Shown here: piece after piece, positions 1 to 64,000 of the stretch | Layout: each line of letters starts with the position of its first letter | Position numbering within the stretch: the stretch's first letter is position 1 | Assembly: GCF_012927275.1 (NCBI RefSeq) | Contig: NZ_JABBGG010000001.1 | Span: forward strand, 1-64,000 | Reading direction: 5' to 3' | DNA: 64,000 nt | Source: Massilia polaris | GTDB lineage: Bacteria > Pseudomonadota > Gammaproteobacteria > Burkholderiales > Burkholderiaceae_D | Translations under genes and position numbers: made by a program | Notes under the pieces: model-generated | What the model saw: the letters and a program-made list of their open reading frames with translations, nothing else | Told to the model about the DNA's origin: nothing | The model's database searches: none

Positions 1-216
1 GAAGTCAGTTTCATCCGTGCATTCCACCTGATCCAGTTTGAGTTGCACTGGGCTGCCGTCACCAGGTCGTACGGAAAACTACCAGCCTCGATGAAGCATT
101 TGCGCGAAAGGCTGGTTAGCCTCCTGAATGACGAACGGCCCGATCGCAAATACGACCGGGCCGTCAAAGCGACACCGAAGCGCTACGCCGTTCGCGTCAT
201 TAAGAAATCACCTTAA
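1..216 (+). CDS. IS4-type transposase, C-terminal fragment (cut by window edge)
   Basis: An open frame enters from base 1 and stops at TAA 214-216, giving 71 residues. The stretch around residues 7-25 (RAFHLIQFELHWAAVTR) and the basic end with RPDRKYDRAVK and PKRYAVRV resemble the C-terminal tail of IS4-family DDE transposases. The catalytic part lies outside the window, so I cannot tell whether the element is intact. The bases just after the stop (217-231, CTGAACGGCATTAAG) could be the right end of the element, but the left end is not visible. Identification is from general resemblance only. Confidence 0.6.
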   Translation, partial: EVSFIRAFHLIQFELHWAAVTRSYGKLPASMKHLRERLVSLLNDERPDRKYDRAVKATPKRYAVRVIKKSP

Positions 217-259
217 CTGAACGGCATTAAGCTTCGGCTCGCTTTTTTTGGTCCGGGTT

Positions 260-1066
260 TTAGTGTGGCGCCTGCAAGCTCTTGTCGTATTTCCTGACAA
301 TCTTCGCGAAGCGCTGGCGGCCATGCCCGGCCGCCCAGTCCCACATCGTCGTCACCTGCGCCGGGTTGCGTGCGTAATAGTCCTTGCTGATCGCGAGCCA
401 GATATTGCTGGTCTGAACCGGGCGCTCGAGCCGCACCACCGCGTTGCCGTATTTCGCCGCTACCCAGCCGTCCATGTCCGTCAGCGCAGACACTGAAATG
501 GCATAGCCATCAATCCGGTTGCGCAACAGTTTTTCGAAATTGCGTTCGGTATCGAGCGCGCCGTCGTCGACGCGGAAGCCTTGCTTGCGCAGCGGCGCCA
601 CCAGTGGCGCGCCGAAGTTGCTGCCCAGCCAGCGCTGGCCGAAGTCGCGCGCCGGGTCGATGTTGCGCAGCGCGGTGTCGCTTGCGCGCACGAACACCAC
701 GGTGTGCGCGCGCAGCGCCTTGCCCACGTCGAGCTTGCCCGCCGCATCGAGCGGCAACGCATAAAGTTCCTTGTCGGATTCGACCGCCTCAATCGACATC
801 ATATCGATGGTCCCGGCCTTGAGCGCACTGCGCAAACGCGCGGGCGGCAGGCGCACCGCCATGACCTGGCAGCCGGCAATCGCCGCGACTTCACGGATCA
901 TGTCGACGCTCGCGCCCGCCGGGGTCGCTTCCGCGGTGCCGCTGCCCAGGAAGTACGGCGGCCGATGCTGGTCGACGTAGCCCAGGCGCAGCGGCGCGCA
1001 TTCAGCGGCGGCGTTTCCAGCGGCCATTACCAGTCCGAACATCCACGAAAAATGAAGAAGGCGCAT
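260..1066 (-). CDS. Periplasmic solute-binding protein (SBP_bac_3-like)
   Basis: A 268-residue secreted protein. The N-terminus MRLLHFSWMFGLVMAAGNAAA is a signal peptide with cleavage likely before ECAPLRLGY. The rest reads as a type-II periplasmic binding fold of the amino-acid-binding class: a first strand LRLGYVDQHRPPYF, a mid-domain with IDMMSIEAVESDKELYALPL, and a second-lobe return with RNFEKLLRNRIDGYAISVSA. No ABC permease, ATPase, kinase or cyclase is next to it. It may be an orphan sensor or scavenging protein of the kind common in this family. The substrate cannot be read from the sequence. Confidence 0.75.
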   Translation of the reverse strand: MRLLHFSWMFGLVMAAGNAAAECAPLRLGYVDQHRPPYFLGSGTAEATPAGASVDMIREVAAIAGCQVMAVRLPPARLRSALKAGTIDMMSIEAVESDKELYALPLDAAGKLDVGKALRAHTVVFVRASDTALRNIDPARDFGQRWLGSNFGAPLVAPLRKQGFRVDDGALDTERNFEKLLRNRIDGYAISVSALTDMDGWVAAKYGNAVVRLERPVQTSNIWLAISKDYYARNPAQVTTMWDWAAGHGRQRFAKIVRKYDKSLQAPH

Positions 1067-1357
1067 TAGCTCAGCAATAACAGTGACAGACTATTATAGT
1101 CGCCCGCGCGGCAGCTGGGTAACTGCCGTTGATGGATGGCGCTTTGGATAAAAGGCCGGGTTTTGCAGTTATTGTCAATATAATCCGGTCGTGTCTCAAC
1201 TTGTGAAAATATCATCGGAAAATGCACCAAATGTTGTTGACGTTGCCATGCTGCAGACTTAGCATCAACTCTTGCTGAGTTCGTGACGCTTATCCGGCGT
1301 ACATCGGCCTGCTGCAAATCCAGTTAATTTAAACACTACAACCATATTGGACGAGAC
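1067..1357. other. Intergenic region between divergent binding-protein and subtilase genes
   Basis: About 290 bases without a convincing gene. This is AT-richer than its surroundings and must hold the promoters of both divergent genes. I see no clear operator, terminator or RNA structure. The short inverted pair GGCAG/CTGCC near 1112-1129 is too weak to call. Confidence 0.4.
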
Positions 1358-2977
1358 ATGAAACGCAAAATTACCGCACTCCCAGTACGCACCCTTGCCA
1401 TGCTGTGCTCCGTCGCCGTGCTCGGCATGGCTGCCAGCGCCGCTAGCGCCGCGCCGCCAGTCCGGTACATCGTCGGCTTCAAGGCTGGCGCCGACAACGA
1501 CGCCAGCGCAGCGGTCATCCGCGCACGCGGCAACGTGAAGCGCAAAATCCGCGGCATGAATGCAATGTCTGTCGAACTGCCTGGGGAACAGGTCGACACG
1601 CTGCGCGCCGATAAGAACGTGGCGTACGTCGAAATCGACCCGCCACGCTACCTTCCTTCGATGGAGATGAGCGCCGAGTACACCAGCGCCACCGAACGCA
1701 GCTCCGCCGCCAACCCGGCATCGGGCAAGAATTACTATCTTGGCCAGCTTGTCCCATACGGGATCAGCATGACCCAGGCCGACCAGCTGCCGAACGGCGG
1801 GGCCAAGTCGGGCAACCGCAAGATCTGCATCATCGATTCGGGCTATGACCGCAGCCACGAAGACCTGAACAACAACGGCACCGTCACGGGCGAGTACGAC
1901 CCGGGAACAGGCTGGTGGCACACCGATGAAAACAGCCACGGCACCCATGTGGCCGGCACCATCGCCGCCGCCAACAACAGCGGTATCGGCGTGGTCGGCG
2001 TCATCCCTAACCAGCAACTGAAACTGCACATCGTCAAGGTGTTCGGCGCCGATGGCTGGGCCTATTCGTCGGAACTCGCCGATGCAGCAAACAAGTGCGG
2101 TGACGCCAAGGCGAATATCATCAGCATGTCGCTGAGCGGCCCTGAACCTAGCGCCACCGAACAGGCCGCGTTTGACGCGCTGGCAGCCAAAGGCATCCTG
2201 TCGGTCGCCGCATCGAGCAATGCCGGCACCACCGCGCCACGCTGGCCAGCCGGCTACCAGAGCGTCGTCTCGGTTGGCGCGCTCGACAGCAACAAGAGCT
2301 GGGCAACCTTCTCGAACTACAACCCGAAGGTGGAACTGTCGGCGCCGGGCGTACGCGTGCTGTCGACCGTCCCGATGGGCACCGCGCTGGTGTCGTCGCT
2401 GAACGTGGGCGCAAGCAGCTATGCGGTCGGCTCGGTCACCGGATCGCCACACGCGACCGTCACCGCGCCAATGGCCGACTTCGGCTTCGGCGGCGCGATC
2501 AATCCAGCGATGGCTGGCAAGGTCTGCCTGATCTCGCGCGGCGCGGGCCTGCCGTTTGGCGTCAAGGTCGCCAACTGCGAAGCCAGCGGCGGCGTTGGCG
2601 CGATCCTGTACAACAACGTTGCAGGCAGCCTGAATCCAACCTTGGGCACCACCGTCACCACGATTCCATCGGTGGCGGCATCGCTGGCTGAAGGCGCCGC
2701 GATGCTGGGCCAGCTGGGCCAGGACGCGACGGTGTCGGTCAAGGTTGGCAACTACGCTTACTTCGACGGCACCTCGATGGCCACGCCGCACGTCGCCGCC
2801 GTCGCAGGCCTGGTGTGGAGCTACTTCCCAAGCTGCACCGCTGCGCAGATCCGCAACACGCTGGCCAAGTCGGCTGAGGACCTTGGCACCGCGGGCCGCG
2901 ACGACAAGTACGGCTATGGCCTGGTCCGGGCGAAGGCCGCTTACGACCGCATCGCCACCATGGGCTGCAACAACTAA
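1358..2977 (+). CDS. Secreted subtilisin-like serine protease (S8) with PA insert
   Basis: A 539-residue protease. Residues 1-31 form a signal peptide ending in ASAASA. Residues ~36-98 look like an I9 inhibitor prodomain (VRYIVGFKAGADN ... VAYVEIDPPRY). The catalytic triad is visible: Asp160 in CIIDSGYDRSHEDL, His194 in NSHGTHVAGTIAA and Ser473 in DGTSMATPHVAA, with the oxyanion Asn in AASSNAGT. Between the Asn and Ser blocks is a ~120-residue insert with GKVCLISRGAG and CEASGGVGAILYNN, typical of a protease-associated (PA) domain. It is probably exported and self-processed. The gene stands alone and is followed by a strong terminator. No C-terminal sorting or pre-peptidase domain is present. 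Confidence 0.93.
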   Translation: MKRKITALPVRTLAMLCSVAVLGMAASAASAAPPVRYIVGFKAGADNDASAAVIRARGNVKRKIRGMNAMSVELPGEQVDTLRADKNVAYVEIDPPRYLPSMEMSAEYTSATERSSAANPASGKNYYLGQLVPYGISMTQADQLPNGGAKSGNRKICIIDSGYDRSHEDLNNNGTVTGEYDPGTGWWHTDENSHGTHVAGTIAAANNSGIGVVGVIPNQQLKLHIVKVFGADGWAYSSELADAANKCGDAKANIISMSLSGPEPSATEQAAFDALAAKGILSVAASSNAGTTAPRWPAGYQSVVSVGALDSNKSWATFSNYNPKVELSAPGVRVLSTVPMGTALVSSLNVGASSYAVGSVTGSPHATVTAPMADFGFGGAINPAMAGKVCLISRGAGLPFGVKVANCEASGGVGAILYNNVAGSLNPTLGTTVTTIPSVAASLAEGAAMLGQLGQDATVSVKVGNYAYFDGTSMATPHVAAVAGLVWSYFPSCTAAQIRNTLAKSAEDLGTAGRDDKYGYGLVRAKAAYDRIATMGCNN

Positions 2978-2996
2978 GCAAGCAACGCGTCAGGAG

Positions 2997-3021
2997 AAAG
3001 GCTGCCGCGGCAGCCTTTTTT
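2997..3021 (+). terminator. Rho-independent terminator of the subtilase gene
   Basis: AAAGGCTGCC and GGCAGCCTTT form a perfect stem around a very short GC-rich turn, followed by a run of T. It lies 20 bases after the subtilase stop. Confidence 0.85.
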
Positions 3022-3099
3022 CATGCGTCGCTGCCGCCATTGTGTACAATCGCCAGCGCAGTTTTGAACGGCGCGCTGCGCCTCACCACACGGGAAAAT

Positions 3100-3594
3100 A
3101 TGAAGAACTTCATTCTGTCGGCCTGCCTGGCCTTGTTCGCCCTGTCCGCCTTCGCGGCGCCTGCCACCCCGGCCGATACGCGCGCCCAGGTCAACGCCTT
3201 CATCGACGAGTGGCACGACGACGCCGCGCACGCGCGCCTTGCTTACTTCGACAAGATGGCAAAGGACGGTATCTACATCGGCACCGACAAGACCGAACTG
3301 TGGAACCGCGACGAATTCAAGACCTGGGCAAGGCGTTTCTTCGAGCGCAAGTCGGCTTGGGCTTTCAAGGCCACCAAGCGCAACGTCTACATGTCGGAAG
3401 ACCAGAAGTTCATCTGGTTCGACGAGCTGCTCGACACGCAGATGGGCGTATGCCAGGCCAGCGGCGTGATCCGCAAAACCGACAACGGTTTCGAGATCCA
3501 GCACTACCAGCTGTCGATCGCCGTGCCGAACAGCGTGGCGGACAAGGTCACCAAGACCATCAAGGACCACGAAGCGCGCCCCGGCGCGAAGTAA
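3100..3594 (+). CDS. Secreted NTF2/SnoaL-like small protein
   Basis: 164 residues from the ATG at 3100. I prefer this start over an upstream in-frame one because it opens a clean signal peptide (MKNFILSACLALFALSAFAA, cleavage near AAP). The mature part has the arrangement of an NTF2-like cone: a long first helix TRAQVNAFIDEWHDDAAHARL, then FFERKSAWAFKATKRNVY and strands with DNGFEIQHYQLSIAVPN. Such proteins are often annotated as nuclear transport factor 2 family, with unknown ligand. It ends 9 bases before gluQ and may be co-transcribed with it. Confidence 0.75.
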   Translation: MKNFILSACLALFALSAFAAPATPADTRAQVNAFIDEWHDDAAHARLAYFDKMAKDGIYIGTDKTELWNRDEFKTWARRFFERKSAWAFKATKRNVYMSEDQKFIWFDELLDTQMGVCQASGVIRKTDNGFEIQHYQLSIAVPNSVADKVTKTIKDHEARPGAK

Positions 3595-3603
3595 GCGGCA
3601 ACG

Positions 3604-4503
3604 ATGCACAGCACTTATACGGGCAGGTTCGCGCCATCGCCAACCGGTCCGCTGCACGCGGGATCGGTGGTGGCCGCGGTCGCCAGCTACCTCGATGCGC
3701 GCGCGCACCACGGCCGCTGGCTGGTGCGCATCGAAGACATCGACGAAGGCCGCACGGTGTCCGGCGCCGCCGAGGGCATCCTGCAGGTGCTCGATGCGCT
3801 CGGCATGCACCCGGACGGCGAGGTGGCCTGGCAAAGCACGCGCAAGCCGCTGTACCAGGCCGCCGCCGACAAATTATCCGCGCACACTTTCGGCTGCGGC
3901 TGCAACCGCCGCGAAATCGCCGACTCGCGCCTCGGCGTCGCGCCGGATGGCTCGGCGATCTATCCGGGCACCTGCCGCGCCGGACTGGCCGAAGGGCGCA
4001 CCGCGCGCAGCCTGCGCGTGCGCGTACCCGACGCCGGCCAGGCAGGCGAGGCCATCTCGTTTACCGACCGGTTTGCCGGCATCGTCACCCAGCACCTCGC
4101 CACCGAATCGGGCGACTTCGTCCTCAAGCGCGCCGACGGCTTCTGGGCCTACCAGCTCGGCGTCGTCGTCGACGACGCCGAACAGGGCGTGACCGATGTC
4201 GTGCGCGGCACCGACCTGATCGATTCCACCGCGCGCCAGATCTACCTGCAAGGCCTGCTCGGCGTGCCGACCCCGCGCTACCTGCACGTGCCGGTGGTGC
4301 GCAACGCGCAGGGCGAGAAGCTGTCCAAGCAGACCGGCGCGGTCGCCGTTGCGCCCGGCGACGAGCCTGCCGCGCTGGCCGTATTGCAGGACGCCGCCGC
4401 GTTCCTGGGACTGCAGCCCATTCCCGCAGCGACCGTCAGCCAGTTCTGGCAGGCCGCGATTCCCGCCTGGGACTCACTGCTAAGGCAACGCGGCGCCGCT
4501 TGA
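3604..4503 (+). CDS. gluQ: Glutamyl-Q tRNA(Asp) synthetase
   Basis: 299 residues. It is a shortened GluRS-like catalytic domain lacking the anticodon-binding part, as expected for the enzyme that attaches glutamate to queuosine 34 of tRNA-Asp. The class I signature appears as GRFAPSPTGPLHAGS near the N-terminus and the KMSKS-like loop as KLSKQTG near residue 240. A zinc-type Cys set is visible in FGCGCNRREI and YPGTCR. The start ATG at 3604 is the only one compatible with the signature. Confidence 0.95.
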   Translation: MHSTYTGRFAPSPTGPLHAGSVVAAVASYLDARAHHGRWLVRIEDIDEGRTVSGAAEGILQVLDALGMHPDGEVAWQSTRKPLYQAAADKLSAHTFGCGCNRREIADSRLGVAPDGSAIYPGTCRAGLAEGRTARSLRVRVPDAGQAGEAISFTDRFAGIVTQHLATESGDFVLKRADGFWAYQLGVVVDDAEQGVTDVVRGTDLIDSTARQIYLQGLLGVPTPRYLHVPVVRNAQGEKLSKQTGAVAVAPGDEPAALAVLQDAAAFLGLQPIPAATVSQFWQAAIPAWDSLLRQRGAA

Positions 4504-4590
4504 TGGCCGCACGCGCATCCGGTGCGCCTGCGCCGCCCCGCAATCCCAGCGCACCGATGCCCATCGCCAGCATGGCCCAGCCCGGCGGGG

Positions 4591-5058
4591 TCAGGACGGA
4601 CGCTTCTTCTGCACCGTGATGCGGCCGTCCGCTTCGAGGAACATGTATTCCATTTCGTCGAGCTTGCAGTCGCACTCGCGCATCGACTCCTGCACTTCTT
4701 CGTCCGACAAGCGGCATTTCTTGATGACCTCTTCAAACAGGGCGCCGTTGCGGCCCAACAGGACCGCCGAGCCGTCGAGTACCTTCGCCATCCTCTCGCT
4801 GTGCGAGGACAGGAAGGCCATCAGTATGTTGAGTGCGACCAGCACCGCCGCCACGATCAGGCCGCCGCCGATCGAATGGTCGCCCCCGGTGAGCGCGTTC
4901 GACACCGATTCGCTCAGCAGCATCACCACCAGCAGGTCGAACGGGGTGAACTGGCCGACCGTGCGGCGGCCCGAGACCCTCACCATGACCAGCAGCACCA
5001 GGTACACGATGGCGCCGCGCGCGATGAACTCCCACCAAGGATATTCCATTTCAAACAT
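4591..5058 (-). CDS. DUF421 (YetF-type) membrane protein
   Basis: 155 residues. The N-terminal part has membrane segments (FIARGAIVYLVLLVMVRVSG, LIVAAVLVALNILMAFL) with the family motifs GRRTVGQFTPFDLLVVMLLSE and SNALTGGDHSIGGG between them. A cytosolic C-terminal part follows with the usual LDGSAVLLGRNG. The end is rich in charged residues and closes with two Cys (ECDC). The function of the family is unsettled; membrane or stress roles have been suggested. It faces gluQ tail to tail. Confidence 0.88.
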   Translation of the reverse strand: MFEMEYPWWEFIARGAIVYLVLLVMVRVSGRRTVGQFTPFDLLVVMLLSESVSNALTGGDHSIGGGLIVAAVLVALNILMAFLSSHSERMAKVLDGSAVLLGRNGALFEEVIKKCRLSDEEVQESMRECDCKLDEMEYMFLEADGRITVQKKRPS

Positions 5059-5138
5059 GTCGTTCCTTCCCAGCGCATCGGCCTGACCTGTATTGCGTTA
5101 TCTTTACATATTGCAAATAAACGTGCCAATACCCTGAG

Positions 5139-5336
5139 TCAGGCGTGCGGGGGAGCCTCCGGATGGCGCAGCCGCCACGCCGCCATCTCGGTGCGGTAGC
5201 GTTCCAGCGCGTCCTCGTACAGGTCGAAGATGCACGGCGAGCAGCCGCTCAGGCAGCAGTCTTCCAGCGCGGGCTGGTGCGGGGGGCGCGGCTCCGGATC
5301 TGCCGGCGCGGCGGTTGGGGCAGGGCGGGGCTTCAC
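5139..5336 (-). CDS. Small oxidoreductase-like domain protein, Cys-rich
   Basis: 65 residues from a GTG at 5336 that overlaps the stop of the upstream repressor gene (GTGA arrangement), so the two are translationally coupled. A proline-rich N-terminus is followed by the core EDCCLSGCSPCIFDLYEDAL, the CC-x3-C-x2-C pattern of the oxidoreductase-like (Oxidored-like) domain. The four cysteines suggest metal or Fe-S binding; biochemical function is unknown. Overlap with a BlaI/CopY-type repressor, and a Cys-rich copper-storage-like gene on the other side of the repressor, suggest a metal context by inference. Confidence 0.75.
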   Translation of the reverse strand: MKPRPAPTAAPADPEPRPPHQPALEDCCLSGCSPCIFDLYEDALERYRTEMAAWRLRHPEAPPHA

Positions 5337-5713
5337 TTTTCGCGGTCGAGGATCGACTGGATTTCGGCCCGTTCGCGTTCGCTGACGTGGCCGCGCAGTG
5401 CGGCCAGGATCAGCTCCTTGCCGGACCCGGCGAAGGCCTTGTTGATGAGGTCCTTGATCAGGCTGGTCTGCCAGGTGTCCTGCGGCTGGGCCGGCGAGTA
5501 GACATGGGCGCGCTGGCTTTCGTCGCGCACCAGCAAGCCCTTGGTGTGCATCATCTGCAGCAGGCGCAGCACGTTCGCGTACGCCATGTCGGGGCGGGCG
5601 GCGACGGCCGCTTCGTGGACCTGGCGCGCGGTGGCCGGGCCGAGCTGCCACAGCAGCCGCAGCATCTCGAGCTCGGCGGCGGTGGGCTTCGGTACGGGAG
5701 CGGGACTGTTCAT
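5333..5713 (-). CDS. BlaI/MecI/CopY-family transcriptional repressor
   Basis: 126 residues. The winged helix spans residues ~10-70 (TAAELEMLRLLWQLGPATARQVHEA, then ANVLRLLQMMHTKGLLVRD), followed by a short C-terminal dimerisation helix region (SLIKDLINKAFAGSGKELILAAL). Relatives are repressors relieved by proteolysis or by metal. No BlaR1/MecR1-type membrane peptidase is next to it, which points away from the beta-lactam type. CTAG-containing repeats begin 5 bases upstream of its start codon and are probably its own operator. It is divergent from the Cys-rich DUF326 gene. Confidence 0.88.
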   Translation of the reverse strand: MNSPAPVPKPTAAELEMLRLLWQLGPATARQVHEAAVAARPDMAYANVLRLLQMMHTKGLLVRDESQRAHVYSPAQPQDTWQTSLIKDLINKAFAGSGKELILAALRGHVSERERAEIQSILDREK

Positions 5714-5718
5714 GGAAT

Positions 5719-5750
5719 CTAGAATAAATGATCTAGACGAGAATGTCTAG
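5719..5750. promoter_or_regulatory. Candidate BlaI/CopY-type operator
   Basis: The segment 5733-5750 is an exact inverted repeat, CTAGAC-6-GTCTAG, and a further CTAG lies at 5719-5722. The site lies between the divergent repressor gene (start 5713) and the Cys-rich gene (start 5834), so it could control both. Assignment to the neighbouring repressor is inference from position and symmetry. Confidence 0.6.
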
Positions 5751-5833
5751 GGAGCCCGGCCGAACTTGCGCCACCGGCTTCAGGTCATATCAGTATGACC
5801 CGCGCGGTGCGCGCATCAACGAGGGGGAGCGAG

Positions 5834-6208
5834 ATGGCCCAACGACAGTATCAATCGTGCATGGACGCATGCGACGCCTGTGCCGATGCCTGCGACTTCT
5901 GTGTCGCGTCGTGCTTGCAGGAAGAGAACGTCAACATGATGGCGCAGTGCATTGCGCTGGACATGGACTGTGGGCAGCTGTGCCGCATGGCCGCGTCCTA
6001 CATGGCGCGCTCGAGCGAGTTTGCAGTGGCGGTGTGCCAGATGTGTGCGGATGTGTGCGACAGCTGCGCCGATGAGTGCTCAAAACACCCGATGGCCCAC
6101 TGCCAGGAGTGCGCGCAGGCTTGCCGCCGCTGTGCCGACGAATGCCGCCGCATGGCTGGCATCGGCCAGCCCGTGCAGGGTGCGGGCGCCGGCGCCCAGG
6201 CGCATTAA
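5834..6208 (+). CDS. Four-helix-bundle copper-storage-like protein (DUF326)
   Basis: 124 residues from the ATG at 5834, which has a strong GAGGGGGAG ribosome site. A longer in-frame start exists at 5795 but lacks the conserved beginning. I count 19 cysteines, most in C-x2-C and C-x3-C spacing along predicted helices (CMDACDACADACDFC, CQMCADVCDSCADEC, CQECAQACRRCADEC). This is the pattern of DUF326 / Csp copper-storage proteins, which line a helical bundle with Cys to hold many Cu(I) ions. There is no signal peptide, so it would be cytosolic, like Csp3. Copper as the ligand is inferred from the family. Confidence 0.88.
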   Translation: MAQRQYQSCMDACDACADACDFCVASCLQEENVNMMAQCIALDMDCGQLCRMAASYMARSSEFAVAVCQMCADVCDSCADECSKHPMAHCQECAQACRRCADECRRMAGIGQPVQGAGAGAQAH

Positions 6209-6218
6209 GCGCGCCGGC

Positions 6219-6899
6219 TCAGGTCTCGGCCCACTGGCGCAGCAGGTTGTGGTAGTGCGAGGTGAGTCCGACCAGTTCCTCGCAGTCGCCGAGGCGTGCG
6301 CGCAGGCGCTGGATGTTCTGGTCGAGGTCGAGCAGCATGCTGCGGCGCGCATCGTCGCGCACCATGCTTTGCACCCAGAAGAATGAGCAGATGCGTTCGC
6401 CGCGCGTCACAGGTTCGACCTTGTGCACGCTGGACGACGGATACACCACCAGGTCGCCCGCGGCCAGCTTGACCTCGTGCGCGCCGTAGGTATCCATGAC
6501 CAGCAGCTCGCCGCCGTCGTACTCCTCAGGCTCGGACAGGAACAGGGTCGCCGACACGTCGGTGCGCAGCGGCAGCGGGCTGCCGGGAACCTGGCGCACC
6601 GCGCCGTCGACATGGGCGCCGTATTCCTCGCCCACGCCGTAGCGGTTGAACAGCGGCGGCACGATGCGCAGCGGCAGCGCGGCGGCGAAGAACATCGGGT
6701 TCGCCGCCAGTGCCGCCAGCACCACCTGCCCAAGCTCCCGCGCAAGCGGGGAGGCTTCGGGCAACTGCCGGTTGTGCTTGACCTGCGCGCCCTGCGGCCC
6801 CACCGTCGCGCGGCCATCCACCCAGCCGGACTGGTCGAGCTGGGCGCGCATCGTTGCTACCTGATCGCGCGTGAGTACGGCTGGGATGTGGAGCATCAT
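6219..6899 (-). CDS. piuC: PKHD-type Fe(II)/2-oxoglutarate hydroxylase PiuC
   Basis: 226 residues from the first of two adjacent ATGs at 6899. The start is set by a GGAG ribosome site that overlaps the stop codon of the receptor gene upstream, so the genes are coupled. The double-stranded beta-helix iron ligands are visible as HVD in [10 protein letters not shown] and as the distal His in [15 protein letters not shown], the latter followed by the 2-oxoglutarate-binding Arg. Length matches the family (~226). PiuC proteins are commonly encoded beside TonB-dependent siderophore receptors in iron regulons; the substrate is not known. Confidence 0.93.
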
Positions 6900-6913
6900 G
6901 GCGGGGCGGTCTC

Positions 6914-9214
6914 CTAGAAGCGGATGTTGGCGGTCAGGCTGGCCGAACGCGGCGCGCCTGGCGTGTAACGATAGCCGCTCTTGTTGATCGCCGCAATGTA
7001 CTGCTCGTCGCCGAGGTTGTACACGTTCAGCTGGAGCTCGACGTTCTTGCTGACGTTGTACGACGCCATCGCATCGAACACCCAGTAGGAATCGGCAAAC
7101 GCCGGGGTGCCGACCGCGCCATCGGTGCCGCGCAGCAGCTTGTCGACGAAGCGCGCGCCGCCGCCCAGTTTCAGGCCCATCGGCAGGGTGTACGAGGTCC
7201 ACGCGGTGAAAGCCTGCTTCGGCGTGTAGCTCAGGTTGTTGATGCCGCTGGCGGTGACGACCTTGCCCGATTCGACTTCAGTGTCCATCCGGGTGTAGCC
7301 GGCGTTGGCCAGCCAGTTGCGCGCCACTTCTCCGGTCACGCCCAGTTCGACGCCCTGCACCTGCTTGCGGCCGGTCTGGTAGTACTGCAGGTCGACCGGG
7401 TCCTGTTCGACCTCGTTCTTGACCGTGGTGCGGTACAGCGCCGCCGTCAGCGACAGCTTTTTCTTCAACAGGTCCCACTTGGCGCCGACTTCGGTGGTGG
7501 TCGAATCCTGCGGTTCGAAGCGCGGGTTCGATGCGTTGCTCGCCGATGTCGACAGCACCAGGTTGGTGCCAGGCGGCTGCTTGGACGTGGCGACCAGTGC
7601 GTACACGCTGCTCTGCGGCGTTGGCTTGTACAGCGCCGACACCTTGCCGTTGACCAGCGTGTCGGTCACGTCGAGCGCGACCGGGACCAGGGTGCCGACC
7701 GGCAGGGCAGGGTGCGTCGTTGCGGTCGACAGCGCGATGGCGTTGTAGCCGATGTCGAAGTGGTCGGCGCGCACGCCGGCGTTGATGATCCACTTGTCGC
7801 CGAGGTGCAGCGTGTCGAACGCATACAGGCTTTGCGTGTTGACGGTGGCGTCGCTGCGCACGCCGTTGCGTACCGGGGCCAGGCCGGCGACCGGCAGGAA
7901 CGGGTTGGGTGCATACAGCGGCGCCGCAGCCAGGGTGCCGAGGCCGGCGTAGCCGACGTTCTTCTGCTTTTCGTTGGCCAGCTCAAGGCCGGCGACAACG
8001 GTGTGCTTGACTGGGCCGCGGCCGAAGTCCAGGGTCACCGCGGTCTGGTTGGTCAGGATTTCGTTGGTCTGGTCCTTGACGGTGCGGTTGGTACGCGCCA
8101 GGGTCCAGCCGGCCGGGTTGGCCGGGTCTGGCGTGACCAGGTTGGCGGTGGTGCCCGTGAAGGCCGTCAGCAGGTAGTCCTGCTGGGTCTTGCCGTAGCG
8201 GGCGGTGTTGTGCAGCTTCACGCCGCGGCCGAAATCGTGTTCGAGCTTGAAGGTCAGCATGTCCGCCTTGACCTTGTCGTAGTCGGTCGCCGAACCGTAG
8301 AAGCCGTCCGGGTCGACCGGCGCGGCGTTGGTCAGGAACGGGCGTTTCGGGTCAGGGCTGGAGTAGCCTGGCAGGCCGACCGTCGGCACGCCGCCGTCGG
8401 GCGTGTTGTCCTGGTCGACGTGCAGGAAGTTCACGTAGGCGCGGGTCGGGCCGTTCAGGCCGAACGCGAACGATGGCGCGATCGCCCAGCGCTTGTTGTT
8501 GACGATGTCGCGGGCAGGGTTGCCGCTGTCCTGCGCCATCACGTTCAGGCGGAACGCGCTGCCGCTGCGTTCATTGATCACGGTGTTCAGGTCCGCGGTG
8601 GCGCGCTTGACGCTGCCGGTGCCGGCCGTGACCGTGCCGCTGACCGAGTCTTCCATCGACGCCTGCTTCGAGACCAGGTTGACCGAGCCGGTAGGGGAGG
8701 CGCGGCCATTGTCGGTACCGGCCGGGCCCTTCAGCACGTCGATCTGTTCGATGTTGAAGACATCGCGCGAGACCGAGCCGATGTCGCGCACGCCGTCGAC
8801 GTAGATGCTGGTCGAGGAGTCGAAGCCGCGCATGTAGATCGAGTCGCCGGTGTTGGTGTTGCCGTTCTCGCCGAGGAAGAAGGTGCCGACGCCAGGGGTG
8901 TTGCGCAGCGCTTCAGTCAGGGTCACAGCGCCTTGCTGCTGGATCAGCTCCTTCTTGATGACGGTGATCGTCTGCGCGGTGTTGACCAGCTGCTCGGTGT
9001 ACTTCGGCGACGACGCTTTGTCTGCCTTGAAGTCGTTTTCGGCGGTGCCGGTGATCGTCACTTCGGGCATCGCGTGCGCGTGGTGCGGCTTGTGATTCGG
9101 GCTGTCGGGCGGGTTGCCGGCGTGGGCGGCAACCGGCAGCAGCATGGCGGCCAGGGTTGCGTTGACCTGAAGGTTGAAACGGTTCGCGTGCTTGCGGCTT
9201 TTGATGGTGGCCAT
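6914..9214 (-). CDS. fiu: TonB-dependent catecholate siderophore receptor, Fiu-like
   Basis: 766 residues. A signal peptide ends near PVAAHA, and a short His-rich linker ([17 protein letters not shown]) leads to the plug. The plug carries [47 protein letters not shown] and [21 protein letters not shown]. The 22-strand barrel follows and ends in aromatic Phe (ASLTANIRF). The plug sequence and the adjacent piuC are typical of the Fiu/PiuA group that takes up monocatechol iron complexes. A Fur box at 9345-9359 precedes the gene, so expression should rise under iron limitation. Confidence 0.93.
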
Positions 9215-9344
9215 GGATTCTTTTCTTCGGTTATATGGCGCTGGCTACTGGGCAACACGAACTCGGAAGAGCCCGGCTACAGCTGGCTTGCGATGGTCAG
9301 GACTACTGATGGCGAATTGTAATCAAGGGCGCTCAACCTGTAAA

Positions 9345-9359
9345 TGAGAATCGTTATCA
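9345..9359. promoter_or_regulatory. Fur box upstream of fiu-piuC
   Basis: TGAGAAT-C-GTTATCA fits the 7-1-7 Fur inverted repeat (TGATAAT-N-ATTATCA) with one mismatch per arm. It lies about 130 bases upstream of the fiu start on the minus strand. Confidence 0.85.
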
Positions 9360-9381
9360 ATCGCATTCATGGGTGTTGCGT

Positions 9382-10719
9382 TTAGTATACGTCGCGCTGG
9401 TAGCGGCCTTCGGCGGCGAGCGCTTGGAGCCGTTCGGCGCCGAGGGCGTCCGCCAGCACCGTGTTGACGCCGGCGGCCATGCCCTGCAGGCTGCCGCAGA
9501 CATAGATCGCCGCGCCCTGGTCGACCCACGCGCCGACCTGGTGGGCCCGCAGCGCCAGGGTGTCCTGCACGTAGCGCGGTCCGCCGTCGTCGCGCGAGAA
9601 GGCGAAATTGACCCGTTCGACCAGGCCGTCGCGATGCCAGCCTGCGATCTCGGCGCCGAAGAAATTGTCGGTGGCGGCATTGCGTTCGCCGAACAGCAGC
9701 CAGTTGCGCTTGTTCCCGAGGGCGATGCGCGCGCGCAGGTGCGAGCGCAGGCCGGCGATGCCGGTGCCGTTGCCGATCAGGATCAGCGGCCGGCTGGCGT
9801 TGGCGCCGAGCCGGAAGCGCGTGTGCTGGCGCACCCGCAGGGCGATGGTGTCGGCGCTGGTCGCGCCTTCGCACAGCCAGCCCGAGGCCGCGCCGCGGCT
9901 GCCGTCCTCGTGCACGTGCAGGCGCACCAGCAGTTCGAGGCGGCCATCGGCTGGCACCGAAGCGATCGAATATTCGCGCGGCTGGCCAGGGTCGGGCGGT
10001 GGGCTGACCTGCACCAGGTCGCCGGCTTCCCACGCGGGTAGCGGGCCGCCTGAAGGAACCAGGGACAGCAGGTAGACCGGCGCGCCGGCGCTGCCGGGGT
10101 TCAGCAGCTGGCGCGATTCGATGCGCCAGGATTCGTAGGACGGCGCGTTCCAGTCGGGGGCGTCGGCGGTGCCGGCCAGGTGGCTGAGCTGGCGCTGCCA
10201 GGCATCGATGCCGGCGCCGCGGTCAATCTCGATACGCTCGAACAGCGGCTGCGCGCCGCGCGCCTTGAGTGCGTCGTCGAGCCAGCGGCCGAAGCCGCAG
10301 TAGTTGGCGTAGGTGCTGTCGCCCAGCGCCAGTACCGCGTAGTGCAGCTGGCCGAGCGGCGCGCCGCCGGCGGCGAGTTTGCTGGTAAAGCGCGCCGCGC
10401 TATCCGGCGCATCGCCTTCGCCGTAGGTGCTGGCGATGAACAGGATGCGGCAGCCGTTGGTCAGCACATCCGCTGCGAGGGTGTCGATGCTGGCGCCGCT
10501 GGCCTCCAGGCCAGCGGCGCGCAAGGTGGCCACGGTCTGGCCGGCCAGGTATTCGCCGGTGCCGGTCTGGCTGGCGTAGGCCACCAGCCAGTCGCCGCGC
10601 GCGCCGGATGATGCGGCGCCGCGGCGTCGCATCGAACGGACGATGGTCGCGCACATGCCGGCATATGCCGACAGCAGCAGGGCGGCCGCCGCGATGCGGC
10701 CAGGGTCGATGGTGATCAT
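9382..10719 (-). CDS. Flavodoxin/FNR-type flavoreductase (sulfite reductase flavoprotein-like)
   Basis: 445 residues from the ATG at 10719, which overlaps the stop of apbE (ATGA). An N-terminal membrane anchor (IAAAALLLSAYAGMCATIV) is followed by a flavodoxin-like FMN domain (LVAYASQTGTGEYLA, STYGEGDAPDSA, LALGDSTYANYCGF). An FAD/NADPH-binding FNR domain comes next (REYSIASVPADG, LILIGNGTGIAGLRSHL, YVCGSLQGMAAGV) and the protein ends QRDVY. This matches cytochrome P450-reductase-like flavoproteins found with PepSY membrane proteins. In this iron-regulated operon it probably supplies electrons for ferric-siderophore reduction; that role is inference. Confidence 0.88.
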   Translation of the reverse strand: MITIDPGRIAAAALLLSAYAGMCATIVRSMRRRGAASSGARGDWLVAYASQTGTGEYLAGQTVATLRAAGLEASGASIDTLAADVLTNGCRILFIASTYGEGDAPDSAARFTSKLAAGGAPLGQLHYAVLALGDSTYANYCGFGRWLDDALKARGAQPLFERIEIDRGAGIDAWQRQLSHLAGTADAPDWNAPSYESWRIESRQLLNPGSAGAPVYLLSLVPSGGPLPAWEAGDLVQVSPPPDPGQPREYSIASVPADGRLELLVRLHVHEDGSRGAASGWLCEGATSADTIALRVRQHTRFRLGANASRPLILIGNGTGIAGLRSHLRARIALGNKRNWLLFGERNAATDNFFGAEIAGWHRDGLVERVNFAFSRDDGGPRYVQDTLALRAHQVGAWVDQGAAIYVCGSLQGMAAGVNTVLADALGAERLQALAAEGRYQRDVY

Positions 10720-11717
10720 TGCAGCATCGCGCGGAACGCGCTTGAGGCAAGTTCTTCCAGCTTGCCCGGTGCGCGCAGCAGGAAGCGCGCCGCCAGCTGG
10801 TGCCGTTCGGCGAAGGCCAGGCCTTCTTCCGGGCCCAGAACCGACAGCGCGGTGGACAGGGCATCGGCCGCCATGCACTCGGGATGCAGCACCGTGACCG
10901 ATGCGACGCGGTTGCCGATCGGGTAGCCGGTGCGCGGATCGAGGGTGTGCGACGCGCGCATGTCGCCGTGGCGGAAGTGGCGGCGGTAGTCGCCCGACGT
11001 GGCGACCGACAGGCCGTGCAGCGCGGCCACCGTGGCCTCGCCGCTGTCCTCGCCCGGCACGCCTTCCAGCTCAACCCACCATGGATGGCCGTCGGGCTTG
11101 ACACCGGCGCCGCGCAGCTCGCCTCCTGCTTCGACCAGGTAGTCGCGCACCCCGGCCGCTTCCAGCGTGCGCGCCATTTGGTCCACCGCGAAGCCTTTGG
11201 CGACGGCGGACAGGTCGAGTTCGACGCCGCCGGGCTGCAGCATGCGGCGGGTCACAGGGTCGAAGCGCACGCGCGCGCCATCGGTACGCGCCAGCACGGC
11301 GCGGATCGCGAATTCGGTCGGGACGTGGAATTCCGGCTGGTCGTAACGGCGCCGGGCGCCGAAGCCCCACAGGTTGACCAGCGCGCCGGCACAGGGATCG
11401 TAGGCGCCGGTGCTGGCGCCGCGCACCCACAGCGCGTACGCCATCACGCGCGCGAAGGCCGCCGGCAGCAGGTGCCAGCTGCCGGCGTCGGCGCGATTGT
11501 AGAGGCCGAGGTTGGACCCGGCTTCCCAATGGCTCATTTGCGCCACGACGTCGTCGAGCGCGTTCTGCAGGCGCTGCGCCAGCACGGTATCGAAGCCATC
11601 GGCCAGCACCGCTTTCGCCGACCATGAGGTGCCCATCGACGTGCCGCCCATGGTGGCGATGCGGCCCTCAAGCGGCTCGCCCTCGCGGAGGGTGAGCGGT
11701 ACCAGTACACGGCGCAT
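10716..11717 (-). CDS. apbE: FAD:protein FMN transferase (ApbE family)
   Basis: 333 residues from the ATG at 11717, two bases after the stop of the DUF4198 gene. Family signatures are GGTSMGTSWSAK near the N-terminus, MSHWEAGSNLGLYNRA, ELDLSAVAKGFAVDQMA and the metal/FAD region ASHTLDPRTGYPIGNRVASVTVLHPECMAADALSTAL. ApbE enzymes attach FMN covalently to threonine residues of target proteins outside the cytoplasm. No standard lipobox or Tat signal is apparent, so compartment is uncertain. It is coupled to the flavoreductase downstream; a flavinylated partner in this operon is likely but not identified. Confidence 0.92.
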   Translation of the reverse strand: MRRVLVPLTLREGEPLEGRIATMGGTSMGTSWSAKAVLADGFDTVLAQRLQNALDDVVAQMSHWEAGSNLGLYNRADAGSWHLLPAAFARVMAYALWVRGASTGAYDPCAGALVNLWGFGARRRYDQPEFHVPTEFAIRAVLARTDGARVRFDPVTRRMLQPGGVELDLSAVAKGFAVDQMARTLEAAGVRDYLVEAGGELRGAGVKPDGHPWWVELEGVPGEDSGEATVAALHGLSVATSGDYRRHFRHGDMRASHTLDPRTGYPIGNRVASVTVLHPECMAADALSTALSVLGPEEGLAFAERHQLAARFLLRAPGKLEELASSAFRAMLQ

Positions 11718-11719
11718 GC

Positions 11720-12538
11720 TTATTCCGGCAGCACTTCGAGCGTTGCCGAGTACGAGTAGCGGCGCGGGTTCGGGCCTTTCGGCGACTCGCCCTTGGCCAG
11801 TCCGGCCGGGTAGCTCGCGCTCATCCAGTACATGCCGCCGGCCGGCAACTGCACGGTGGCTTCGCCGTTGGCGTCGGTACTCAAACGGATCTCGCCCAGC
11901 ACGCCGCGATGGCGAACGCCGCCCGGCACCAGCGAGAACGGGAAGTTCGCCAGCGCTTTGCCGTCGAGGGTGAAGCGCCATTTGGCGGTCTCGCCGGCGC
12001 GCAGTTCGTTCGGATGCGTGACCGGCACCATCTCCAGGCCGCTGCCGCTTGGCTTGAGCGCGCCGTTGCTCGGCTTGGTCGCGGTGATGAAGGTTTCCAT
12101 GCGCGTCTGCGTGATGGTGGTCTGGAGGTCCTGGGCATTGGCCGGCACCTGCTTGGCGAACGCTTCTTCCGGCCCGCGCCAGCGGCGCGTCTCGCTGCCT
12201 TCCTTCCAGCTTGCCATCATGTTCTTGCTGGCCATGCTGACCTTGTACGTGCCCGGCTTCGGCAGCTTCAGGTCGAAGCTGCTGCGCGACTTCAGGCTGG
12301 CCGCTTGCGGCGCAGGCGTCACCACGCCATCGGGGTCGGTCACCACGGCGCCGTCGAACTTGAGGGCGATGTGATCGAACTCGAACAGTTCTTCGGAAAC
12401 GGCGCCGTCGATGATCACGACCGGCTCCTTGCCGTCGACCTGGGTCAGGGAAGGCATCAGCCAAGGACGGTGTGCGCTGGCTTGCAGCGACAGGGTGGCC
12501 AGTACGGCGGCCAGCAGGACGTTTTTAGTATGGTTCAT
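11720..12538 (-). CDS. DUF4198 periplasmic protein
   Basis: 272 residues with a clear signal peptide (VLLAAVLATLSLQASA) followed by the typical DUF4198 mature start HRPWLMPSLTQV. The C-terminal half reads as an Ig-like beta-domain (ADGETAKW-like strands, ATVQLPAGGMYWMSASYPA). DUF4198 members are commonly found beside PepSY, DUF2271 and TonB genes of metal-uptake clusters. Their exact job is unknown; metal carriage or docking of a periplasmic complex has been suggested by context. Confidence 0.85.
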   Translation of the reverse strand: MNHTKNVLLAAVLATLSLQASAHRPWLMPSLTQVDGKEPVVIIDGAVSEELFEFDHIALKFDGAVVTDPDGVVTPAPQAASLKSRSSFDLKLPKPGTYKVSMASKNMMASWKEGSETRRWRGPEEAFAKQVPANAQDLQTTITQTRMETFITATKPSNGALKPSGSGLEMVPVTHPNELRAGETAKWRFTLDGKALANFPFSLVPGGVRHRGVLGEIRLSTDANGEATVQLPAGGMYWMSASYPAGLAKGESPKGPNPRRYSYSATLEVLPE

Positions 12539-12550
12539 TTCTGGCTCCGT

Positions 12551-13066
12551 TTATTTGCTGACCGTAAGGCTGACCGCGCCCAGTTCTTCCTTGCCGCTCG
12601 CGCTCAGCACTTGGCCCGGCTTGGCCGGCAGCGTGAACGGAATGCGTACCAGCTCGCGGCCGCCGGCTTCGCGCGCGGCCTCGATCACCAGCTTGTAGTC
12701 GCCGGCCGGCAGCTTGTCGATTTGCGTGCGCGCCGGGCCGAAGCTCATGCTCTGCGCGCCGCTGGCGCGGGTGGCGCCCGAGACGCCGTCCATCGGCAGT
12801 TCCAGTTCGCGGCCGGCCTTGCGCCACCACGTGCGCAAGTCCTTGACCCACTTGGTGCCGCCGTTGTCCTTCTTCTTGACGTCGTACAGCACGGCCATGT
12901 TGGCGGCGACGCTCTGGTCGGCGCGCTCGAGCCAGATGGCGACGTAAGGACGGTGGTATTCGGCCACGTTCAGCTGCGGGATCTCGAACTTGACGGTGAG
13001 GTCGGCGGCGACCGCCCAGCTACTGAGCATCGGAAGGGTTAACGCCAGCGTGTGTTGTAGTTTCAT
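12551..13066 (-). CDS. DUF2271 periplasmic protein
   Basis: 171 residues. The signal peptide MKLQHTLALTLPMLSSWAVA is followed by a beta-rich domain beginning ADLTVKFEIPQLN and containing HRPYVAIWLERAD, TKWVKDLRTWWRKAG and DGVSGATRASG, which define DUF2271. It lies between the PepSY membrane protein and DUF4198 in one operon. A target threonine for ApbE flavinylation may be present in the DGVSGATRAS stretch, since S/T-G-A-T sequences are used as acceptors. This is a guess, because the usual D-x2-T/S-G-A-T/S context is only approximately matched. Confidence 0.85.
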   Translation of the reverse strand: MKLQHTLALTLPMLSSWAVAADLTVKFEIPQLNVAEYHRPYVAIWLERADQSVAANMAVLYDVKKKDNGGTKWVKDLRTWWRKAGRELELPMDGVSGATRASGAQSMSFGPARTQIDKLPAGDYKLVIEAAREAGGRELVRIPFTLPAKPGQVLSASGKEELGAVSLTVSK

Positions 13067-13076
13067 GGAGCGAGGT

Positions 13077-13721
13077 CTAGTGGATGAAAAGGAGGGCGAT
13101 CAGAACAGGGGCGACGATGCCGAAACCGACCACCGGCCAGGTCGCGGGGCGGTTGGCGGCGTGCAGCTTGAGGATCAGGAAACCGGTAATCGAAAACACC
13201 AGGGAGGCGATCGCGAAGATGTCGATGAACCAGCTCCACACCGGGCCGGTGTTGCGGCCCTTGTGCAGGTCGTTGAGCCAGGAGATCGCGCCGCGGGAGG
13301 TCGTCTCGTATTCGGCGGCGCCGTCGATGCCGATGCGCAGCCAGGCGTCGCCGCCGGGGCGCGGCAGCGGCACGTAAGCATCCTCGGGGCTCCACTCGGC
13401 CTCGATGCCGGCGACGTCGATGCCGAAGGTGCTGCGCACCCAGCCTTCGACGGCGGGCGGCAGCGGGGCGCTGTCGTCGGCATGTTGTTCTGCGCTCTTC
13501 GCCATGCGCGCGTGCAGCGGCGCCGGCAAGGTGGCCTTGCGGTTGCTGACCTGCGGCTTCGATTCGATCTGGGTGGCGTGGTTGAGGGTGAAGCCGGTCA
13601 CGCTGAACATCAGCATGCCGAGCAGGCACAGCGAGGCGCTGATCCAGTGCCATTGGTGGAGCGTCTTGAGCCACACGGCGCGGCCGGCGCCGGGCAGTGC
13701 GGAGGGGGGAGAAGGTGGCAT
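13077..13721 (-). CDS. PepSY-associated TM-helix membrane protein
   Basis: 214 residues, first gene of the iron-linked operon. The N-terminal helix carries LKTLHQWHWISASLCLLGMLMFSVTGFTLNH, a typical PepSY-TM beginning with conserved His. A periplasmic domain of ~90 residues is followed by two further membrane segments (WFIDIFAIASLVFSITGF, WPVVGFGIVAPVLIALLF), with the SWLNDLHKGRNTGPVW motif before them. Such proteins are thought to pass electrons across the membrane, possibly through haem or flavin. A Fur box lies 34 bases upstream of the start. Confidence 0.9.
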   Translation of the reverse strand: MPPSPPSALPGAGRAVWLKTLHQWHWISASLCLLGMLMFSVTGFTLNHATQIESKPQVSNRKATLPAPLHARMAKSAEQHADDSAPLPPAVEGWVRSTFGIDVAGIEAEWSPEDAYVPLPRPGGDAWLRIGIDGAAEYETTSRGAISWLNDLHKGRNTGPVWSWFIDIFAIASLVFSITGFLILKLHAANRPATWPVVGFGIVAPVLIALLFIH

Positions 13722-13754
13722 TGGATCGTTATTATTAAAATTCGTTATTGCGAA

Positions 13755-13769
13755 TAATAACTATTCTCA
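13755..13769. promoter_or_regulatory. Fur box upstream of the PepSY operon
   Basis: Read on the minus strand, TGAGAAT-A-GTTATTA fits the 7-1-7 Fur repeat with three mismatches in total. The site lies in an AT-rich patch 34-48 bases upstream of the PepSY start codon, a normal place for Fur repression. Confidence 0.75.
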
Positions 13770-13796
13770 TTTGGATCGTCAACGCCTCATTGCAAG

Positions 13797-14804
13797 TTAG
13801 GCAGCAGTTGTCGCCCGCGTCTCGCGCAGCCATGCGGCCACGCCCGGGAAGCAGGGATAGTCGGCGGTGATGACGTAGGTCGGGATCCTGCTGAGGTAGG
13901 CGGCGAAGCGGCCCTTTTCCTCGAAGCGGCGGCGAAAGCCGGACGCATCGAATGCGGCGCCAAGGCGCGGCACGATGCCGCCGCCGATGTAGATGCCGCC
14001 CATCGCGCCCAAGGTCACCGCGAGGTTGGCGGCGACGGTGCCGAGCATCTCGCAGAAGCATTCCACGGTTTCAACGCATAATTCGCAGGTGCCATCCAGC
14101 GCCAGTGCGATGATTTCGGCGGCAGGACGCGATGCCGGGTGGCCGGCGCGCGCGGCCAGCGCGCGGTACACCAGTTCGAGCCCGCCGCCCGACATCAGCC
14201 GCTCCGCCGATACGTGCGGGAACGCCTTCCACGCGAAGCGCAGCACGTCGATTTCGCGTTCATTGGCAGGGGAGAAGGTGGCGTGGCCGCCCTCGCTGTC
14301 GAGCGCGTTCCAGCCGTCGCCCGAAGGCACCAGTCCAGAGACGCCCAGCCCGGTGCCGGCGCCGAGCAGGCCGATCACGCCGGAGGCAGCAACGCCGCCG
14401 CCGACCTGGCGCTTGTGCTCCGGTCCCAGCAAGGGCAGGGCCAGCGCCAGCGCCTTGAAATCGTTGATGACGCCGAGGCGCGCCAGGCCGAACTCCTGCC
14501 GCACCGCCTCGATCGAGAACTGCCAGTGGTGGTTGGTCATGCGGACCAGGTCGCCGTTGACCGGATTGGCGACCGCGATCGCCGCGGCTTCCGGCATTCC
14601 GTGCGCGGCGACGGCAGGATCGGCCAGGTAGCTGCGCATCGCATCCTGCAAGGTCGGATAGCGTGTGCACGGCAGCACGCGCACGCAGTCGAACCGGCCG
14701 GGCGCGGTTTCGAGCGCAAAGCGGGCATTGGTGCCGCCGATATCGGCCAGCAGGGATGGACGGTCGACGGACGGTGTCGCGTGCATGATCAGGTCAGAGT
14801 GCAT
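13797..14804 (-). CDS. glk: Glucokinase
   Basis: 335 residues from the ATG at 14804; a second in-frame ATG at 14786 is also possible, and neither has a clear ribosome site. The ATP/glucose signature LLADIGGTNARFALE is near the N-terminus. Further family blocks are AAIAVANPVNGDLVRMTNHHW, VINDFKALALALP, GAGTGLGVSGL, DSEGGHATFSP and MGGIYIGGGIVPRLG. The protein is an E. coli Glk-type enzyme making glucose-6-phosphate. It follows the sugar TonB receptor gene, past its terminator, and would use the free glucose released by the GH65 phosphorylase. Confidence 0.94.
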   Translation of the reverse strand: MHSDLIMHATPSVDRPSLLADIGGTNARFALETAPGRFDCVRVLPCTRYPTLQDAMRSYLADPAVAAHGMPEAAAIAVANPVNGDLVRMTNHHWQFSIEAVRQEFGLARLGVINDFKALALALPLLGPEHKRQVGGGVAASGVIGLLGAGTGLGVSGLVPSGDGWNALDSEGGHATFSPANEREIDVLRFAWKAFPHVSAERLMSGGGLELVYRALAARAGHPASRPAAEIIALALDGTCELCVETVECFCEMLGTVAANLAVTLGAMGGIYIGGGIVPRLGAAFDASGFRRRFEEKGRFAAYLSRIPTYVITADYPCFPGVAAWLRETRATTAA

Positions 14805-14823
14805 GTTGAAAAAAAACGAAGGT

Positions 14824-14855
14824 GAAAAAAAGGGCAAGGCGCTTAGCCTTGCCCC
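14824..14855 (-). terminator. Terminator after the TonB receptor gene
   Basis: On the minus strand GGGCAAGGC pairs with GCCTTGCCC across a five-base loop and is followed by a long T run. It sits between the receptor stop (14889) and the glk start, so glk would depend on read-through or its own promoter. Confidence 0.85.
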
Positions 14856-14888
14856 AACCCTTGGAACGGGAGGACTTTTAACGACTGT

Positions 14889-17336
14889 TTAGAAGCGGTA
14901 CATCACCGATGCTTCAACAGCGCGGCCGAAAATCGGACGGGCGTTGATCGGGCCGCTGCTCTGGGCGCCGGTGAGGCGCGAATTACCCTCGGTCAGGCCA
15001 AGCTCGTTGGACAGGTTGGTGCCCGCGACACGGAACTCCCAGTGATCGCCCACCGTTGCCAGCACGCCGGCGTCGAAGGTCTTGTAGGACGGCAGGTAGG
15101 ACAGGTTGGCCTGGTCGGCCCAGCGGTCGCCGATATGGGTGTAAGTGGCGTACAACTTGAGCGCGTTGTCGCCGAGCGGGATGCGGTAGCTCGGGGTCAG
15201 GCGGAACTGCAGCTGGGGCTGGCGCTGCACGTCGTTGCCGGAGATGGCCGGGTTGTCCTTGTACTCCGATTTCTGGTAGTTGCCGGTGAGGGTGACTTGC
15301 AGGTTGGTGATCGGGCGCACCGCCAGTTCGAACTCGACGCCGTGGCCTTTCGAGCCGCTGACCGAATTGAGCACCGCATCGGTGGTGATCTGCTGGAACG
15401 AGATGCCGCTGAAGTCGGTGAAGAAGGCGTTGATGTAGGCGCTGTACAGCGGGGTCGCCGTCTTGAAGCCCACTTCATACTGCGACACTTCCGGCGTCGG
15501 CACGCCGTTGCGGTCGTTCAGCGCGGCCTGCGTACCGGCGTTGCGCATGTCGTCGAAGAAGATGAAGGTGTGGCCCTTGTTGGCGCGGGCGAACAGGCTG
15601 GCGTTCTCGGACAGCTTGAACAGCGCGCCGGCGGTGAACGAATTGACGCTGTCGTCGCGGTCCAGCTGCGTGAAGGTACCGGTCGTCATCGAGGTGCCGT
15701 TGTTGTAGACGGTCAGCGGATTGTTGTCCGTGTCACCCGATTTCAGGTTCGAGATCGACGCGTGCAGGCTCTGCTTTTCACGGCGCGCGCCGACGTCCAG
15801 CTTGATGCGCTCGTTGACCTTGAACTCGTCGGCGATGAACACGGCCGTGTTGTCGCCCTTGTAGGACGCGGTCGGCGCGTAGAACACGTTGCCGTCGACG
15901 CCGCGGTTCGACACGATCACGCCGTTGTTCAGGCGCACGTCGATCAGGCTGGCGTTCGGGGTGGCGGTCATCAGGTGGCTGTTACCCAGGTACCACTCGT
16001 CGTTCGACTTGTAGTTCGCGTGGTAGATGCCGGCGGTAAACGTGTGGTTCTTGATCAGCTCACGGCTGGCGCGGAACTCGTTGGTGAACGACTTGAGCTG
16101 CTTCTCCACCGACCACAGGCCGGCCTGCACTACCTGCTGGTCAGGTGCGACGGTGCCGCCCTTCACATAGGTCATGGTGCCCGAGCCGGCGGCAGCGCCC
16201 GGGTTGTGGTTGGCGTTGGCGGTGGCCAGGTAGGCGGCGGCACTGACCGGGTTGTTACCGGTGAACATGGAGATCGTGTTCAGGTCGCCGTCGAAGTAGT
16301 TGGCCTTGTTCGACAGGTCCCAGCCGCCGATCTTTTGCTCGTAGTTGAGGCCGAAGACGGTAGCGTCCATGCCGCGTCCGTCGGCCAGGTCGCGCGTCAG
16401 GGTCTTGCCCGGCGCTGCGTCGATGGTGAAGATGCGCATCTCTTCGCTCATCAGGGTGCCGGTCAGCGGGTCGAAGCCCGGGAATTCGGTGATGGTGCGG
16501 CCATTGTTCGACGAGATCAGCGGCACGCCGGTGTAGAAGGCGTTCTTGTCCTTGGTCGTGCGCACGTAGGCGGTCACTTCGCCGCCGTCGAGCGTACGGG
16601 TGAGGGACGCGGTCAGCTGGTGGCCGTCGTCGGCCTTGAATTGCGGGTCGCGCACGCCGTGCGATTCGCGCACGAAGCCGCCGACGGTGCCGTACCAGCC
16701 ATCGGCGATCTTGCCGCCGAAGAAGCCGTCGACTCGGCGCAGGTCGCCGGTGCCGGCGGTAAAGCGGAGGGTGCGTTCAGGCGTGTCGCTGCCTTTTTTC
16801 AGGATGAAGTTCATGGTGGCGCCTGGCTGGCCCACCGAATAAATGGTGCTCGGGCCGCCGCGCAGCACTTCGACGCGCTCGATGGTGTCGTCCAGGCGGA
16901 AGGCCGAGGTGCCTTCGAAGAACGACAGCACTGGAACTGGGTAGATCGGGTTGCCGTTCAGCTGCACCGAGACGAAGGGCGAATCGCTGCCCGACGGGAA
17001 GCCGCGCACTTCGACGTTGGCGCCCGACTGCCCGCCGGTCGATTCCGCATACACGCCCGGCACCAGCTTGAGCACGTCCGCGGTGCTGCTAGGCGAGGCC
17101 GACTTGAGCTGTTCCTCGGTGGCGGTGGTGATCGAGAAGCTGGTGTCGATCTTGCGCGTGCCCGATGCCGACGCGGTACCGGTCACGACGACCTGCTGGA
17201 TTTCAGCCTGTACGCCTTGCTGGGCAGCGGCGGTGGCTGGCGTCCCGGGCTGCTGGCCGGCTGCCTGGGCCTGGCTGACCAGGGTGAGGACTGCCAGTCC
17301 GATCGAGGACAGCAGGAACTGCTTCTGACTTTTCAT
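14889..17336 (-). CDS. TonB-dependent receptor, predicted alpha-glucoside uptake
   Basis: 815 residues with a signal peptide (IGLAVLTLVSQAQA) and a TonB-box-like IQQVVVTGTASASG. The plug has DVLKLVPGVYAESTGGQSG, VEVRGFPSGSDSPFVSVQLNG and ERVEVLRGGPSTIYSVGQPG. The barrel ends with an aromatic residue (EASVMYRF). It is divergent from a LacI-family gene and shares the operator cluster at 17521-17575, next to a GH65 phosphorylase and sugar permease. The predicted substrate is therefore a glucose disaccharide or oligosaccharide (maltose, trehalose, kojibiose or nigerose type). The exact sugar cannot be decided here. Confidence 0.9.
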   Translation of the reverse strand: MKSQKQFLLSSIGLAVLTLVSQAQAAGQQPGTPATAAAQQGVQAEIQQVVVTGTASASGTRKIDTSFSITTATEEQLKSASPSSTADVLKLVPGVYAESTGGQSGANVEVRGFPSGSDSPFVSVQLNGNPIYPVPVLSFFEGTSAFRLDDTIERVEVLRGGPSTIYSVGQPGATMNFILKKGSDTPERTLRFTAGTGDLRRVDGFFGGKIADGWYGTVGGFVRESHGVRDPQFKADDGHQLTASLTRTLDGGEVTAYVRTTKDKNAFYTGVPLISSNNGRTITEFPGFDPLTGTLMSEEMRIFTIDAAPGKTLTRDLADGRGMDATVFGLNYEQKIGGWDLSNKANYFDGDLNTISMFTGNNPVSAAAYLATANANHNPGAAAGSGTMTYVKGGTVAPDQQVVQAGLWSVEKQLKSFTNEFRASRELIKNHTFTAGIYHANYKSNDEWYLGNSHLMTATPNASLIDVRLNNGVIVSNRGVDGNVFYAPTASYKGDNTAVFIADEFKVNERIKLDVGARREKQSLHASISNLKSGDTDNNPLTVYNNGTSMTTGTFTQLDRDDSVNSFTAGALFKLSENASLFARANKGHTFIFFDDMRNAGTQAALNDRNGVPTPEVSQYEVGFKTATPLYSAYINAFFTDFSGISFQQITTDAVLNSVSGSKGHGVEFELAVRPITNLQVTLTGNYQKSEYKDNPAISGNDVQRQPQLQFRLTPSYRIPLGDNALKLYATYTHIGDRWADQANLSYLPSYKTFDAGVLATVGDHWEFRVAGTNLSNELGLTEGNSRLTGAQSSGPINARPIFGRAVEASVMYRF

Positions 17337-17649
17337 CGTTTTACTCTCTTCTTATGGTGTGAAAATCCGTCTCCCGGACCAGCCGGCCGCCCCTTGCGCG
17401 GCCGCCGAACATCGTGCTGTCCCTGGTCTTTAGCCTTGCGTGCTGCCTTGCAGCTTGCTTGCCCGTGCACCGGTTTGGTGCCGTGTTGCACTGAAAAAGG
17501 CAATCCATTGAATCAAGAAATGATATCGATGTCAATTAAAATGTTATCGATGTCACTAAAATGGTATCGATATCATTTTTAGGTTGCAAGCAAACTAAAT
17601 CTGTCATAATGCATCGGTAACGTTGTTTATCCACGATGGGTTGAGCTGA
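17337..17649. other. Divergent promoter region of the sugar regulon
   Basis: A 313-base region with no gene. Its right part (17500-17600) is AT-rich and holds the three operators listed separately. The left part (17380-17480) is GC-rich 5' untranslated sequence of the receptor mRNA, without an obvious stable structure. Confidence 0.7.
17521..17575. promoter_or_regulatory. Three phased operators for the LacI-family regulator
   Basis: Three near-identical 14-base palindromes TGRTATCGATRTCA-type lie at 17521-17534 (TGATATCGATGTCA), 17542-17555 (TGTTATCGATGTCA) and 17562-17575 (TGGTATCGATATCA). They share a central ATCGAT. The spacing is 21 and 20 bases, two helical turns, so all three face the same side of the DNA. 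They sit between the divergent receptor and lacI-type genes. Assignment to that regulator is inference from position and symmetry. Confidence 0.8.
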
Positions 17650-18660
17650 ATGGCAGCAGTAAACAAGAAGGCAGGACGCGCCAGCGATACTGGCCTGACG
17701 ATGGAAGACATCGCCCGCGTGGCGGGCGTCTCCACGATTACCGTATCGCGCGCCTTGCGCGACAGTCCGCTGGTCACCGAAAAGACGCGCGAAAAGGTGC
17801 GTCGTATTGCCGAGGAGCAAGGCTACCGGCTCAATATCAGTGCACGCAACCTGCGCATGCGGCGCAGCTACTCGATCGCGGTTGTGGTGGAAATGACACC
17901 CGTGAAGGGCCGGCCGATGTCCGACCCGTACCCGCTTGAGTTGCTGGGCGGCATTACCCAGGAATTGACGACCGCAGGTTACAGCGTCGTGCTGACCTCA
18001 AAGCAGTTGCTCGATACCGCGCCGGTACAGGGCGCCGACGGCATGATCCTGCTCGGCCAGGGCTCGCATGGCGAGGCCGTGCGCACGCTGGAAAGAACCG
18101 GCTTGCCGCTGGTGGTGTGGGGCGCGCCGGAAGCGGGCGCCACTTATATCGTGGTCGGCAGCGACAACCGCAAAGGCGGCATCAGCGTCGGCCAGCGCTT
18201 CCTCGAACAGGGACGCAAGAAGCTGATCTTCCTCGGCGATGTCGATCACGCCGAAGTGAAGGAACGCTGCGCTGGTTTCATCGAGGCGCTCGGCAAACAG
18301 GCGACGGTGCACATCATCCGCCCGAAGGCATTCACCTTCGAAGCAGGGTTCGACAGCATATCGGCGGTACTCAAGAAGAGCGGTCACGGCTTCGATGGGG
18401 TATTCGCCGCCAGCGACCTGCTGGCCATGGGCGCGATCCGCGCGCTGACCGAAAGCAGCCTGAGTGTGCCGGACGACGTGTCGGTGATCGGCTACGACGA
18501 CACGCCGGGCGCCGCCAGTTTCGTACCGCCGCTGACCAGCGTGCACCAGTACCTGCGCGACGGCGGCGTCCTGCTCGCGAAAAAAATACTGGGCCTCGTC
18601 AACGGCGAAACCGTCGAATCCGAAATGCTTCCGACCGAACTGGTACGGCGCCAGACCTGA
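17650..18660 (+). CDS. LacI-family transcriptional regulator
   Basis: 336 residues. The N-terminal helix-turn-helix is clear (LTMEDIARVAGVSTITVSRAL, residues ~16-36) with the hinge RLNISARNLRMRRSYSIAVVV. The sugar-binding core contains GADGMILLGQGSHGE, GSDNRKGGISVGQRFLEQG, GVFAASDLLAMGAIRAL and the family end VSVIGYDDTPGAASFVPPLTSVHQ. It is probably repressor of the divergent receptor and perhaps of the downstream phosphorylase operon, through the operators at 17521-17575. The inducer is likely an alpha-glucobiose or a phosphorylated product; not determined. Confidence 0.94.
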   Translation: MAAVNKKAGRASDTGLTMEDIARVAGVSTITVSRALRDSPLVTEKTREKVRRIAEEQGYRLNISARNLRMRRSYSIAVVVEMTPVKGRPMSDPYPLELLGGITQELTTAGYSVVLTSKQLLDTAPVQGADGMILLGQGSHGEAVRTLERTGLPLVVWGAPEAGATYIVVGSDNRKGGISVGQRFLEQGRKKLIFLGDVDHAEVKERCAGFIEALGKQATVHIIRPKAFTFEAGFDSISAVLKKSGHGFDGVFAASDLLAMGAIRALTESSLSVPDDVSVIGYDDTPGAASFVPPLTSVHQYLRDGGVLLAKKILGLVNGETVESEMLPTELVRRQT

Positions 18661-18745
18661 CCGGCGATCCCACCCGCACCGATCTCATTTTTTAACTCCT
18701 CCGCCCTTGGGGGAACGACCAACTGATAAGACTGAAGGACATCTT

Positions 18746-21094
18746 GTGCAGCAGCCGAGCCACTCCCACACCTTCCCCCTCGATCCATGGCGCTTGCGTG
18801 AGGCCGGCCTGGATACTGCCAATAACTTCCTGAACGAGACCCTGTTCGCACTGGGGAATGGCTATATCGGCCTGCGAGGCTGCCATGAGGAAGGCTACAG
18901 CGGCACCGCAGGTTCGCTCGATGGCACCTACCTGAATGGATTCTACGAGTCCGAGCCGATCGTCTACCCGGAGTCCGCATACGGCCTGGCCAAGACCAAC
19001 CAGTTTATGCTGAATGTGCCGAACGCCAAAGGCATCCATTTGTGGGTCGGCGACGAGCGCTTCGACATGGCGACGGGCGCCTTGTCGGCATTCGAGCGCA
19101 CCCTCGATTTCCGTACCGGCGTGCTGACGCGCAGCCTGGAGTGGACTTCGCCAGGCGGCAAGCGCATCGCGCTGGTGAGCCGCCGCGTGGTGGCCTTCGC
19201 TAACAAGCACCTGTTCGCCATCGAGTACCAGCTCACGCCGCTGAACTACTCGGGCGCGGTCACGCTCGTGTCGCAGATCGACGGCGCGGTAAAGAACCAG
19301 GAGGCCGGCGACGATCCGCGCGTTGGTTCGGCGGTGTCCGGCCCGGCGCTTCAACTTGTGGGCATCGACCAGGACGGTGCGTTCTCCAGCATCACGCAGC
19401 GCACTCATAACAGCGGCTTCACCCTGGTCAGCGCGATCGATACCAGCGTTGAAAGCGGCGGCGCGCAGGTGCGCGCGTCCAGCCACCAGCAAGAGCAGGT
19501 GGCTGGCCAGTCGTTCGGGTTTGAGGCGACCAGCGGCGAAGCGGTGCGCCTGACCAAATTCGGCGTGTATTACTCGTCGCGCGATTATCCCGAACAGGAG
19601 CTGGCCGGACTGGCGCGCGGCGCACTCGCGCAGGCGCGCGCCGCCGGCTTCGAGGCCTTGTGCGCGCAGCAGGCCGCATACCTCGACGCGTTCTGGGGCG
19701 AGGCCGATGTCGAAATCGCCGGCGACGACGCGCTCCAGCAGGGCATGCGCTTCAACCAGTATCACCTGCTGCAATCGGTCGGCCGCGACGGCAAGACCAA
19801 CATCGCGGCGAAAGGCGTCACGGGGGAGGGTTACGAAGGCCACTATTTCTGGGACACCGAGATCTACATCTTCCCGTTCTTCTTGTATTCAAAGCCGGAA
19901 ATCGCCCGCAAGCTGCTCGACTACCGCTACGCAGGCCTGCCGAAGGCGCGCGAACGCGCACGCCAGATGTCGCACGCAAAAGGCGCGCTCTACCCATGGC
20001 GCACCATCGCCGGCGACGAGTGCTCGGCCTACTATCCGGCCGGAACCGCGCAGTACCACATCAATGCCGACATCGCGTACTCGATCAAGCTGTACTTCGA
20101 AGCGACCGGCGACCTTGAATTCATGGCACAGGCGGGCGCCGAGATCGTGCTGGAAACGGCGCGCATCTGGATGGGCATCGGCAGCTACAACCGCGAGGGA
20201 CAGTTCTGCATCAACGAAGTGACCGGCCCGGACGAATACACTGCGCTGGTCAACAACAACTACTACACCAATGCGATGGCGCGCATGCACCTGAACTTCG
20301 CCGCGGACATCGCCGGCACCATCGGCCGCGAACGTCCGGCGGAGTTCGCCCGCATCGCGCTAGCCGCGCAGCTGGAGGGCAGTGAGCCGGCGGAATGGCG
20401 CCGCGCCGCCGATCACATGGCGCTGCCGTACGACGCCGCGCTGGGCATCCACGAGCAGGACGACAGCTTCCTGTCCAAGAAGGTATGGGACTTCGCGTCC
20501 ACGCCAAAAGAGAACTACCCGCTGCTGCTGAACTACCACCCGCTAGTGATCTACCGCCACCAGGTGTGCAAGCAGGCCGACGTGGTGCTGGCGCTGCTGC
20601 TGCTGTCCGACCAGTTCACGCTGGAGGACAAGAAGCGCGACTTCGACTACTACGAAGCGGTGACTACGCACGATTCGTCGCTGTCGTCGTGCATCTTCAG
20701 CATCATCGCGTCCGAGGTCGGCTATCACGACAAGGCCTACGACTACTTCATGGAGACGGCGCGGCTCGACCTCGACGACACCCACGGGAACACCCATTAC
20801 GGCGTGCACACCGCGGCCATGGCCGGCACCTGGATGGGCGTGGCCTATGGCTTCGCCGGCATGCGCGTCACCGACGGCGCGCTGCGCTTCGCGCCGACCC
20901 TGCCTGCGAAGTGGCAGCACTACCAATTCAAGATCCACATCCGCGGCGCCTTGCTGCAGGTGAGGGTGGAGCCCGGCCATGTCGAGTACACGCTGCTGCA
21001 CGGCGCCTCGCTCGGGTTCACGCACCGCGGCCGCGAGGTCGCCTTAACCACTGCGGCGCCATCGGTCCGCATCAATCCGGAGGACGCAGCATGA
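18746..21094 (+). CDS. Glycoside hydrolase family 65 disaccharide phosphorylase
   Basis: 782 residues from a GTG at 18746, chosen because GAAGGA lies 7 bases before it; an upstream TTG at 18707 has no such site. The family layout is present: N-terminal beta-sandwich with NETLFALGNGYIGLRG, then an (alpha/alpha)6 barrel with GEGYEGHYFWDTEIYIFPFF, ARQMSHAKGALYPWRTIAGDE and the general acid Glu497 in NEVTGPDEYTALVNNN. It ends in a small beta domain. These enzymes split glucobioses with phosphate into beta-glucose-1-phosphate and glucose. The next gene, pgmB, overlaps it by four bases (ATGA) and uses that product. Which linkage (maltose, trehalose, kojibiose, nigerose) is not decided. Confidence 0.93.
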   Translation: MQQPSHSHTFPLDPWRLREAGLDTANNFLNETLFALGNGYIGLRGCHEEGYSGTAGSLDGTYLNGFYESEPIVYPESAYGLAKTNQFMLNVPNAKGIHLWVGDERFDMATGALSAFERTLDFRTGVLTRSLEWTSPGGKRIALVSRRVVAFANKHLFAIEYQLTPLNYSGAVTLVSQIDGAVKNQEAGDDPRVGSAVSGPALQLVGIDQDGAFSSITQRTHNSGFTLVSAIDTSVESGGAQVRASSHQQEQVAGQSFGFEATSGEAVRLTKFGVYYSSRDYPEQELAGLARGALAQARAAGFEALCAQQAAYLDAFWGEADVEIAGDDALQQGMRFNQYHLLQSVGRDGKTNIAAKGVTGEGYEGHYFWDTEIYIFPFFLYSKPEIARKLLDYRYAGLPKARERARQMSHAKGALYPWRTIAGDECSAYYPAGTAQYHINADIAYSIKLYFEATGDLEFMAQAGAEIVLETARIWMGIGSYNREGQFCINEVTGPDEYTALVNNNYYTNAMARMHLNFAADIAGTIGRERPAEFARIALAAQLEGSEPAEWRRAADHMALPYDAALGIHEQDDSFLSKKVWDFASTPKENYPLLLNYHPLVIYRHQVCKQADVVLALLLLSDQFTLEDKKRDFDYYEAVTTHDSSLSSCIFSIIASEVGYHDKAYDYFMETARLDLDDTHGNTHYGVHTAAMAGTWMGVAYGFAGMRVTDGALRFAPTLPAKWQHYQFKIHIRGALLQVRVEPGHVEYTLLHGASLGFTHRGREVALTTAAPSVRINPEDAA

Positions 21095-21732
21095 CGAGGT
21101 TCAAGGCAGTCATTTTCGACCTGGACGGCGTCATCACCGACACCGCCCACTACCACTACCTCGCATGGAAGCGGCTTGCCGAGTCGGTGGGCGTGCATTT
21201 CGACGAAGCCTTTAACGAGCACCTGAAAGGCGTCGACCGCATGGGCTCCCTCGACCTGATCCTGGGCGAGGCCGCGCGAAACTACAGCGCGCAGCAGAAG
21301 CTTGAAATGGCCGACGCCAAGAACCGCCACTACCAGGACCTGATCTCGACGATGTCCGAAGCCGACTTGCTGCCGGGTGCCGTCGACGCGCTAGCGGCCG
21401 TGCGCGCGGCCGGCCTGCGCATCGGCCTGGCCTCGGTCAGCAAGAACGCCTTCACCGTGCTCGAACACCTCGGCATCCGCGGCCGCTTCGACTACGTGGT
21501 CGATGCGGCGACGATCACCCACAGCAAACCGCATCCGGAGATTTTCCTGACCGCCGCCGACAAGCTGGGTGTCGACCCGGGCGAATGCCTCGGCGTGGAA
21601 GACGCGGTCGCCGGCGTGGCGTCGATCAAGCGCGCAGGCATGTACGCGCTAGGCGTCGGCAGCCCGGAAGTGCTGACCCAGGCCGACCGGGTCATCCCGG
21701 GCCTCGACCAGTTCAGGCTCGAAGACTATTAA
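21091..21732 (+). CDS. pgmB: Beta-phosphoglucomutase
   Basis: 213 residues of the HAD superfamily. The nucleophile and acid/base aspartates are Asp10 and Asp12 in AVIFDLDGVITDTAHYHYLAW. The cap domain has LKGVDRMGSLDLIL and KNRHYQDLI, both typical of beta-PGM. Motif II is GLASVSKNA, motif III Lys is in THSKPHPEIFL, and motif IV is GVEDAVAGV. It converts beta-glucose-1-phosphate to glucose-6-phosphate. The start overlaps the GH65 stop, so the two are translationally coupled. Confidence 0.95.
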   Translation: MTRFKAVIFDLDGVITDTAHYHYLAWKRLAESVGVHFDEAFNEHLKGVDRMGSLDLILGEAARNYSAQQKLEMADAKNRHYQDLISTMSEADLLPGAVDALAAVRAAGLRIGLASVSKNAFTVLEHLGIRGRFDYVVDAATITHSKPHPEIFLTAADKLGVDPGECLGVEDAVAGVASIKRAGMYALGVGSPEVLTQADRVIPGLDQFRLEDY

Positions 21733-21786
21733 GAGATAGCCGTACCCGCAGCACCCCATATAAAAAATAGAAATCCAGGAGACCGC

Positions 21787-23016
21787 GTGAAAAACCAGCG
21801 CATCGTGCTTGCCCTTTTCTTGATCTACTTTGTCTTTGCGATCCTGCTGAACAGCGTCGGGACCGTGATCCTCCAGGTGATCAATAACTACGACGTCAGC
21901 AAATCGAGCGCCAGCGTGCTGGAGGCCTTCAAGGACCTGCCGATCGCGGTGGTGTCCTTCCTGGTCGCGTCGTTCCTGCCGCGCATCGGCTACCGCAAGG
22001 CGATTTTGGCCGCGTTGGCGCTGGTGACCTGCGCCAGCATCGCGATGCCGCTGGTGCCGGCTTTCCTGACCACCAAGCTGCTGTTCATGTGTGTCGGTAT
22101 CGCGTTCGCGCTGGTCAAGGTGTCGGTGTATTCGACGCTGGGCCTGGTCGCCACCGACCGCAAACATCACGCCGGGTTGATGAATACGCTGGAAGGCGTA
22201 TTCATGGTCGGCGTGCTGAGCGCCTACTGGATATTCGCCCACTTCATCGACTCGAACGATCCGAAGTCGCAAAGCTGGCTGCAAGTCTATTGGGTGCTGG
22301 CGGCGCTGTGCGGCGTGACCTTTGCGCTGGTGCTGGCAACCCCGTTCGACGAGCGCACCGCCGCGCTGCCGGAAGGGCGCAGCCGCTGGGACGACTTCAC
22401 CGCGATGCTGAAGATGTTCTTCAAACCGCTGATCTGCGTATTCGTCATCACCGCCTTCCTGTACGTGCTGATCGAGCAGAGCGTAGGCACCTGGCTGCCG
22501 ACGTTTAACAACGAGATCCTGATGCTGCCGGCCGCCATGAGCGTTGAAGTCACCAGTATTTTCGCGGCCTGCCTCGCGATCGGACGCCTGTCGGCCGGCG
22601 TGATCATGCGGCGCGTGAACTGGTACCCGGTGATGAACGCGTGCGTGATCGGCATGGCTGCGGTGGTGCTGGTGGCGCTGCCGCTGACCCAGAATGTCGT
22701 CCATGACCCGAACATCAGCTGGGCGAGCGCGCCGCTGGCGACCTTCCTGTTTCCGCTGATCGGCCTGTTCATGGCGCCGATCTACCCGGGCATCAATTCG
22801 GTCATGCTGAGCTCGCTGCCGACCAACCAGCATTCCGCGATGACCGGCCTGCTGGTGATCTTCTCGGCGCTGGGCGGCACCACCGGCTCATTTATTACCG
22901 GCTACGTGTTCGGCAACTTCAGCGGGCACTTCGCCTTTTACCTGACGCTGGTGCCGATCGGGCTGGTGTTGGTGACGATGTACCTGTTCAAGCGCCAGGT
23001 CGACCGCGCCGCGTGA
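21787..23016 (+). CDS. MFS sugar transporter of the phosphorylase operon
   Basis: 409 residues from a GTG with CAGGAGACC just upstream. About twelve membrane segments are visible, from MKNQRIVLALFLIYFVFAILL to FAFYLTLVPIGLVLVTMYLF. MFS features include RIGYRKAILAALAL between helices 2 and 3 and the central loop at DERTAALPEGRSRWDDF. The sequence recalls FucP/maltose-proton-symport-like carriers often found next to GH65 genes. It would carry the disaccharide over the inner membrane. The substrate is inferred from the operon. Confidence 0.88.
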   Translation: MKNQRIVLALFLIYFVFAILLNSVGTVILQVINNYDVSKSSASVLEAFKDLPIAVVSFLVASFLPRIGYRKAILAALALVTCASIAMPLVPAFLTTKLLFMCVGIAFALVKVSVYSTLGLVATDRKHHAGLMNTLEGVFMVGVLSAYWIFAHFIDSNDPKSQSWLQVYWVLAALCGVTFALVLATPFDERTAALPEGRSRWDDFTAMLKMFFKPLICVFVITAFLYVLIEQSVGTWLPTFNNEILMLPAAMSVEVTSIFAACLAIGRLSAGVIMRRVNWYPVMNACVIGMAAVVLVALPLTQNVVHDPNISWASAPLATFLFPLIGLFMAPIYPGINSVMLSSLPTNQHSAMTGLLVIFSALGGTTGSFITGYVFGNFSGHFAFYLTLVPIGLVLVTMYLFKRQVDRAA

Positions 23017-23058
23017 ACTTGTTGCATTGATAATGTCCGGTAGCCAAACCTTCTAATT

Positions 23059-23100
23059 CGCAACATTCCCGCCGACTTTTTCTCCCAGCGGGATGTTGCG
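23059..23100. other. Long hairpin between the MFS gene and sucA
   Basis: CGCAACAT-T-CCCGC at 23059-23072 pairs with GCGGG-ATGTTGCG at 23088-23100, 13 base pairs with one bulged T, around a T-rich 15-base loop. No T run follows, so it is not a standard terminator. It may end MFS transcription with Rho help, or lie near the start of the sucA leader. A TACAAT box at 23102-23107 directly follows. Confidence 0.6.
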
Positions 23101-23174
23101 ATACAATATCGCGTGCTATTCTGACGAACCCTGGAAAGAATACTCCGGCTTTAAAGTCCTTCCCCACAACTTGA

Positions 23175-23258
23175 TGTGCAATCCGCTAAACGGTCAGGCC
23201 GTGTCGCGGAAGGTTAGATTAACCCGCCAACCTCGCGAAGCGCGAAGAAAGGTGAGCA
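23175..23258 (+). ncRNA. Candidate sucA leader RNA motif
   Basis: The sucA RNA motif is known from Burkholderiales, upstream of sucA and overlapping its ribosome site. Here the ~85 bases before sucA contain small helices CGG/CCG (from 23191), GGTT-5-AACC (23212-23224) and TCGCG-AAG-CGCGA (23233-23245). They are followed at once by the GGTGAG ribosome site at 23251-23256. I did not align it to the published consensus, so this is a position-plus-structure call; borders are approximate. Confidence 0.5.
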
Positions 23259-23260
23259 AG

Positions 23261-26119
23261 ATGATGAAAGAAAACACCGCCAACTCCTATTTGTTCGGCG
23301 GTAATGCGCCCTACGTAGAGGAGTTGTACGAGGCCTACCTCGACAACCCGGGCTCGGTGCCAGACAACTGGCGCTCCTACTTCGACACCATGCAGCATGT
23401 GCCTGCAGTCGATGGCTCCAGCAAGCCTGACGTCGCGCACGCTTCCGTGATCGCGTCGTTCGCCGAGCGCGCCAAGCAGGGCCCGATCCGCCTCGTGACC
23501 GCGTCGACCGACGTCGAAATGGGCCGCAAGCGCGTCGCCGTTACCCAGATGATCGCCGCTTACCGCTACCTGGGCGCGCGCTGGGCCAACCTCGACCCGC
23601 TGCAGCGCCAGGAACGTCCGCCTATCCCCGAGTTGGAACCGTCGTTCTACGGCTTCTCCGACGCCGACCTGGACACCGTCTTCAACATCAGCAACACCTA
23701 CTTTGGGCAAGAGACCGCGTCCCTGCGCGACCTGCTCAACTTCCTGCGCGACACCTACTGCCGTTCGATCGGCGCTGAGTACATGTACATCAGCGACCCG
23801 GCCGAAAAGCGCTGGCTGCAGGAACGCCTCGAATCGATCCGCTCGACCCCGGCCTTCGGCAAGGAAGAAAAGCGCCACATCCTCGACCGCCTGACCGCGG
23901 CCGAAGGCCTGGAACGCTACCTCCACACCCGCTACGTCGGCCAGAAGCGCTTCTCGCTCGAAGGCTCCGAATCGTTCATCCCGTCGATCGACGAGACCAT
24001 CCAGCGCGCCGGCGAAAAAGGCGTGCAGGAGATCGTTATCGGCATGGCCCACCGCGGCCGCCTGAACGTGCTCGTGAACACCCTGGGCAAATCGCCGCAG
24101 GACCTGTTCGAAGAATTCGAAGGCAAGCACGGCGACGAACTGCCATCGGGCGACGTCAAATACCACCAGGGCTTCTCGAGCGATATCTCGACCGCCGGCG
24201 GCCCGGTCCACCTGTCGCTGGCATTCAATCCGTCGCACCTCGAGATCGTCAACCCGGTGGTTGAAGGTTCGGTCAAGGCGCGCATGGACCGCCGCGGCGA
24301 CAAGGAAGGCGCGCAAGTGCTGCCGATCCTGGTGCACGGCGACGCCGCATTCGCCGGCCAGGGCGTGGTCATGGAAACGCTGAACCTTGCGCAGACCCGC
24401 GGCTACGGCACGGGCGGCACGGTGCACATCGTGATCAACAACCAGATCGGTTTCACCACCTCCGATCCGCGCGACTCACGCTCGACCACCTACTGCTCCG
24501 ACGTCGTCAAGATGATCGAAGCGCCGGTCCTGCACATCAACGGCGATGATCCTGAAGCGGTCGTGCTGGCGACCCAGATCGCGCTCGACTACCGCATGCA
24601 GTTCAAGAAGGACGTCGTCCTCGACATCATCTGCTACCGCAAACTGGGCCACAACGAGCAGGACACGCCTGCGCTGACCCAGCCGCTGATGTACAAGAAG
24701 ATCGCCAAGCACCCGGGCACCCGCAAGCTGTACGCGGACAAGCTGGTCGCGCAGGGTATCATCGCCGAGGACGAAGGCGACAAGATGGTCGCTGCCTTCC
24801 GCGATGCGATGGACGCCGGCAAGCACACCAATGACCCGGTCATCACCGACTTCAAGAACAAGTACGCAGTCGACTGGCTGCCGTTCCTGAACAAGAAGTG
24901 GACCGACAGCGCCGACACCGCGGTGCCGATGACGGAACTGAAGCGCCTCGCCACCCGCATCACCACCGTACCTGAAGGCTTCAAGCCGCACTCGCTGGTT
25001 GAAAAGGTGCTGGGCGACCGCGCCGCGATGGGCAACGGCGACAATAACCTCGACTGGGGCATGGGCGAACACCTGGCCTACGCGTCGCTGGTGGCATCGG
25101 GCTACGCCATCCGCCTGACCGGCCAGGATGCCGGCCGCGGCACCTTCGTGCACCGCCATGCGGTACTGCACGACCAGAACCGCGAGCGTTGGGATGCAGG
25201 TACCTATGTCCCGCTGTGCAACGTGTCGGACACCCAGGCGCCGTTCACCGTGATCGACTCGGTGCTGTCCGAAGAAGCGGTGCTCGCATTCGAGTACGGC
25301 TATTCGACCGCCGAACCGAACACGCTGACCATCTGGGAAGCGCAGTTCGGCGACTTCGCCAACGGCGCCCAGGTCGTCATCGACCAGTTCATCAGCTCGG
25401 GCGAAGTCAAGTGGGGCCGCGCCTCCGGCCTGGTCATGATGCTGCCGCACGGTTACGAAGGCCAGGGTCCTGAGCACTCGTCCGCGCGTCCTGAGCGTTT
25501 CCTGCAGCTGTGCGCAGAGAACAACATGCAAGTGGTCCAGCCGACCACCGCCGCCCAGATCTTCCACCTGCTGCGCCGCCAGATGGTGCGCCAGTTCAGG
25601 AAGCCATTGGTCATCATGACGCCGAAGTCGCTGCTGCGTAACAAGGACGCCGGCTCGCCGCTGACCGACCTGGCCAAGGGCAGCTTCCAGACCGTGATCG
25701 GTGAAACCGACGACAAGATCGACGCCAAGAAGGTCAAGCGCGTCGTGGCCTGCTCGGGCAAGGTGTACTACGACCTGGTCAACGCACGCAAGACGCGCGG
25801 CCAGAGCGACACCGCGATCATCCGCGTCGAGCAGCTGTATCCGTTCCCGCACAAGTCGTTCGCCGCGGAGCTGAAGAAGTTCCCGAACGCGACCGAGCTG
25901 GTATGGGCGCAGGACGAGCCGCAAAACCAGGGCGCATGGTTCCAGATCCAGCACAACTTGTTCGAGAACATGGAGTCGGGCCAGCGCCTTGCGTACGCTG
26001 GACGTCCAGCTTCCGCCGCGCCTGCAGTCGGTTACTACGACAAGCACTACGCACAGCAGAAGGACCTGCTGGAAACGGCATTCTCGAAGCTCAAGGGCTT
26101 TGTGTTGAATAAACAGTGA
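23261..26119 (+). CDS. sucA: 2-oxoglutarate dehydrogenase E1 component
   Basis: 952 residues from the ATG at 23261, set by a GGTGAG site 4 bases upstream and a length close to other SucA proteins. An in-frame run continues upstream to 23093 but has no family-like sequence. The N-terminus NTANSYLFGGNAPYVEELYEAYL is the E1o signature. Thiamine diphosphate binding parts are GMAHRGRLNVLVN, HGDAAFAGQGVVMETLNL and NNQIGFTT, with LGHNEQDTPALTQP after. The transketolase-like half contains GQDAGRGTFVHRHAVLHDQN and MLPHGYEGQGPEHSSARPER. It catalyses decarboxylation of 2-oxoglutarate in the TCA cycle, working with SucB and Lpd encoded downstream. Confidence 0.97.
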   Translation: MMKENTANSYLFGGNAPYVEELYEAYLDNPGSVPDNWRSYFDTMQHVPAVDGSSKPDVAHASVIASFAERAKQGPIRLVTASTDVEMGRKRVAVTQMIAAYRYLGARWANLDPLQRQERPPIPELEPSFYGFSDADLDTVFNISNTYFGQETASLRDLLNFLRDTYCRSIGAEYMYISDPAEKRWLQERLESIRSTPAFGKEEKRHILDRLTAAEGLERYLHTRYVGQKRFSLEGSESFIPSIDETIQRAGEKGVQEIVIGMAHRGRLNVLVNTLGKSPQDLFEEFEGKHGDELPSGDVKYHQGFSSDISTAGGPVHLSLAFNPSHLEIVNPVVEGSVKARMDRRGDKEGAQVLPILVHGDAAFAGQGVVMETLNLAQTRGYGTGGTVHIVINNQIGFTTSDPRDSRSTTYCSDVVKMIEAPVLHINGDDPEAVVLATQIALDYRMQFKKDVVLDIICYRKLGHNEQDTPALTQPLMYKKIAKHPGTRKLYADKLVAQGIIAEDEGDKMVAAFRDAMDAGKHTNDPVITDFKNKYAVDWLPFLNKKWTDSADTAVPMTELKRLATRITTVPEGFKPHSLVEKVLGDRAAMGNGDNNLDWGMGEHLAYASLVASGYAIRLTGQDAGRGTFVHRHAVLHDQNRERWDAGTYVPLCNVSDTQAPFTVIDSVLSEEAVLAFEYGYSTAEPNTLTIWEAQFGDFANGAQVVIDQFISSGEVKWGRASGLVMMLPHGYEGQGPEHSSARPERFLQLCAENNMQVVQPTTAAQIFHLLRRQMVRQFRKPLVIMTPKSLLRNKDAGSPLTDLAKGSFQTVIGETDDKIDAKKVKRVVACSGKVYYDLVNARKTRGQSDTAIIRVEQLYPFPHKSFAAELKKFPNATELVWAQDEPQNQGAWFQIQHNLFENMESGQRLAYAGRPASAAPAVGYYDKHYAQQKDLLETAFSKLKGFVLNKQ

Positions 26120-26126
26120 TAAAAAA

Positions 26127-26148
26127 GTGCCCGCCGGGCGGCGGGCAC
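26127..26148. other. Perfect intercistronic hairpin between sucA and sucB
   Basis: GTGCCCGCC-GGGC-GGCGGGCAC, nine paired bases, eight bases after the sucA stop. It has no T run on the plus strand (six A before it would give a T run on the minus strand). It could moderate read-through or protect mRNA ends, setting the sucA to sucB ratio. Confidence 0.7.
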
Positions 26149-26173
26149 ATAAAAACAGAATACGGAGTTTTAC

Positions 26174-27424
26174 ATGGCACAAATCGAAGTCAAGGTCCCA
26201 CAACTGTCGGAATCGGTCGCTGAAGCTACCCTGCTGGCATGGCACAAGAAGCTCGGCGAAGCGGTCACCCGCGACGAGAACATGATCGACATCGAAACCG
26301 ACAAGGTGGTCCTTGAACTGCCGGCGCCGGCATCGGGCGTCATCATCCAGATCATCAAGGGCGACGGCGCCACCGTGGTCGCGGGCGAAGTCATCGCGAT
26401 CATCGACACCGAAGGCACCGCCAAGGTCAGCCCGCTGGAAGTCTCGGCAGCACCGGCGCCGACAGCACCTGCGGCGGCAGCAGCTGCGTCCTCGCAGTCG
26501 ATGGCAGGCGTCGCAATGCCAGCCGCATCGAAGATCCTGGCAGATAACAGCATGAGCGCAGCCGACGTTGCCGGCAGCGGCAAAGACGGCCGCGTCACCA
26601 AGGGCGACGCGCTGGCAGCTGTAGCATCGGGCGTCAAGCCTGCGGCTCCGGCGCCGCTGGCAGCCGTGGCAGCCAAGCCTGCACTGCAGCAGGTCGCAGC
26701 GCCGGCGCCGGCCAAGCTGGGCGACCGTCCGGAAGAGCGCGTGCCAATGAGCCGCCTGCGCGCCCGTATCGCCGAGCGCCTGATCCAGTCGCAGTCGACC
26801 AACGCGATCCTGACCACCTTCAACGAAGTCAACATGCAGCCGGTCATCGACCTGCGCAACAAGTACAAGGACAAGTTCGAGAAAGAGCACGGCGTCAAGC
26901 TGGGTTTCATGTCCTTCTTCGTCAAGGCGGCGGTCGCGGCACTCAAGAAGTACCCGATCATCAACGCTTCGGTCGACGGTAACGACATCGTCTACCACGG
27001 TTACTTCGACATCGGCATCGCTGTCGGTTCGCCACGCGGCCTGGTAGTGCCTATCCTGCGCAACGCCGACCAGATGACGATCGCCGAGATCGAAAAGAAG
27101 ATCGGTGAATTCGGCCAGAAGGCGAAAGAAGGCAAGCTGACCCTGGAAGACCTGACCGGCGGCACCTTCTCGATCTCGAACGGCGGCACCTTCGGTTCGA
27201 TGCTGTCGACCCCGATCATCAACCCGCCGCAGTCGGCCATCCTGGGCGTTCACGCGACCAAGGACCGCGCCGTCGTCGAAAACGGCCAGATCGTGGTGCG
27301 TCCGATGAACTACCTGGCGATGTCGTACGACCACCGCATCATCGACGGCCGCGAAGCCGTCCTGGGCCTGGTCACGATGAAGGAAACGCTGGAAGACCCA
27401 GCGCGCCTGCTGCTGGACCTGTAA
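26174..27424 (+). CDS. sucB: Dihydrolipoyl succinyltransferase (E2o)
   Basis: 416 residues. The lipoyl domain (residues 1-80) carries the lipoylated Lys44 in [13 protein letters not shown] flexible Ala/Pro linker follows, then the E3-binding domain with [29 protein letters not shown], a second Ala/Pro linker, and the catalytic domain (residues ~190-416). The catalytic His387 lies in [13 protein letters not shown]. It transfers succinyl groups to CoA and forms the complex core. A strong ribosome site (ACGGAG) precedes the ATG and a terminator follows the gene. Confidence 0.97.
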
Positions 27425-27460
27425 GCGTCGCGCGCCGGCAGCGGCGAGTGCAACGTCCGT

Positions 27461-27489
27461 GGTTCCCGCACACGCGGGAACCCTTTTTT
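27461..27489 (+). terminator. Rho-independent terminator after sucB
   Basis: GGTTCCCGC-ACAC-GCGGGAACC, nine perfect pairs, followed by CTTTTTT. It lies 37 bases after sucB. The stem shares the GTTCCCGC/GCGGGAAC core with the hairpin after hflC. Confidence 0.9.
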
Positions 27490-27509
27490 CGTATTTAGAG
27501 AGGTAGTAA

Positions 27510-27851
27510 TTGAACATCTCCGATGAAATCAAGCGTTTGCACGAACTGCACCAGGCCGGCGCCCTGACCGATGCCGAATTCGCACAGGCCAAGGCGCGGC
27601 TGCTGTCCGCCTCCGCCGACCTGAACAAGCCGGGACATACATTAAGCGGCAACGGCAGCCTGGGCGACGAGTTCTCGCGCCTGCGCCGTTCGCGCACCGA
27701 CCGCTGGATCGGCGGCGTGTGCGGCGGCCTGGCGAAAGCTTCGGGCATGGATGCGTGGATCTGGCGCCTGGTATTCGCGCTGTTCACCATCTCGTTCGGT
27801 TTCGGCCTCGTGATCTACCTGCTGCTGTGGATTTTCGTCCCCGAAGAATAA
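27510..27851 (+). CDS. PspC-domain membrane protein with SHOCT-like N-terminus
   Basis: 113 residues starting at a TTG with GAGAGG upstream. The first ~35 residues (SDEIKRLHELHQAGALTDAEFAQAKARLL) match the short SHOCT-like helical module. The C-terminal half is a PspC domain: RTDRWIGGVCGGLAKASGMDAWIWRLVFAL, then one membrane span FGFGLVIYLLLWIFVPEE. PspC domains act in envelope-stress signalling in the phage-shock system, but no pspA is nearby. It sits between sucB and lpdA, after a terminator, so it may start a new transcript that includes lpdA. Confidence 0.85.
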   Translation: MNISDEIKRLHELHQAGALTDAEFAQAKARLLSASADLNKPGHTLSGNGSLGDEFSRLRRSRTDRWIGGVCGGLAKASGMDAWIWRLVFALFTISFGFGLVIYLLLWIFVPEE

Positions 27852-27866
27852 TCAAGGAAATAATCA

Positions 27867-29300
27867 ATGAGCACTTCAAAACAATTCGATGTCGTCGTGA
27901 TCGGCGGCGGTCCTGGCGGCTATATCGCCGCAATTCGCGCCGCGCAGCTGGGCTTTAACGTCGCCTGCGTCGACGAATGGGCCAACGCCAAGGGCGGTCC
28001 TGCTCCGGGCGGCACCTGCACCAACGTCGGCTGCATTCCATCGAAAGCGCTGCTGCAGTCGTCCGAGCATTTCGAGCACGCCGGCCACGCATTCAAGGAA
28101 CACGGCATCGAAGTCTCCGGCCTGTCGCTGAACCTGCCGCAGATGCTCAAGCGTAAAGAAACCATCGTCAAGCAGAACAACGACGGCATCCTGTTCCTGT
28201 TCAAGAAGAACAAGGTCAGCTTCTTCCACGGCCGCGGCGCATTCGCCGGCGCCGCCGAGGGTGGCTACACCGTCAATGTCACCGGTCCTTCGACCGAAAC
28301 GCTGCAGGCCAAGCATGTCGTGATTGCGACCGGCTCGAACGCGCGCCAGCTGCCAGGCGCGGAATTCGACGAGAAGCTGATCCTGTCGAACACCGGCGCA
28401 CTCGCCATCGACGCGGTTCCAGCGAAGCTGGGCGTGATCGGCGCGGGCGTCATCGGCCTCGAGATGGGCAGCGTATGGCGCCGTGTCGGCGCTGACGTGA
28501 CCGTGCTCGAAGGCCTGCCGACCTTCCTCGGCGCAGTCGACGAGCAGATCGCCAAGGAAGCGCACAAGCTGTTCACCAAGCAGGGCCTGAAGATCAGCCT
28601 CGGTTGCAAGATCGGCGCGATCACCAAGGGCGACAATAACGTCACTGTTGAATACGCCGATTCGACCGGCGCGGCGCAGACCGCGGTATTCGACAAGCTG
28701 ATCATCTCGATCGGCCGCGTGCCGAACACCATCGGCCTGGGCGCGGAAGCGGTCGGCCTGGCGCTCGACGAGCGCGGCTTCATCGCCGTCGACGACGACT
28801 GCAAGACCAACCTGCCGAACGTATGGGCAGTTGGCGACGTCGTGCGCGGCCCGATGCTGGCGCACAAGGCGGAAGAAGAGGGCGTTGCGGTCGCCGAGCG
28901 TATCGCCGGCCAGCACGGCCACGTCAACTTCAACACGGTTCCCTGGGTGATCTACACCTCGCCGGAGATCGCGTGGGTTGGCCGCACCGAGCAGCAGCTG
29001 AAGGCGGACGGCGTGGCCTACAAGGCCGGCACCTTCCCGTTCATGGCGAACGGCCGCGCACGCGCGCTGGGCGACACCTCGGGCATGGTCAAGTTCCTCG
29101 CCGATGCGACGACCGATGAAATCCTCGGCGTGCACATCGTCGGCCCGATGGCATCCGAACTGATTTCGGAAGCCGTGGTCGCGATGGAGTTCCGTGCATC
29201 GTCGGAAGACATCGCCCGCATCTGCCACGCACACCCATCGCTGTCGGAAGCAACCAAGGAAGCCGCGCTCGCAGTCGACAAGCGTTCGCTGAACTTCTAA
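27867..29300 (+). CDS. lpdA: Dihydrolipoyl dehydrogenase (E3)
   Basis: 477 residues. The FAD Rossmann motif is [20 protein letters not shown]. The redox disulfide is Cys51-Cys56 in [16 protein letters not shown]. The NAD-binding motif is [16 protein letters not shown], the second FAD motif is [10 protein letters not shown], and the C-terminal active-site His is in [15 protein letters not shown]. It reoxidises lipoyl groups of SucB. Length and motifs are normal. Confidence 0.97.
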
Positions 29301-29309
29301 TCTGTACCA

Positions 29310-29338
29310 AGCCGGACGGGCTTCGCGCCTGTCCGGCT
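29310..29338. other. Hairpin between lpdA and zapE
   Basis: AGCCGGACGGGC pairs with GCCTGTCCGGCT (one G-T pair) around TTCGC. No T run follows, so it is probably an mRNA 3' end structure or weak terminator rather than a strong stop. Confidence 0.6.
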
Positions 29339-29355
29339 CCTCGCATTGCCCTCCC

Positions 29356-30453
29356 ATGAACGTCCAAGAGTTTTACCAGCACGCGCTGTCCCAGCGTGGA
29401 TTCAAGTCCGACGAGGCGCAACAGCGCGCGGTCGACCGCCTGCAGCGCGCCTACGAAGAGTGGGGGCATTTCAGGTCGCAGCGCTCGTCCAGCTTCAAAC
29501 GCCTGATCAACCGCCCGGACGTGCCGCGCGGCGTGTACCTGTGGGGCGGGGTAGGGCGGGGCAAGTCGTTTTTGATGGACAGCTTCTACTCGGTGGTGCC
29601 GGTGGTGCGCAAGACGCGCCTGCACTTCCACGAATTCATGCGCGGCGTGCACCGCCAGCTCGACGATCTCAAAGGCGTGGCCGATCCGCTCGACGAAGTA
29701 GCGCGCCGCATCGCCAAAAAATACCGCCTGATCTGCTTCGACGAATTCCACGTGTCCGACATCGCCGACGCGATGATTTTGTATAACCTGCTGACGGCGT
29801 TGTTCAACAACGGCGTGTCGTTCGTGATGACGTCGAACTACGACCCGGACAAGCTGTACCCGGACGGGCTGCACCGCGACCGCATGCTGCCGACCATCGC
29901 GCTGCTGAAGGACAAGCTGGATGTGATGAACGTCGACGCCGGCATCGACTACCGCAAGCGCGCGCTGGAACAGGTCGACGCCTACTACACGCCGCTGGGC
30001 GCTGGCGCCGACAAGGCGCTGCGCGATGCATATGCAGCGGTGGCCGAGACGGCCGACGAAGACCCGATCGTGCACATCGAGCACCGCGAGATCCGCTCGC
30101 TGCGCCGCGCCGGCGGCATCATCTGGTTCGACTTCCACACGCTGTGCGGCGGACCGCGTTCGCAGAACGACTATCTCGAAATCGCCAGCCGCTTCCACAC
30201 GGTGATCCTGTCGAACGTGCCGGCGATGTCGGCCTCGCAGTCGTCCGAGGCGCGCCGCTTCACCTGGCTGATCGACGTGTTCTACGACAACAAGGTCAAG
30301 CTCTTGATGTCGGCCGAGGTCGAGCCGGAAGCGCTGTACACCAAGGGCACGCTGTCGAACGAGTTCCACCGCACGGTCTCGCGTATCATCGAGATGCAGT
30401 CGCGCGAATACATGGATACTCAACGGCGCGACGCCGCCGACGCACTGGCCTGA
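29356..30453 (+). CDS. zapE: AFG1-like ATPase ZapE
   Basis: 365 residues. Walker A is in LWGGVGRGKSFLMDSFY and Walker B in YRLICFDEFHVSDIADAMIL. Family blocks RLHFHEFMRGVHRQL, VMTSNYDPDKLYPDGLHRDRMLP and RRFTWLIDVFYDNKVKLLMSAE are all present. ZapE interacts with the Z-ring in E. coli and helps division under stress. It is 55 bases after lpdA; the next gene follows at 24 bases and may be co-transcribed. Confidence 0.95.
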   Translation: MNVQEFYQHALSQRGFKSDEAQQRAVDRLQRAYEEWGHFRSQRSSSFKRLINRPDVPRGVYLWGGVGRGKSFLMDSFYSVVPVVRKTRLHFHEFMRGVHRQLDDLKGVADPLDEVARRIAKKYRLICFDEFHVSDIADAMILYNLLTALFNNGVSFVMTSNYDPDKLYPDGLHRDRMLPTIALLKDKLDVMNVDAGIDYRKRALEQVDAYYTPLGAGADKALRDAYAAVAETADEDPIVHIEHREIRSLRRAGGIIWFDFHTLCGGPRSQNDYLEIASRFHTVILSNVPAMSASQSSEARRFTWLIDVFYDNKVKLLMSAEVEPEALYTKGTLSNEFHRTVSRIIEMQSREYMDTQRRDAADALA

Positions 30454-30477
30454 CCGGCGCTAACAAGGACAATAACA

Positions 30478-31119
30478 ATGGCTTATCCGTTCGCACTCTC
30501 AACGCTCCGCAACGCCGCACTCGCGCTGGCCTGCGCGGCGTTTTCCGCCTGCTCGTACGTGCTGTTGCCGCCCAACGTGCAGCACGTGGCGCCGCCGTCG
30601 AAGTCGCTGGCAGAAGCCGACCGCAAGCTGGCCGACGCCACCGCGCGGCGCGCCGCCATCGAGGCCGAGTTCGCGGCGAGCGAGCAGGTCTGCTATGGCA
30701 AATTCTTCGTCAACAACTGCCTCGACAAGGCGCGCGAAAAGCGGCGTGAAGAGCTGGCGGTGGTGCGTTCGATTGAAATCGAGGCCGAGCTGGTCCAGCG
30801 CCGTGCCAAGGTCGATGAGCGCGACCGCGCACTGGCCGAAACGCTGAAGGAAGACAAGGCCGAGGCGGCGCAGCGTGCCGCCAATCCGCGTCCTCCGCGC
30901 GAGGACGAAGCCGCGCCGCCGCCGAAACCGATTGCACCGCGCGCCAACCGCGAGGCGACCAATGCGGCCAAGCTGAAGGGCATCGCGGAAAAAGAAAAGG
31001 CGGAAGCGGGCAAACGCGCCGCGAATGTCGCGGCCTTCGAGAAGAAGCGCCAGGAGTCCGAGCGCCGCCAGGCCGAGCGTGCGAAGCGCCAGGCTGAACG
31101 CCAGGCTGAAAAGAACTGA
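30478..31119 (+). CDS. Hypothetical coiled-coil lipoprotein
   Basis: 213 residues I do not recognise as a named family. The start gives a signal peptide with a lipobox-like FSAC ending at Cys25. After a short linker the protein is nearly all helical and charged (ADRKLADATARRAAIEAEFAA), with two further Cys at CYGKFFVNNC, suggesting a disulfide. A Pro-rich break (PRPPREDEAAPPPKP) separates a second, very basic helix (KKRQESERRQAERAKRQAER). It resembles cell-envelope spacer or TolA-like helices in composition only. Confidence 0.65.
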   Translation: MAYPFALSTLRNAALALACAAFSACSYVLLPPNVQHVAPPSKSLAEADRKLADATARRAAIEAEFAASEQVCYGKFFVNNCLDKAREKRREELAVVRSIEIEAELVQRRAKVDERDRALAETLKEDKAEAAQRAANPRPPREDEAAPPPKPIAPRANREATNAAKLKGIAEKEKAEAGKRAANVAAFEKKRQESERRQAERAKRQAERQAEKN

Positions 31120-31337
31120 AAGGCGCGTAAGAAGATGCCGCCGGTCGCGAATTGATGACTATTCGTGCGTCCGCTTTCTTTGCGTTTTGCATCTCCCATT
31201 ACCTGAATTTGCAGTGTAGCTCAGTCTCACCCGCCGTCCGTGTGTCGCGCTACACGTGCCGACCGGACGACTGTCAAGCTTCAGTGGAAGAGGGGCGGGT
31301 TCAGGGCAAGCAGGTTTTTGCCAGGCACTTCAAAGGT

Positions 31338-32144
31338 CTAAACCGCCCGGCGCATCTTCTGCACCGTGTAGTTGGGCACTTCCTTGGGCGGCCGGACCAG
31401 CTTGACAATGGCCATCGTGCAGTTGTCGCCCTTGCCGTCGGCCCGTTCGCCGGCCTTGTTGATCAGCATCTCCGAGGCCTGGCGCGGCGCGTTCTTGTTC
31501 AGCACGGAGCCCAGCTCGGTGTCGGTGAAGTAAGCCCACAGCCCGTCCGAGCACAGCAGGAAGGCGTCGTCCGCGGCAAGGTCTTCGTGGCTGCCGATGG
31601 TGACGAAGGGCTCCTTGTGGACATTCCCCAGCACGTTATGCAGCAGCGCCGACTGGCGGTGCACTTTGGCCGCATCAAGCGCCCGTTGGTCGTTGTCAAC
31701 CAGGTGTTCGACGTAAGCTGCGTCGGTCGTGCGGGCGCGGCACTTGCCCGCGGCGAATCGGTACAGGCGCGAATCGCCGACATGGGCCCATACCGCCTGT
31801 CCCTGCGGGCTGATCAGCAGCCCGACGAAACTGGCCAGCGGCTCGGTGCCGGTGGTGACGCCGTTCATCTTGATCACCAGGTGGGTTTCGTGCACGATTG
31901 CGTGCAGCAGCTCGGCCATGCGCTCGATGCTGGTGCTGTCGCCCGGCTTGAACTCGTCGAACACCAGCTTGGCGGTATGCAGCACCTGCTCTGGCGCGAT
32001 GGCGCCGCCGGCCAGGCCGTCGGCCAGCACGGCCAGCACGTAGCCCGGCGCACGGGCGCCGCTGAACAGGGCGGCGCGGTCATTTTGCTGAGCCCGGCTG
32101 CCGATGTGCTGCGCGGTGCCCGCTTCGATCTTGTATGAACTCAT
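31338..32144 (-). CDS. PP2C-family serine/threonine phosphatase
   Basis: 268 residues. PP2C metal and phosphate motifs appear in order: GSRAQQNDRAAL (with the early Arg/Asp), VLAVLADGLAGG, VWAHVGDSRLYRF, FLLCSDGLWAYFTD and GDNCTMAIVKL. The protein is a single catalytic domain without membrane segments, so cytosolic. No Hanks-type kinase is adjacent, so its partner is elsewhere or it works in another signalling route. It is tail to tail with the lipoprotein gene. Confidence 0.9.
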   Translation of the reverse strand: MSSYKIEAGTAQHIGSRAQQNDRAALFSGARAPGYVLAVLADGLAGGAIAPEQVLHTAKLVFDEFKPGDSTSIERMAELLHAIVHETHLVIKMNGVTTGTEPLASFVGLLISPQGQAVWAHVGDSRLYRFAAGKCRARTTDAAYVEHLVDNDQRALDAAKVHRQSALLHNVLGNVHKEPFVTIGSHEDLAADDAFLLCSDGLWAYFTDTELGSVLNKNAPRQASEMLINKAGERADGKGDNCTMAIVKLVRPPKEVPNYTVQKMRRAV

Positions 32145-32356
32145 CTCGTCAGTTGTTTCCAGGCTGCGTTAGCACTGCAATCGCAGCTCGCGGGTCGATC
32201 TGTATTGGCGGCAACGTCGTCGTAGATTAAACTATGCACCGGGAAGCCCTAAAGTTGCAAGTCGTAACGGTTGTACTGACGAAACTTTTGTATCCAATTG
32301 TATGCACGCCAGCCGGCGTGTGTTGGCAGCACTGAAACAAGGTTGGGAAAGCGATA

Positions 32357-32557
32357 ATGACTGACGTACACGAAATCCAGCGCCGCCTCGTCGAGCTCGA
32401 CGTGGAACATCGCGACCTGGACGCGGTCATAAACAAGCTGACCGACGACGGCCACAACGACCAGCTCCAGCTGCGCCGCCTGAAAAAGCGTAAGCTGCAG
32501 CTGAAAGACCATATCACCCTGCTGAAAATGCAATTGGTGCCGGACGTTCCGGCCTGA
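32357..32557 (+). CDS. YdcH-like DUF465 protein
   Basis: 66 residues forming a helical hairpin: EIQRRLVELDVEHRDLDAVINKL, then DQLQLRRLKKRKLQLKDHITLL. The RRLKKRKLQLKD sequence is the DUF465 hallmark. Function unknown; small, basic and cytosolic. It ends one base before the helicase gene and is probably co-transcribed. Confidence 0.85.
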   Translation: MTDVHEIQRRLVELDVEHRDLDAVINKLTDDGHNDQLQLRRLKKRKLQLKDHITLLKMQLVPDVPA

Positions 32558-32558
32558 T

Positions 32559-34625
32559 TTGTCTTCGCAATACCTGACACCCACTTTGACCGAGCAAACT
32601 CCAGCCCCGGGCACGCCCGGCGCGCTGCCTGCCGAAGGCGCCATAGAACAGGCCGCCCCGGCCGGCAAGTACGACGCCGAGATCGACCGCCTGTTTTCCG
32701 CGGGCGGCCCGCTCGCGCCCTCGGTCGGCGCGTTCAGCCCGCGCCGCTCGCAGACCGAGATGGCAAAGTCGATCGCGCAGGCGATCGCCGACCAGAAAAC
32801 CCTGATCGCGGAAGCGGGCACCGGCACCGGCAAGACCTTCGCCTACCTCGTGCCCGCGCTGCTGTGGGGCGGCAAGACCATCGTCTCGACCGGCACCAAG
32901 AACCTGCAGGACCAGCTGTTCCTGCGCGACATCCCGACCGTGCGCACCGCCTTGCGCGCGCCGGTCTCGGTGGCGCTGCTGAAGGGCCGCTCGAACTACG
33001 TCTGCCACTACCACCTCGAACGCACGCTCAACAACGGCCGCATGACCTCGCGCGACGACGTCGGTCACCTGCGCGAGATTTCGCGCTTCATCAAGATGAC
33101 CAGTTCGGGCGACAAGGCCGAGCTGACCAAGGTGCCCGAGAACGCGACGATCTGGAACCTGGTCACCTCGACCCGCGACACCTGCATGGGCGCCGAGTGC
33201 CAGTACTACCAGGACTGCTTCGTGATGAAGGCGCGCCGCGAGGCGCAGCAGGCCGACGTGGTGGTGGTCAATCACCACCTGTTCTTCGCCGACGTGGCCT
33301 TGAAGGACACCGGCGTGGCCGAGCTGCTGCCGTCGGCTAACACCATCATCTTCGACGAAGCGCACCAGTTGCCTGACACGGCGACCTTGTTCTTCGGCCA
33401 GACCGTGTCGACCTCGCAGATCCTCGAACTGTGCCGCGACGTGCTGGCCGAAGGCCTGGCGCATGCGCGCGGCGGTCCGGACTGGGCCAAGGTCGTCACC
33501 GCGGTCGAAAAAGCCGCGCGCGACCTGCGCCTGGCCTTCCCGCAAGACATCATGCGCCTGGCGCTGGCGCAGATCATGCCGTCGTCGGACTTCTTCCCGG
33601 CGCTGGCTACCTTGAAGGAACAGCTGGCGGCGATGATCGACGTGCTGGAAGACCAGGCGGCACGCGCCGAGAGCATCGAGCAATGCCGCGTGCGCGCGGT
33701 GGAACTCGCGGCCGGGCTGGATGCGTGGAAGCCTGATAACAAGGGTAAGGTCGTCGAAGGCGACCAGGCCGTGCTGTGGGTGGAGGCGTTCTCGTCCGCG
33801 CTGCAGCTGCACAAGACGCCGCTGTCGATCGCGCCGATCTTCTCGAACCAGCGCGAAGGCACGCCGCGCACCTGGATCTTTACGTCGGCGACGCTGGCGG
33901 TCAAGAACGACTTCAAGCACTTCTCGGCGCAGATGGGCCTGGAGGGCGAGGAAGCCAAAAACTGGCCAAGCCCGTTCGACTACGAGCAGCAAGGTTTACT
34001 GTATGTGCCGAACGGCCTGCCGGAGCCGAACGCGTTCGGCTATACCGATGCGGTGGTCGACAGCGCGCTGCCGGTGATCGAGGCGGCGGGCGGGCGCACC
34101 TTCTTCCTGTGCACCACGATTCGCGCGGTCAAGCATGTGGCCGAACGTCTGCGCACTGAGTTCGCCGAACGCGGGCTCGATTTTCCGCTGTTCGTGCAGG
34201 GCGAGCGCGGGCGCACCGAACTGCTCGATTCGTTCCGCACTGCGGGCAATGCGGTGCTGGTCGGCAGCCAGAGTTTCTGGGAAGGCGTCGACGTGCGCGG
34301 CGACGCGCTGTCGCTGGTCATCATCGACAAGATGCCGTTCGCGCCGCCGGACGACCCGGTGCTCGCGGCGCGCATCGACGTGATGGAGAAGCAGGGCATG
34401 AACGGCTTCATGCACCACACGCTGCCCGAAGCCATCATCAACCTGAAGCAGGGCGCGGGGCGCTTGATCCGCGATGAAACCGACCGTGGCGTGCTGATGA
34501 TCTGCGACCCACGCATCATCACCAAGTCGTATGGACGGCGGGTGTGGCAGAGCCTGCCGCCGTTCAAGCGCACCAGGGTGCAGGCCGAAGTGATCGAGTT
34601 CTTCAAACCGAAGGACCCGGCGTAA
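32559..34625 (+). CDS. DinG/YoaA-type Fe-S ATP-dependent DNA helicase
   Basis: 688 residues from a TTG; there is no upstream ATG in frame, and the exact start is uncertain because the first ~35 residues are not family-like. Motif I is EAGTGTGKTFAYLVPAL, motif II DEAHQL. The Fe-S domain Cys are in NYVCHYHLER, DTCMGAECQYYQDC, four in all. C-terminal motifs include FLCTTIRAVKHVAERL, VGSQSFWEGVDVRGDAL and QGAGRLIRDETDRG. This matches the XPD-like DinG/YoaA superfamily 2 helicases that resolve R-loops or repair forks. Confidence 0.92.
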   Translation: MSSQYLTPTLTEQTPAPGTPGALPAEGAIEQAAPAGKYDAEIDRLFSAGGPLAPSVGAFSPRRSQTEMAKSIAQAIADQKTLIAEAGTGTGKTFAYLVPALLWGGKTIVSTGTKNLQDQLFLRDIPTVRTALRAPVSVALLKGRSNYVCHYHLERTLNNGRMTSRDDVGHLREISRFIKMTSSGDKAELTKVPENATIWNLVTSTRDTCMGAECQYYQDCFVMKARREAQQADVVVVNHHLFFADVALKDTGVAELLPSANTIIFDEAHQLPDTATLFFGQTVSTSQILELCRDVLAEGLAHARGGPDWAKVVTAVEKAARDLRLAFPQDIMRLALAQIMPSSDFFPALATLKEQLAAMIDVLEDQAARAESIEQCRVRAVELAAGLDAWKPDNKGKVVEGDQAVLWVEAFSSALQLHKTPLSIAPIFSNQREGTPRTWIFTSATLAVKNDFKHFSAQMGLEGEEAKNWPSPFDYEQQGLLYVPNGLPEPNAFGYTDAVVDSALPVIEAAGGRTFFLCTTIRAVKHVAERLRTEFAERGLDFPLFVQGERGRTELLDSFRTAGNAVLVGSQSFWEGVDVRGDALSLVIIDKMPFAPPDDPVLAARIDVMEKQGMNGFMHHTLPEAIINLKQGAGRLIRDETDRGVLMICDPRIITKSYGRRVWQSLPPFKRTRVQAEVIEFFKPKDPA

Positions 34626-34626
34626 C

Positions 34627-36453
34627 TCAGGTGCCGGTCGCGGCCAGCGACGGTCCTTTGTACCTGAGTGCATCGATTACCAGGCCCAGGGGCCGCGACG
34701 AGTTGCGGCGGCTGGGGTAGTACGCATGCAATCCAGGGAACTTCGGGCACCAGTCTTCCATGACACTGACCAACTGCCCGGCGCGCACATGATGCAGTGC
34801 CATCTCCTCTGGCACGAAAGCCAGGCCGCAGCCGCTCAGCGCGGCGTTCAGCATATGCTGCACAGTGGTGAACGTGGCCTGGCCGCGCACCCGCACTTCC
34901 ATGTCGCGCCCATCATGCTGCAGTTCCCACGCGTAGATTCCCCCGCTGCTCGCAAGGCGCAGCGTGATGCAGTTGTGCTTCATCAGTTCCTGCGGCGAGG
35001 CCGGAGTGCGGTGCCACTCGAAGTAAGCGGGCGAGCCGACGATCATCATGGGTACGTCGGCTGTCAGGCGCACCGCGATCATGTCCTTTTCAACCTGGTC
35101 GCCGTAGCGCACGCCAATGTCATAGCGCTCGGCCGTGATGTCGACCATGCGGGCGATAAACACGGCCAGGATGGCGAATATCAGCATGCCGTACAGGCCT
35201 GAACCGACGCCGCCGAACACCACTTCGCCCAGCTGCATCAGCACCATGGGCACCATCCCGCCCAGCGGCGAGAACGAGTCATGCATGGCGTTGACCGCGC
35301 CGCATGACGCCGCGGTGGTGACGGCGGCGAACAGCGCGGAGGCGCTGATGCCGAAGCGGGTTTCCTTGCCTTCCATGTTGCCGCCGGCCTGGGCCAGGCT
35401 GGCGTGCTGGTCGACGCCCATCGTGGCCAGTACCGGGTGGGCCTGCTGTTCGGCGATCATGATGGCCACCGTGGCGGCGACGAAAATCACGGTCATCGCC
35501 GCCAGCACGGCCCAGCCCTGGCGCTGGTCGCCGACCATGCGGCCGAACGCGAAGCAAAGGCCGGCCGGGATCAGGAAGATCGCCAGCATCTGCATGAAGT
35601 TCGACAGCGCGGTCGGGTTCTCGTAGGGGTGCGCCGAGTTCGCGTTAAAGAAGCCGCCCCCGTTGGTGCCGAGCATCTTGATCGCTTCCTGCGATGCGAC
35701 CGGTCCCATGGCGAGGGTCTGCGTTTTTGCGACGACCGTTTCGGTGACCGCCGCTCCCTTGGCGTCGAGGACAGCCTGGCCGTCGGCAGTCTTGGCCGGC
35801 TGCACCCAGGTGACCGGATCGACCAGGGTCACTTCCTTGTATGGCGCGAAATTCTGGATCACGCCTTGCCCCATCAGGAACACCGAGAACAGCAGCGACA
35901 ACGGCAGCAGCACGTAAAGCGTGCTGCGGGTCAGGTCGACCCAGAAGTTGCCGATCGTATTTGCCGAGCGCGCACTGAAGCCGCGGATCAGCGCGTAAGC
36001 GACCGCGATGCCGGTGGCGGCAGAAAAGAAATTCTGGCACGTCAGGGCGAGCATTTGCGTCAGGTAGCTCATGGTCTGCTCGCCGCTATAGCCCTGCCAG
36101 TTGGTGTTGGCCACGAAGCTGATCGCGGTGTTGAAGGACGAATCTGGCGATACGTTCGCCATGGCCTGCGGGTTGAGCGGCAAGTAGGACTGCAGTCGCT
36201 GCATGCCGTACACGAACAGCGCGCCCAGGCCGTTAAACACCAGCAGGGCGATGGCATAGGCTTTCCAGGTCATGCCCTGGTCGGCCTGGACACCGGCGGC
36301 GCGGTACAGCAGCCGCTCGACGGCGCCAAGCCAGCCGAGGCCGGGGACGCGGCCGCCGTCGCCAACGCGCGCCAGCACAATGCCGAGTGGGTAAGAAAGC
36401 GCCAGCAGCGCGACGAGGAAAGCAGCGAGCAGGAGCGTGGATTGGATGGTCAT
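34627..36453 (-). pseudogene. kdpA: Chimeric kdpA'-'lysR reading frame (truncated kdpA fused to LysR effector domain)
   Basis: A single 608-residue frame. Residues 1-434 are KdpA, from [20 protein letters not shown] through pore-loop regions [29 protein letters not shown] and [18 protein letters not shown] to [18 protein letters not shown]. KdpA normally runs on for about 120-170 more residues, including the fourth pore loop; these are missing. From about base 35151 the frame becomes the C-terminal substrate-binding half of a LysR regulator ([64 protein letters not shown]). kdpB and kdpC do not follow. I read this as a deletion joining two genes in frame; a functional K+ pump is not expected. 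Confidence 0.9.
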
Positions 36454-36542
36454 CACAGGTCCTCCGCTTTCAGCAGGGCGACCAGCAGGTACACCAGCAG
36501 GCAGGCCGAGACGAGCGCGCCGATCACATAGAAGTGGTTCAT
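36453..36542 (-). CDS. kdpF: Kdp K+ pump small subunit KdpF
   Basis: 29 residues, [20 protein letters not shown] and then VALLKAEDL: one membrane helix with the family end LLKAE. KdpF stabilises the KdpFABC complex. Its stop overlaps the kdpA start (TGATG), the normal arrangement. It is intact although kdpA is truncated and kdpBC are gone. Confidence 0.88.
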
Positions 36543-36631
36543 TTTTTCTCTCCCAGGCTGGCGCAGCCGGCGGCAAATGCCACGGTGAGCGCGAACACAA
36601 GCACGAGCCCTCCGATAAATACGAAGTCCAT
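36539..36631 (-). CDS. Small membrane ORF upstream of kdpF
   Basis: 30 residues: [20 protein letters not shown] then [10 protein letters not shown]. One hydrophobic helix and a lipobox-like AAGC. The stop overlaps the kdpF start (ATGA), so coupling is likely. I do not know a named family. Such a leading small ORF could be a leader peptide or an extra subunit; that is inference. Confidence 0.6.
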
Positions 36632-36668
36632 TACACCCTCATCATTGTTGGTTTTGGATAAGAACAGC

Positions 36669-36744
36669 TTAGCCAGAATGGGCTAAAAATTTTGTAAAGA
36701 CCTGGCGGCGCGCCGTAAACAAACCGTAAACAAACCGTAAAAAA
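36669..36744. promoter_or_regulatory. Dyad and 11-base direct repeats upstream of the kdp genes
   Basis: TTAGCC-6-GGCTAA at 36669-36686 is an exact dyad 38 bases upstream of the small ORF. Further up, CCGTAAACAAA occurs at 36713-36723 and 36724-36734, followed by CCGTAAAAAA at 36735-36744: nearly three copies in 11-base phase. A TTTACA-type stretch on the minus strand (around 36692-36697) resembles the T-rich KdpE box of E. coli. Binding factors are not known. Confidence 0.5.
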
Positions 36745-36761
36745 CGGGCCGCCGTGAACTT

Positions 36762-37511
36762 TTAGAAAGTCTTGCCGAGGGTGAGGACGAGCGCGTTCTT
36801 GCCAAGGAATTTGCCATTGGCGGGGGATGCATAGGCGGTCCTCGACGCGTTGGTGCCGATCAGCGCGAGTGCGCCTGTGGCGAAGCCGAAGTCCCTGGTC
36901 ACGCCCAGCTTCCAGTCGGTGTAGCTGGCGGCGGAGGTGTTCTTCACGGTCTGGCGGCCGAGGTGCAGGTTGACCACGGTGCCCGGCGCCGCTTCCAGGT
37001 TGGCGCCGATATCGACGTAGCCGCTGTTCTTGCTGTCGACAAAGCCAAACAGCTTGCTTACCCCGTACGAGTATTTGACATAGGCAGGACCGAGGCCGAG
37101 CTGGCCGTAGATTTCGGTCGTGTTCGCGCTGTCGAAACCGGGCACGCCGGCCAGGCCGTTGGACGGATAGACATAGGTCAATACCCCGACGTCATACGCG
37201 ACGCCTTTGGCCAACACGCCGCGCTTGCCGGCATACAGGTCGATCTCGATATCACCGTCGCCGCCGGCATCGCTGGTCCATTTGATGGTCGACGCCCAGG
37301 CGCCCGCGTAGAAGCCGGACGGCGCGTGGGTGTAGTCGATGCCGCCCTGCAGCGCGGGCTGCAAGCGGGTCTGCGAAATGCCGCGGTAGCGGTAGTCCGA
37401 TGCCGCCCCCACGTTGAAGCTGGTTGGGTGGTCGGGCGTCGCTTCTCCTGCGAATGCCGGTCCGGCGGCCACGGAGGCCAATACTGCGCTTGCGAGAATC
37501 AACTTCTTCAT
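36762..37511 (-). CDS. TorF-family putative outer-membrane porin
   Basis: 249 residues. The signal peptide MKKLILASAVLASVAAGPAFA is followed by the family start FNVGAASDYRYRGISQTRLQPALQGGIDY, typical of TorF/Gcw_chp proteins. Alternating hydrophobic strands continue to the end, GKNALVLTLGKTF, with terminal Phe for barrel assembly. The substrate is unknown. The gene's ribosome site lies inside the terminal hairpin of a relict insertion element (37512-37835). Confidence 0.88.
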   Translation of the reverse strand: MKKLILASAVLASVAAGPAFAGEATPDHPTSFNVGAASDYRYRGISQTRLQPALQGGIDYTHAPSGFYAGAWASTIKWTSDAGGDGDIEIDLYAGKRGVLAKGVAYDVGVLTYVYPSNGLAGVPGFDSANTTEIYGQLGLGPAYVKYSYGVSKLFGFVDSKNSGYVDIGANLEAAPGTVVNLHLGRQTVKNTSAASYTDWKLGVTRDFGFATGALALIGTNASRTAYASPANGKFLGKNALVLTLGKTF

Positions 37512-37835
37512 CTTGACATTCTCCCCTTCGTAAACGGAAGGGGATTCCCACTGCTGGCGTCTGATGCCCCAGACGGAAGCCGGACTGAAAGTAGCCCAGC
37601 TTCTTATTCAATCCGCAGGATATCTCTCGACCTCGCCTAAGGCGACTGCGGATCGGAAAAAAACGGTGCAGGTGACTCATGCCCCAGCGCGTAATCGCAT
37701 ACTGAAGCACTTATGGAGTTTGACCATGCCCCAACAACCAAGTTCAAAACATTTTTTCACCTGGACGGCTGCGGGCGCTACGCGTCCGGCTCCTTTCACT
37801 CCCTGCCCTGAAGGACAGGGTTTCTCGGAGCAATT
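37512..37835. mobile_element. Relict IS200/IS605-like element without transposase (PATE-like)
   Basis: About 320 bases with no gene. One end has TTGACATTCTCC and the hairpin CCCCTTC-7-GAAGGGG (37523-37543) then ATTCCC. The other has CTTTCACT, the hairpin CCCTG-c-CC-TGAA-GG-a-CAGGG (37801-37820) and TTTCTCGGAGC. These subterminal hairpins and flanks are like those of IS200/IS605-family elements. tnpA and tnpB are absent, as in palindrome-associated non-autonomous copies. Called from motif memory, not by alignment; borders approximate. Confidence 0.5.
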
Positions 37836-38116
37836 CTGATGAATCCTTACTGTTGTTTGTATCCGAAATGGTTGGCGGCCCGACGCGGCACGGTTCTGAG
37901 CCTGCCGCCATGCGGGGGTAGCCATGAGGGAGAGCTTATCGGTACAACTGTAAAAATTTTCTAAAATGAAACCATTGCGTTGTAAACGTCCTGTAAATTT
38001 ATCGGCCGTGTTCGACCTGGGCGGCATGACCCGGCCGGGTGCCGCTATCGTGCAGTACGGACATGTTGTAAACACAACCGTTACAATACCCGTCAAATTT
38101 ATGAAGGAGAGAAACG
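37836..38116. other. Upstream region of kup
   Basis: About 280 bases between the relict element and kup. It contains an AT-rich part with TTGTAA at 38066 and TACAAT at 38082, too close together to be one promoter pair. A strong AAGGAGAG ribosome site at 38104-38111 precedes kup. I see no riboswitch fold. Confidence 0.4.
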
Positions 38117-39997
38117 GTGTCGAAAGAATCTACTGGCCGGAGCAGCGCGGCGGCGTTGACGGTCGCGGCGATCGGCGTCGTCTATGGCGACATCGGCACC
38201 AGCCCTCTTTATACGATGAAAGAGGTGTTCGCCCCGGCGCACGGCATTGCCGCCTCGCCCGCGAACATCATTGGCGTCGTCTCGCTGATCTTGTGGTGTC
38301 TGGTGATTGTCATTTCGTTGAAATACGTCACCTTGGTATTAAAGGCCGACAATAACGGTGAGGGCGGCATCATGGCCCTGACGGCGCTGGCGCTCAAATC
38401 CGTGACGCAGAATTCCCGTTTTTACTATCCGGTCATGCTGCTCGGCATGATAGGAGCGGGCCTGTTCTTCGGCGATGGCGTCATTACGCCGGCCATCACC
38501 GTGTTGTCTTCGATCGAGGGCCTCCAGGTGGCCACGCCGGCCTTCGAAGCGTATGTGGTCCCCCTGGCCCTGGTCGTGCTGACTGGCCTGTACATGGCGC
38601 AGCGGCGCGGCACCGGTGGCCTCGGCAAATGGTTCGGTCCGATCATGCTGGTCTGGTTTGCGACGCTTGCCGGAATGGGCCTCGTGAATATCGCGGAGAA
38701 CCTGGAGATCCTGGCGGCGTTCAACCCGCTTCACGCATTCGGGTTCCTGCTTCAGAATGGCTGGTTCGCCTTCATTGCATTGGGAGCGGTCGTCCTCGCG
38801 CTGACCGGTGCGGAAGCGCTGTATGCCGATATGGGGCACTTCGGCAAAAAGCCGATCCGGCTTGCCTGGTTCTCGGTGGTCTTTCCCGCCCTCGCGTTGA
38901 ACTACCTCGGGCAAGGCGCAATCTTGCTGTCGAATCCGGAGGCGGTGTCCAATCCGTTCTTCAACCAGCTCGGGGCGTGGAGTATCTATCCCCTGGTGGC
39001 GCTCTCCACGGTCGCCGCCATCGTCGCTTCGCAAGCGACGATATCCGGCGCGTTTTCGGTGGCTCAGCAGGCAATCGCGCTTGGTTTCCTGCCCCGCATG
39101 CGAGTTGCCCATACGTCGTCGCACGAGAAAGGTCAGATCTACATCCCGCTGGTCAACTGGCTGCAGTTCGGGGCTGTCGTGTTCGCAGTAGTGGCATTTG
39201 GTTCATCGACCAACCTGGCGTCCGCTTACGGGATCGCCGCGACCGCCACCATGTTGACGACGACACTGTTGACCTTCTTCGTGGTGAAGTATGGCTGGCA
39301 TTACCACAGTTTTATCGCCGTCGGGGCCACGCTGTTCTTCCTGTTCTTCGACGTGACGCTGTTTGCTTCGACCAGTCTCAAGATCGTGAGCGGCGGCTGG
39401 TTTACGTTACTGATCAGCTTGGTCATGGTGACGATCATGCTTACCTGGCGCAAGGGACGCGAGCTGGTGTTTGAAAATCTCAAGGCCCATCTGATTCCCC
39501 TGCCGGAATTTTTGAGCAGCCTGTTCGCCAGTCCCCCGCACCGGGTCGACGGCACGGCAGTCTTCTTCCGTGCCGAAGGCGACGGCGTGCCGCACGCGAT
39601 GCTGCACAACCTGTTGCACAACAAGGTGCTGCACGACCGCGTCATATTCCTCACAGTCCAATCGCTGGACATCCCGGCCGTGAAGCCGGAAAGCCGCGTG
39701 ACGGTCGTGTCGCTGGGGCACAACTGTTTCCAGGTAAACCTTTGTTACGGATTCATCGAAGAGCGCAACGTACCGGCTGGCCTGGTACTGTGCGCGGCTG
39801 CGGGCCTCGCTTTCGATGCAATGGAAACGTCCTACTTCATCGCCCGGCATAACGTCATCGCCACACCTGGATCCGGGATGGCCATGTGGCGCGAAAACCT
39901 GTACGCCGCCATGGCGCGTAATGCGCGCGACGCCGCTGATTATTTCAGGTTGCCATCCAACCGGGTCATCGAGCTCGGTACACAAGTGGAGATTTGA
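38117..39997 (+). CDS. kup: Low-affinity K+ uptake permease Kup
   Basis: 626 residues from a GTG with AAGGAGAG upstream. The N-terminal signature AIGVVYGDIGTSPLYTMKEVF is characteristic of Kup/HAK/KT. About twelve membrane helices follow, with ADNNGEGGIMALTAL, GMIGAGLFFGDGVITPAITVLS and GAEALYADMGHFGKKPIRLAW. The cytosolic C-terminus (~residue 455 on) contains HNLLHNKVLHDRVIFLTVQ. It is a K+/H+ symporter. It is probably the working K+ importer of this segment, since kdp is broken. Confidence 0.96.
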   Translation: MSKESTGRSSAAALTVAAIGVVYGDIGTSPLYTMKEVFAPAHGIAASPANIIGVVSLILWCLVIVISLKYVTLVLKADNNGEGGIMALTALALKSVTQNSRFYYPVMLLGMIGAGLFFGDGVITPAITVLSSIEGLQVATPAFEAYVVPLALVVLTGLYMAQRRGTGGLGKWFGPIMLVWFATLAGMGLVNIAENLEILAAFNPLHAFGFLLQNGWFAFIALGAVVLALTGAEALYADMGHFGKKPIRLAWFSVVFPALALNYLGQGAILLSNPEAVSNPFFNQLGAWSIYPLVALSTVAAIVASQATISGAFSVAQQAIALGFLPRMRVAHTSSHEKGQIYIPLVNWLQFGAVVFAVVAFGSSTNLASAYGIAATATMLTTTLLTFFVVKYGWHYHSFIAVGATLFFLFFDVTLFASTSLKIVSGGWFTLLISLVMVTIMLTWRKGRELVFENLKAHLIPLPEFLSSLFASPPHRVDGTAVFFRAEGDGVPHAMLHNLLHNKVLHDRVIFLTVQSLDIPAVKPESRVTVVSLGHNCFQVNLCYGFIEERNVPAGLVLCAAAGLAFDAMETSYFIARHNVIATPGSGMAMWRENLYAAMARNARDAADYFRLPSNRVIELGTQVEI

Positions 39998-40161
39998 GTC
40001 CCGAAAAGGAGATGCCTTCGAGCAGCAGGGCTGTCCGGCATTCCCCACGCTTTTGATGATGCCGGAGTGCCGGTTGCGCACGCACAAGGAGACAAAGGTC
40101 GAGCTTGTTAGAGTCGTGGATGGGAGTGCGCCCGTTGGCAACTTGGACAGGGGAGGCTGCA

Positions 40162-40770
40162 ATGGCGATCCGTTATGGCTGTTTCTTCAGTTATGCCCAT
40201 GGCCGCTATGAGTTGATGAACAGGTTCAAGAATGCGCTGTCGGATGCGATCCGCTGCTACCTGGAACCTTACTTCGACAATGAGAACGAGCTGTTCATCG
40301 ATACCGAGCAGCTGGGCGGCGGCGACGACATCGACCGCCGCATCGCGCGCGCCATGTGCGAGAGCGTGGCGATGATCATGATCTACACCCCCAAGTACGA
40401 ATCGCACCCCTACACGCGGCGCGAGTTCGCCGCCATGCAGTTGCTCGAAGCGGAGCGCAGCCAGTGGTACGAGCTGCCCAGCCGCCTGATCATCCCGGTG
40501 ATCATGACCAGGCACCCCGACCGCCTGCCGGCCCAGATCGCCGAGTCGGCCATGTATGTCGACTTCTCCAATTTCACGATGGCGACCGGCGACATGATGG
40601 CGAATCCGGACTTTCTCCCCGATCTAAAGAAGATCGTGGATCGCATCGCCATGCACTACGAGTATCAAAAAAAGCATATGCCGGCGAGCCATAACTGCAA
40701 CCAATTTGTGCTCCCCGATGTCCCACCTGCATGGCGCGACATTCCGGATACAACTTTCCCAAAAATATGA
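40162..40770 (+). CDS. TIR-domain protein of a TIR/NTPase-TPR operon
   Basis: 202 residues from the ATG at 40162, set by GGGGAGG 5 bases upstream; a longer frame to 40105 is not family-like. The domain starts at once with the box-1 strand YGCFFSYAHGRYE, then FIDTEQLGGGDDIDRRIARAM, MIMIYTPKYESHPYTRREFAAM and SRLIIPVIMTRHPDRLP, the order of a TIR fold. Glu88 in YTRREF is where the catalytic glutamate of NAD-cleaving TIR domains lies. The C-terminal ~50 residues are an unassigned tail. No membrane segment or signal. It is followed 9 bases later by the NTPase-like/TPR gene, so they form an operon. NADase activity is an inference. Confidence 0.82.
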   Translation: MAIRYGCFFSYAHGRYELMNRFKNALSDAIRCYLEPYFDNENELFIDTEQLGGGDDIDRRIARAMCESVAMIMIYTPKYESHPYTRREFAAMQLLEAERSQWYELPSRLIIPVIMTRHPDRLPAQIAESAMYVDFSNFTMATGDMMANPDFLPDLKKIVDRIAMHYEYQKKHMPASHNCNQFVLPDVPPAWRDIPDTTFPKI

Positions 40771-40779
40771 GGAGCATTA

Positions 40780-43224
40780 ATGGAACTCAATCGAATTACG
40801 CTTCCGCCGATCACCGCTCCCGGCGAGGTGACCACGTTTTATTCCTTCGAGAGCGGAACCGCGCGCAGCGTGGCGTTGTCGAACATGGCCGTACTGCTGG
40901 CTGGGCGCCAGAACGCCACAGTGCCTGTACTGATGATCGACTGGGACACCGAGTCGCCCGGACTGCACCATTTTTTCGACCGGCGCGCAGAAAAGCCGGG
41001 CTTGCTCGAATATTTCCAGGCCTGCCGCGACCACCTGCGCCTGCTGGCCGGCACCAGCGGCGCCGATGACGACGCGCTGGCCCGCCGCGTCCTCGAATCG
41101 ATCGACTGGGAACGGTATGTCGAACGGGTGGACGACAGCCGTCCGCTGTATTTGATGCGCGCCGGCCGCTTCGATGAAACCTACGGCGAGCGCGCCCACG
41201 GCATGGACTGGGACAGCCTGTTCGCCGCCTGCCCGGCCTTGTTCCGCTCGTTTGGCGACTTCATGTCGCGCAAGTTCCGCCATGTGCTGATCGATGCGCG
41301 CAGCGGCCGCTCGGCCGCCGTCAGCATCTGCACCGCGCTGTTGCCGCGCAAGCTGGTCGGCCTGTTCACGCCCAACCAGCGCAGCCTCGAAGGGCTGGCC
41401 GGCGTGGTCAACCGCGCCATCGACTACCGCTGCAGCCATGAAGAAGCGCAGCGCCCGCTGATGGTGTATCCGCTGCCGGCGCTGGTCGACAGCGCCGACT
41501 GCGAGCGCCGCGTGCAGTGGCGCCGCGGCGATGCGCTGCGCGGCAGCACCGGCTACCAGCCCGTGCTCGAGCGCCTGCTGGCGCAGTCGTACGGCCTGTC
41601 GCAACTGTCGCTCGACAGCTACCTCGATGAAATCCAGCTGCAGCAAACCGCCGCCATGTCGGGCGGTGCGCCGCTGCCGCACACGCGCGGCCACGGCGCC
41701 GACCGCTTCTCGCTCGAGCGTAGCTTCGACACCTTGCTCGGCTGGATGGAGCTCGACCGTTTCCCGTGGCAGTCGCGCAGCGAAATCGCGCTGCTGGGCG
41801 CGATCGCGGCCGCGCGCGCGCAGGCCGGCGACAACCTGGCCGGCCCGTCGCTGCTGCCGCTGGCGCGCGACCTCGCCGGCCTCGGCGACCTTTACCGCGA
41901 TAATGGCAGGGAAGTGCAGGCGCGCGAATTTATCGAGGAAAGCCTGACGATCCGCCAGCGCATGCTGGGCAACGACCATCCCGATACGCGCGCCGGCTGC
42001 GCCAGCCTGGCCGCGCTGCTGCGCGATTCGGGCAAGCTCGATGACGCCCGCGAACTGTACGAGCGGCTGGCGCGCGATTGCGCCCGCCTGCTGGGCGAGC
42101 ACAATGCCGAAACGCTGGCGGCGCGCTCCGGCCTTGCATCCGCGCTGGCGCAGCTGGGCGAGTTCGACCAGGCGCTCGGCCTGCACGCCGCCATCACCCG
42201 CACCTGCGAAGAGCGCTTCGGCAACGACCACGTGCTGACGCTCAACAGCTACGCCGGCCAGGCACAGACGCTGGCGCGCGAACGCGAATTCAGCCGCGCG
42301 CGCATGCTGTACGAACTGGTGCTCGATGGCCGCCAGCGGCTGCTCGGCAACGAGCACGAAGACACCTTGCGCTGCGCCCAGCAGCTGGCGGTGGTGCTGT
42401 CCGACCTGGGCGACATGGCCAACGCCAAAAAGCTGCAGCTGGACGTGGTCGCCGCGCGCGAACGCCATGCCGGGCCGGACCATCCGGCCACGGTGCGGGC
42501 GCGCGAGACGCTGGCCGAGATCCTGGCCGGCCTGGGCGATATCCCGGCGGTGCGCGCGTTGCAGGAAGAGCTTGCCCGCACGCGCGAGCGCAAGCTCGGC
42601 GCCGAGCATCCGGAAACCCTCAGCATCCAGCTGAGCCTGGCGACGACGCTGGGCATGCAGGGCGAACTCGACGCCGCCTGCGTGCTGCAGCAGCGCGTGG
42701 TCGAAACGCAGGAACGCATGTACGGCGCGGACAGTCCGCAGACCCTGCACAGCAAGAAGATGCTGGCGAAAACGCTCAGCGAGCAGGGCCACACGCTGGA
42801 TGCGCGCCGGCTGGAGGAAGCGGTGGCCCATCCAGCCGACCGCCAGCTGGCGTCGCGCGCGATGGTGGCGGGACCGCACGCGTCGCAGGGCAGCCGGTTG
42901 CACTACGCGCCGGCCGGCCCGCAGGAGCGCGACGGCGCCGGCCAGCACCTGCAAACGCTGGATGACAAGCTGGAGCAGCTGCAGCAACTGATCGACAGCC
43001 GCAGCGACGGCGAGGCGCGCGAACTGGCCGACAGCCTGCGCAAGTCGGTGCTGCGCCCCAGTGTTGCCCATCCATTAAGAAAGCGCGGCGTGGCGATGAT
43101 CCGCAAGGTCTACACGCGCGACGGCGACAAGGACGCGCTGCTGTCGTTCGTGCAAGACGAAGTGGCCCTGCTCGACGCCCACCTGAACCAGGCCGCGGGC
43201 GGGAGGGCGGTCACGGCCGAGTAA
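40780..43224 (+). CDS. MinD/ParA-like NTPase domain fused to kinesin-light-chain-type TPRs
   Basis: 814 residues with TGAGGAG just before the start. Residues ~15-300 resemble a MinD/ParA-type (SIMIBI) domain: TTFYSFESGTARSVALSNMAVLL at 18-40, then VLMIDWDTESPGLHHFF at 50-66 and KFRHVLIDARSGRS further on. In relatives the loop reads KGG-x-G-R-S; here Glu24, Ser25 and Ala28 replace the usual K, G and G, so nucleotide binding may be lost. Residues ~350-690 are tandem 42-residue TPRs with the repeated LG-x2-H/HP-x-T pattern. A charged C-terminal tail of ~100 residues follows. The layout resembles FxsT-type TPR proteins that accompany TIR-like FxsC proteins. Confidence 0.8.
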   Translation: MELNRITLPPITAPGEVTTFYSFESGTARSVALSNMAVLLAGRQNATVPVLMIDWDTESPGLHHFFDRRAEKPGLLEYFQACRDHLRLLAGTSGADDDALARRVLESIDWERYVERVDDSRPLYLMRAGRFDETYGERAHGMDWDSLFAACPALFRSFGDFMSRKFRHVLIDARSGRSAAVSICTALLPRKLVGLFTPNQRSLEGLAGVVNRAIDYRCSHEEAQRPLMVYPLPALVDSADCERRVQWRRGDALRGSTGYQPVLERLLAQSYGLSQLSLDSYLDEIQLQQTAAMSGGAPLPHTRGHGADRFSLERSFDTLLGWMELDRFPWQSRSEIALLGAIAAARAQAGDNLAGPSLLPLARDLAGLGDLYRDNGREVQAREFIEESLTIRQRMLGNDHPDTRAGCASLAALLRDSGKLDDARELYERLARDCARLLGEHNAETLAARSGLASALAQLGEFDQALGLHAAITRTCEERFGNDHVLTLNSYAGQAQTLAREREFSRARMLYELVLDGRQRLLGNEHEDTLRCAQQLAVVLSDLGDMANAKKLQLDVVAARERHAGPDHPATVRARETLAEILAGLGDIPAVRALQEELARTRERKLGAEHPETLSIQLSLATTLGMQGELDAACVLQQRVVETQERMYGADSPQTLHSKKMLAKTLSEQGHTLDARRLEEAVAHPADRQLASRAMVAGPHASQGSRLHYAPAGPQERDGAGQHLQTLDDKLEQLQQLIDSRSDGEARELADSLRKSVLRPSVAHPLRKRGVAMIRKVYTRDGDKDALLSFVQDEVALLDAHLNQAAGGRAVTAE

Positions 43225-43294
43225 GTGTTGGGAGGCAACGGAAATGTTGTCGGTGAACGAACGACAGGACCGTTGCTTCAGGTAAAATCGCGGG

Positions 43295-44032
43295 ATGCGA
43301 ATTCTAATCAGTAACGACGACGGCTATCTGGCCCCCGGTATCAATGCACTGGCCGATGCGCTCGCATCGGTGGCCGACATTGTGGTGGTGGCGCCCGACA
43401 GCAACCGCTCGGGCGCGTCCAACTCACTGTCCCTCGACCGGCCGCTGTCGGTGACGCGGGCCGCCAACGGATTCTATTTCGTCAACGGCACGCCGACCGA
43501 CTGCGTCCACATCGCGCTGACCGGCATGCTCGACTACCGGCCCGACCTGATTGTTTCCGGCATCAACAACGGCCAGAACATGGGCGACGACACCTTGTAT
43601 TCGGGCACCGTCGCCGCCGCCACCGAAGGTTTCCTGTTCGGGATCCCGGCAATCGCCTTCTCGCAAGTCGAATACGGCTGGGCGCATATCGACGCCGCTG
43701 CCAAGGTGGCGCGCGAGCTGGTGCTGCGCCGCTTCGACGAGCTGCCGTCGCCGTACCTGCTGAACGTGAATATCCCCAACCGTCCGTACGAACAGCTGAG
43801 CACGATGGCCGCGACCCGCCTCGGGCGCCGCCACCAGGCCGAGCCGGTCATTCGCGCGCAAGACCCGCGCGGGCGCGAGATTTTCTGGATCGGGCCGCCG
43901 GGCGCGACCCGCGACGCCGGCGAGGGCACCGACTTCCACGCGACCGCCCAGGGGCAGGTCTCGATCACGCCCTTGCAGATCGACCTTACCCACAAGCTCC
44001 AGCTCGATTTGCTGGCCAAGGGACTCGCATGA
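43295..44032 (+). CDS. surE: 5'/3'-nucleotidase SurE
   Basis: 245 residues. The metal-binding start [16 protein letters not shown], then [56 protein letters not shown] and [10 protein letters not shown] are all canonical. It hydrolyses nucleoside monophosphates and is linked to stationary-phase survival. It opens the conserved surE-pcm-nlpD-rpoS block and overlaps pcm by four bases (ATGA). Confidence 0.97.
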
Positions 44033-44895
44033 ACGACAAGCGCAGCAATTTCCCCTTGCCGCTGTCCTCGGTAACGGGCAGCGCGGCCAGGCCGGGCGGC
44101 TTGCCGGCCAGCCAGCCGATCCGGGTGGCGACGCCGCAGACGGCAACGCGCAATGCTGCGCACACGGCGGTGCAAGGGGCATTCGCTCCGGGCGTCGCCA
44201 CGCCGGCGCGCCAAGCCGGCTCGCCGGTACAGGTTCCGCTCAGCGCGCCGCGCGCCGACATGATGGTGTCCGACGCGATCCGTAACGCGATGGTGCAGCG
44301 GGTCGCGCGCCAGGGCGTGCAGGACCAGCTGGTGCTGGGCGCGCTCAACACGGTGCCGCGCCACGGTTTCATCGAGCCGGCCCTGTCGGCGCAGGCGTAC
44401 ATCGACGCCTCGCTGCCGATCGGCCATAACCAGACGATTTCCCAGCCGTACATCGTGGCGCGCATGATCGAAGTGATGCGCAACGGTGGACAACTTAATA
44501 ACGTGCTCGAGATCGGCACCGGCTGCGGCTACCAGGCGGCGGTGCTGGCCTGCGTGGCACGCAACGTGTATTCGATCGAACGCATCAAGCCCCTGCACGA
44601 GCTGGCCAAGGCCAATTTGCGGCCGTTGCGTATAGCGAACCTGCGCTTGCATTACGGAGATGGTATGCTTGGCCTGCCGCAGGCTGCCCCGTTCGACGGT
44701 ATCATCCTCGCGGCGGCCGGTATTGCAGTCCCCCAGGCGCTGCTCGAGCAACTGTCAATCGGCGGACGCCTGGTCGCCCCGGTTGGCGCCCAAGTCCAGC
44801 ACCTGCAACTGATCACGCGCACCGGCAAGGCGGAATGGACCAGCGACACGCTGGAAGCGTGCCACTTTGTGCCGCTGCGCCCAGGCATCGTCTGA
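44029..44895 (+). CDS. pcm: Protein-L-isoaspartate O-methyltransferase with N-terminal extension
   Basis: 288 residues, longer than the usual ~210-220. The first ~75 residues are a low-complexity Ala/Pro/Thr stretch. The catalytic part runs from [18 protein letters not shown] and shows [18 protein letters not shown] and the SAM motif [16 protein letters not shown]. The start overlaps the surE stop; an internal start at the Met-Met near residue 77 would give a normal-length enzyme but lacks the coupling. It repairs isoaspartyl residues in aged proteins. Confidence 0.95.
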
Positions 44896-44925
44896 CCCGA
44901 TGCCACGATTGTCGACCTACAGAAT

Positions 44926-45858
44926 ATGAGAATGAAACAAAAAAGCCAATATGCCCTGCTGTCCATCACCATCGGGCTGCTTTCCGCCTGTACCAGCACC
45001 ACCCGCCAGGCGCCCGTAGTCGAGCGCACCCAGCCGGCCCAGGTGCGCCCGGCCGCGCCTGCGCCCCAGCCAGCCAAGGAAGACCGCACCAGCTACACCG
45101 TGCAGAGGGGCGATACCCTGCTGGGCATCGCGCTGGACTTCGGCCAGAACTACCGCGACTTGCAAGCCTGGAACAACCTGTCCGATCCAAACGACATCAA
45201 GTATGGCCAGGTGCTGCGCGTGTCGCCGCCTGCCCAGATGGCGCAGGCCACGCCGGTAGCCGCGCCGCCGGAAACCCGCCAGCCGGCGCCGCCGCGCAAG
45301 ACCGCGCCGCGCGCCGACAAGCGTCCGTACACCGAAACCGCGATGGCCGACGCGCAAAAGAGCGACGGCACCAATGGCCGCGCCGACCCGAAGCCGGCCG
45401 ACCGTCCTGAACCAGCCGCGCCGATCGCTGGCGCCACCCCGGCCGCACCCGCGATCGTGCCGGGCGCCACCGTGACCGCCACCGACGACGACAAGCTGTC
45501 GTGGATGTGGCCATCGGACGGCCGCATCGTCGCCACTTTCGATGAGGGCAAGAACAAAGGCATCGATATCGCCGGCCGCGCCGGACAGCATGTGATGGCT
45601 GCCGGTGCAGGAAAGGTAATGTACGCGGGCAGCGGTATCCGCGGATATGGTAATCTCGTCATTGTTAAGCACAGCAACAGCCTGCTGTCCGCCTATGCCC
45701 ACAACCGCAGCATCGTGGTCAAGGAAGGACAGAACGTAAACAAGGGGCAGGTGATCGCCGAAATGGGCGATTCCGACGCCGACTCGGTCAAACTGCATTT
45801 CGAGATCCGCCAGCAGGGCAAGCCGGTCGACCCGTCGAAGTTCCTGCCGATCCGCTAA
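44926..45858 (+). CDS. nlpD: Murein hydrolase activator NlpD
   Basis: 310 residues. The lipobox is LLSAC with Cys22 lipidated. A LysM domain (~residues 60-105: [19 protein letters not shown] ... KYGQVLRV) is joined by an Ala/Pro linker to a LytM/M23 domain (~190-310). Key M23 positions are degenerate: NKGIDIAG and VKLHFEIR lack the usual His before KGID and LHFE. That fits the non-enzymatic activator of an amidase (AmiC in E. coli). In relatives the rpoS promoter lies within nlpD. Confidence 0.94.
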
Positions 45859-45880
45859 GCACTCCTTCCGGAGAGTAGCA

Positions 45881-46897
45881 ATGTCACACTCGCCGCACGA
45901 ACTTGAAGACGACGCCGCACCGGATGACTTTCCGGACGAGGCGATGGAAGACGGCGAGGGTGGCGAGGGCGGCGAACGCAGCGACGCTGGCGCCGTCCCC
46001 GGCGAAACCGGCGTCGTCCTCGAGACCGTCGACGAACTCAAGAAGGTGCTGGCAGCCGAGCTGTCGACCGACACCACCCAGCATTACCTGAACCAGATCG
46101 GCACCCGGCCGCTGCTGACCGCGCCCCAGGAAGTGCATTACGCCACGCTGGCCAAGGCGGGCAACTTCGAAGCGCGCCAGGCGATGATCGAACACAACCT
46201 GCGGCTGGTGGTGTCGATCGCCAAGCACTACATCAACCGCGGCGTCGTGCTGCTCGATATGATCGAGGAAGGCAATATCGGCCTGATGCGCGCGATCGAC
46301 AAGTTCGAACCCGAACGCGGCTTCCGCTTTTCCACCTACGCCACCTGGTGGATCCGCCAGAGCATCGAGCGCGCCATCATGAACCAGGCGCGCACGGTGC
46401 GCCTGCCGGTGCACATGGTGCGCGAACTGAACCAGATCCTGCGCGCCAAGTACCACCTCGAAGCCCAGCACCACGACGGCAAGGACGCCACCGCCGAGGA
46501 CATCGCCCACCTGGTCGGGCGCCCGGTCGAGGAAGTGCAGGACATCCTGGCGCTATCCGAGCACGCCACTTCGCTCGACGCCCCGCTCGACAACGATCCG
46601 CAATCCAGCCTGATGGACATGCTGCCCGGCGACGCCGACGACGGCCCCGACTCGCGCGCCGAACACCACGAGATGACGGTGCTGGTGCGCGACTGGCTGA
46701 GCCGGCTGCCCGACAAGCAGCGCATCGTCATCATGCGCCGCTTCGGGCTCGACAACGACGATCCGGCCACGCTGGAAACCCTGGCCGAAGAGATGGGCGT
46801 GACGCGCGAGCGGGTGCGCCAGATCCAGCAGGAAGCGCTGATCAAGCTGAAGCGGGCCATGGCGGCCCGTGGCGTGGTCCGCGATTCCTTGCTATGA
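45881..46897 (+). CDS. rpoS: Stationary-phase sigma factor RpoS
   Basis: 338 residues with a CCGGAGAG ribosome site. An acidic Gly/Glu-rich N-terminus is followed by region 1.2 ([16 protein letters not shown]), region 2 ([43 protein letters not shown] then [18 protein letters not shown]), region 3 and the region 4 helix-turn-helix ([20 protein letters not shown]). It directs general stress and stationary-phase transcription. Position after nlpD is the classic one. Confidence 0.97.
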
Positions 46898-47005
46898 TGC
46901 GCACCGGCTGAGTAGCCCGGCAGGCATCCTTTTTTCCACACGAATCGAACCTGGCTGGTGCGCCAAAGCGTACCGGCCCGGCGTTATTTTTCTTCCGACA
47001 TCGCT

Positions 47006-48346
47006 ATGCAAGACAAGATCATCGACATCAAATCCCTCGACATGGACGCGCGCGGCGTCGGCCACCTCGAAAACGAGGACGGCTCGCCGGGCAAGGTGGT
47101 CTTCGTCGAGGGCGCCTTGCCGGGCGAACGGGTCAGCTTCGAGACCACCAAGAAGAAGAAAAACTGGGAAGCGGGGCGCATGACCGTGCTGCACCGCGAA
47201 TCGTCGATGCGCGTCAAGCCGCGCTGCCCGCATTTCGGCGTGTGCGGCGGCTGCTCGATGCAGCACATGGAGCCGTCGGCCCAGGTCGCCGTCAAGCAGC
47301 GCGTGCTGGAAGACAATCTCTGGCACATCAGCAAGGTCAAGGCCGGCAACATCATGCGCCCGATGTACGGCCCGACCTGGGGTTACCGCTATCGCGCGCG
47401 CCTGTCGGCGCGCTACCTGGCCAAGCGCGAAACCGTGCTGGTCGGCTTCAATGAGCGCGGTTCCGGTTTCGTTGCCGACATCACCGAGTGCCACGTGCTG
47501 CCGCCCCACGTGTCGGACATGCTGGTGCCGCTGCGCGAACTGATCGGCGCCATGTCGATCTGCAGCAAGGTGCCGCAGATCGAAGTGGCGATCGGCGAGG
47601 ACCTCACCGCGATGGTGATGCGCAACATGGAAGCGCTGACCGCGCAGGACGAAGCGCTGCTCAAGGCCTTCGCCGACAAGTGGAACATCCAGTGGTGGCT
47701 GCAGCCGGCCGGGCCGGAGACGGCGGCGCCGTTCTACCCGGTCGGCAAGGAACTGTATTACAGCCTGCCCGAGTTCAACGTGCGGATGCCGTTCAAGCCG
47801 ACCGACTTCACCCAGGTCAACCACCACATCAACCGGGTGCTGGTGCACAAGGCCTTGCTGCTGCTGGAAGTGCAGCCAGGCGACCGCGTGGCCGACCTGT
47901 TCTGCGGGCTCGGCAACTTCACCCTGCCGCTGGCGACGCAGGCGCGCGAAGTGGTCGGCATCGAAGGCAGCACCGCGCTGACCGAACGCGCGCTGGCCAA
48001 TGCCCGCGCGAATGGCTTGTCGGAAAAGACCTTCTTCTATACCCGCAACCTGTTCGATGTGACCACCGAAGACCTGGTCGCCCTCGGCCATTTTGAGCGC
48101 ATGCTGATCGACCCGCCGCGCGACGGCGCCGCCGCGCTGTCGGTCGCGCTGGCGGGGCTGCGCGCCAGCCATCCGGAAATGATGCCGAAACGCATAGTCT
48201 ACGTATCGTGCAGCCCGTCCACGCTGGCGCGCGACGCCGGCGTGCTGGTGCACGAGGCCGGCTACGTGCTGAGCAAGGCGGGCGTGGTCAACATGTTCCC
48301 GCACACTTCCCACGTCGAATCGATGGCGGTGTTCGACCTCGCCTAG
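47006..48346 (+). CDS. rlmD: 23S rRNA (uracil-1939-C5)-methyltransferase RlmD
   Basis: 446 residues from the ATG at 47006 (MQDKIIDIKSLDMDARGVGH); an upstream GTG at 46958 would add 16 residues not like the family. A TRAM-like domain lies at the N-terminus. The Fe-S cluster Cys are in CPHFGVCGGCSMQH, with CHV further on. The SAM motif is VADLFCGLGNFTLPLA, and the catalytic Cys is in YVSCSPSTLARD. It methylates U1939 of 23S rRNA. Confidence 0.93.
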   Translation: MQDKIIDIKSLDMDARGVGHLENEDGSPGKVVFVEGALPGERVSFETTKKKKNWEAGRMTVLHRESSMRVKPRCPHFGVCGGCSMQHMEPSAQVAVKQRVLEDNLWHISKVKAGNIMRPMYGPTWGYRYRARLSARYLAKRETVLVGFNERGSGFVADITECHVLPPHVSDMLVPLRELIGAMSICSKVPQIEVAIGEDLTAMVMRNMEALTAQDEALLKAFADKWNIQWWLQPAGPETAAPFYPVGKELYYSLPEFNVRMPFKPTDFTQVNHHINRVLVHKALLLLEVQPGDRVADLFCGLGNFTLPLATQAREVVGIEGSTALTERALANARANGLSEKTFFYTRNLFDVTTEDLVALGHFERMLIDPPRDGAAALSVALAGLRASHPEMMPKRIVYVSCSPSTLARDAGVLVHEAGYVLSKAGVVNMFPHTSHVESMAVFDLA

Positions 48347-48433
48347 CGGGGCGGCGTGGACGCCGCCTCCGCTATGCTGGCGGTGACCGCAAGAAGAGTA
48401 AGCGCCGATGCCAGCATTCCCGCGAGAACGGCG

Positions 48434-48463
48434 AAAAAAACCGACCCGCGGGTCGGTTTTTTA
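48434..48463. terminator. Bidirectional terminator between rlmD and the Bax-inhibitor-like gene
   Basis: A7-CCGACC-CGCG-GGTCGG-T6: a perfect stem flanked by A and T runs, so it can end transcription from both sides. It lies between convergent genes. Confidence 0.9.
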
Positions 48464-48478
48464 TTGCTCTTGCGGCAA

Positions 48479-49162
48479 TCAGTCGTTGCTGCCGCCCAGG
48501 CCCAGCAGGTGCAGCAGGGAGGTGAAGATGTTGTACACGCTCAGGTACAGCGACAGGGTTGCGGTGACGTAGTTGGTTTCGCCGCCGTTGACGATGCGTT
48601 GCACGTCATACAGGATGAAAGCGGAGAAGATACCGATCACCAGCACCGAGATCGCGATCGACAGCGCCGGCATGCCCAGGAAGATGTTGGCAACCGCGGC
48701 CAGCAGCACGACGACAACGCCGGCGGTCAGCCACTTGCCCATTGCCGAGAAGTCACGCTTGCTGGTCGAGGCGATGGTCGCCATCACCGCCAGGATGGTG
48801 GCGGTGCCGCCAAACGCGGTCATGATCAGCTGGCCGCCGTTCGAGTAACCCAGGGTGCGGGTCAGCAGCGGGGTCATCATCAGGCCCATGAAGAACGTGA
48901 AGCCCAGCAGCAGGGCAACGCCCACGCCCGAGTTCTTGTTCTTTTCAATCGCCCAGAAGAAGCCAAAGGCAATTGCCATGAAGATCATGAAACCCATGAA
49001 GCCGCTGAAGATCGGTACCTGCAGCGAAACGCCGACGAAGGCGCCGAGCATGGTCGGGATCATGGACAGCGCGAGCAGCCAGTAAGTGTTGCGCAGCACG
49101 CGGTTGCGCACCGCCTGGCCGCTTGCCGAGATGTCGTACGTGTTTTGCATCATTGGGGTCAT
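48479..49162 (-). CDS. Bax inhibitor-1/YccA-family membrane protein
   Basis: 227 residues from the ATG at 49162, which has GGAGG 6 bases upstream; an in-frame extension upstream is not family-like. Seven hydrophobic segments are visible, e.g. TYWLLALSMIPTMLGAFVG, FMIFMAIAFGFFWAIE and ISVLVIGIFSAFILYDVQRI. The last is followed by GGETNYVTATLSLYLSVYNIF, typical of the family. E. coli YccA modulates FtsH; function here is inferred only from family. Confidence 0.92.
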   Translation of the reverse strand: MTPMMQNTYDISASGQAVRNRVLRNTYWLLALSMIPTMLGAFVGVSLQVPIFSGFMGFMIFMAIAFGFFWAIEKNKNSGVGVALLLGFTFFMGLMMTPLLTRTLGYSNGGQLIMTAFGGTATILAVMATIASTSKRDFSAMGKWLTAGVVVVLLAAVANIFLGMPALSIAISVLVIGIFSAFILYDVQRIVNGGETNYVTATLSLYLSVYNIFTSLLHLLGLGGSND

Positions 49163-49388
49163 AGTAGGCCTCCGGTCGTGGATAAGGTAAAAATGTGTGA
49201 ACAGCATAGCACGGCTGGGTAAATCGGCGGAAAATCGCCGTTGACGCCCTGCCTTTTCCGTCGCCACTCTAACACTGCCGGGGCTGGCCGTGCAATATCC
49301 ATCAAGTGGGGTGGAATATGGTAAAATCAAAGGTTGATTGAAGTCTTACAACGCAATACTTAAACCTTTCTTATTATTGGAGTTTTAC

Positions 49389-49802
49389 ATGGCAATCGAA
49401 CGCACCCTCTCGATCATCAAACCAGACGCAGTTGCTAAAAACGTCATCGGCCAGATCTACAGCCGTTTCGAAGGCGCTGGCCTGAAGATCGTCGCCGCAC
49501 GCATGACCCAGCTGTCGCGCGAACAGGCTGAAGGCTTCTACGCCGCCCATAAAGAGCGCGGCTTCTTCAAAGACCTGGTCGACTTCATGGTGTCCGGCCC
49601 TGTCATGATCCAGGCCCTGGAAGGCGAAAACGCGGTCCTGGCGCACCGTGACCTGATGGGCGCGACCGATCCGAAAAAAGCTGAGCCGGGCACCATCCGC
49701 GCCGATTTCGCCGATTCGATCGACGCTAACGCCGTTCACGGTTCGGACGCTGTCGAGGCTGCAAAAGTGGAAATCGCCTACTTCTTCCCAGAAGTGAAGT
49801 AA
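49389..49802 (+). CDS. ndk: Nucleoside diphosphate kinase
   Basis: 137 residues from the ATG at 49389, after a TTGGAG ribosome site. [18 protein letters not shown] is the family start. The catalytic His is in [12 protein letters not shown]. The length is a little shorter than the usual 141. It equilibrates nucleoside di- and triphosphates. A terminator-like hairpin follows. Confidence 0.97.
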
Positions 49803-49824
49803 TTTGTAATAAGGGCTATGCCTT

Positions 49825-49869
49825 GCCGTTCTCTGTCGCCGCACCTCCTGCGCGCGGGAACGGCTTTTT
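49825..49869 (+). terminator. Likely terminator of ndk
   Basis: GCCGTTC at 49825-49831 pairs with GAACGGC at 49858-49864, followed by five T. The loop is long (26 bases), partly foldable. It sits between ndk and rlmN. Confidence 0.6.
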
Positions 49870-49875
49870 GGAATA

Positions 49876-51051
49876 ATGAACATGACGACACTCACCAACC
49901 TGCTGGACTTCGATCCCGCGCAACTCATCGCTTATTGCGGCGAATTGGGTGAGAAGCCGTTCCGCGCCAAGCAGCTGCAGCGCTGGATCCACCAGTTCGG
50001 CGCCAGCGACTTCGACAGCATGACCGACCTGGCCAAGTCGCTGCGCGACAAGCTCAAGACGCGTGCCGAAATCCGCTCACCTGCCATCATCAGCGACAAC
50101 ACGTCCACCGACGGCACCCGCAAGTGGCTGGTCGATGTCGGCAATGGCAATGCGGTCGAAACCGTGTTCATCCCGGAAGAAAACCGCGGCACCCTGTGCA
50201 TCTCGACCCAGGCCGGCTGCGCCGTCAATTGCCGTTTCTGCTCGACCGGCAAGCAGGGCTTCAACCGCAACCTGACGGTGGCCGAAATCATCGGCCAGCT
50301 GTGGATGGCCGAGTTTGAGCTGCGCAAGACCAAAGGCATCGAGCCCGGCCCGAAAGGCGAGCGCCAGATCACCAACGTGGTGATGATGGGCATGGGCGAG
50401 CCGCTGCTGAACTTCGAGCCGACCGCCACCGCGCTCAAGCTGATGCTCGACGATAACGCCTACGGCCTGTCGCGCCGCCGCGTGACCCTGTCGACCTCGG
50501 GCGTGGTGCCGATGATGGACAAGTTGTCCCAGGAAGTGCCGGTGGCGCTGGCGGTATCGCTGCACGCGTCCAACGACGCGCTGCGCGACGGCCTGGTGCC
50601 ACTGAATAAAAAATACCCGCTGCGCGAGCTGATGGCCGCCTGCAAGCGTTACCTCGAATTCGCCCCGCGCGACTTCGTCACCTTCGAATACTGCATGCTC
50701 GACGGCGTCAACGACAGCGACGAGCACGCGCGCGAACTGGTGGCGCTGGTCAAGGACCCGGTGGTCGGCGTGTCGTGCAAGTTCAACCTGATCCCGTTCA
50801 ACCCGTTCCCTGAGTCCGGCCTGCTGCGTTCGAAGAATCCGCGCATCAAGGCGTTCTCCGAAGTGCTGATGGCGGCCGGCATCGTGACCACCATTCGCAA
50901 GACGCGCGGCGACGATATCGACGCCGCCTGTGGCCAGCTGGCCGGCGAAGTGCAGGACCGCACGCGTGTGCAAGAACGAATGGAAAAAATGGCCGAGTAC
51001 CAGCAGAAGTTCGGCGCCAACTTCGGGCGCATCGTGGAGATTCCTTCTTGA
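49876..51051 (+). CDS. rlmN: Dual-specificity RNA methyltransferase RlmN
   Basis: 391 residues; the ATG at 49876 and one at 49882 are both possible. The radical-SAM cluster motif is [20 protein letters not shown] (Cys-x3-Cys-x2-Cys). Other blocks are [45 protein letters not shown] and [14 protein letters not shown]. It makes 2-methyladenosine in 23S rRNA (A2503) and some tRNAs. Its stop overlaps the pilW TTG. Confidence 0.97.
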
Positions 51052-51863
51052 AGCGGGCTGCGGCCAGGCGTTTGCTGGCCCCGCTGGCGCTGTGCGCCGC
51101 CGCGGCCTTGTCCGCCTGTGCGGGCGGCAGCGGCAACACCACCAGCAGCGGCGACCTGAAGACCGCGTCCGACCAGACGCTGGATGAAAAGCGCGCGGGG
51201 ATCCGCATGCAGCTGGCGATCGGCTACTACCAGGACCGCAAGTACGACGTGGCGCTGGACGAGATCAAGCAGGCCATCGCCGCCAATCCGGATTCGGCCG
51301 ACGCGCATGGCGTGCGCGCCCTGATCTATTCGTCGATGGGCGAAACCGCGCTGGCCGACCAGAGCTACCAGCGCGCGCTGCAGCTGGCGCCGCGCAATCC
51401 TGAGCTGGCCAACAATTACGGCTCCTTCCTGTGCCAGAACGGCAGGGCGGAGCAGGGCATCGCGCTGTTCGAATCGGCCCTCAAGAACCCGGTCTACCAG
51501 TCGCCGGTCAATGCATTGCTGAACGCCGGCTCCTGCAGCCTGCGCGCCGGCAAGCTTGACGCGGCCGAGCGGTATTTGCTGGACGCGCTGCGCTACGACG
51601 CGGCGCTGCCGGCGACCAACGGCAACCTGGCCCAGGTCTATTTCGAGCGGCACGACATCCAGCGTGCCGGATTTTTTCTAAACCGCCTGCGCGAAGCTGC
51701 GAAAATAGATATCCTCCCGGCTGAAACGCTGTGGCTTGCGATCCGAATCGACCGCAAGCTCGGCGACAAGTCGTCCGAGGCGAGCATGGTGTCGCAGCTG
51801 CGGCGCCGTTTCCCCGCGTCGCCTGAATACGCGGAATACCAGCGCGGTGCATTTAATGAGTGA
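51048..51863 (+). CDS. pilW: Type IV pilus biogenesis/stability lipoprotein PilW (PilF)
   Basis: 271 residues from a TTG overlapping the rlmN stop (TTGA). The lipobox LSAC gives a lipidated Cys24. Tandem TPRs follow ([60 protein letters not shown]). The domain order and this gene position are those of the PilF/PilW pilotin that helps PilQ secretin assembly. It overlaps the rodZ start region. Confidence 0.92.
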
Positions 51864-52845
51864 GACAGGAAATACGATGAGCGGAGAGTGGGCAGATCAG
51901 CCGGCAGCAGACAATCACGGCATTCCGGGCAAAACGCTGGCAGCCGCGCGTGAAGCGATGGGCTGGTCCGTCGAGCAGATAGCCGACCAGTTGAAGATGG
52001 CGGTGCGCCAGGTCGTCGCGCTGGAAGCGGGCGACTACGCCGCGCTGCCAGGTCCGGCGGTGGTGCGCGGCTTCGTGCGCGCTTACGCCAAGGTGGTCCG
52101 GCTCGACCCGGTGCCGCTGGTGGCCCAGATCGCGCTTGATGCGCCTGAGGCAGGCATCGCCGGCAGCATCCGCCGCGACCGTCCGGCGTCGTTCTCGGAA
52201 GTGCGTTTCCCGAGCCACGGCAAGCGCAGCAAGCTGCCGGTCATGCCGATCCTGGCCGTCGTGCTGGTCGCCGCCGCCATCGGCGCATGGCAGTTCGGCC
52301 TGGTGCCTGCCAGCCTGACCGGCGCCAGCGCGCCTGCCGGCCAGACCGCGGTGCTGAGCGAGGCCGAGACAGTCACTTCGCCGTCCACCCCGGCGATCCA
52401 GGATCCGTCGGTGCCGCTGATTTCGGTACCGCCTCCGGCAACCGCGTCCGATGCTGCTCCTGGCGCGGCCACGCCGGCAGGCGCCGGCCCGGTCCAGGGC
52501 GTGGGCGCCGCACCGCTTGCCCCGGCCGCGACCACCAGCGTGACGCCGCCGGCAGCCGCAGTCACTGCGCCCGCCGTTCCGGCCGCGACAGCGCCTGCAG
52601 CGGCGGGCGCCAATCCGCTGGTGCTGAACGTGCGCGAAGATTCCTGGGTCGAAGTGCGCGACGCGCAGGGCAAGGCGCTGGTGCGCCGCATGGTCAAGGC
52701 GGGTGAAACCGCCAGCATCGAGATCGCGGGTCCGTCCACCGTCATCGTCGGCAAGCCGAACGCGGTAACGGCCACCTTGCGCGGTGCGCCGGTTGCGCTG
52801 CCGCCTATGCAGGGCAGCACCATTTCACGAGTCAAAGTTCAGTAA
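51856..52845 (+). CDS. rodZ: Cell-shape protein RodZ
   Basis: 329 residues from the ATG at 51856, inside the end of pilW; an ATG at 51877 is an alternative. An N-terminal HTH ([22 protein letters not shown] ... [22 protein letters not shown]) is followed by a membrane segment ([19 protein letters not shown]). A long Ala/Pro/Thr periplasmic linker leads to the C-terminal DUF4115 beta domain ([18 protein letters not shown]). It connects MreB to the envelope. The Ala/Pro linker is long but typical. Confidence 0.92.
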
Positions 52846-52847
52846 AC

Positions 52848-54116
52848 ATGGCATTTTCGAATACTGCAATTCCGTCCGGACCACTCGCCCGCCGCGCCAG
52901 CCGCAGCGTGCTGGTGTCGCACGGCGAGCGCAAAATCTGGGTCGGCGGCGACGCGCCGGTGGTCGTGCAGTCGATGACCAATACCGATACCGCCGACGTG
53001 ATCGGCACCGCGATCCAGGTCAAGGAGCTGGCGCGCGCCGGTTCCGAGATGGTCCGCATCACGGTCGACAAGCCGGAAGCGGCGGCCGCCGTGCCGCTGA
53101 TCCGCGAACAGCTCGACCGCATGGAAGTCGACGTGCCGCTGGTGGGCGACTTCCACTACAACGGCCACACCTTGCTGCGCGACTTCCCCGAGTGCGCCCG
53201 CGCGCTGTCGAAGTACCGCATCAATCCGGGCAACGTGGGGCAGGGCGCCAAGCGCGACACCCAGTTTGCGCAGATGATTGAAGTGGCGGCCCAGTACGAC
53301 AAGCCGGTGCGCATCGGCGTCAACTGGGGCAGCCTTGACCAGTCGCTGCTGGCCCGCATCATGGACGAAAACGCCCGGCGCGCCGAGCCATGGAGCGCGC
53401 AGGCGGTGATGTACGAAGCCCTGATCACGTCGGCGATCGAAAACGCGGTGCGCGCCGAAGAACTCGGCCTGGGCCGCGACAAGATCATCTTGTCGTGCAA
53501 GGTGTCGGGCGTGCAGGACCTGATCGCCGTGTACCGCGAGCTGGCGCGCCGCTGCGACTATCCGCTGCACCTCGGCCTGACCGAAGCGGGCATGGGCAGC
53601 AAGGGCATCGTGGCCTCGACGGCGGCGCTGTCGGTGCTGCTCCAGGAGGGCATCGGCGACACCATCCGCATTTCGCTGACCCCGGAACCGGGCGGCGACC
53701 GCACCCGGGAAGTGGTTGTCGCGCAGGAGATCCTGCAGACCATGGGCCTGCGCAAATTCTCGCCGATGGTGATCGCGTGCCCGGGCTGCGGCCGCACCAC
53801 CTCGACCACTTTCCAGGAACTGGCCGACAACATCCAGACCTACCTGCGCGAGCAGATGCCGGAGTGGAAAAAGAGCTATCCGGGTGTCGAATCGATGAAC
53901 GTGGCCGTCATGGGCTGCATCGTCAACGGCCCGGGCGAATCGAAGCACGCCAACATCGGCATCAGCCTGCCCGGCACCGGCGAATCGCCGGCCGCGCCGG
54001 TATTCGTCGACGGCCACAAGTTCGCCACCCTGCGCGGCGAACGCATCGTCGAAGAATTCCAGCAGATCGTGCTGAACTACGTCCAACAGAATTACGGTAA
54101 AAAAGAATATGTCTAA
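52848..54116 (+). CDS. ispG: 4-hydroxy-3-methylbut-2-enyl diphosphate synthase IspG
   Basis: 422 residues. The start block [16 protein letters not shown], the middle [10 protein letters not shown] and the Fe-S part (CPGCGRT and, later, [17 protein letters not shown]) are all typical. It makes HMBPP in the MEP isoprenoid pathway. It begins two bases after rodZ, and its end overlaps hisS by eight bases, so this is a tight operon. Confidence 0.97.
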
Positions 54117-55449
54117 ACCTGAAAAACTCTCTGCCGTCAAAGGCATGAACGACATCCTGCCGGCCGACGCGCCGCTGTGGGAGCTGTTCGAGAACACCGC
54201 GCAGTCGGTCCTGCAAAGCTACGGCTTCCAGAAGATCGTCACGCCGATCGTCGAAGACACCGCGCTGTTCGCGCGCGCCATCGGCGCCGTCACCGACATC
54301 GTGGAAAAGGAAATGTACTCGTTCACCGATTCGATGAACGGCGACGCGCTGACGCTGCGCCCTGAAGGCACTGCCGGCGTGGTGCGCGCGGTGGTCGAGC
54401 ACAACCTGGTCTACGAAGGCCCGAAGCGCCTGTGGTACAAGGGCCCGATGTTCCGCCACGAGCGCCCGCAGCGCGGCCGCTACCGCCAGTTCTTCCAGAT
54501 CGGCGCCGAGGCAGTCGGCTTCACCGGCCCTGACATCGACGCCGAACTGATCATGCTGTGCCGCCGCCTGTGGGACGACCTGGGCCTGGAAAACATCCGC
54601 CTCGAGCTGAACTCGATCGGCGACGCGGCCGAGCGCAACCGCCACCGCGCCGACCTGATCGCCTATTTCGAAGCGAATGAAGCGCTGCTCGACGCCGAAG
54701 CCAGGCGCCGCCTGCACGCCAATCCGCTGCGTATCCTCGACACCAAGAACCCGGCGATGCAGGAGCTGGTCAACAACGCGCCGAAGCTGCTCGACTACCT
54801 CGAAGGCGAGTCGATCGCCCACTTCGAAGGCGTCAAGCGCATCCTCGACGCGAACAACATCCAGTTCACGGTCAACCCGCGCCTGGTGCGCGGCCTGGAC
54901 TACTACAACCGCACCGTGTTCGAGTGGGTCACCGACGAACTGGGCGCGCAGGGCACCGTGTGCGCCGGCGGCCGTTACGACCCGCTGATCGAAACCTTCG
55001 GCGGCAAGCCGACTCCGGCGGTCGGTTTCGCGATGGGCATCGAGCGCCTCGTCGAACTGATGAAACTGGCCGGCGAGCCTGCCGCGCCCGCGCTGTGCGA
55101 CGTCTACATGGTGCACCAGGGCGAAGCGGCCCAGACCCAGGCCTTCATCCTGGCCGAGCGGATTCGCGATGCCGGCCTCGATGTTGTGCTACATTGCGCC
55201 ACTGCCGCAGGTGCCGGCAGCTTCAAGAGCCAGATGAAGAAGGCGGACGGCAGCGGCGCTGCTTTTGCTGTCATCATCGGCGAGGACGAAGTCACCAACG
55301 AGATGGCTGCCATCAAGGCGCTGCGCGAAGGCGACGCCGACCAGCAGCAGGCGGCCGTGCCGTTCCTGGAAGTGGTCGACTACCTGGTCGACCAGATCGT
55401 CGGCTGCGGCCACGACCACGATCACGACCACGTGCATTATCATCACTGA
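54109..55449 (+). CDS. hisS: Histidyl-tRNA synthetase with His-rich tail
   Basis: 446 residues. Class II motifs: motif 1 region [17 protein letters not shown], motif 2 [22 protein letters not shown] and the HisRS-specific [15 protein letters not shown], with motif 3 in [16 protein letters not shown]. The last 13 residues, [12 protein letters not shown] preceded by GCG, form an unusual His-rich extension after the anticodon-binding domain. Confidence 0.96.
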
Positions 55450-55485
55450 CACCATTTTTGATCCACTAACTATACCTATAAACAC

Positions 55486-56139
55486 ATGGCATACGATCTC
55501 GAAGAACAAGAGCAGATAGCGTCGCTGAAGGCTTTCTGGAACAAGTTTGGCAACCTGATTACCTGGCTGGCGATCATCGTCCTGGGTAGCTACGCGGCTT
55601 ACAACTACTGGAACTACTACCAGCGCAACACCGCTGCCGAAGCATCGGGCCTGTACGAAGAAATGCAGAAGTCGCTGGCCGCCAAGGACAACACCAAGGT
55701 GCAGCGCATCGCCGCCGACATCGAGTCGAAGTACGCGCGCAGCGCCTACGCCCAGATGAGCGCACTGGCCGCGGCCAAGAGCGCGTTCGACGCCAATGAC
55801 ATGAAGACCGCCAAGGCGCGCCTGCAGTGGGTTGTCGAGCATGGCAGCGACGAGTACCAGTCGGTGGCGCGCCTGCGCCTGGCCGGCGTGCTGCTGGACG
55901 AGAAAGCCTACGACGAAGCTTTGACGGCATTGGGCGGCGAAGTGCTGCCGCAGTTCGCCGGCGCCGTGGCCGACCGCAAGGGCGACGTGCTGGTGGCACA
56001 GAACAAGGTGGCCGAGGCGCGCAGCGCCTACCAGGCTGCGCTCGACGCAATGGCAAAGAACGACCCGGCTCGCCAGCTGGTGCAGCTCAAGCTCGAAGCG
56101 ATCGGCGGTACCGCAGCGACCCCGAAAGCGGCTGCGTAA
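55486..56139 (+). CDS. YfgM-like membrane-anchored TPR protein
   Basis: 217 residues with a single N-terminal membrane helix (LITWLAIIVLGSYAAYNYW) after a short cytosolic part AYDLEEQEQIASLKAFWNKFG. The rest is a helical periplasmic TPR-like domain (AQMSALAAAKSAFDANDMKTAKARLQWV, LRLAGVLLDEKAYDEALTALGG). YfgM associates with the SecYEG-PpiD chaperone site. It is always between hisS and bamB in this group. Confidence 0.9.
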   Translation: MAYDLEEQEQIASLKAFWNKFGNLITWLAIIVLGSYAAYNYWNYYQRNTAAEASGLYEEMQKSLAAKDNTKVQRIAADIESKYARSAYAQMSALAAAKSAFDANDMKTAKARLQWVVEHGSDEYQSVARLRLAGVLLDEKAYDEALTALGGEVLPQFAGAVADRKGDVLVAQNKVAEARSAYQAALDAMAKNDPARQLVQLKLEAIGGTAATPKAAA

Positions 56140-56236
56140 TTCCCGGTCCTGGCAGCCCGCGCGCGCCCTTGCCGGGTGCGCGCGGGCTTTGCGCCCTCTG
56201 GCGGCAATGAACAAAAAAAGTACAAGGTATATGAAT

Positions 56237-57391
56237 ATGCGTATTACCCAGAAGCTTGTCGGTGCAGGTGTATTGGCCCTGGTGGCCGGTTGTTCCACGC
56301 TCAATTCGATCAACCCTTTCGCTTCCAAGCCAAAGGGTAACCAGCCAGCGCCGCTGGTCGAGCTGAAAGGCTCGATGGCCGTGCGCACCGCATGGAAGCT
56401 CGACATCGGCAAGGCGGAGGACTTCCTGTTCACGCCTGCCGTCATCGGCAACACCGTGGTCGCTGCCAGCGCCGACGGCGCCATCGCGCGCGTCGAAGCG
56501 GCCAGCGGCCGCCAGCTGTGGCGCGTCAAGTCCGAGACCCCGCTGACCGCGGGTGTCGGCTCGGACGGCAACATGCTGGTGTTCGGCGGCCGCAAAGGCG
56601 CCGTGCTGGCGTTCGACATGGACGGCAAGGCGATGTGGAAGTACCAGGCTTCGTCCGAGGTGCTGTCCTCGCCGGTGGTAGGGCAAGGCATCGTCGTGGT
56701 GCGCTCGATCGACAACCGCATCGTCGGCCTGGACGCCAAAACCGGCGAACAGAAGTGGACCGTCCAGCGCGTCGCGCCGCCGCTCACCCTGCGCAACGCG
56801 CCGGGCATGATCGTGGTGAACAAGGACGTCATCATCGCCCAGCCGGGCGGCAAACTGATTTCGCTGTTGCTGGCGACCGGCGCGCCGCGCTGGGAAGTGG
56901 CGGTCGGCGAGGCGCGCGGCGCCACCGAACTGGAACGCGTAACCGACATCGGCGGCATGCCGGTGCTGTTCGAAAACCAGGTCTGCGCCGCTGCCTACCA
57001 GGGCCGCGTCGGCTGCTTCGACGTGTCCACCGGCGCGCCGCGCTGGAACAAGGACCTGTCGTCGGAAGTCGGCGTCTCGGTCGACCAGCGCTTCGTGTTC
57101 GCGGTCGACGACAAGGGCGCGGTAGCGGCCTTCGACCGCGAGAGCGGCGCCAGCGCCTGGAAGAACGACAAGCTTGGCTATCGCCGCGTGTCGACGCCTG
57201 TCTCCTACGGCCGCGCCGTGGCGGTGGGCGACTACCAGGGTTACATCCACTTCCTGTCGCGGGAAGATGGCAGCTTTTTAGCGCGTGCCGCAACTGACGG
57301 AAGCCCGGTAATCTCGGTTCCCCAGGTCGCAGGCTCGAATCTGATTTTTCAAACACAATCTGGGACTGTGACCGCAATCGCGGTCGAATAA
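56237..57391 (+). CDS. bamB: Outer-membrane assembly lipoprotein BamB
   Basis: 384 residues from the ATG at 56237 (nine-base spacing to AAGG); an ATG at 56231 is only three bases from it. The lipobox LVAGC gives a lipidated Cys. Eight-bladed beta-propeller repeats follow, each with a W/L-x-W pattern such as [30 protein letters not shown] and [14 protein letters not shown]. It is a BAM complex subunit. Confidence 0.94.
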
Positions 57392-57392
57392 A

Positions 57393-58736
57393 ATGAAGCC
57401 GGTAATAGCACTAGTTGGTCGACCCAACGTCGGGAAATCGACCTTATTCAATCGCCTCACCCGCTCGCGCGATGCGCTGGTAGCGGACTTGCCTGGCCTG
57501 ACGCGCGATCGCCACTACGGCGAAGGCCGCGTCGGCGAGCGTCCGTTCCTGGTCATCGACACTGGCGGTTTCGAGCCCGTGGCCAAGGAAGGCATCGTCC
57601 ATCAGATGGCGCTGCAGACCAAGCAGGCCGTGGCCGAAGCCGACATCGTGGTGTTCATCGTCGACGGCCGCCAGGGACTGACGCCGCACGACAAGACCAT
57701 CGTCGATTTCCTGCGCAAGTCCGGCCGCAAGGTCATGCTGGTGGTGAACAAGGCCGAGGGCATGAAGTACACCTCGGTCGTGGCCGAGTTCTACGAACTT
57801 GGCATGGGCGATCCGTATGTGATCTCGGCCGCCCACGGCGACGGCGTGACCGACCTGGTCGAGGAATGCCTCGATGCCGCGTTCGCGCAGCGTCCGGCCG
57901 ACCAGGAAGAACTGGCGCCGGCCGAACGCGGCATCAAGATCGCCATCGTCGGCCGCCCGAACGTCGGCAAGTCGACCCTGGTGAACACCCTGATCGGCGA
58001 ACAGCGCGTGATCGCGTTCGACATGCCGGGCACCACCCGCGATTCGATCGAGGTTCCGTTCGAGCGCGACGGCAAGCACTACACGCTGATCGACACGGCC
58101 GGTATCCGCCGCCGCGGCAAGGTGTTCGAGGCGATCGAGAAGTTCTCGGTCGTGAAGACGCTGCAGTCGGTGTCGGAAGCGAACGTGGTCGTCCTGCTGC
58201 TCGATGCGCAGCAGGACATCTCGGAGCAGGACGCCCACATCGCCGGCTTCATCCTCGAATCGGGCCGCGCGCTGGTGGTGGCCGTGAACAAGTGGGACGG
58301 CCTCGAATCGAGCGACCGCGACGAGATCAAGATCGATCTCGACCGCAAGCTGGACTTCCTGTCGTTCGCCAAAACCCACTTCATCTCGGCGCTGAAGGCC
58401 ACCGGCATCGGCCCGCTGATGAAGTCGGTCGACGCCGCCTACGCTGCCGCCACCGCCGACCTGTCGACGCCGCGCCTGACGCGCGCGCTGATCGAGGCGG
58501 TCGAGAAACAGGAGCCGAAACGCAAGGGCTCGACCCGTCCGAAGATGCGTTATGCGCACCAGGGCGGCCAGAACCCGCCGATCATCGTCATCCACGGTAA
58601 CTCGCTGGAAGCGATCGCCGAGCCGTACAAGCGCTACCTGGAAAAGCATTTCCGCGACACGTTCAACCTGGTGGGTACCCCGCTGCGGATTGAATTGCGT
58701 ACAGGCAAGAACCCTTTTGCCCGAACGCAGAAATAA
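57393..58736 (+). CDS. der: GTPase Der (EngA)
   Basis: 447 residues with two GTPase domains in tandem: G1 motifs [14 protein letters not shown] near residue 8 and [14 protein letters not shown] near residue 188. The G3 and G4 motifs [22 protein letters not shown] and NKWDG are visible. The C-terminal KH-like domain ends [17 protein letters not shown]. It acts in 50S ribosome assembly. Confidence 0.97.
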
Positions 58737-58779
58737 CGCCGGTCGTCCGACACAAACTGGCAAAACAGTTTACAGTAGC

Positions 58780-58807
58780 TTGGAGACATCATTCGCTTTT
58801 TTATAGA
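58780..58807 (+). promoter_or_regulatory. Weak promoter candidate upstream of hfq
   Basis: TTGGAG (58780-58785), a 16-base spacer and TATAGA (58802-58807) resemble a sigma70 promoter. There are other AT-rich possibilities in the same gap, so this is tentative. Confidence 0.3.
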
Positions 58808-58872
58808 GTGGTGTCCCTTGAAAAAGCGCTAAGCGCCTCCAATTCTTTACTACAACAACACACGGAGCTTTT

Positions 58873-59109
58873 ATGAGCAACAAAGGGCAATTGTTACAAG
58901 ACCCATTCCTCAATGCATTGCGCAAAGAGCACGTCCCAGTCTCGATCTACCTGGTCAACGGGATCAAACTGCAAGGCCATATCGAATCGTTCGACCAGTA
59001 CGTAGTATTGCTGCGTAACACGGTCACCCAGATGGTCTACAAGCATGCAATCTCCACCGTCGTACCAGCCCGCGCTGTCAACCTCAACCTTGACTCCGAA
59101 GCTGAATAA
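58873..59109 (+). CDS. hfq: RNA chaperone Hfq
   Basis: 78 residues. [43 protein letters not shown] and the Sm2 motif [12 protein letters not shown] are the family hallmarks. The C-terminus is short. It binds sRNAs and A-rich mRNAs. ACGGAG precedes the ATG. It is followed by hflX in the usual order. Confidence 0.98.
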
Positions 59110-59163
59110 GCAGATGGGCGAAATGCCTGTCTTGCGCTGCGCCGACCGTTGCCCGGGTCTCCA

Positions 59164-60360
59164 ATGCGCGCGGCCTTAGTCGGCGTCGACTTCGGCGCTG
59201 GCGATTTCGACGCCAGCCTCGAAGAATTGGCGCTGCTCGCCCATTCAGCGGGCGCCGAGCCGATCACGACCATCACCGCCAAGCGTTCCAGCCCTGACTC
59301 CGCCTATTTCATCGGCAGCGGCAAGGCCGACGAAGTGGCGCAGGCCGCGCTGGCCGAGCAGATTGAAATCGTCATCTTCAACCATGCGCTGTCGCCTGCC
59401 CAGCAGCGCAACCTCGAAAAGCGCCTGAACGTCCGGGTGCTCGACCGCACCAGCCTGATCCTCGACATCTTCGCGCAACGCGCCCAGAGCCACGAGGGCA
59501 AGCTGCAGGTCGAGCTGGCCCAGCTCCAGCACCTTTCCACACGCCTGATCCGCGGCTGGACCCACCTTGAACGCCAGAAGGGCGGTATCGGCCTGCGCGG
59601 CCCGGGTGAGACCCAGCTCGAGACCGACCGCCGCCTGATCGGCGAGCGGGTCAAGGCCCTGCGCGCGCGCCTGGCCAAGCTGCGCAAGCAGCACGAGACC
59701 CAGCGACGTTCGCGTAACCGCACCGGCACTTTCTCGGTATCGCTGGTCGGTTACACCAACGCCGGCAAGTCGACCTTGTTCAATGCGATGACCAAGGCTG
59801 GCGTGTACGTCGCGAACCAGCTGTTCGCCACCCTGGACACGACCTCGCGCCGCGTCTATCTCGGCGAAGAAGTAGGCAACGTGGTCATCTCGGACACCGT
59901 CGGTTTCGTGCGCGAACTGCCGCACCAGCTGGTGGCCGCGTTCCGCGCCACCCTCGAAGAAACCATCCACGCCGACCTGCTGCTGCACGTGGTTGACGGC
60001 GCCAGTCCGGTGCGGATGGAGCAGATTGAGCAGGTCAACCTGGTACTGAAAGAAATCGGCGCCGACCATATTCCCCAGATCCTGGTCTGGAACAAGATCG
60101 ATGCGGCCGGCCTCGAGCCGGCGGTCGAGCGTGATGAATATGATAAAATCAGCCGCGTTTTCATCAGCGCCAAGAGTGGCGCCGGCCTGGATTTGCTGCG
60201 CGACGCGATCGTCGAATCAGCCAGGTCCGCGCCAGGTCTGGCCTATCAATACGCAAACAAAGAGCAGGACGATGCCGGAGTGGATGCACCTGAAGCCGAA
60301 GCGGCCGACGAGCTCCAGTCCGAAAGTACTCTAACCTCCACCAACGTCGGACCACGATAG
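59164..60360 (+). CDS. hflX: Ribosome-rescue GTPase HflX
   Basis: 398 residues from the ATG at 59164 (MRAALVGVDFGAGDF); a TTG at 59149 would add five residues. The N-terminal HflX domain ends with GGIGLRGPGETQLETDRRLI and a basic coiled part. The GTPase has VSLVGYTNAGKSTLFNAM, DTVGFVRELPHQLVAAF and NKIDA. It splits stalled ribosomes. A short acidic C-terminal tail follows. Confidence 0.95.
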   Translation: MRAALVGVDFGAGDFDASLEELALLAHSAGAEPITTITAKRSSPDSAYFIGSGKADEVAQAALAEQIEIVIFNHALSPAQQRNLEKRLNVRVLDRTSLILDIFAQRAQSHEGKLQVELAQLQHLSTRLIRGWTHLERQKGGIGLRGPGETQLETDRRLIGERVKALRARLAKLRKQHETQRRSRNRTGTFSVSLVGYTNAGKSTLFNAMTKAGVYVANQLFATLDTTSRRVYLGEEVGNVVISDTVGFVRELPHQLVAAFRATLEETIHADLLLHVVDGASPVRMEQIEQVNLVLKEIGADHIPQILVWNKIDAAGLEPAVERDEYDKISRVFISAKSGAGLDLLRDAIVESARSAPGLAYQYANKEQDDAGVDAPEAEAADELQSESTLTSTNVGPR

Positions 60361-60361
60361 C

Positions 60362-61639
60362 ATGCTTGTCTCACTCCTTAAACGCGTCGGCATCAAGCTG
60401 ACGTTGAACGACCCGCGCTGGGGCCGCAAGCCCGAAGGCGACAACAAAGCGCAGGAAGGCAAGCGCCCAGGCGAAGGCCCTCCCGACCTCGAACAAATGT
60501 GGCGCGACTTCAATGCGCGCCTGAACCGCCTGTTCGGCCAGAAGAACAAGGGCGGCGGGGACGGCGGCGGTCCGGGCTACGGCGGCGAAATGAAAGGCGC
60601 AGGCGCTACTGCCGGCGTCGTCGCTGCCATCATCCTCTTCATCTGGCTGGCCAGCGGCGCCTTCATCGTGCAGGAAGGCCAGGCCGGCGTGGTCACCACC
60701 TTCGGTAAGCTGAGCCGCACCACCGGCGCCGGCTTCAACTGGCGCTGGCCGTATCCGTTCCAGGCCCACGAGACGGTCAACGTCTCGCAGGTGCGCACCG
60801 CCGAAATCGGCTACCGTTCGAACGTCAAGAACAAGCGTCCGCAGGAAGCGCTGATGCTGACCGACGACGAGAACATCATCGACATCCAGTTCGCGGTGCA
60901 GTACACGCTGAAGAACCCGGTCGACTGGCTGTTTAACAACCGCGACCAGGACGAGACCGTGCGCCAGGTCGCCGAAACGTCGATCCGCGAAGTGGTCGGC
61001 AAGAGCAAGATGGACTTCGTCCTGTACGAAGGCCGCGAGAAGGTCGCCAACGACGTCCAGATGCTGATGCAGACGATCGTCGACCGCTACGCGCTGGGCG
61101 CCGTCATCACCAACGTGACGATGCAGGGCGTGCAGCCGCCGGAGCAGGTACAAAGCTCCTTCGACGACGCCGTCAAGGCAGGGCAGGACCGCGAGCGCGC
61201 CAAGAACGAAGGCCAGGCCTACGCCAACGACGTGATCCCGCGCGCCCGTGGTAACGCATCGCGCCTGCTGCAGGAAGCCGAAGCGTACCGTTCGATGGTG
61301 ACCGAGAACGCGACCGGTAACGCCTCGCGCTTCAACCAGGTGCTGGTCGAATACCAGAAGGCGCCCGGCGTGACCCGCGACCGCCTCTACCTCGACACCA
61401 TGCAGCAGATCTTCACCAGCGCAAGCAAGGTGATGGTCGACGCCAAGTCGAACAGCAACCTGCTGTACCTCCCGCTCGACAAGCTGATCGCGCAAAGCGC
61501 GGCCAACGCTGCGGCGGTGGGCAGCAAGTCCGGCCCGGTAACGATGCCGGTGCCTGCGGAAGCCGCGGCCCCGATTGACCAGGTAATCCAGCGCGACAGC
61601 CGTAGTCGCGAGTCTTCACGTGATCGGGAGAGCCGTTAA
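60362..61639 (+). CDS. hflK: FtsH-modulating protease subunit HflK
   Basis: 425 residues. A Gly-rich, charged cytosolic N-terminus (RPGEGPPDLEQMWRDFNARL) leads to one membrane helix (AGVVAAIILFIWLASGAFIV) and a prohibitin/SPFH domain (VQEGQAGVVTTFGKLSR ... IREVVGKSKMDFVLYEGR). It complexes with HflC around FtsH. The stop overlaps the hflC start by one base. Confidence 0.97.
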   Translation: MLVSLLKRVGIKLTLNDPRWGRKPEGDNKAQEGKRPGEGPPDLEQMWRDFNARLNRLFGQKNKGGGDGGGPGYGGEMKGAGATAGVVAAIILFIWLASGAFIVQEGQAGVVTTFGKLSRTTGAGFNWRWPYPFQAHETVNVSQVRTAEIGYRSNVKNKRPQEALMLTDDENIIDIQFAVQYTLKNPVDWLFNNRDQDETVRQVAETSIREVVGKSKMDFVLYEGREKVANDVQMLMQTIVDRYALGAVITNVTMQGVQPPEQVQSSFDDAVKAGQDRERAKNEGQAYANDVIPRARGNASRLLQEAEAYRSMVTENATGNASRFNQVLVEYQKAPGVTRDRLYLDTMQQIFTSASKVMVDAKSNSNLLYLPLDKLIAQSAANAAAVGSKSGPVTMPVPAEAAAPIDQVIQRDSRSRESSRDRESR

Positions 61640-62511
61640 TGAATCGCCTTGTAACCATTTTTGTCGCGGGCTTCATTGGCTTGATGATCCTGTCGTCGAC
61701 CGTGTTCGTGGTCGACCAGCGCCGCTTCGCGATCGTGTTCGCACTGGGTGAAGTACGTGAAGTGATCAGCGAGCCGGGCCTGCACTTCAAGCTGCCGCCG
61801 CCGTTCCAGAACGTGCTGTACCTGGACAAGCGCATCCTGACGCTCGACACGCCTGACGCCGACCGCTTCATCACGGCCGAGAAGAAGAACATCCTGGTGG
61901 ACGCCTTCATCAAATGGCGCATCACCGAGCCGCGCCTGTACTACGTCAGCTTCGGCGGCGACGAGACCCGTGCGCGCGACCGCATGTCGCAGATCGTCAA
62001 GGCGGCGCTGAACGATGAAATCACCAAGCGCACCGTGCGCGAAGTGATCTCCGGCGAGCGCGGCAAGGTCATGCAGTCGATCCAGTCCAAGGTTGTGGCA
62101 GAGGCCAAGCAGATCGGCGTGCAGATCGTCGATGTGCGCCTCAAGCGCGTCGATTACGTCGAGCAGATCAACAATTCGGTGTACGAGCGCATGAAGGCCG
62201 AGCGTGCCCGCGTGGCGAATGAACTGCGTTCGACCGGCCAGGCAGATTCGGAAAAGATCCGCGCCGACGCCGACCGCCAGCGCACCGTGATCCTCGCTGA
62301 AGCGTTCCGCGAAGCCGAGAAGATCAAGGGTGAGGGCGACGCCAAGGCATCGCAGATTTACGCTGAGGCTTTCGGCAAGAACCCCGAGTTCTACAAGTTC
62401 TACCGCTCGCTCGAAGCGTACCGCGCCAGCTTCAAGGACCGTAACGACGTGATGGTCATCGACTCGAATTCGGAGTTCTTCAAGTACTTCCGTAATCCGG
62501 GCACCAAGTAA
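61639..62511 (+). CDS. hflC: FtsH-modulating protease subunit HflC
   Basis: 290 residues. One N-terminal membrane helix ([20 protein letters not shown]) is followed by an SPFH domain ([40 protein letters not shown]) and a charged helical end with [15 protein letters not shown]. It is the partner of HflK. A perfect 12-pair hairpin follows the gene. Confidence 0.97.
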
Positions 62512-62520
62512 TACCAGCGA

Positions 62521-62551
62521 CCTCGTTCCCGCGTTCGCGGGAACGAGGTTT
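62521..62551 (+). terminator. Strong hairpin after hflC
   Basis: CCTCGTTCCCGC-GTTC-GCGGGAACGAGG, twelve perfect pairs, followed by TTT only. The core GTTCCCGC/GCGGGAAC with a four-base loop is also seen after sucB (27461-27482). It is a likely terminator or mRNA end-stabilising element. Confidence 0.75.
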
Positions 62552-62699
62552 CGGCTGCTACAGTGAGCAGCGGCTTTGCCCGTTTTCTCCCGCGTTACGT
62601 CCAATTTCGGGTAAAATTACCGATTCGGCGCTAATTTTGCGCGCGCCCCGTGCTGCGCGTTGTTCGTCTTTTAATAAACTCCCAGACTTGTCCCTGCTC

Positions 62700-63854
62700 A
62701 TGCCGAATTGGCTTTTGCCTGAAAACATTGCCGACGTCTTGCCGTCCGAAGCGCGCAAGATCGAGGAGCTGCGTCGCCTGATGCTCGATAATTTCCGCCT
62801 GTACGGATACGAGCTCGTGATGCCGCCGCTGCTCGAGTACGTCGAGTCGCTGCTGACTGGCGCGGGCAAGGACACTGAACAGCGCACTTACAAGCTGATC
62901 GACCCGATGTCGGGCCGCATGCTGGGACTGCGTCCGGACATGACGACGCAAGTGGCGCGCATCGACGCCCACCTGCTGAACCGCGATTCGGTGACGCGCC
63001 TGTGCTATGCCGGCAGCGTGCTGCACACGCATCCGTCCGGCCTGCACGCGACGCGCGAGCCGCTGCAGATCGGCGCCGAGATCTACGGCCATGCCGGACT
63101 CGAAGCGGACGCCGAGATCCAGGAACTGGCGCTGGCGTCGCTGGCCATGGCCGGCTTCCCTGAAGTGCGCCTCGACATGTCGCACGTCGGCGTGCTGCGC
63201 GCGATCATCGCGGAAGACGCGGCGGCCAGCAAGGACGAAGCGGCGCTGTCGGCGCTGCTGCGCGCGAAAGACTGCCCGGGCCTGGCCGAACGCACCGCGA
63301 ACTACAGCGAAGCCACCCGCGCCGCGTTGATGGCGCTGCCGAACCTGTATGGCGACATCGACGTGCTGGCGCGTGCGCGCGACGTGCTGCCTGCGCTGCC
63401 GGGCGTGACCCGCGCGCTGGCCGAACTGGCGGCGCTGGCCGGCAGTGCGATAGGCCGCGCCGAAGTCGCGATCGACCTGGCCGACCTGCGCGGCTACCAA
63501 TACGAAAGCGGCGCGATGTTCGCGCTGTATGTTCCCGGCCTGCCTAACGCGGTTGCGCGCGGCGGCCGTTACGACCATGTCGGCGAAGCGTTTGGCCGGG
63601 CCCGTCCCGCCACCGGCTTCTCGCTCGACCTGCGCGAACTGGCGCGGCTGCTGCCGACCGCCGAGCGCAAACACTCCATCCGCGCGCCGTGGGGCAATGC
63701 CCCTGAGCTGCGCGAACAAATCGCTCAACTGCGCAAGGCAGGCGAGGTTGTGATCCAGAGCATGCCGGGTCATGACAATGAGCAGGACGAGTTCGAGTGC
63801 GATCGCGTACTCGTCCTCGAAGACAGTAACTGGATTCTCAAAAACTTAGGTTAA
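62700..63854 (+). CDS. hisZ: ATP phosphoribosyltransferase regulatory subunit HisZ
   Basis: 384 residues from the ATG at 62700 ([20 protein letters not shown]), the conserved start; an upstream extension to 62637 is not family-like. It resembles the HisRS catalytic core ([42 protein letters not shown]) but lacks tRNA-binding parts. It activates short-form HisG, encoded elsewhere. Five bases separate it from purA. Confidence 0.95.
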
Positions 63855-63859
63855 GTGTG

Positions 63860-64000
63860 ATGTCAAAGAAAAACGTGGCAAAGAATGTCGTTGTCATCGG
63901 TACCCAGTGGGGCGATGAGGGCAAAGGTAAGATCGTCGACTGGTTGACGGACAACGCGCAAGGTGTGGTGCGCTTCCAGGGCGGCCACAATGCGGGCCAT
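63860..64000 (+). CDS. purA: Adenylosuccinate synthetase (5' part, cut by window edge)
   Basis: 47 residues from the ATG at 63860 (a GTG directly before it is also in frame). The P-loop-like signature [19 protein letters not shown] is present, as is [10 protein letters not shown]. The gene continues beyond the window. The enzyme joins IMP and aspartate in AMP synthesis. hisZ-purA is a usual neighbour pair here. Confidence 0.97.

Follow-up and report, generated by a model that had tools for sequence, protein, structure and literature searches.

The question raised by this locus is whether a TIR-domain gene and the gene that follows it constitute a travelling immune-type system or a built-in part of their host's physiology. 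In the window (the whole stretch of 64,000 nucleotides analyzed from Massilia polaris), the TIR protein (P0001, 202 aa) is encoded on the forward strand at 40162..40770 and its ParA-like (KGGVGR-type)/TPR partner (P0002, 814 aa) on the same strand at 40780..43224, the partner ATG lying 9 bases past the TIR stop codon and being preceded by GGAG. Both open reading frames, together with their nine-base spacing, had been described in a sequence-only reading of the window and were confirmed here; since the two frames and the gene order are preserved among relatives, the pairing is not due to chance. A scan for sigma-70-type promoters and terminators returned nothing exceeding chance, with no promoter-like site above the TIR gene.

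The first protein scored 42.3 bits with Pfam TIR_2 (cut-off, 28; E = 1.3e-10). Based on invariance among homologues, a weak profile alignment and a helix in the structure model, Glu88 (codon 40423..40425, forward strand) was taken to correspond to the glutamate that serves catalysis in TIR NADases. This residue was kept in 38 of 38 homologues of a smaller set and in all of the 109 distinct TIR homologues, where its TRRE surroundings were likewise invariant (109/109). In the model it lies inside a helix spanning residues 83-99, in agreement with the alpha-C helix that bears the catalytic glutamate of TIR NADases, and it pairs with the Glu of the W-x-x-x-E motif of the bacterial TIRs 7uxr and 4c7m, in profile matches that were weak (E = 0.67 and 0.98, respectively). 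A fold search with the model placed the NAD-cleaving TIRs of SPARTA, AbTir and SARM1 among the nearest structures, and the protein is predicted to be catalytically intact. The same list contained non-enzymatic TIRs (MyD88 and the IL-1R family) with similar Z, and many of the TIRs that carry this glutamate are scaffolds.

The MinD/ParA-like domain and the kinesin-light-chain TPRs previously read from the partner sequence were both recovered by profile searches. The ParA-like domain (residues about 15-330; 40822..41769, forward strand; outer border set by eye) matched NCBIfam AAA_KGGVGR, a MinD/ParA-like variant (NF047398), over residues 17-211 with 79.8 bits, below the cut-off of 90, and in the model its strands alternate with helices. 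At residues 24-30 (40849..40869, forward strand), comparison with relatives revealed a degenerate P-loop, ESGTARS, which departs from the KGGxGR[ST] pattern of the family, while most homologues from Duganella, Rugamonas and Janthinobacterium showed KGGTGRT at this position. Partners of these Duganella-, Rugamonas- and Janthinobacterium-type loci passed the NF047398 cut-off (113.7-123.3 bits; L069, 123.3; L091, 119.1; L203, 113.7), and one further homologue, L106, fell below it (54.9). Over 64 scored loci, the P-loop was degenerate in 38, of the K..R type in 23 and of the RGG.GC type in 3, and on a 66-locus tree its loss in Massilia/Telluria mapped as one change, a single decay event at the root of that clade. 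The TPR array (residues about 356-683; 41845..42828, forward strand) comprises 7 repeats according to Pfam, the profile match and the model, with TPR_10 and TPR_12 each matching seven stretches and a profile match to kinesin light chain 1 at E = 1e-33. Repeat number ranged from 0 to 8 among homologues, and TPRs were lost in 13 of 73 proteins. A C-terminal helical segment seen in the model (residues about 727-806; 42958..43197, forward strand) was kept among the longer homologues, and Pfam returned no NB-ARC match in the partner at E up to 1. In one Massilia locus (L159) the partner gene was interrupted by an in-frame stop codon, the adjoining TIR gene being intact. Of the two proteins, it is the partner that varies.

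With regard to location, the sequence-only reading had raised the idea of an accessory insertion between kup (38117..39997, forward strand; Pfam K_trans) and surE (43295..44032, forward strand; Pfam SurE), a fixed downstream neighbour that lies outside the pair. This was ruled out because relatives retain the pair and lack kup at the locus (0/40 in one set and 0/80 in another, the sets overlapping in genomes): the newcomer at this site is kup, an upstream neighbour in this window only. Synteny over 80 loci showed dinG and/or qor upstream in 80/80, the partner gene next in 78/80 and surE after it in 74/80, the 6 loci without surE all ending at a contig end. An empty site, with dinG or qor beside surE, was found in 11 of 19 outgroup loci, and the pair in 0/19. 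Instead of the defence islands or variable flanks that had been expected, the flanks are housekeeping genes, and no match to the pair was found in 72,556 plasmids, 50,697 phages and viral contigs; with one fixed locus and neither variable location nor mobile carriage, a mobile defence island is unlikely. The sequence-only reading had itself named a pair sitting without variation in one place in every relative as the outcome that would speak against it. The location is constant in nearly all of them, yet variation does exist: a few relatives have lost the pair, and partners differ in their P-loop and in how many TPRs they carry. The earlier interpretation as a whole is partly supported.

Genomes of three Telluria-group genera (Oxalobacteraceae) gave a match at frequencies of 17/17, 57/62 and 74/74, with five absences among the 62 genomes of one genus and one remnant among the 74 of another. 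Across the family, 165 of 392 sampled genomes gave matches; these covered 6 of 44 genera, and in one genus all of them were weak. A phylum sample of 398 genomes included 2 true holders. Among the named loci listed (80 of 141 found), 80/80 bore Telluria-group names or belonged to unplaced MAGs or to Herbaspirillum sp. SJZ107, and the latter, one locus, falls within Massilia on the tree. Protein distances over 64 loci pointed in the same direction, TIR distances correlating with those of dinG (r = 0.87) in the range of the neighbours pcm (0.90) and surE (0.79). The pair is therefore a near-universal, vertically inherited Telluria-group locus between dinG/qor and surE, gained once and dispensable, as indicated by natural losses. 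Its occurrence in soil bacteria of the Massilia-Duganella-Janthinobacterium group is mostly due to inheritance from a common ancestor, so that it resembles a resident switch for signalling or self-protection more than a mobile phage-defence set. The correlation between TIR and partner distances (r = 0.69) was lower than that of either with dinG, an observation counted against the explanation preferred below.

Selection on the TIR was purifying, with no sign of diversification. Median dN/dS values, restricted to pairs whose dinG sequences are close and whose dS lies between 0.1 and 1.2 or 1.3, which leaves out saturated pairs, were 0.069 for the TIR, near the 0.052 of dinG, and 0.098 for surE, 0.153 for pcm and 0.167 for the NTPase partner. 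In the P-loop-degenerate clade the corresponding values were 0.110 (TIR), 0.125 (dinG) and 0.326 (NTPase). The comparison showed no relaxation specific to the partner after P-loop loss, as the rise of the NTPase value from 0.194 in the K..R clade to 0.326 was paralleled by dinG (0.076 to 0.125).

A link to cell density comes from Janthinobacterium sp. HH01, in which RNA-seq recorded Jab_2c19720, a 'TIR domain containing protein' of the class 'core minus strain Marseille', with a log-fold change of -2.29 in a JAI-1 synthase mutant; the partner gene is missing from the published quorum-sensing list and the TIR gene from the HH102 list (PMC5080296). Of the 34 Duganella/Janthinobacterium-type genomes scanned, 21 had the pair's TIR as their sole TIR_2 gene, which rules out a second core gene of this family among them, and Jab_2c19720, quorum-sensing dependent in this one strain, is very probably a copy of it. 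The JAI-1 motif was rejected as a group-wide conserved promoter element of the pair: expected at 0.004 per region from mononucleotide shuffles, it was exact in just 3 of 81 upstream regions, all three belonging to Massilia closely related to one another, present with up to one mismatch in 28, and absent in the window.

The explanation we favour, at a probability of roughly 0.45, is that of a vertically inherited signalling module in which a domesticated and still catalytically competent TIR effector, under the control of its ParA-like/TPR partner, serves as an NAD switch tied to cell density or stress. The ancestor of the Telluria group would have gained the two genes in a single event between qor and surE. 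The TIR would be a competent enzyme cleaving NAD(P) or producing an NAD-derived signal, and the co-translated partner would bind it, holding it off or assembling it until a change at the TPR face releases or nucleates it. In lineages with an intact P-loop, the nucleotide state of the partner may provide an alternative trigger; in Massilia/Telluria this nucleotide switch would have been dismantled and the scaffold role alone retained. At high density or under stationary-phase stress, the module might then reduce NAD in individual cells or give them a signal to stop growing, protection of kin from phage or other damage being one possible benefit.

A first alternative is anti-phage defence proper, that is, abortive infection through NAD depletion with the TPR protein as sensor, fixed vertically rather than mobile. 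Immune-type TIR chemistry is possible by analogy, given a catalytic-type TIR whose modelled fold is nearest to those of SPARTA and AbTir among others, and the pair is sometimes lost, like other defence genes. Defence under quorum-sensing control is known from other bacteria, which also suits this alternative. Moreover, KGGVGR relatives elsewhere occur in the PADLOC candidate PDC-M28B (596 bits for L110) or as fusions to Mrr nuclease and NACHT. The window partner resembles these ATPases in its N-terminal domain only below the cut-off and with a degenerate P-loop. TIR-KGGVGR pairs outside the group were looked for and rejected: around 35 other KGGVGR loci, a profile of the pair's TIR had no match at E up to 1 in the neighbouring 1.5 kb or so, a search that a divergent TIR would escape. 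With the same proviso for divergent TIRs, the profile gave only two weak matches in the 398 phylum genomes, in a TIR-NACHT and a TIR-WD-repeat protein; the KGGVGR model itself placed 37 of these genomes above its cut-off and, since it also picks up ordinary ParA proteins, matched 397 at E up to 0.001. PADLOC gave no strong system match in the window, in keeping with the earlier view of an undescribed system: the TIR had no match below E = 0.008 (best, E = 0.0081), its homologues tried had none below E = 5e-5, and of the partner only residues 16-71 matched PDC-M28B (E = 4.8e-7). Likeness to Thoeris was weak (NCBIfam ThcB4, 22.3 bits against a cut-off of 220; PADLOC ThsB, E = 0.031), and a ThsA-type partner is lacking, since the partner matched KGGVGR and TPR models only; unlike the SPARTA TIR-APAZ, AbTir and SARM1 NADases, the TIR comes with a ParA-like/TPR protein and no APAZ/Ago, STAND or SAM/ARM. 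A literature search, most subscription journals being outside its reach, found no such pair described as a system. Considering also the single housekeeping locus, the lack of plasmid, phage or viral-contig copies and the absence of diversifying selection on the TIR, this alternative appears unlikely.

A second alternative, which we likewise consider rather improbable, holds that the TIR is a non-enzymatic assembly domain within a housekeeping signalling complex built on the ParA-like/TPR scaffold. The core distribution and strong purifying selection would fit, as would the 38 of 64 scored partners without a working P-loop, which look scaffold-like, and the equally high fold-search matches of scaffold TIRs such as MyD88. 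Nevertheless, invariance of Glu88 and TRRE in 109/109 sequences goes beyond the needs of a pure scaffold, and variability resides in the partner rather than in the TIR.

Among curated models, both proteins matched best those of the actinobacterial FxSxx-COOH system (FxsC/FxsT; NF040588, NF040586), which likewise combines a stand-alone TIR-like protein with a large TPR protein, and an inactive MinD/ParA-like domain is reported for related AP-ATPase/TPR proteins (PMC7159879). A divergent branch of that system is nonetheless highly improbable, and the earlier view of the pair as similar to it without belonging to it was borne out. The scores lay far below the curated cut-offs, both in the window (FxsC_Nterm, 38.4 bits against 130; FxSxx_TPR, 199.5 against 300) and among homologues (37.0-40.9 bits for five TIRs; 118-163 bits for partners), and on these grounds membership was rejected. 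In addition, the partner has no NB-ARC/AP-ATPase domain, the hosts are of Betaproteobacteria type (Oxalobacteraceae) and the locus is a fixed housekeeping one. Nor was a convincing peptide gene seen: the 64 kb hold two ORFs of 25-150 aa ending in F-x-S-x-x, at 37712 (+) and 60579 (-), neither adjoining the pair (a raw count). As to a radical SAM maturase (FxsB), CxxxCxxC occurred in five ORF segments of at least 150 aa in the window, the one scanned against families being RlmN. Finally, a decaying relic without present function in Massilia, suggested by the P-loop and TPR losses, the absences, the remnant and the nonsense codon, is scarcely credible with a TIR dN/dS below that of dinG in the P-loop-degenerate clade and an NTPase value well below 1.

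Returning to the NAD-switch module, a more specific version of it, which we put forward tentatively and hold to be doubtful, is that an immune-type TIR enzyme, gained once with its partner, was domesticated as core, density-controlled physiology throughout a bacterial lineage, its active site frozen while one branch dismantled the nucleotide switch of the partner and the other kept it. Work on bacterial TIR enzymes has mostly dealt with phage-defence effectors that are mobile and patchy in distribution; a TIR kept catalytically intact throughout a lineage, at one locus and with one partner, would, if true, indicate that such effectors can turn into ordinary regulated physiology, and the group would offer a natural experiment on how a TIR effector is controlled without NTP. 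With two P-loop states, partners with and without TPRs, and natural losses, the roles of nucleotide binding and of the TPRs in holding the TIR may be tested in culturable soil bacteria.

The TIR gene and its partner were found as the sequence-only reading had described them: an ORF of 202 aa (40162-40770, + strand; Pfam TIR_2, 42.3 bits) was followed, nine bases downstream, by one of 814 aa (40780-43224, + strand). The former was the sole TIR_2 match in the whole genome (30 contigs). The partner comprised a MinD/ParA-like domain of the KGGVGR type (79.8 bits, below the cut-off of 90), seven kinesin-light-chain-type TPRs and a helical segment at its C-terminal end, and its P-loop read ESGTARS, with both lysines missing. 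Both proteins most closely resembled FxsC and FxsT, yet scored far under the cut-offs, and the FxsT-like partner had no AP-ATPase domain, in agreement with the earlier view that this is not the FxSxx system as described. The PADLOC search suggested by the same reading, run on the window proteins and on selected homologues, returned no matching system. Relatives of the partner's domain belonged to the PADLOC candidate PDC-M28B or neighboured NACHT and Mrr domains. For conflict systems, PMC7159879 reports related combinations of TIR, AP-ATPase/TPR and inactive MinD/ParA; we regard the pair as a variant of that kind that is inherited in an unusual way, as a core locus. Several KGGVGR proteins each were encoded by some phylum genomes (loci L110-L139; e.g. 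genomes G445, G468, G484, G500), and some phylum copies were fused to an Mrr nuclease and NACHT (L138) or to a Sll1717-type ATPase (L257). One pair holder (G033) additionally encoded, on a different contig (C3; L124/L046), a further KGGVGR protein with a strong score (177.9 bits).

Presence across genomes was scored by a tblastn-type search with the TIR, which matched in 17/17 genomes of the window's genus (one truncated where its contig ends, another split in two), 57/62 of a second genus and 74/74 of a third (one being a remnant). The family sample gave matches in 165 of 392 genomes, spread over 6 of 44 genera (one genus only at E ~1e-3), and the phylum sample in only 2 of 398 genomes, plus two weak matches. 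The best 80 of the 141 loci found in named genomes came from Massilia, Telluria, Duganella, Rugamonas, Pseudoduganella and Janthinobacterium, from some MAGs and from a single record under the name Herbaspirillum sp. SJZ107 (L191); this name is probably wrong, since the locus grouped inside Massilia on a tree of 66 loci built from dinG, surE and pcm.

Pfam identified K_trans (kup), SurE and PCMT among the neighbours, as well as an M23/LysM protein (nlpD-like), a sigma-70 factor (rpoS-like), a tRNA_U5-meth_tr protein (rlmD-like) and a DinG-like helicase; the zinc-binding dehydrogenase recognised in locus L054 is here named qor, and the names dinG, qor, nlpD, rpoS and rlmD are our own reading. 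No Pfam family matched the 'PP2C' ORF at E <= 1e-8. The proposal that the pair had landed as accessory genes between kup and surE did not hold among relatives: kup was not found in any of the best 80 of 141 named loci, and dinG and/or qor lay 5' of the pair in all 80. In the same set the partner directly followed the TIR gene in 78 loci, and surE came next in 74, the gaps being contig ends. The place of the relatives' qor is occupied in the window by kup, a TorF-like porin ORF (36762-37511) and a single ORF (34627-36600, - strand) in which KdpA (profile positions 2-388 of 548) is fused, without a change of frame, to the C-terminal portion of a LysR substrate-binding domain, an arrangement resembling the junction of a deletion. 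Family members lacking the pair supplied 19 outgroup loci: none held it, dinG or qor adjoined surE in 11, and 8 had neither gene within 1.5 kb. Given this synteny and these empty sites, the simplest history is therefore that the ancestor of the Telluria group gained the pair once, between qor and surE. Losses were few and of differing kinds: qor adjoined surE in one genome (G134) and dinG did so in three (G160, G240, G268), a TPR fragment alone remained in G387, and in G395 (L255, position 5616 downwards, - strand) the module had undergone a natural internal deletion, which left TIR residues 1-69 in frame with a TPR fragment. The module is thus dispensable.

Protein distances over 64 loci followed those of dinG for TIR (r = 0.87), pcm (0.90), surE (0.79) and the partner (0.83), the TIR-partner correlation being 0.69. 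Constraint on the TIR was about that on the housekeeping helicase (median dN/dS 0.069 and 0.052, respectively), with surE at 0.098 and pcm at 0.153, while the partner was under looser constraint, yet still constrained (0.167). Values for TIR, partner and dinG were 0.074, 0.194 and 0.076 in loci with a K..R P-loop, and 0.110, 0.326 and 0.125 in degenerate ones. The P-loop was degenerate in 38 of the 64 tree loci scored, for which one change suffices (branch support 100), K..R in 23 and RGG.GC in 3 loci of Pseudoduganella type; a further separate change (QDGCGRS) was present in L094, a Duganella copy outside the tree. The intact KGG.GR motif itself lacks the usual P-loop lysine, and ATPase activity is therefore uncertain even in intact copies. 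No TPRs were detected in 13 of 73 proteins, and 2 to 8 in the others. Massilia partners from L155, L161, L168, L179 and L106 showed a hypervariable, partly proline-rich insertion past the P-loop region, after the first strand-helix unit. The partner gene of Massilia sp. YIM B02443 (L159) had an in-frame stop about 67 codons in, next to an intact TIR gene; the stop may be real or a sequencing error.

The pair is most likely a predicted TIR enzyme under the control of a co-expressed ParA-like/TPR scaffold. Because copies can lose both the P-loop and the TPRs yet keep an intact TIR, it would probably be the ParA-like fold that contacts the TIR, and the TPRs may form an adjustable sensor face. As to expression, PMC5080296 lists Jab_2c19720, a 'TIR domain containing protein', with a log-fold change of -2.29 in the JAI-1 synthase mutant of Janthinobacterium HH01 and with a JAI-1 motif (Table 3), and assigns it to the class 'core genome minus Marseille', defined over 29 genomes of Janthinobacterium, Duganella and Pseudoduganella. 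Among 34 genomes of Duganella- and Janthinobacterium-type genera, picked as pair carriers, the TIR of the pair was the sole TIR_2 gene in 21, so that a core TIR_2 gene there must be that of the pair, unless a different TIR family underlies the annotation; Jab_2c19720 is thus very probably this gene. The link to quorum sensing calls for caution, since the partner gene is absent from the published list, the TIR gene does not appear in the list for strain HH102, and the JAI-1 motif upstream of the pair was not conserved in the group (3/81 loci). The quorum-sensing dependence of this probable counterpart in one strain suggests that the module may be used in dense populations, in which it can be of benefit for individual cells to stop growing or die.
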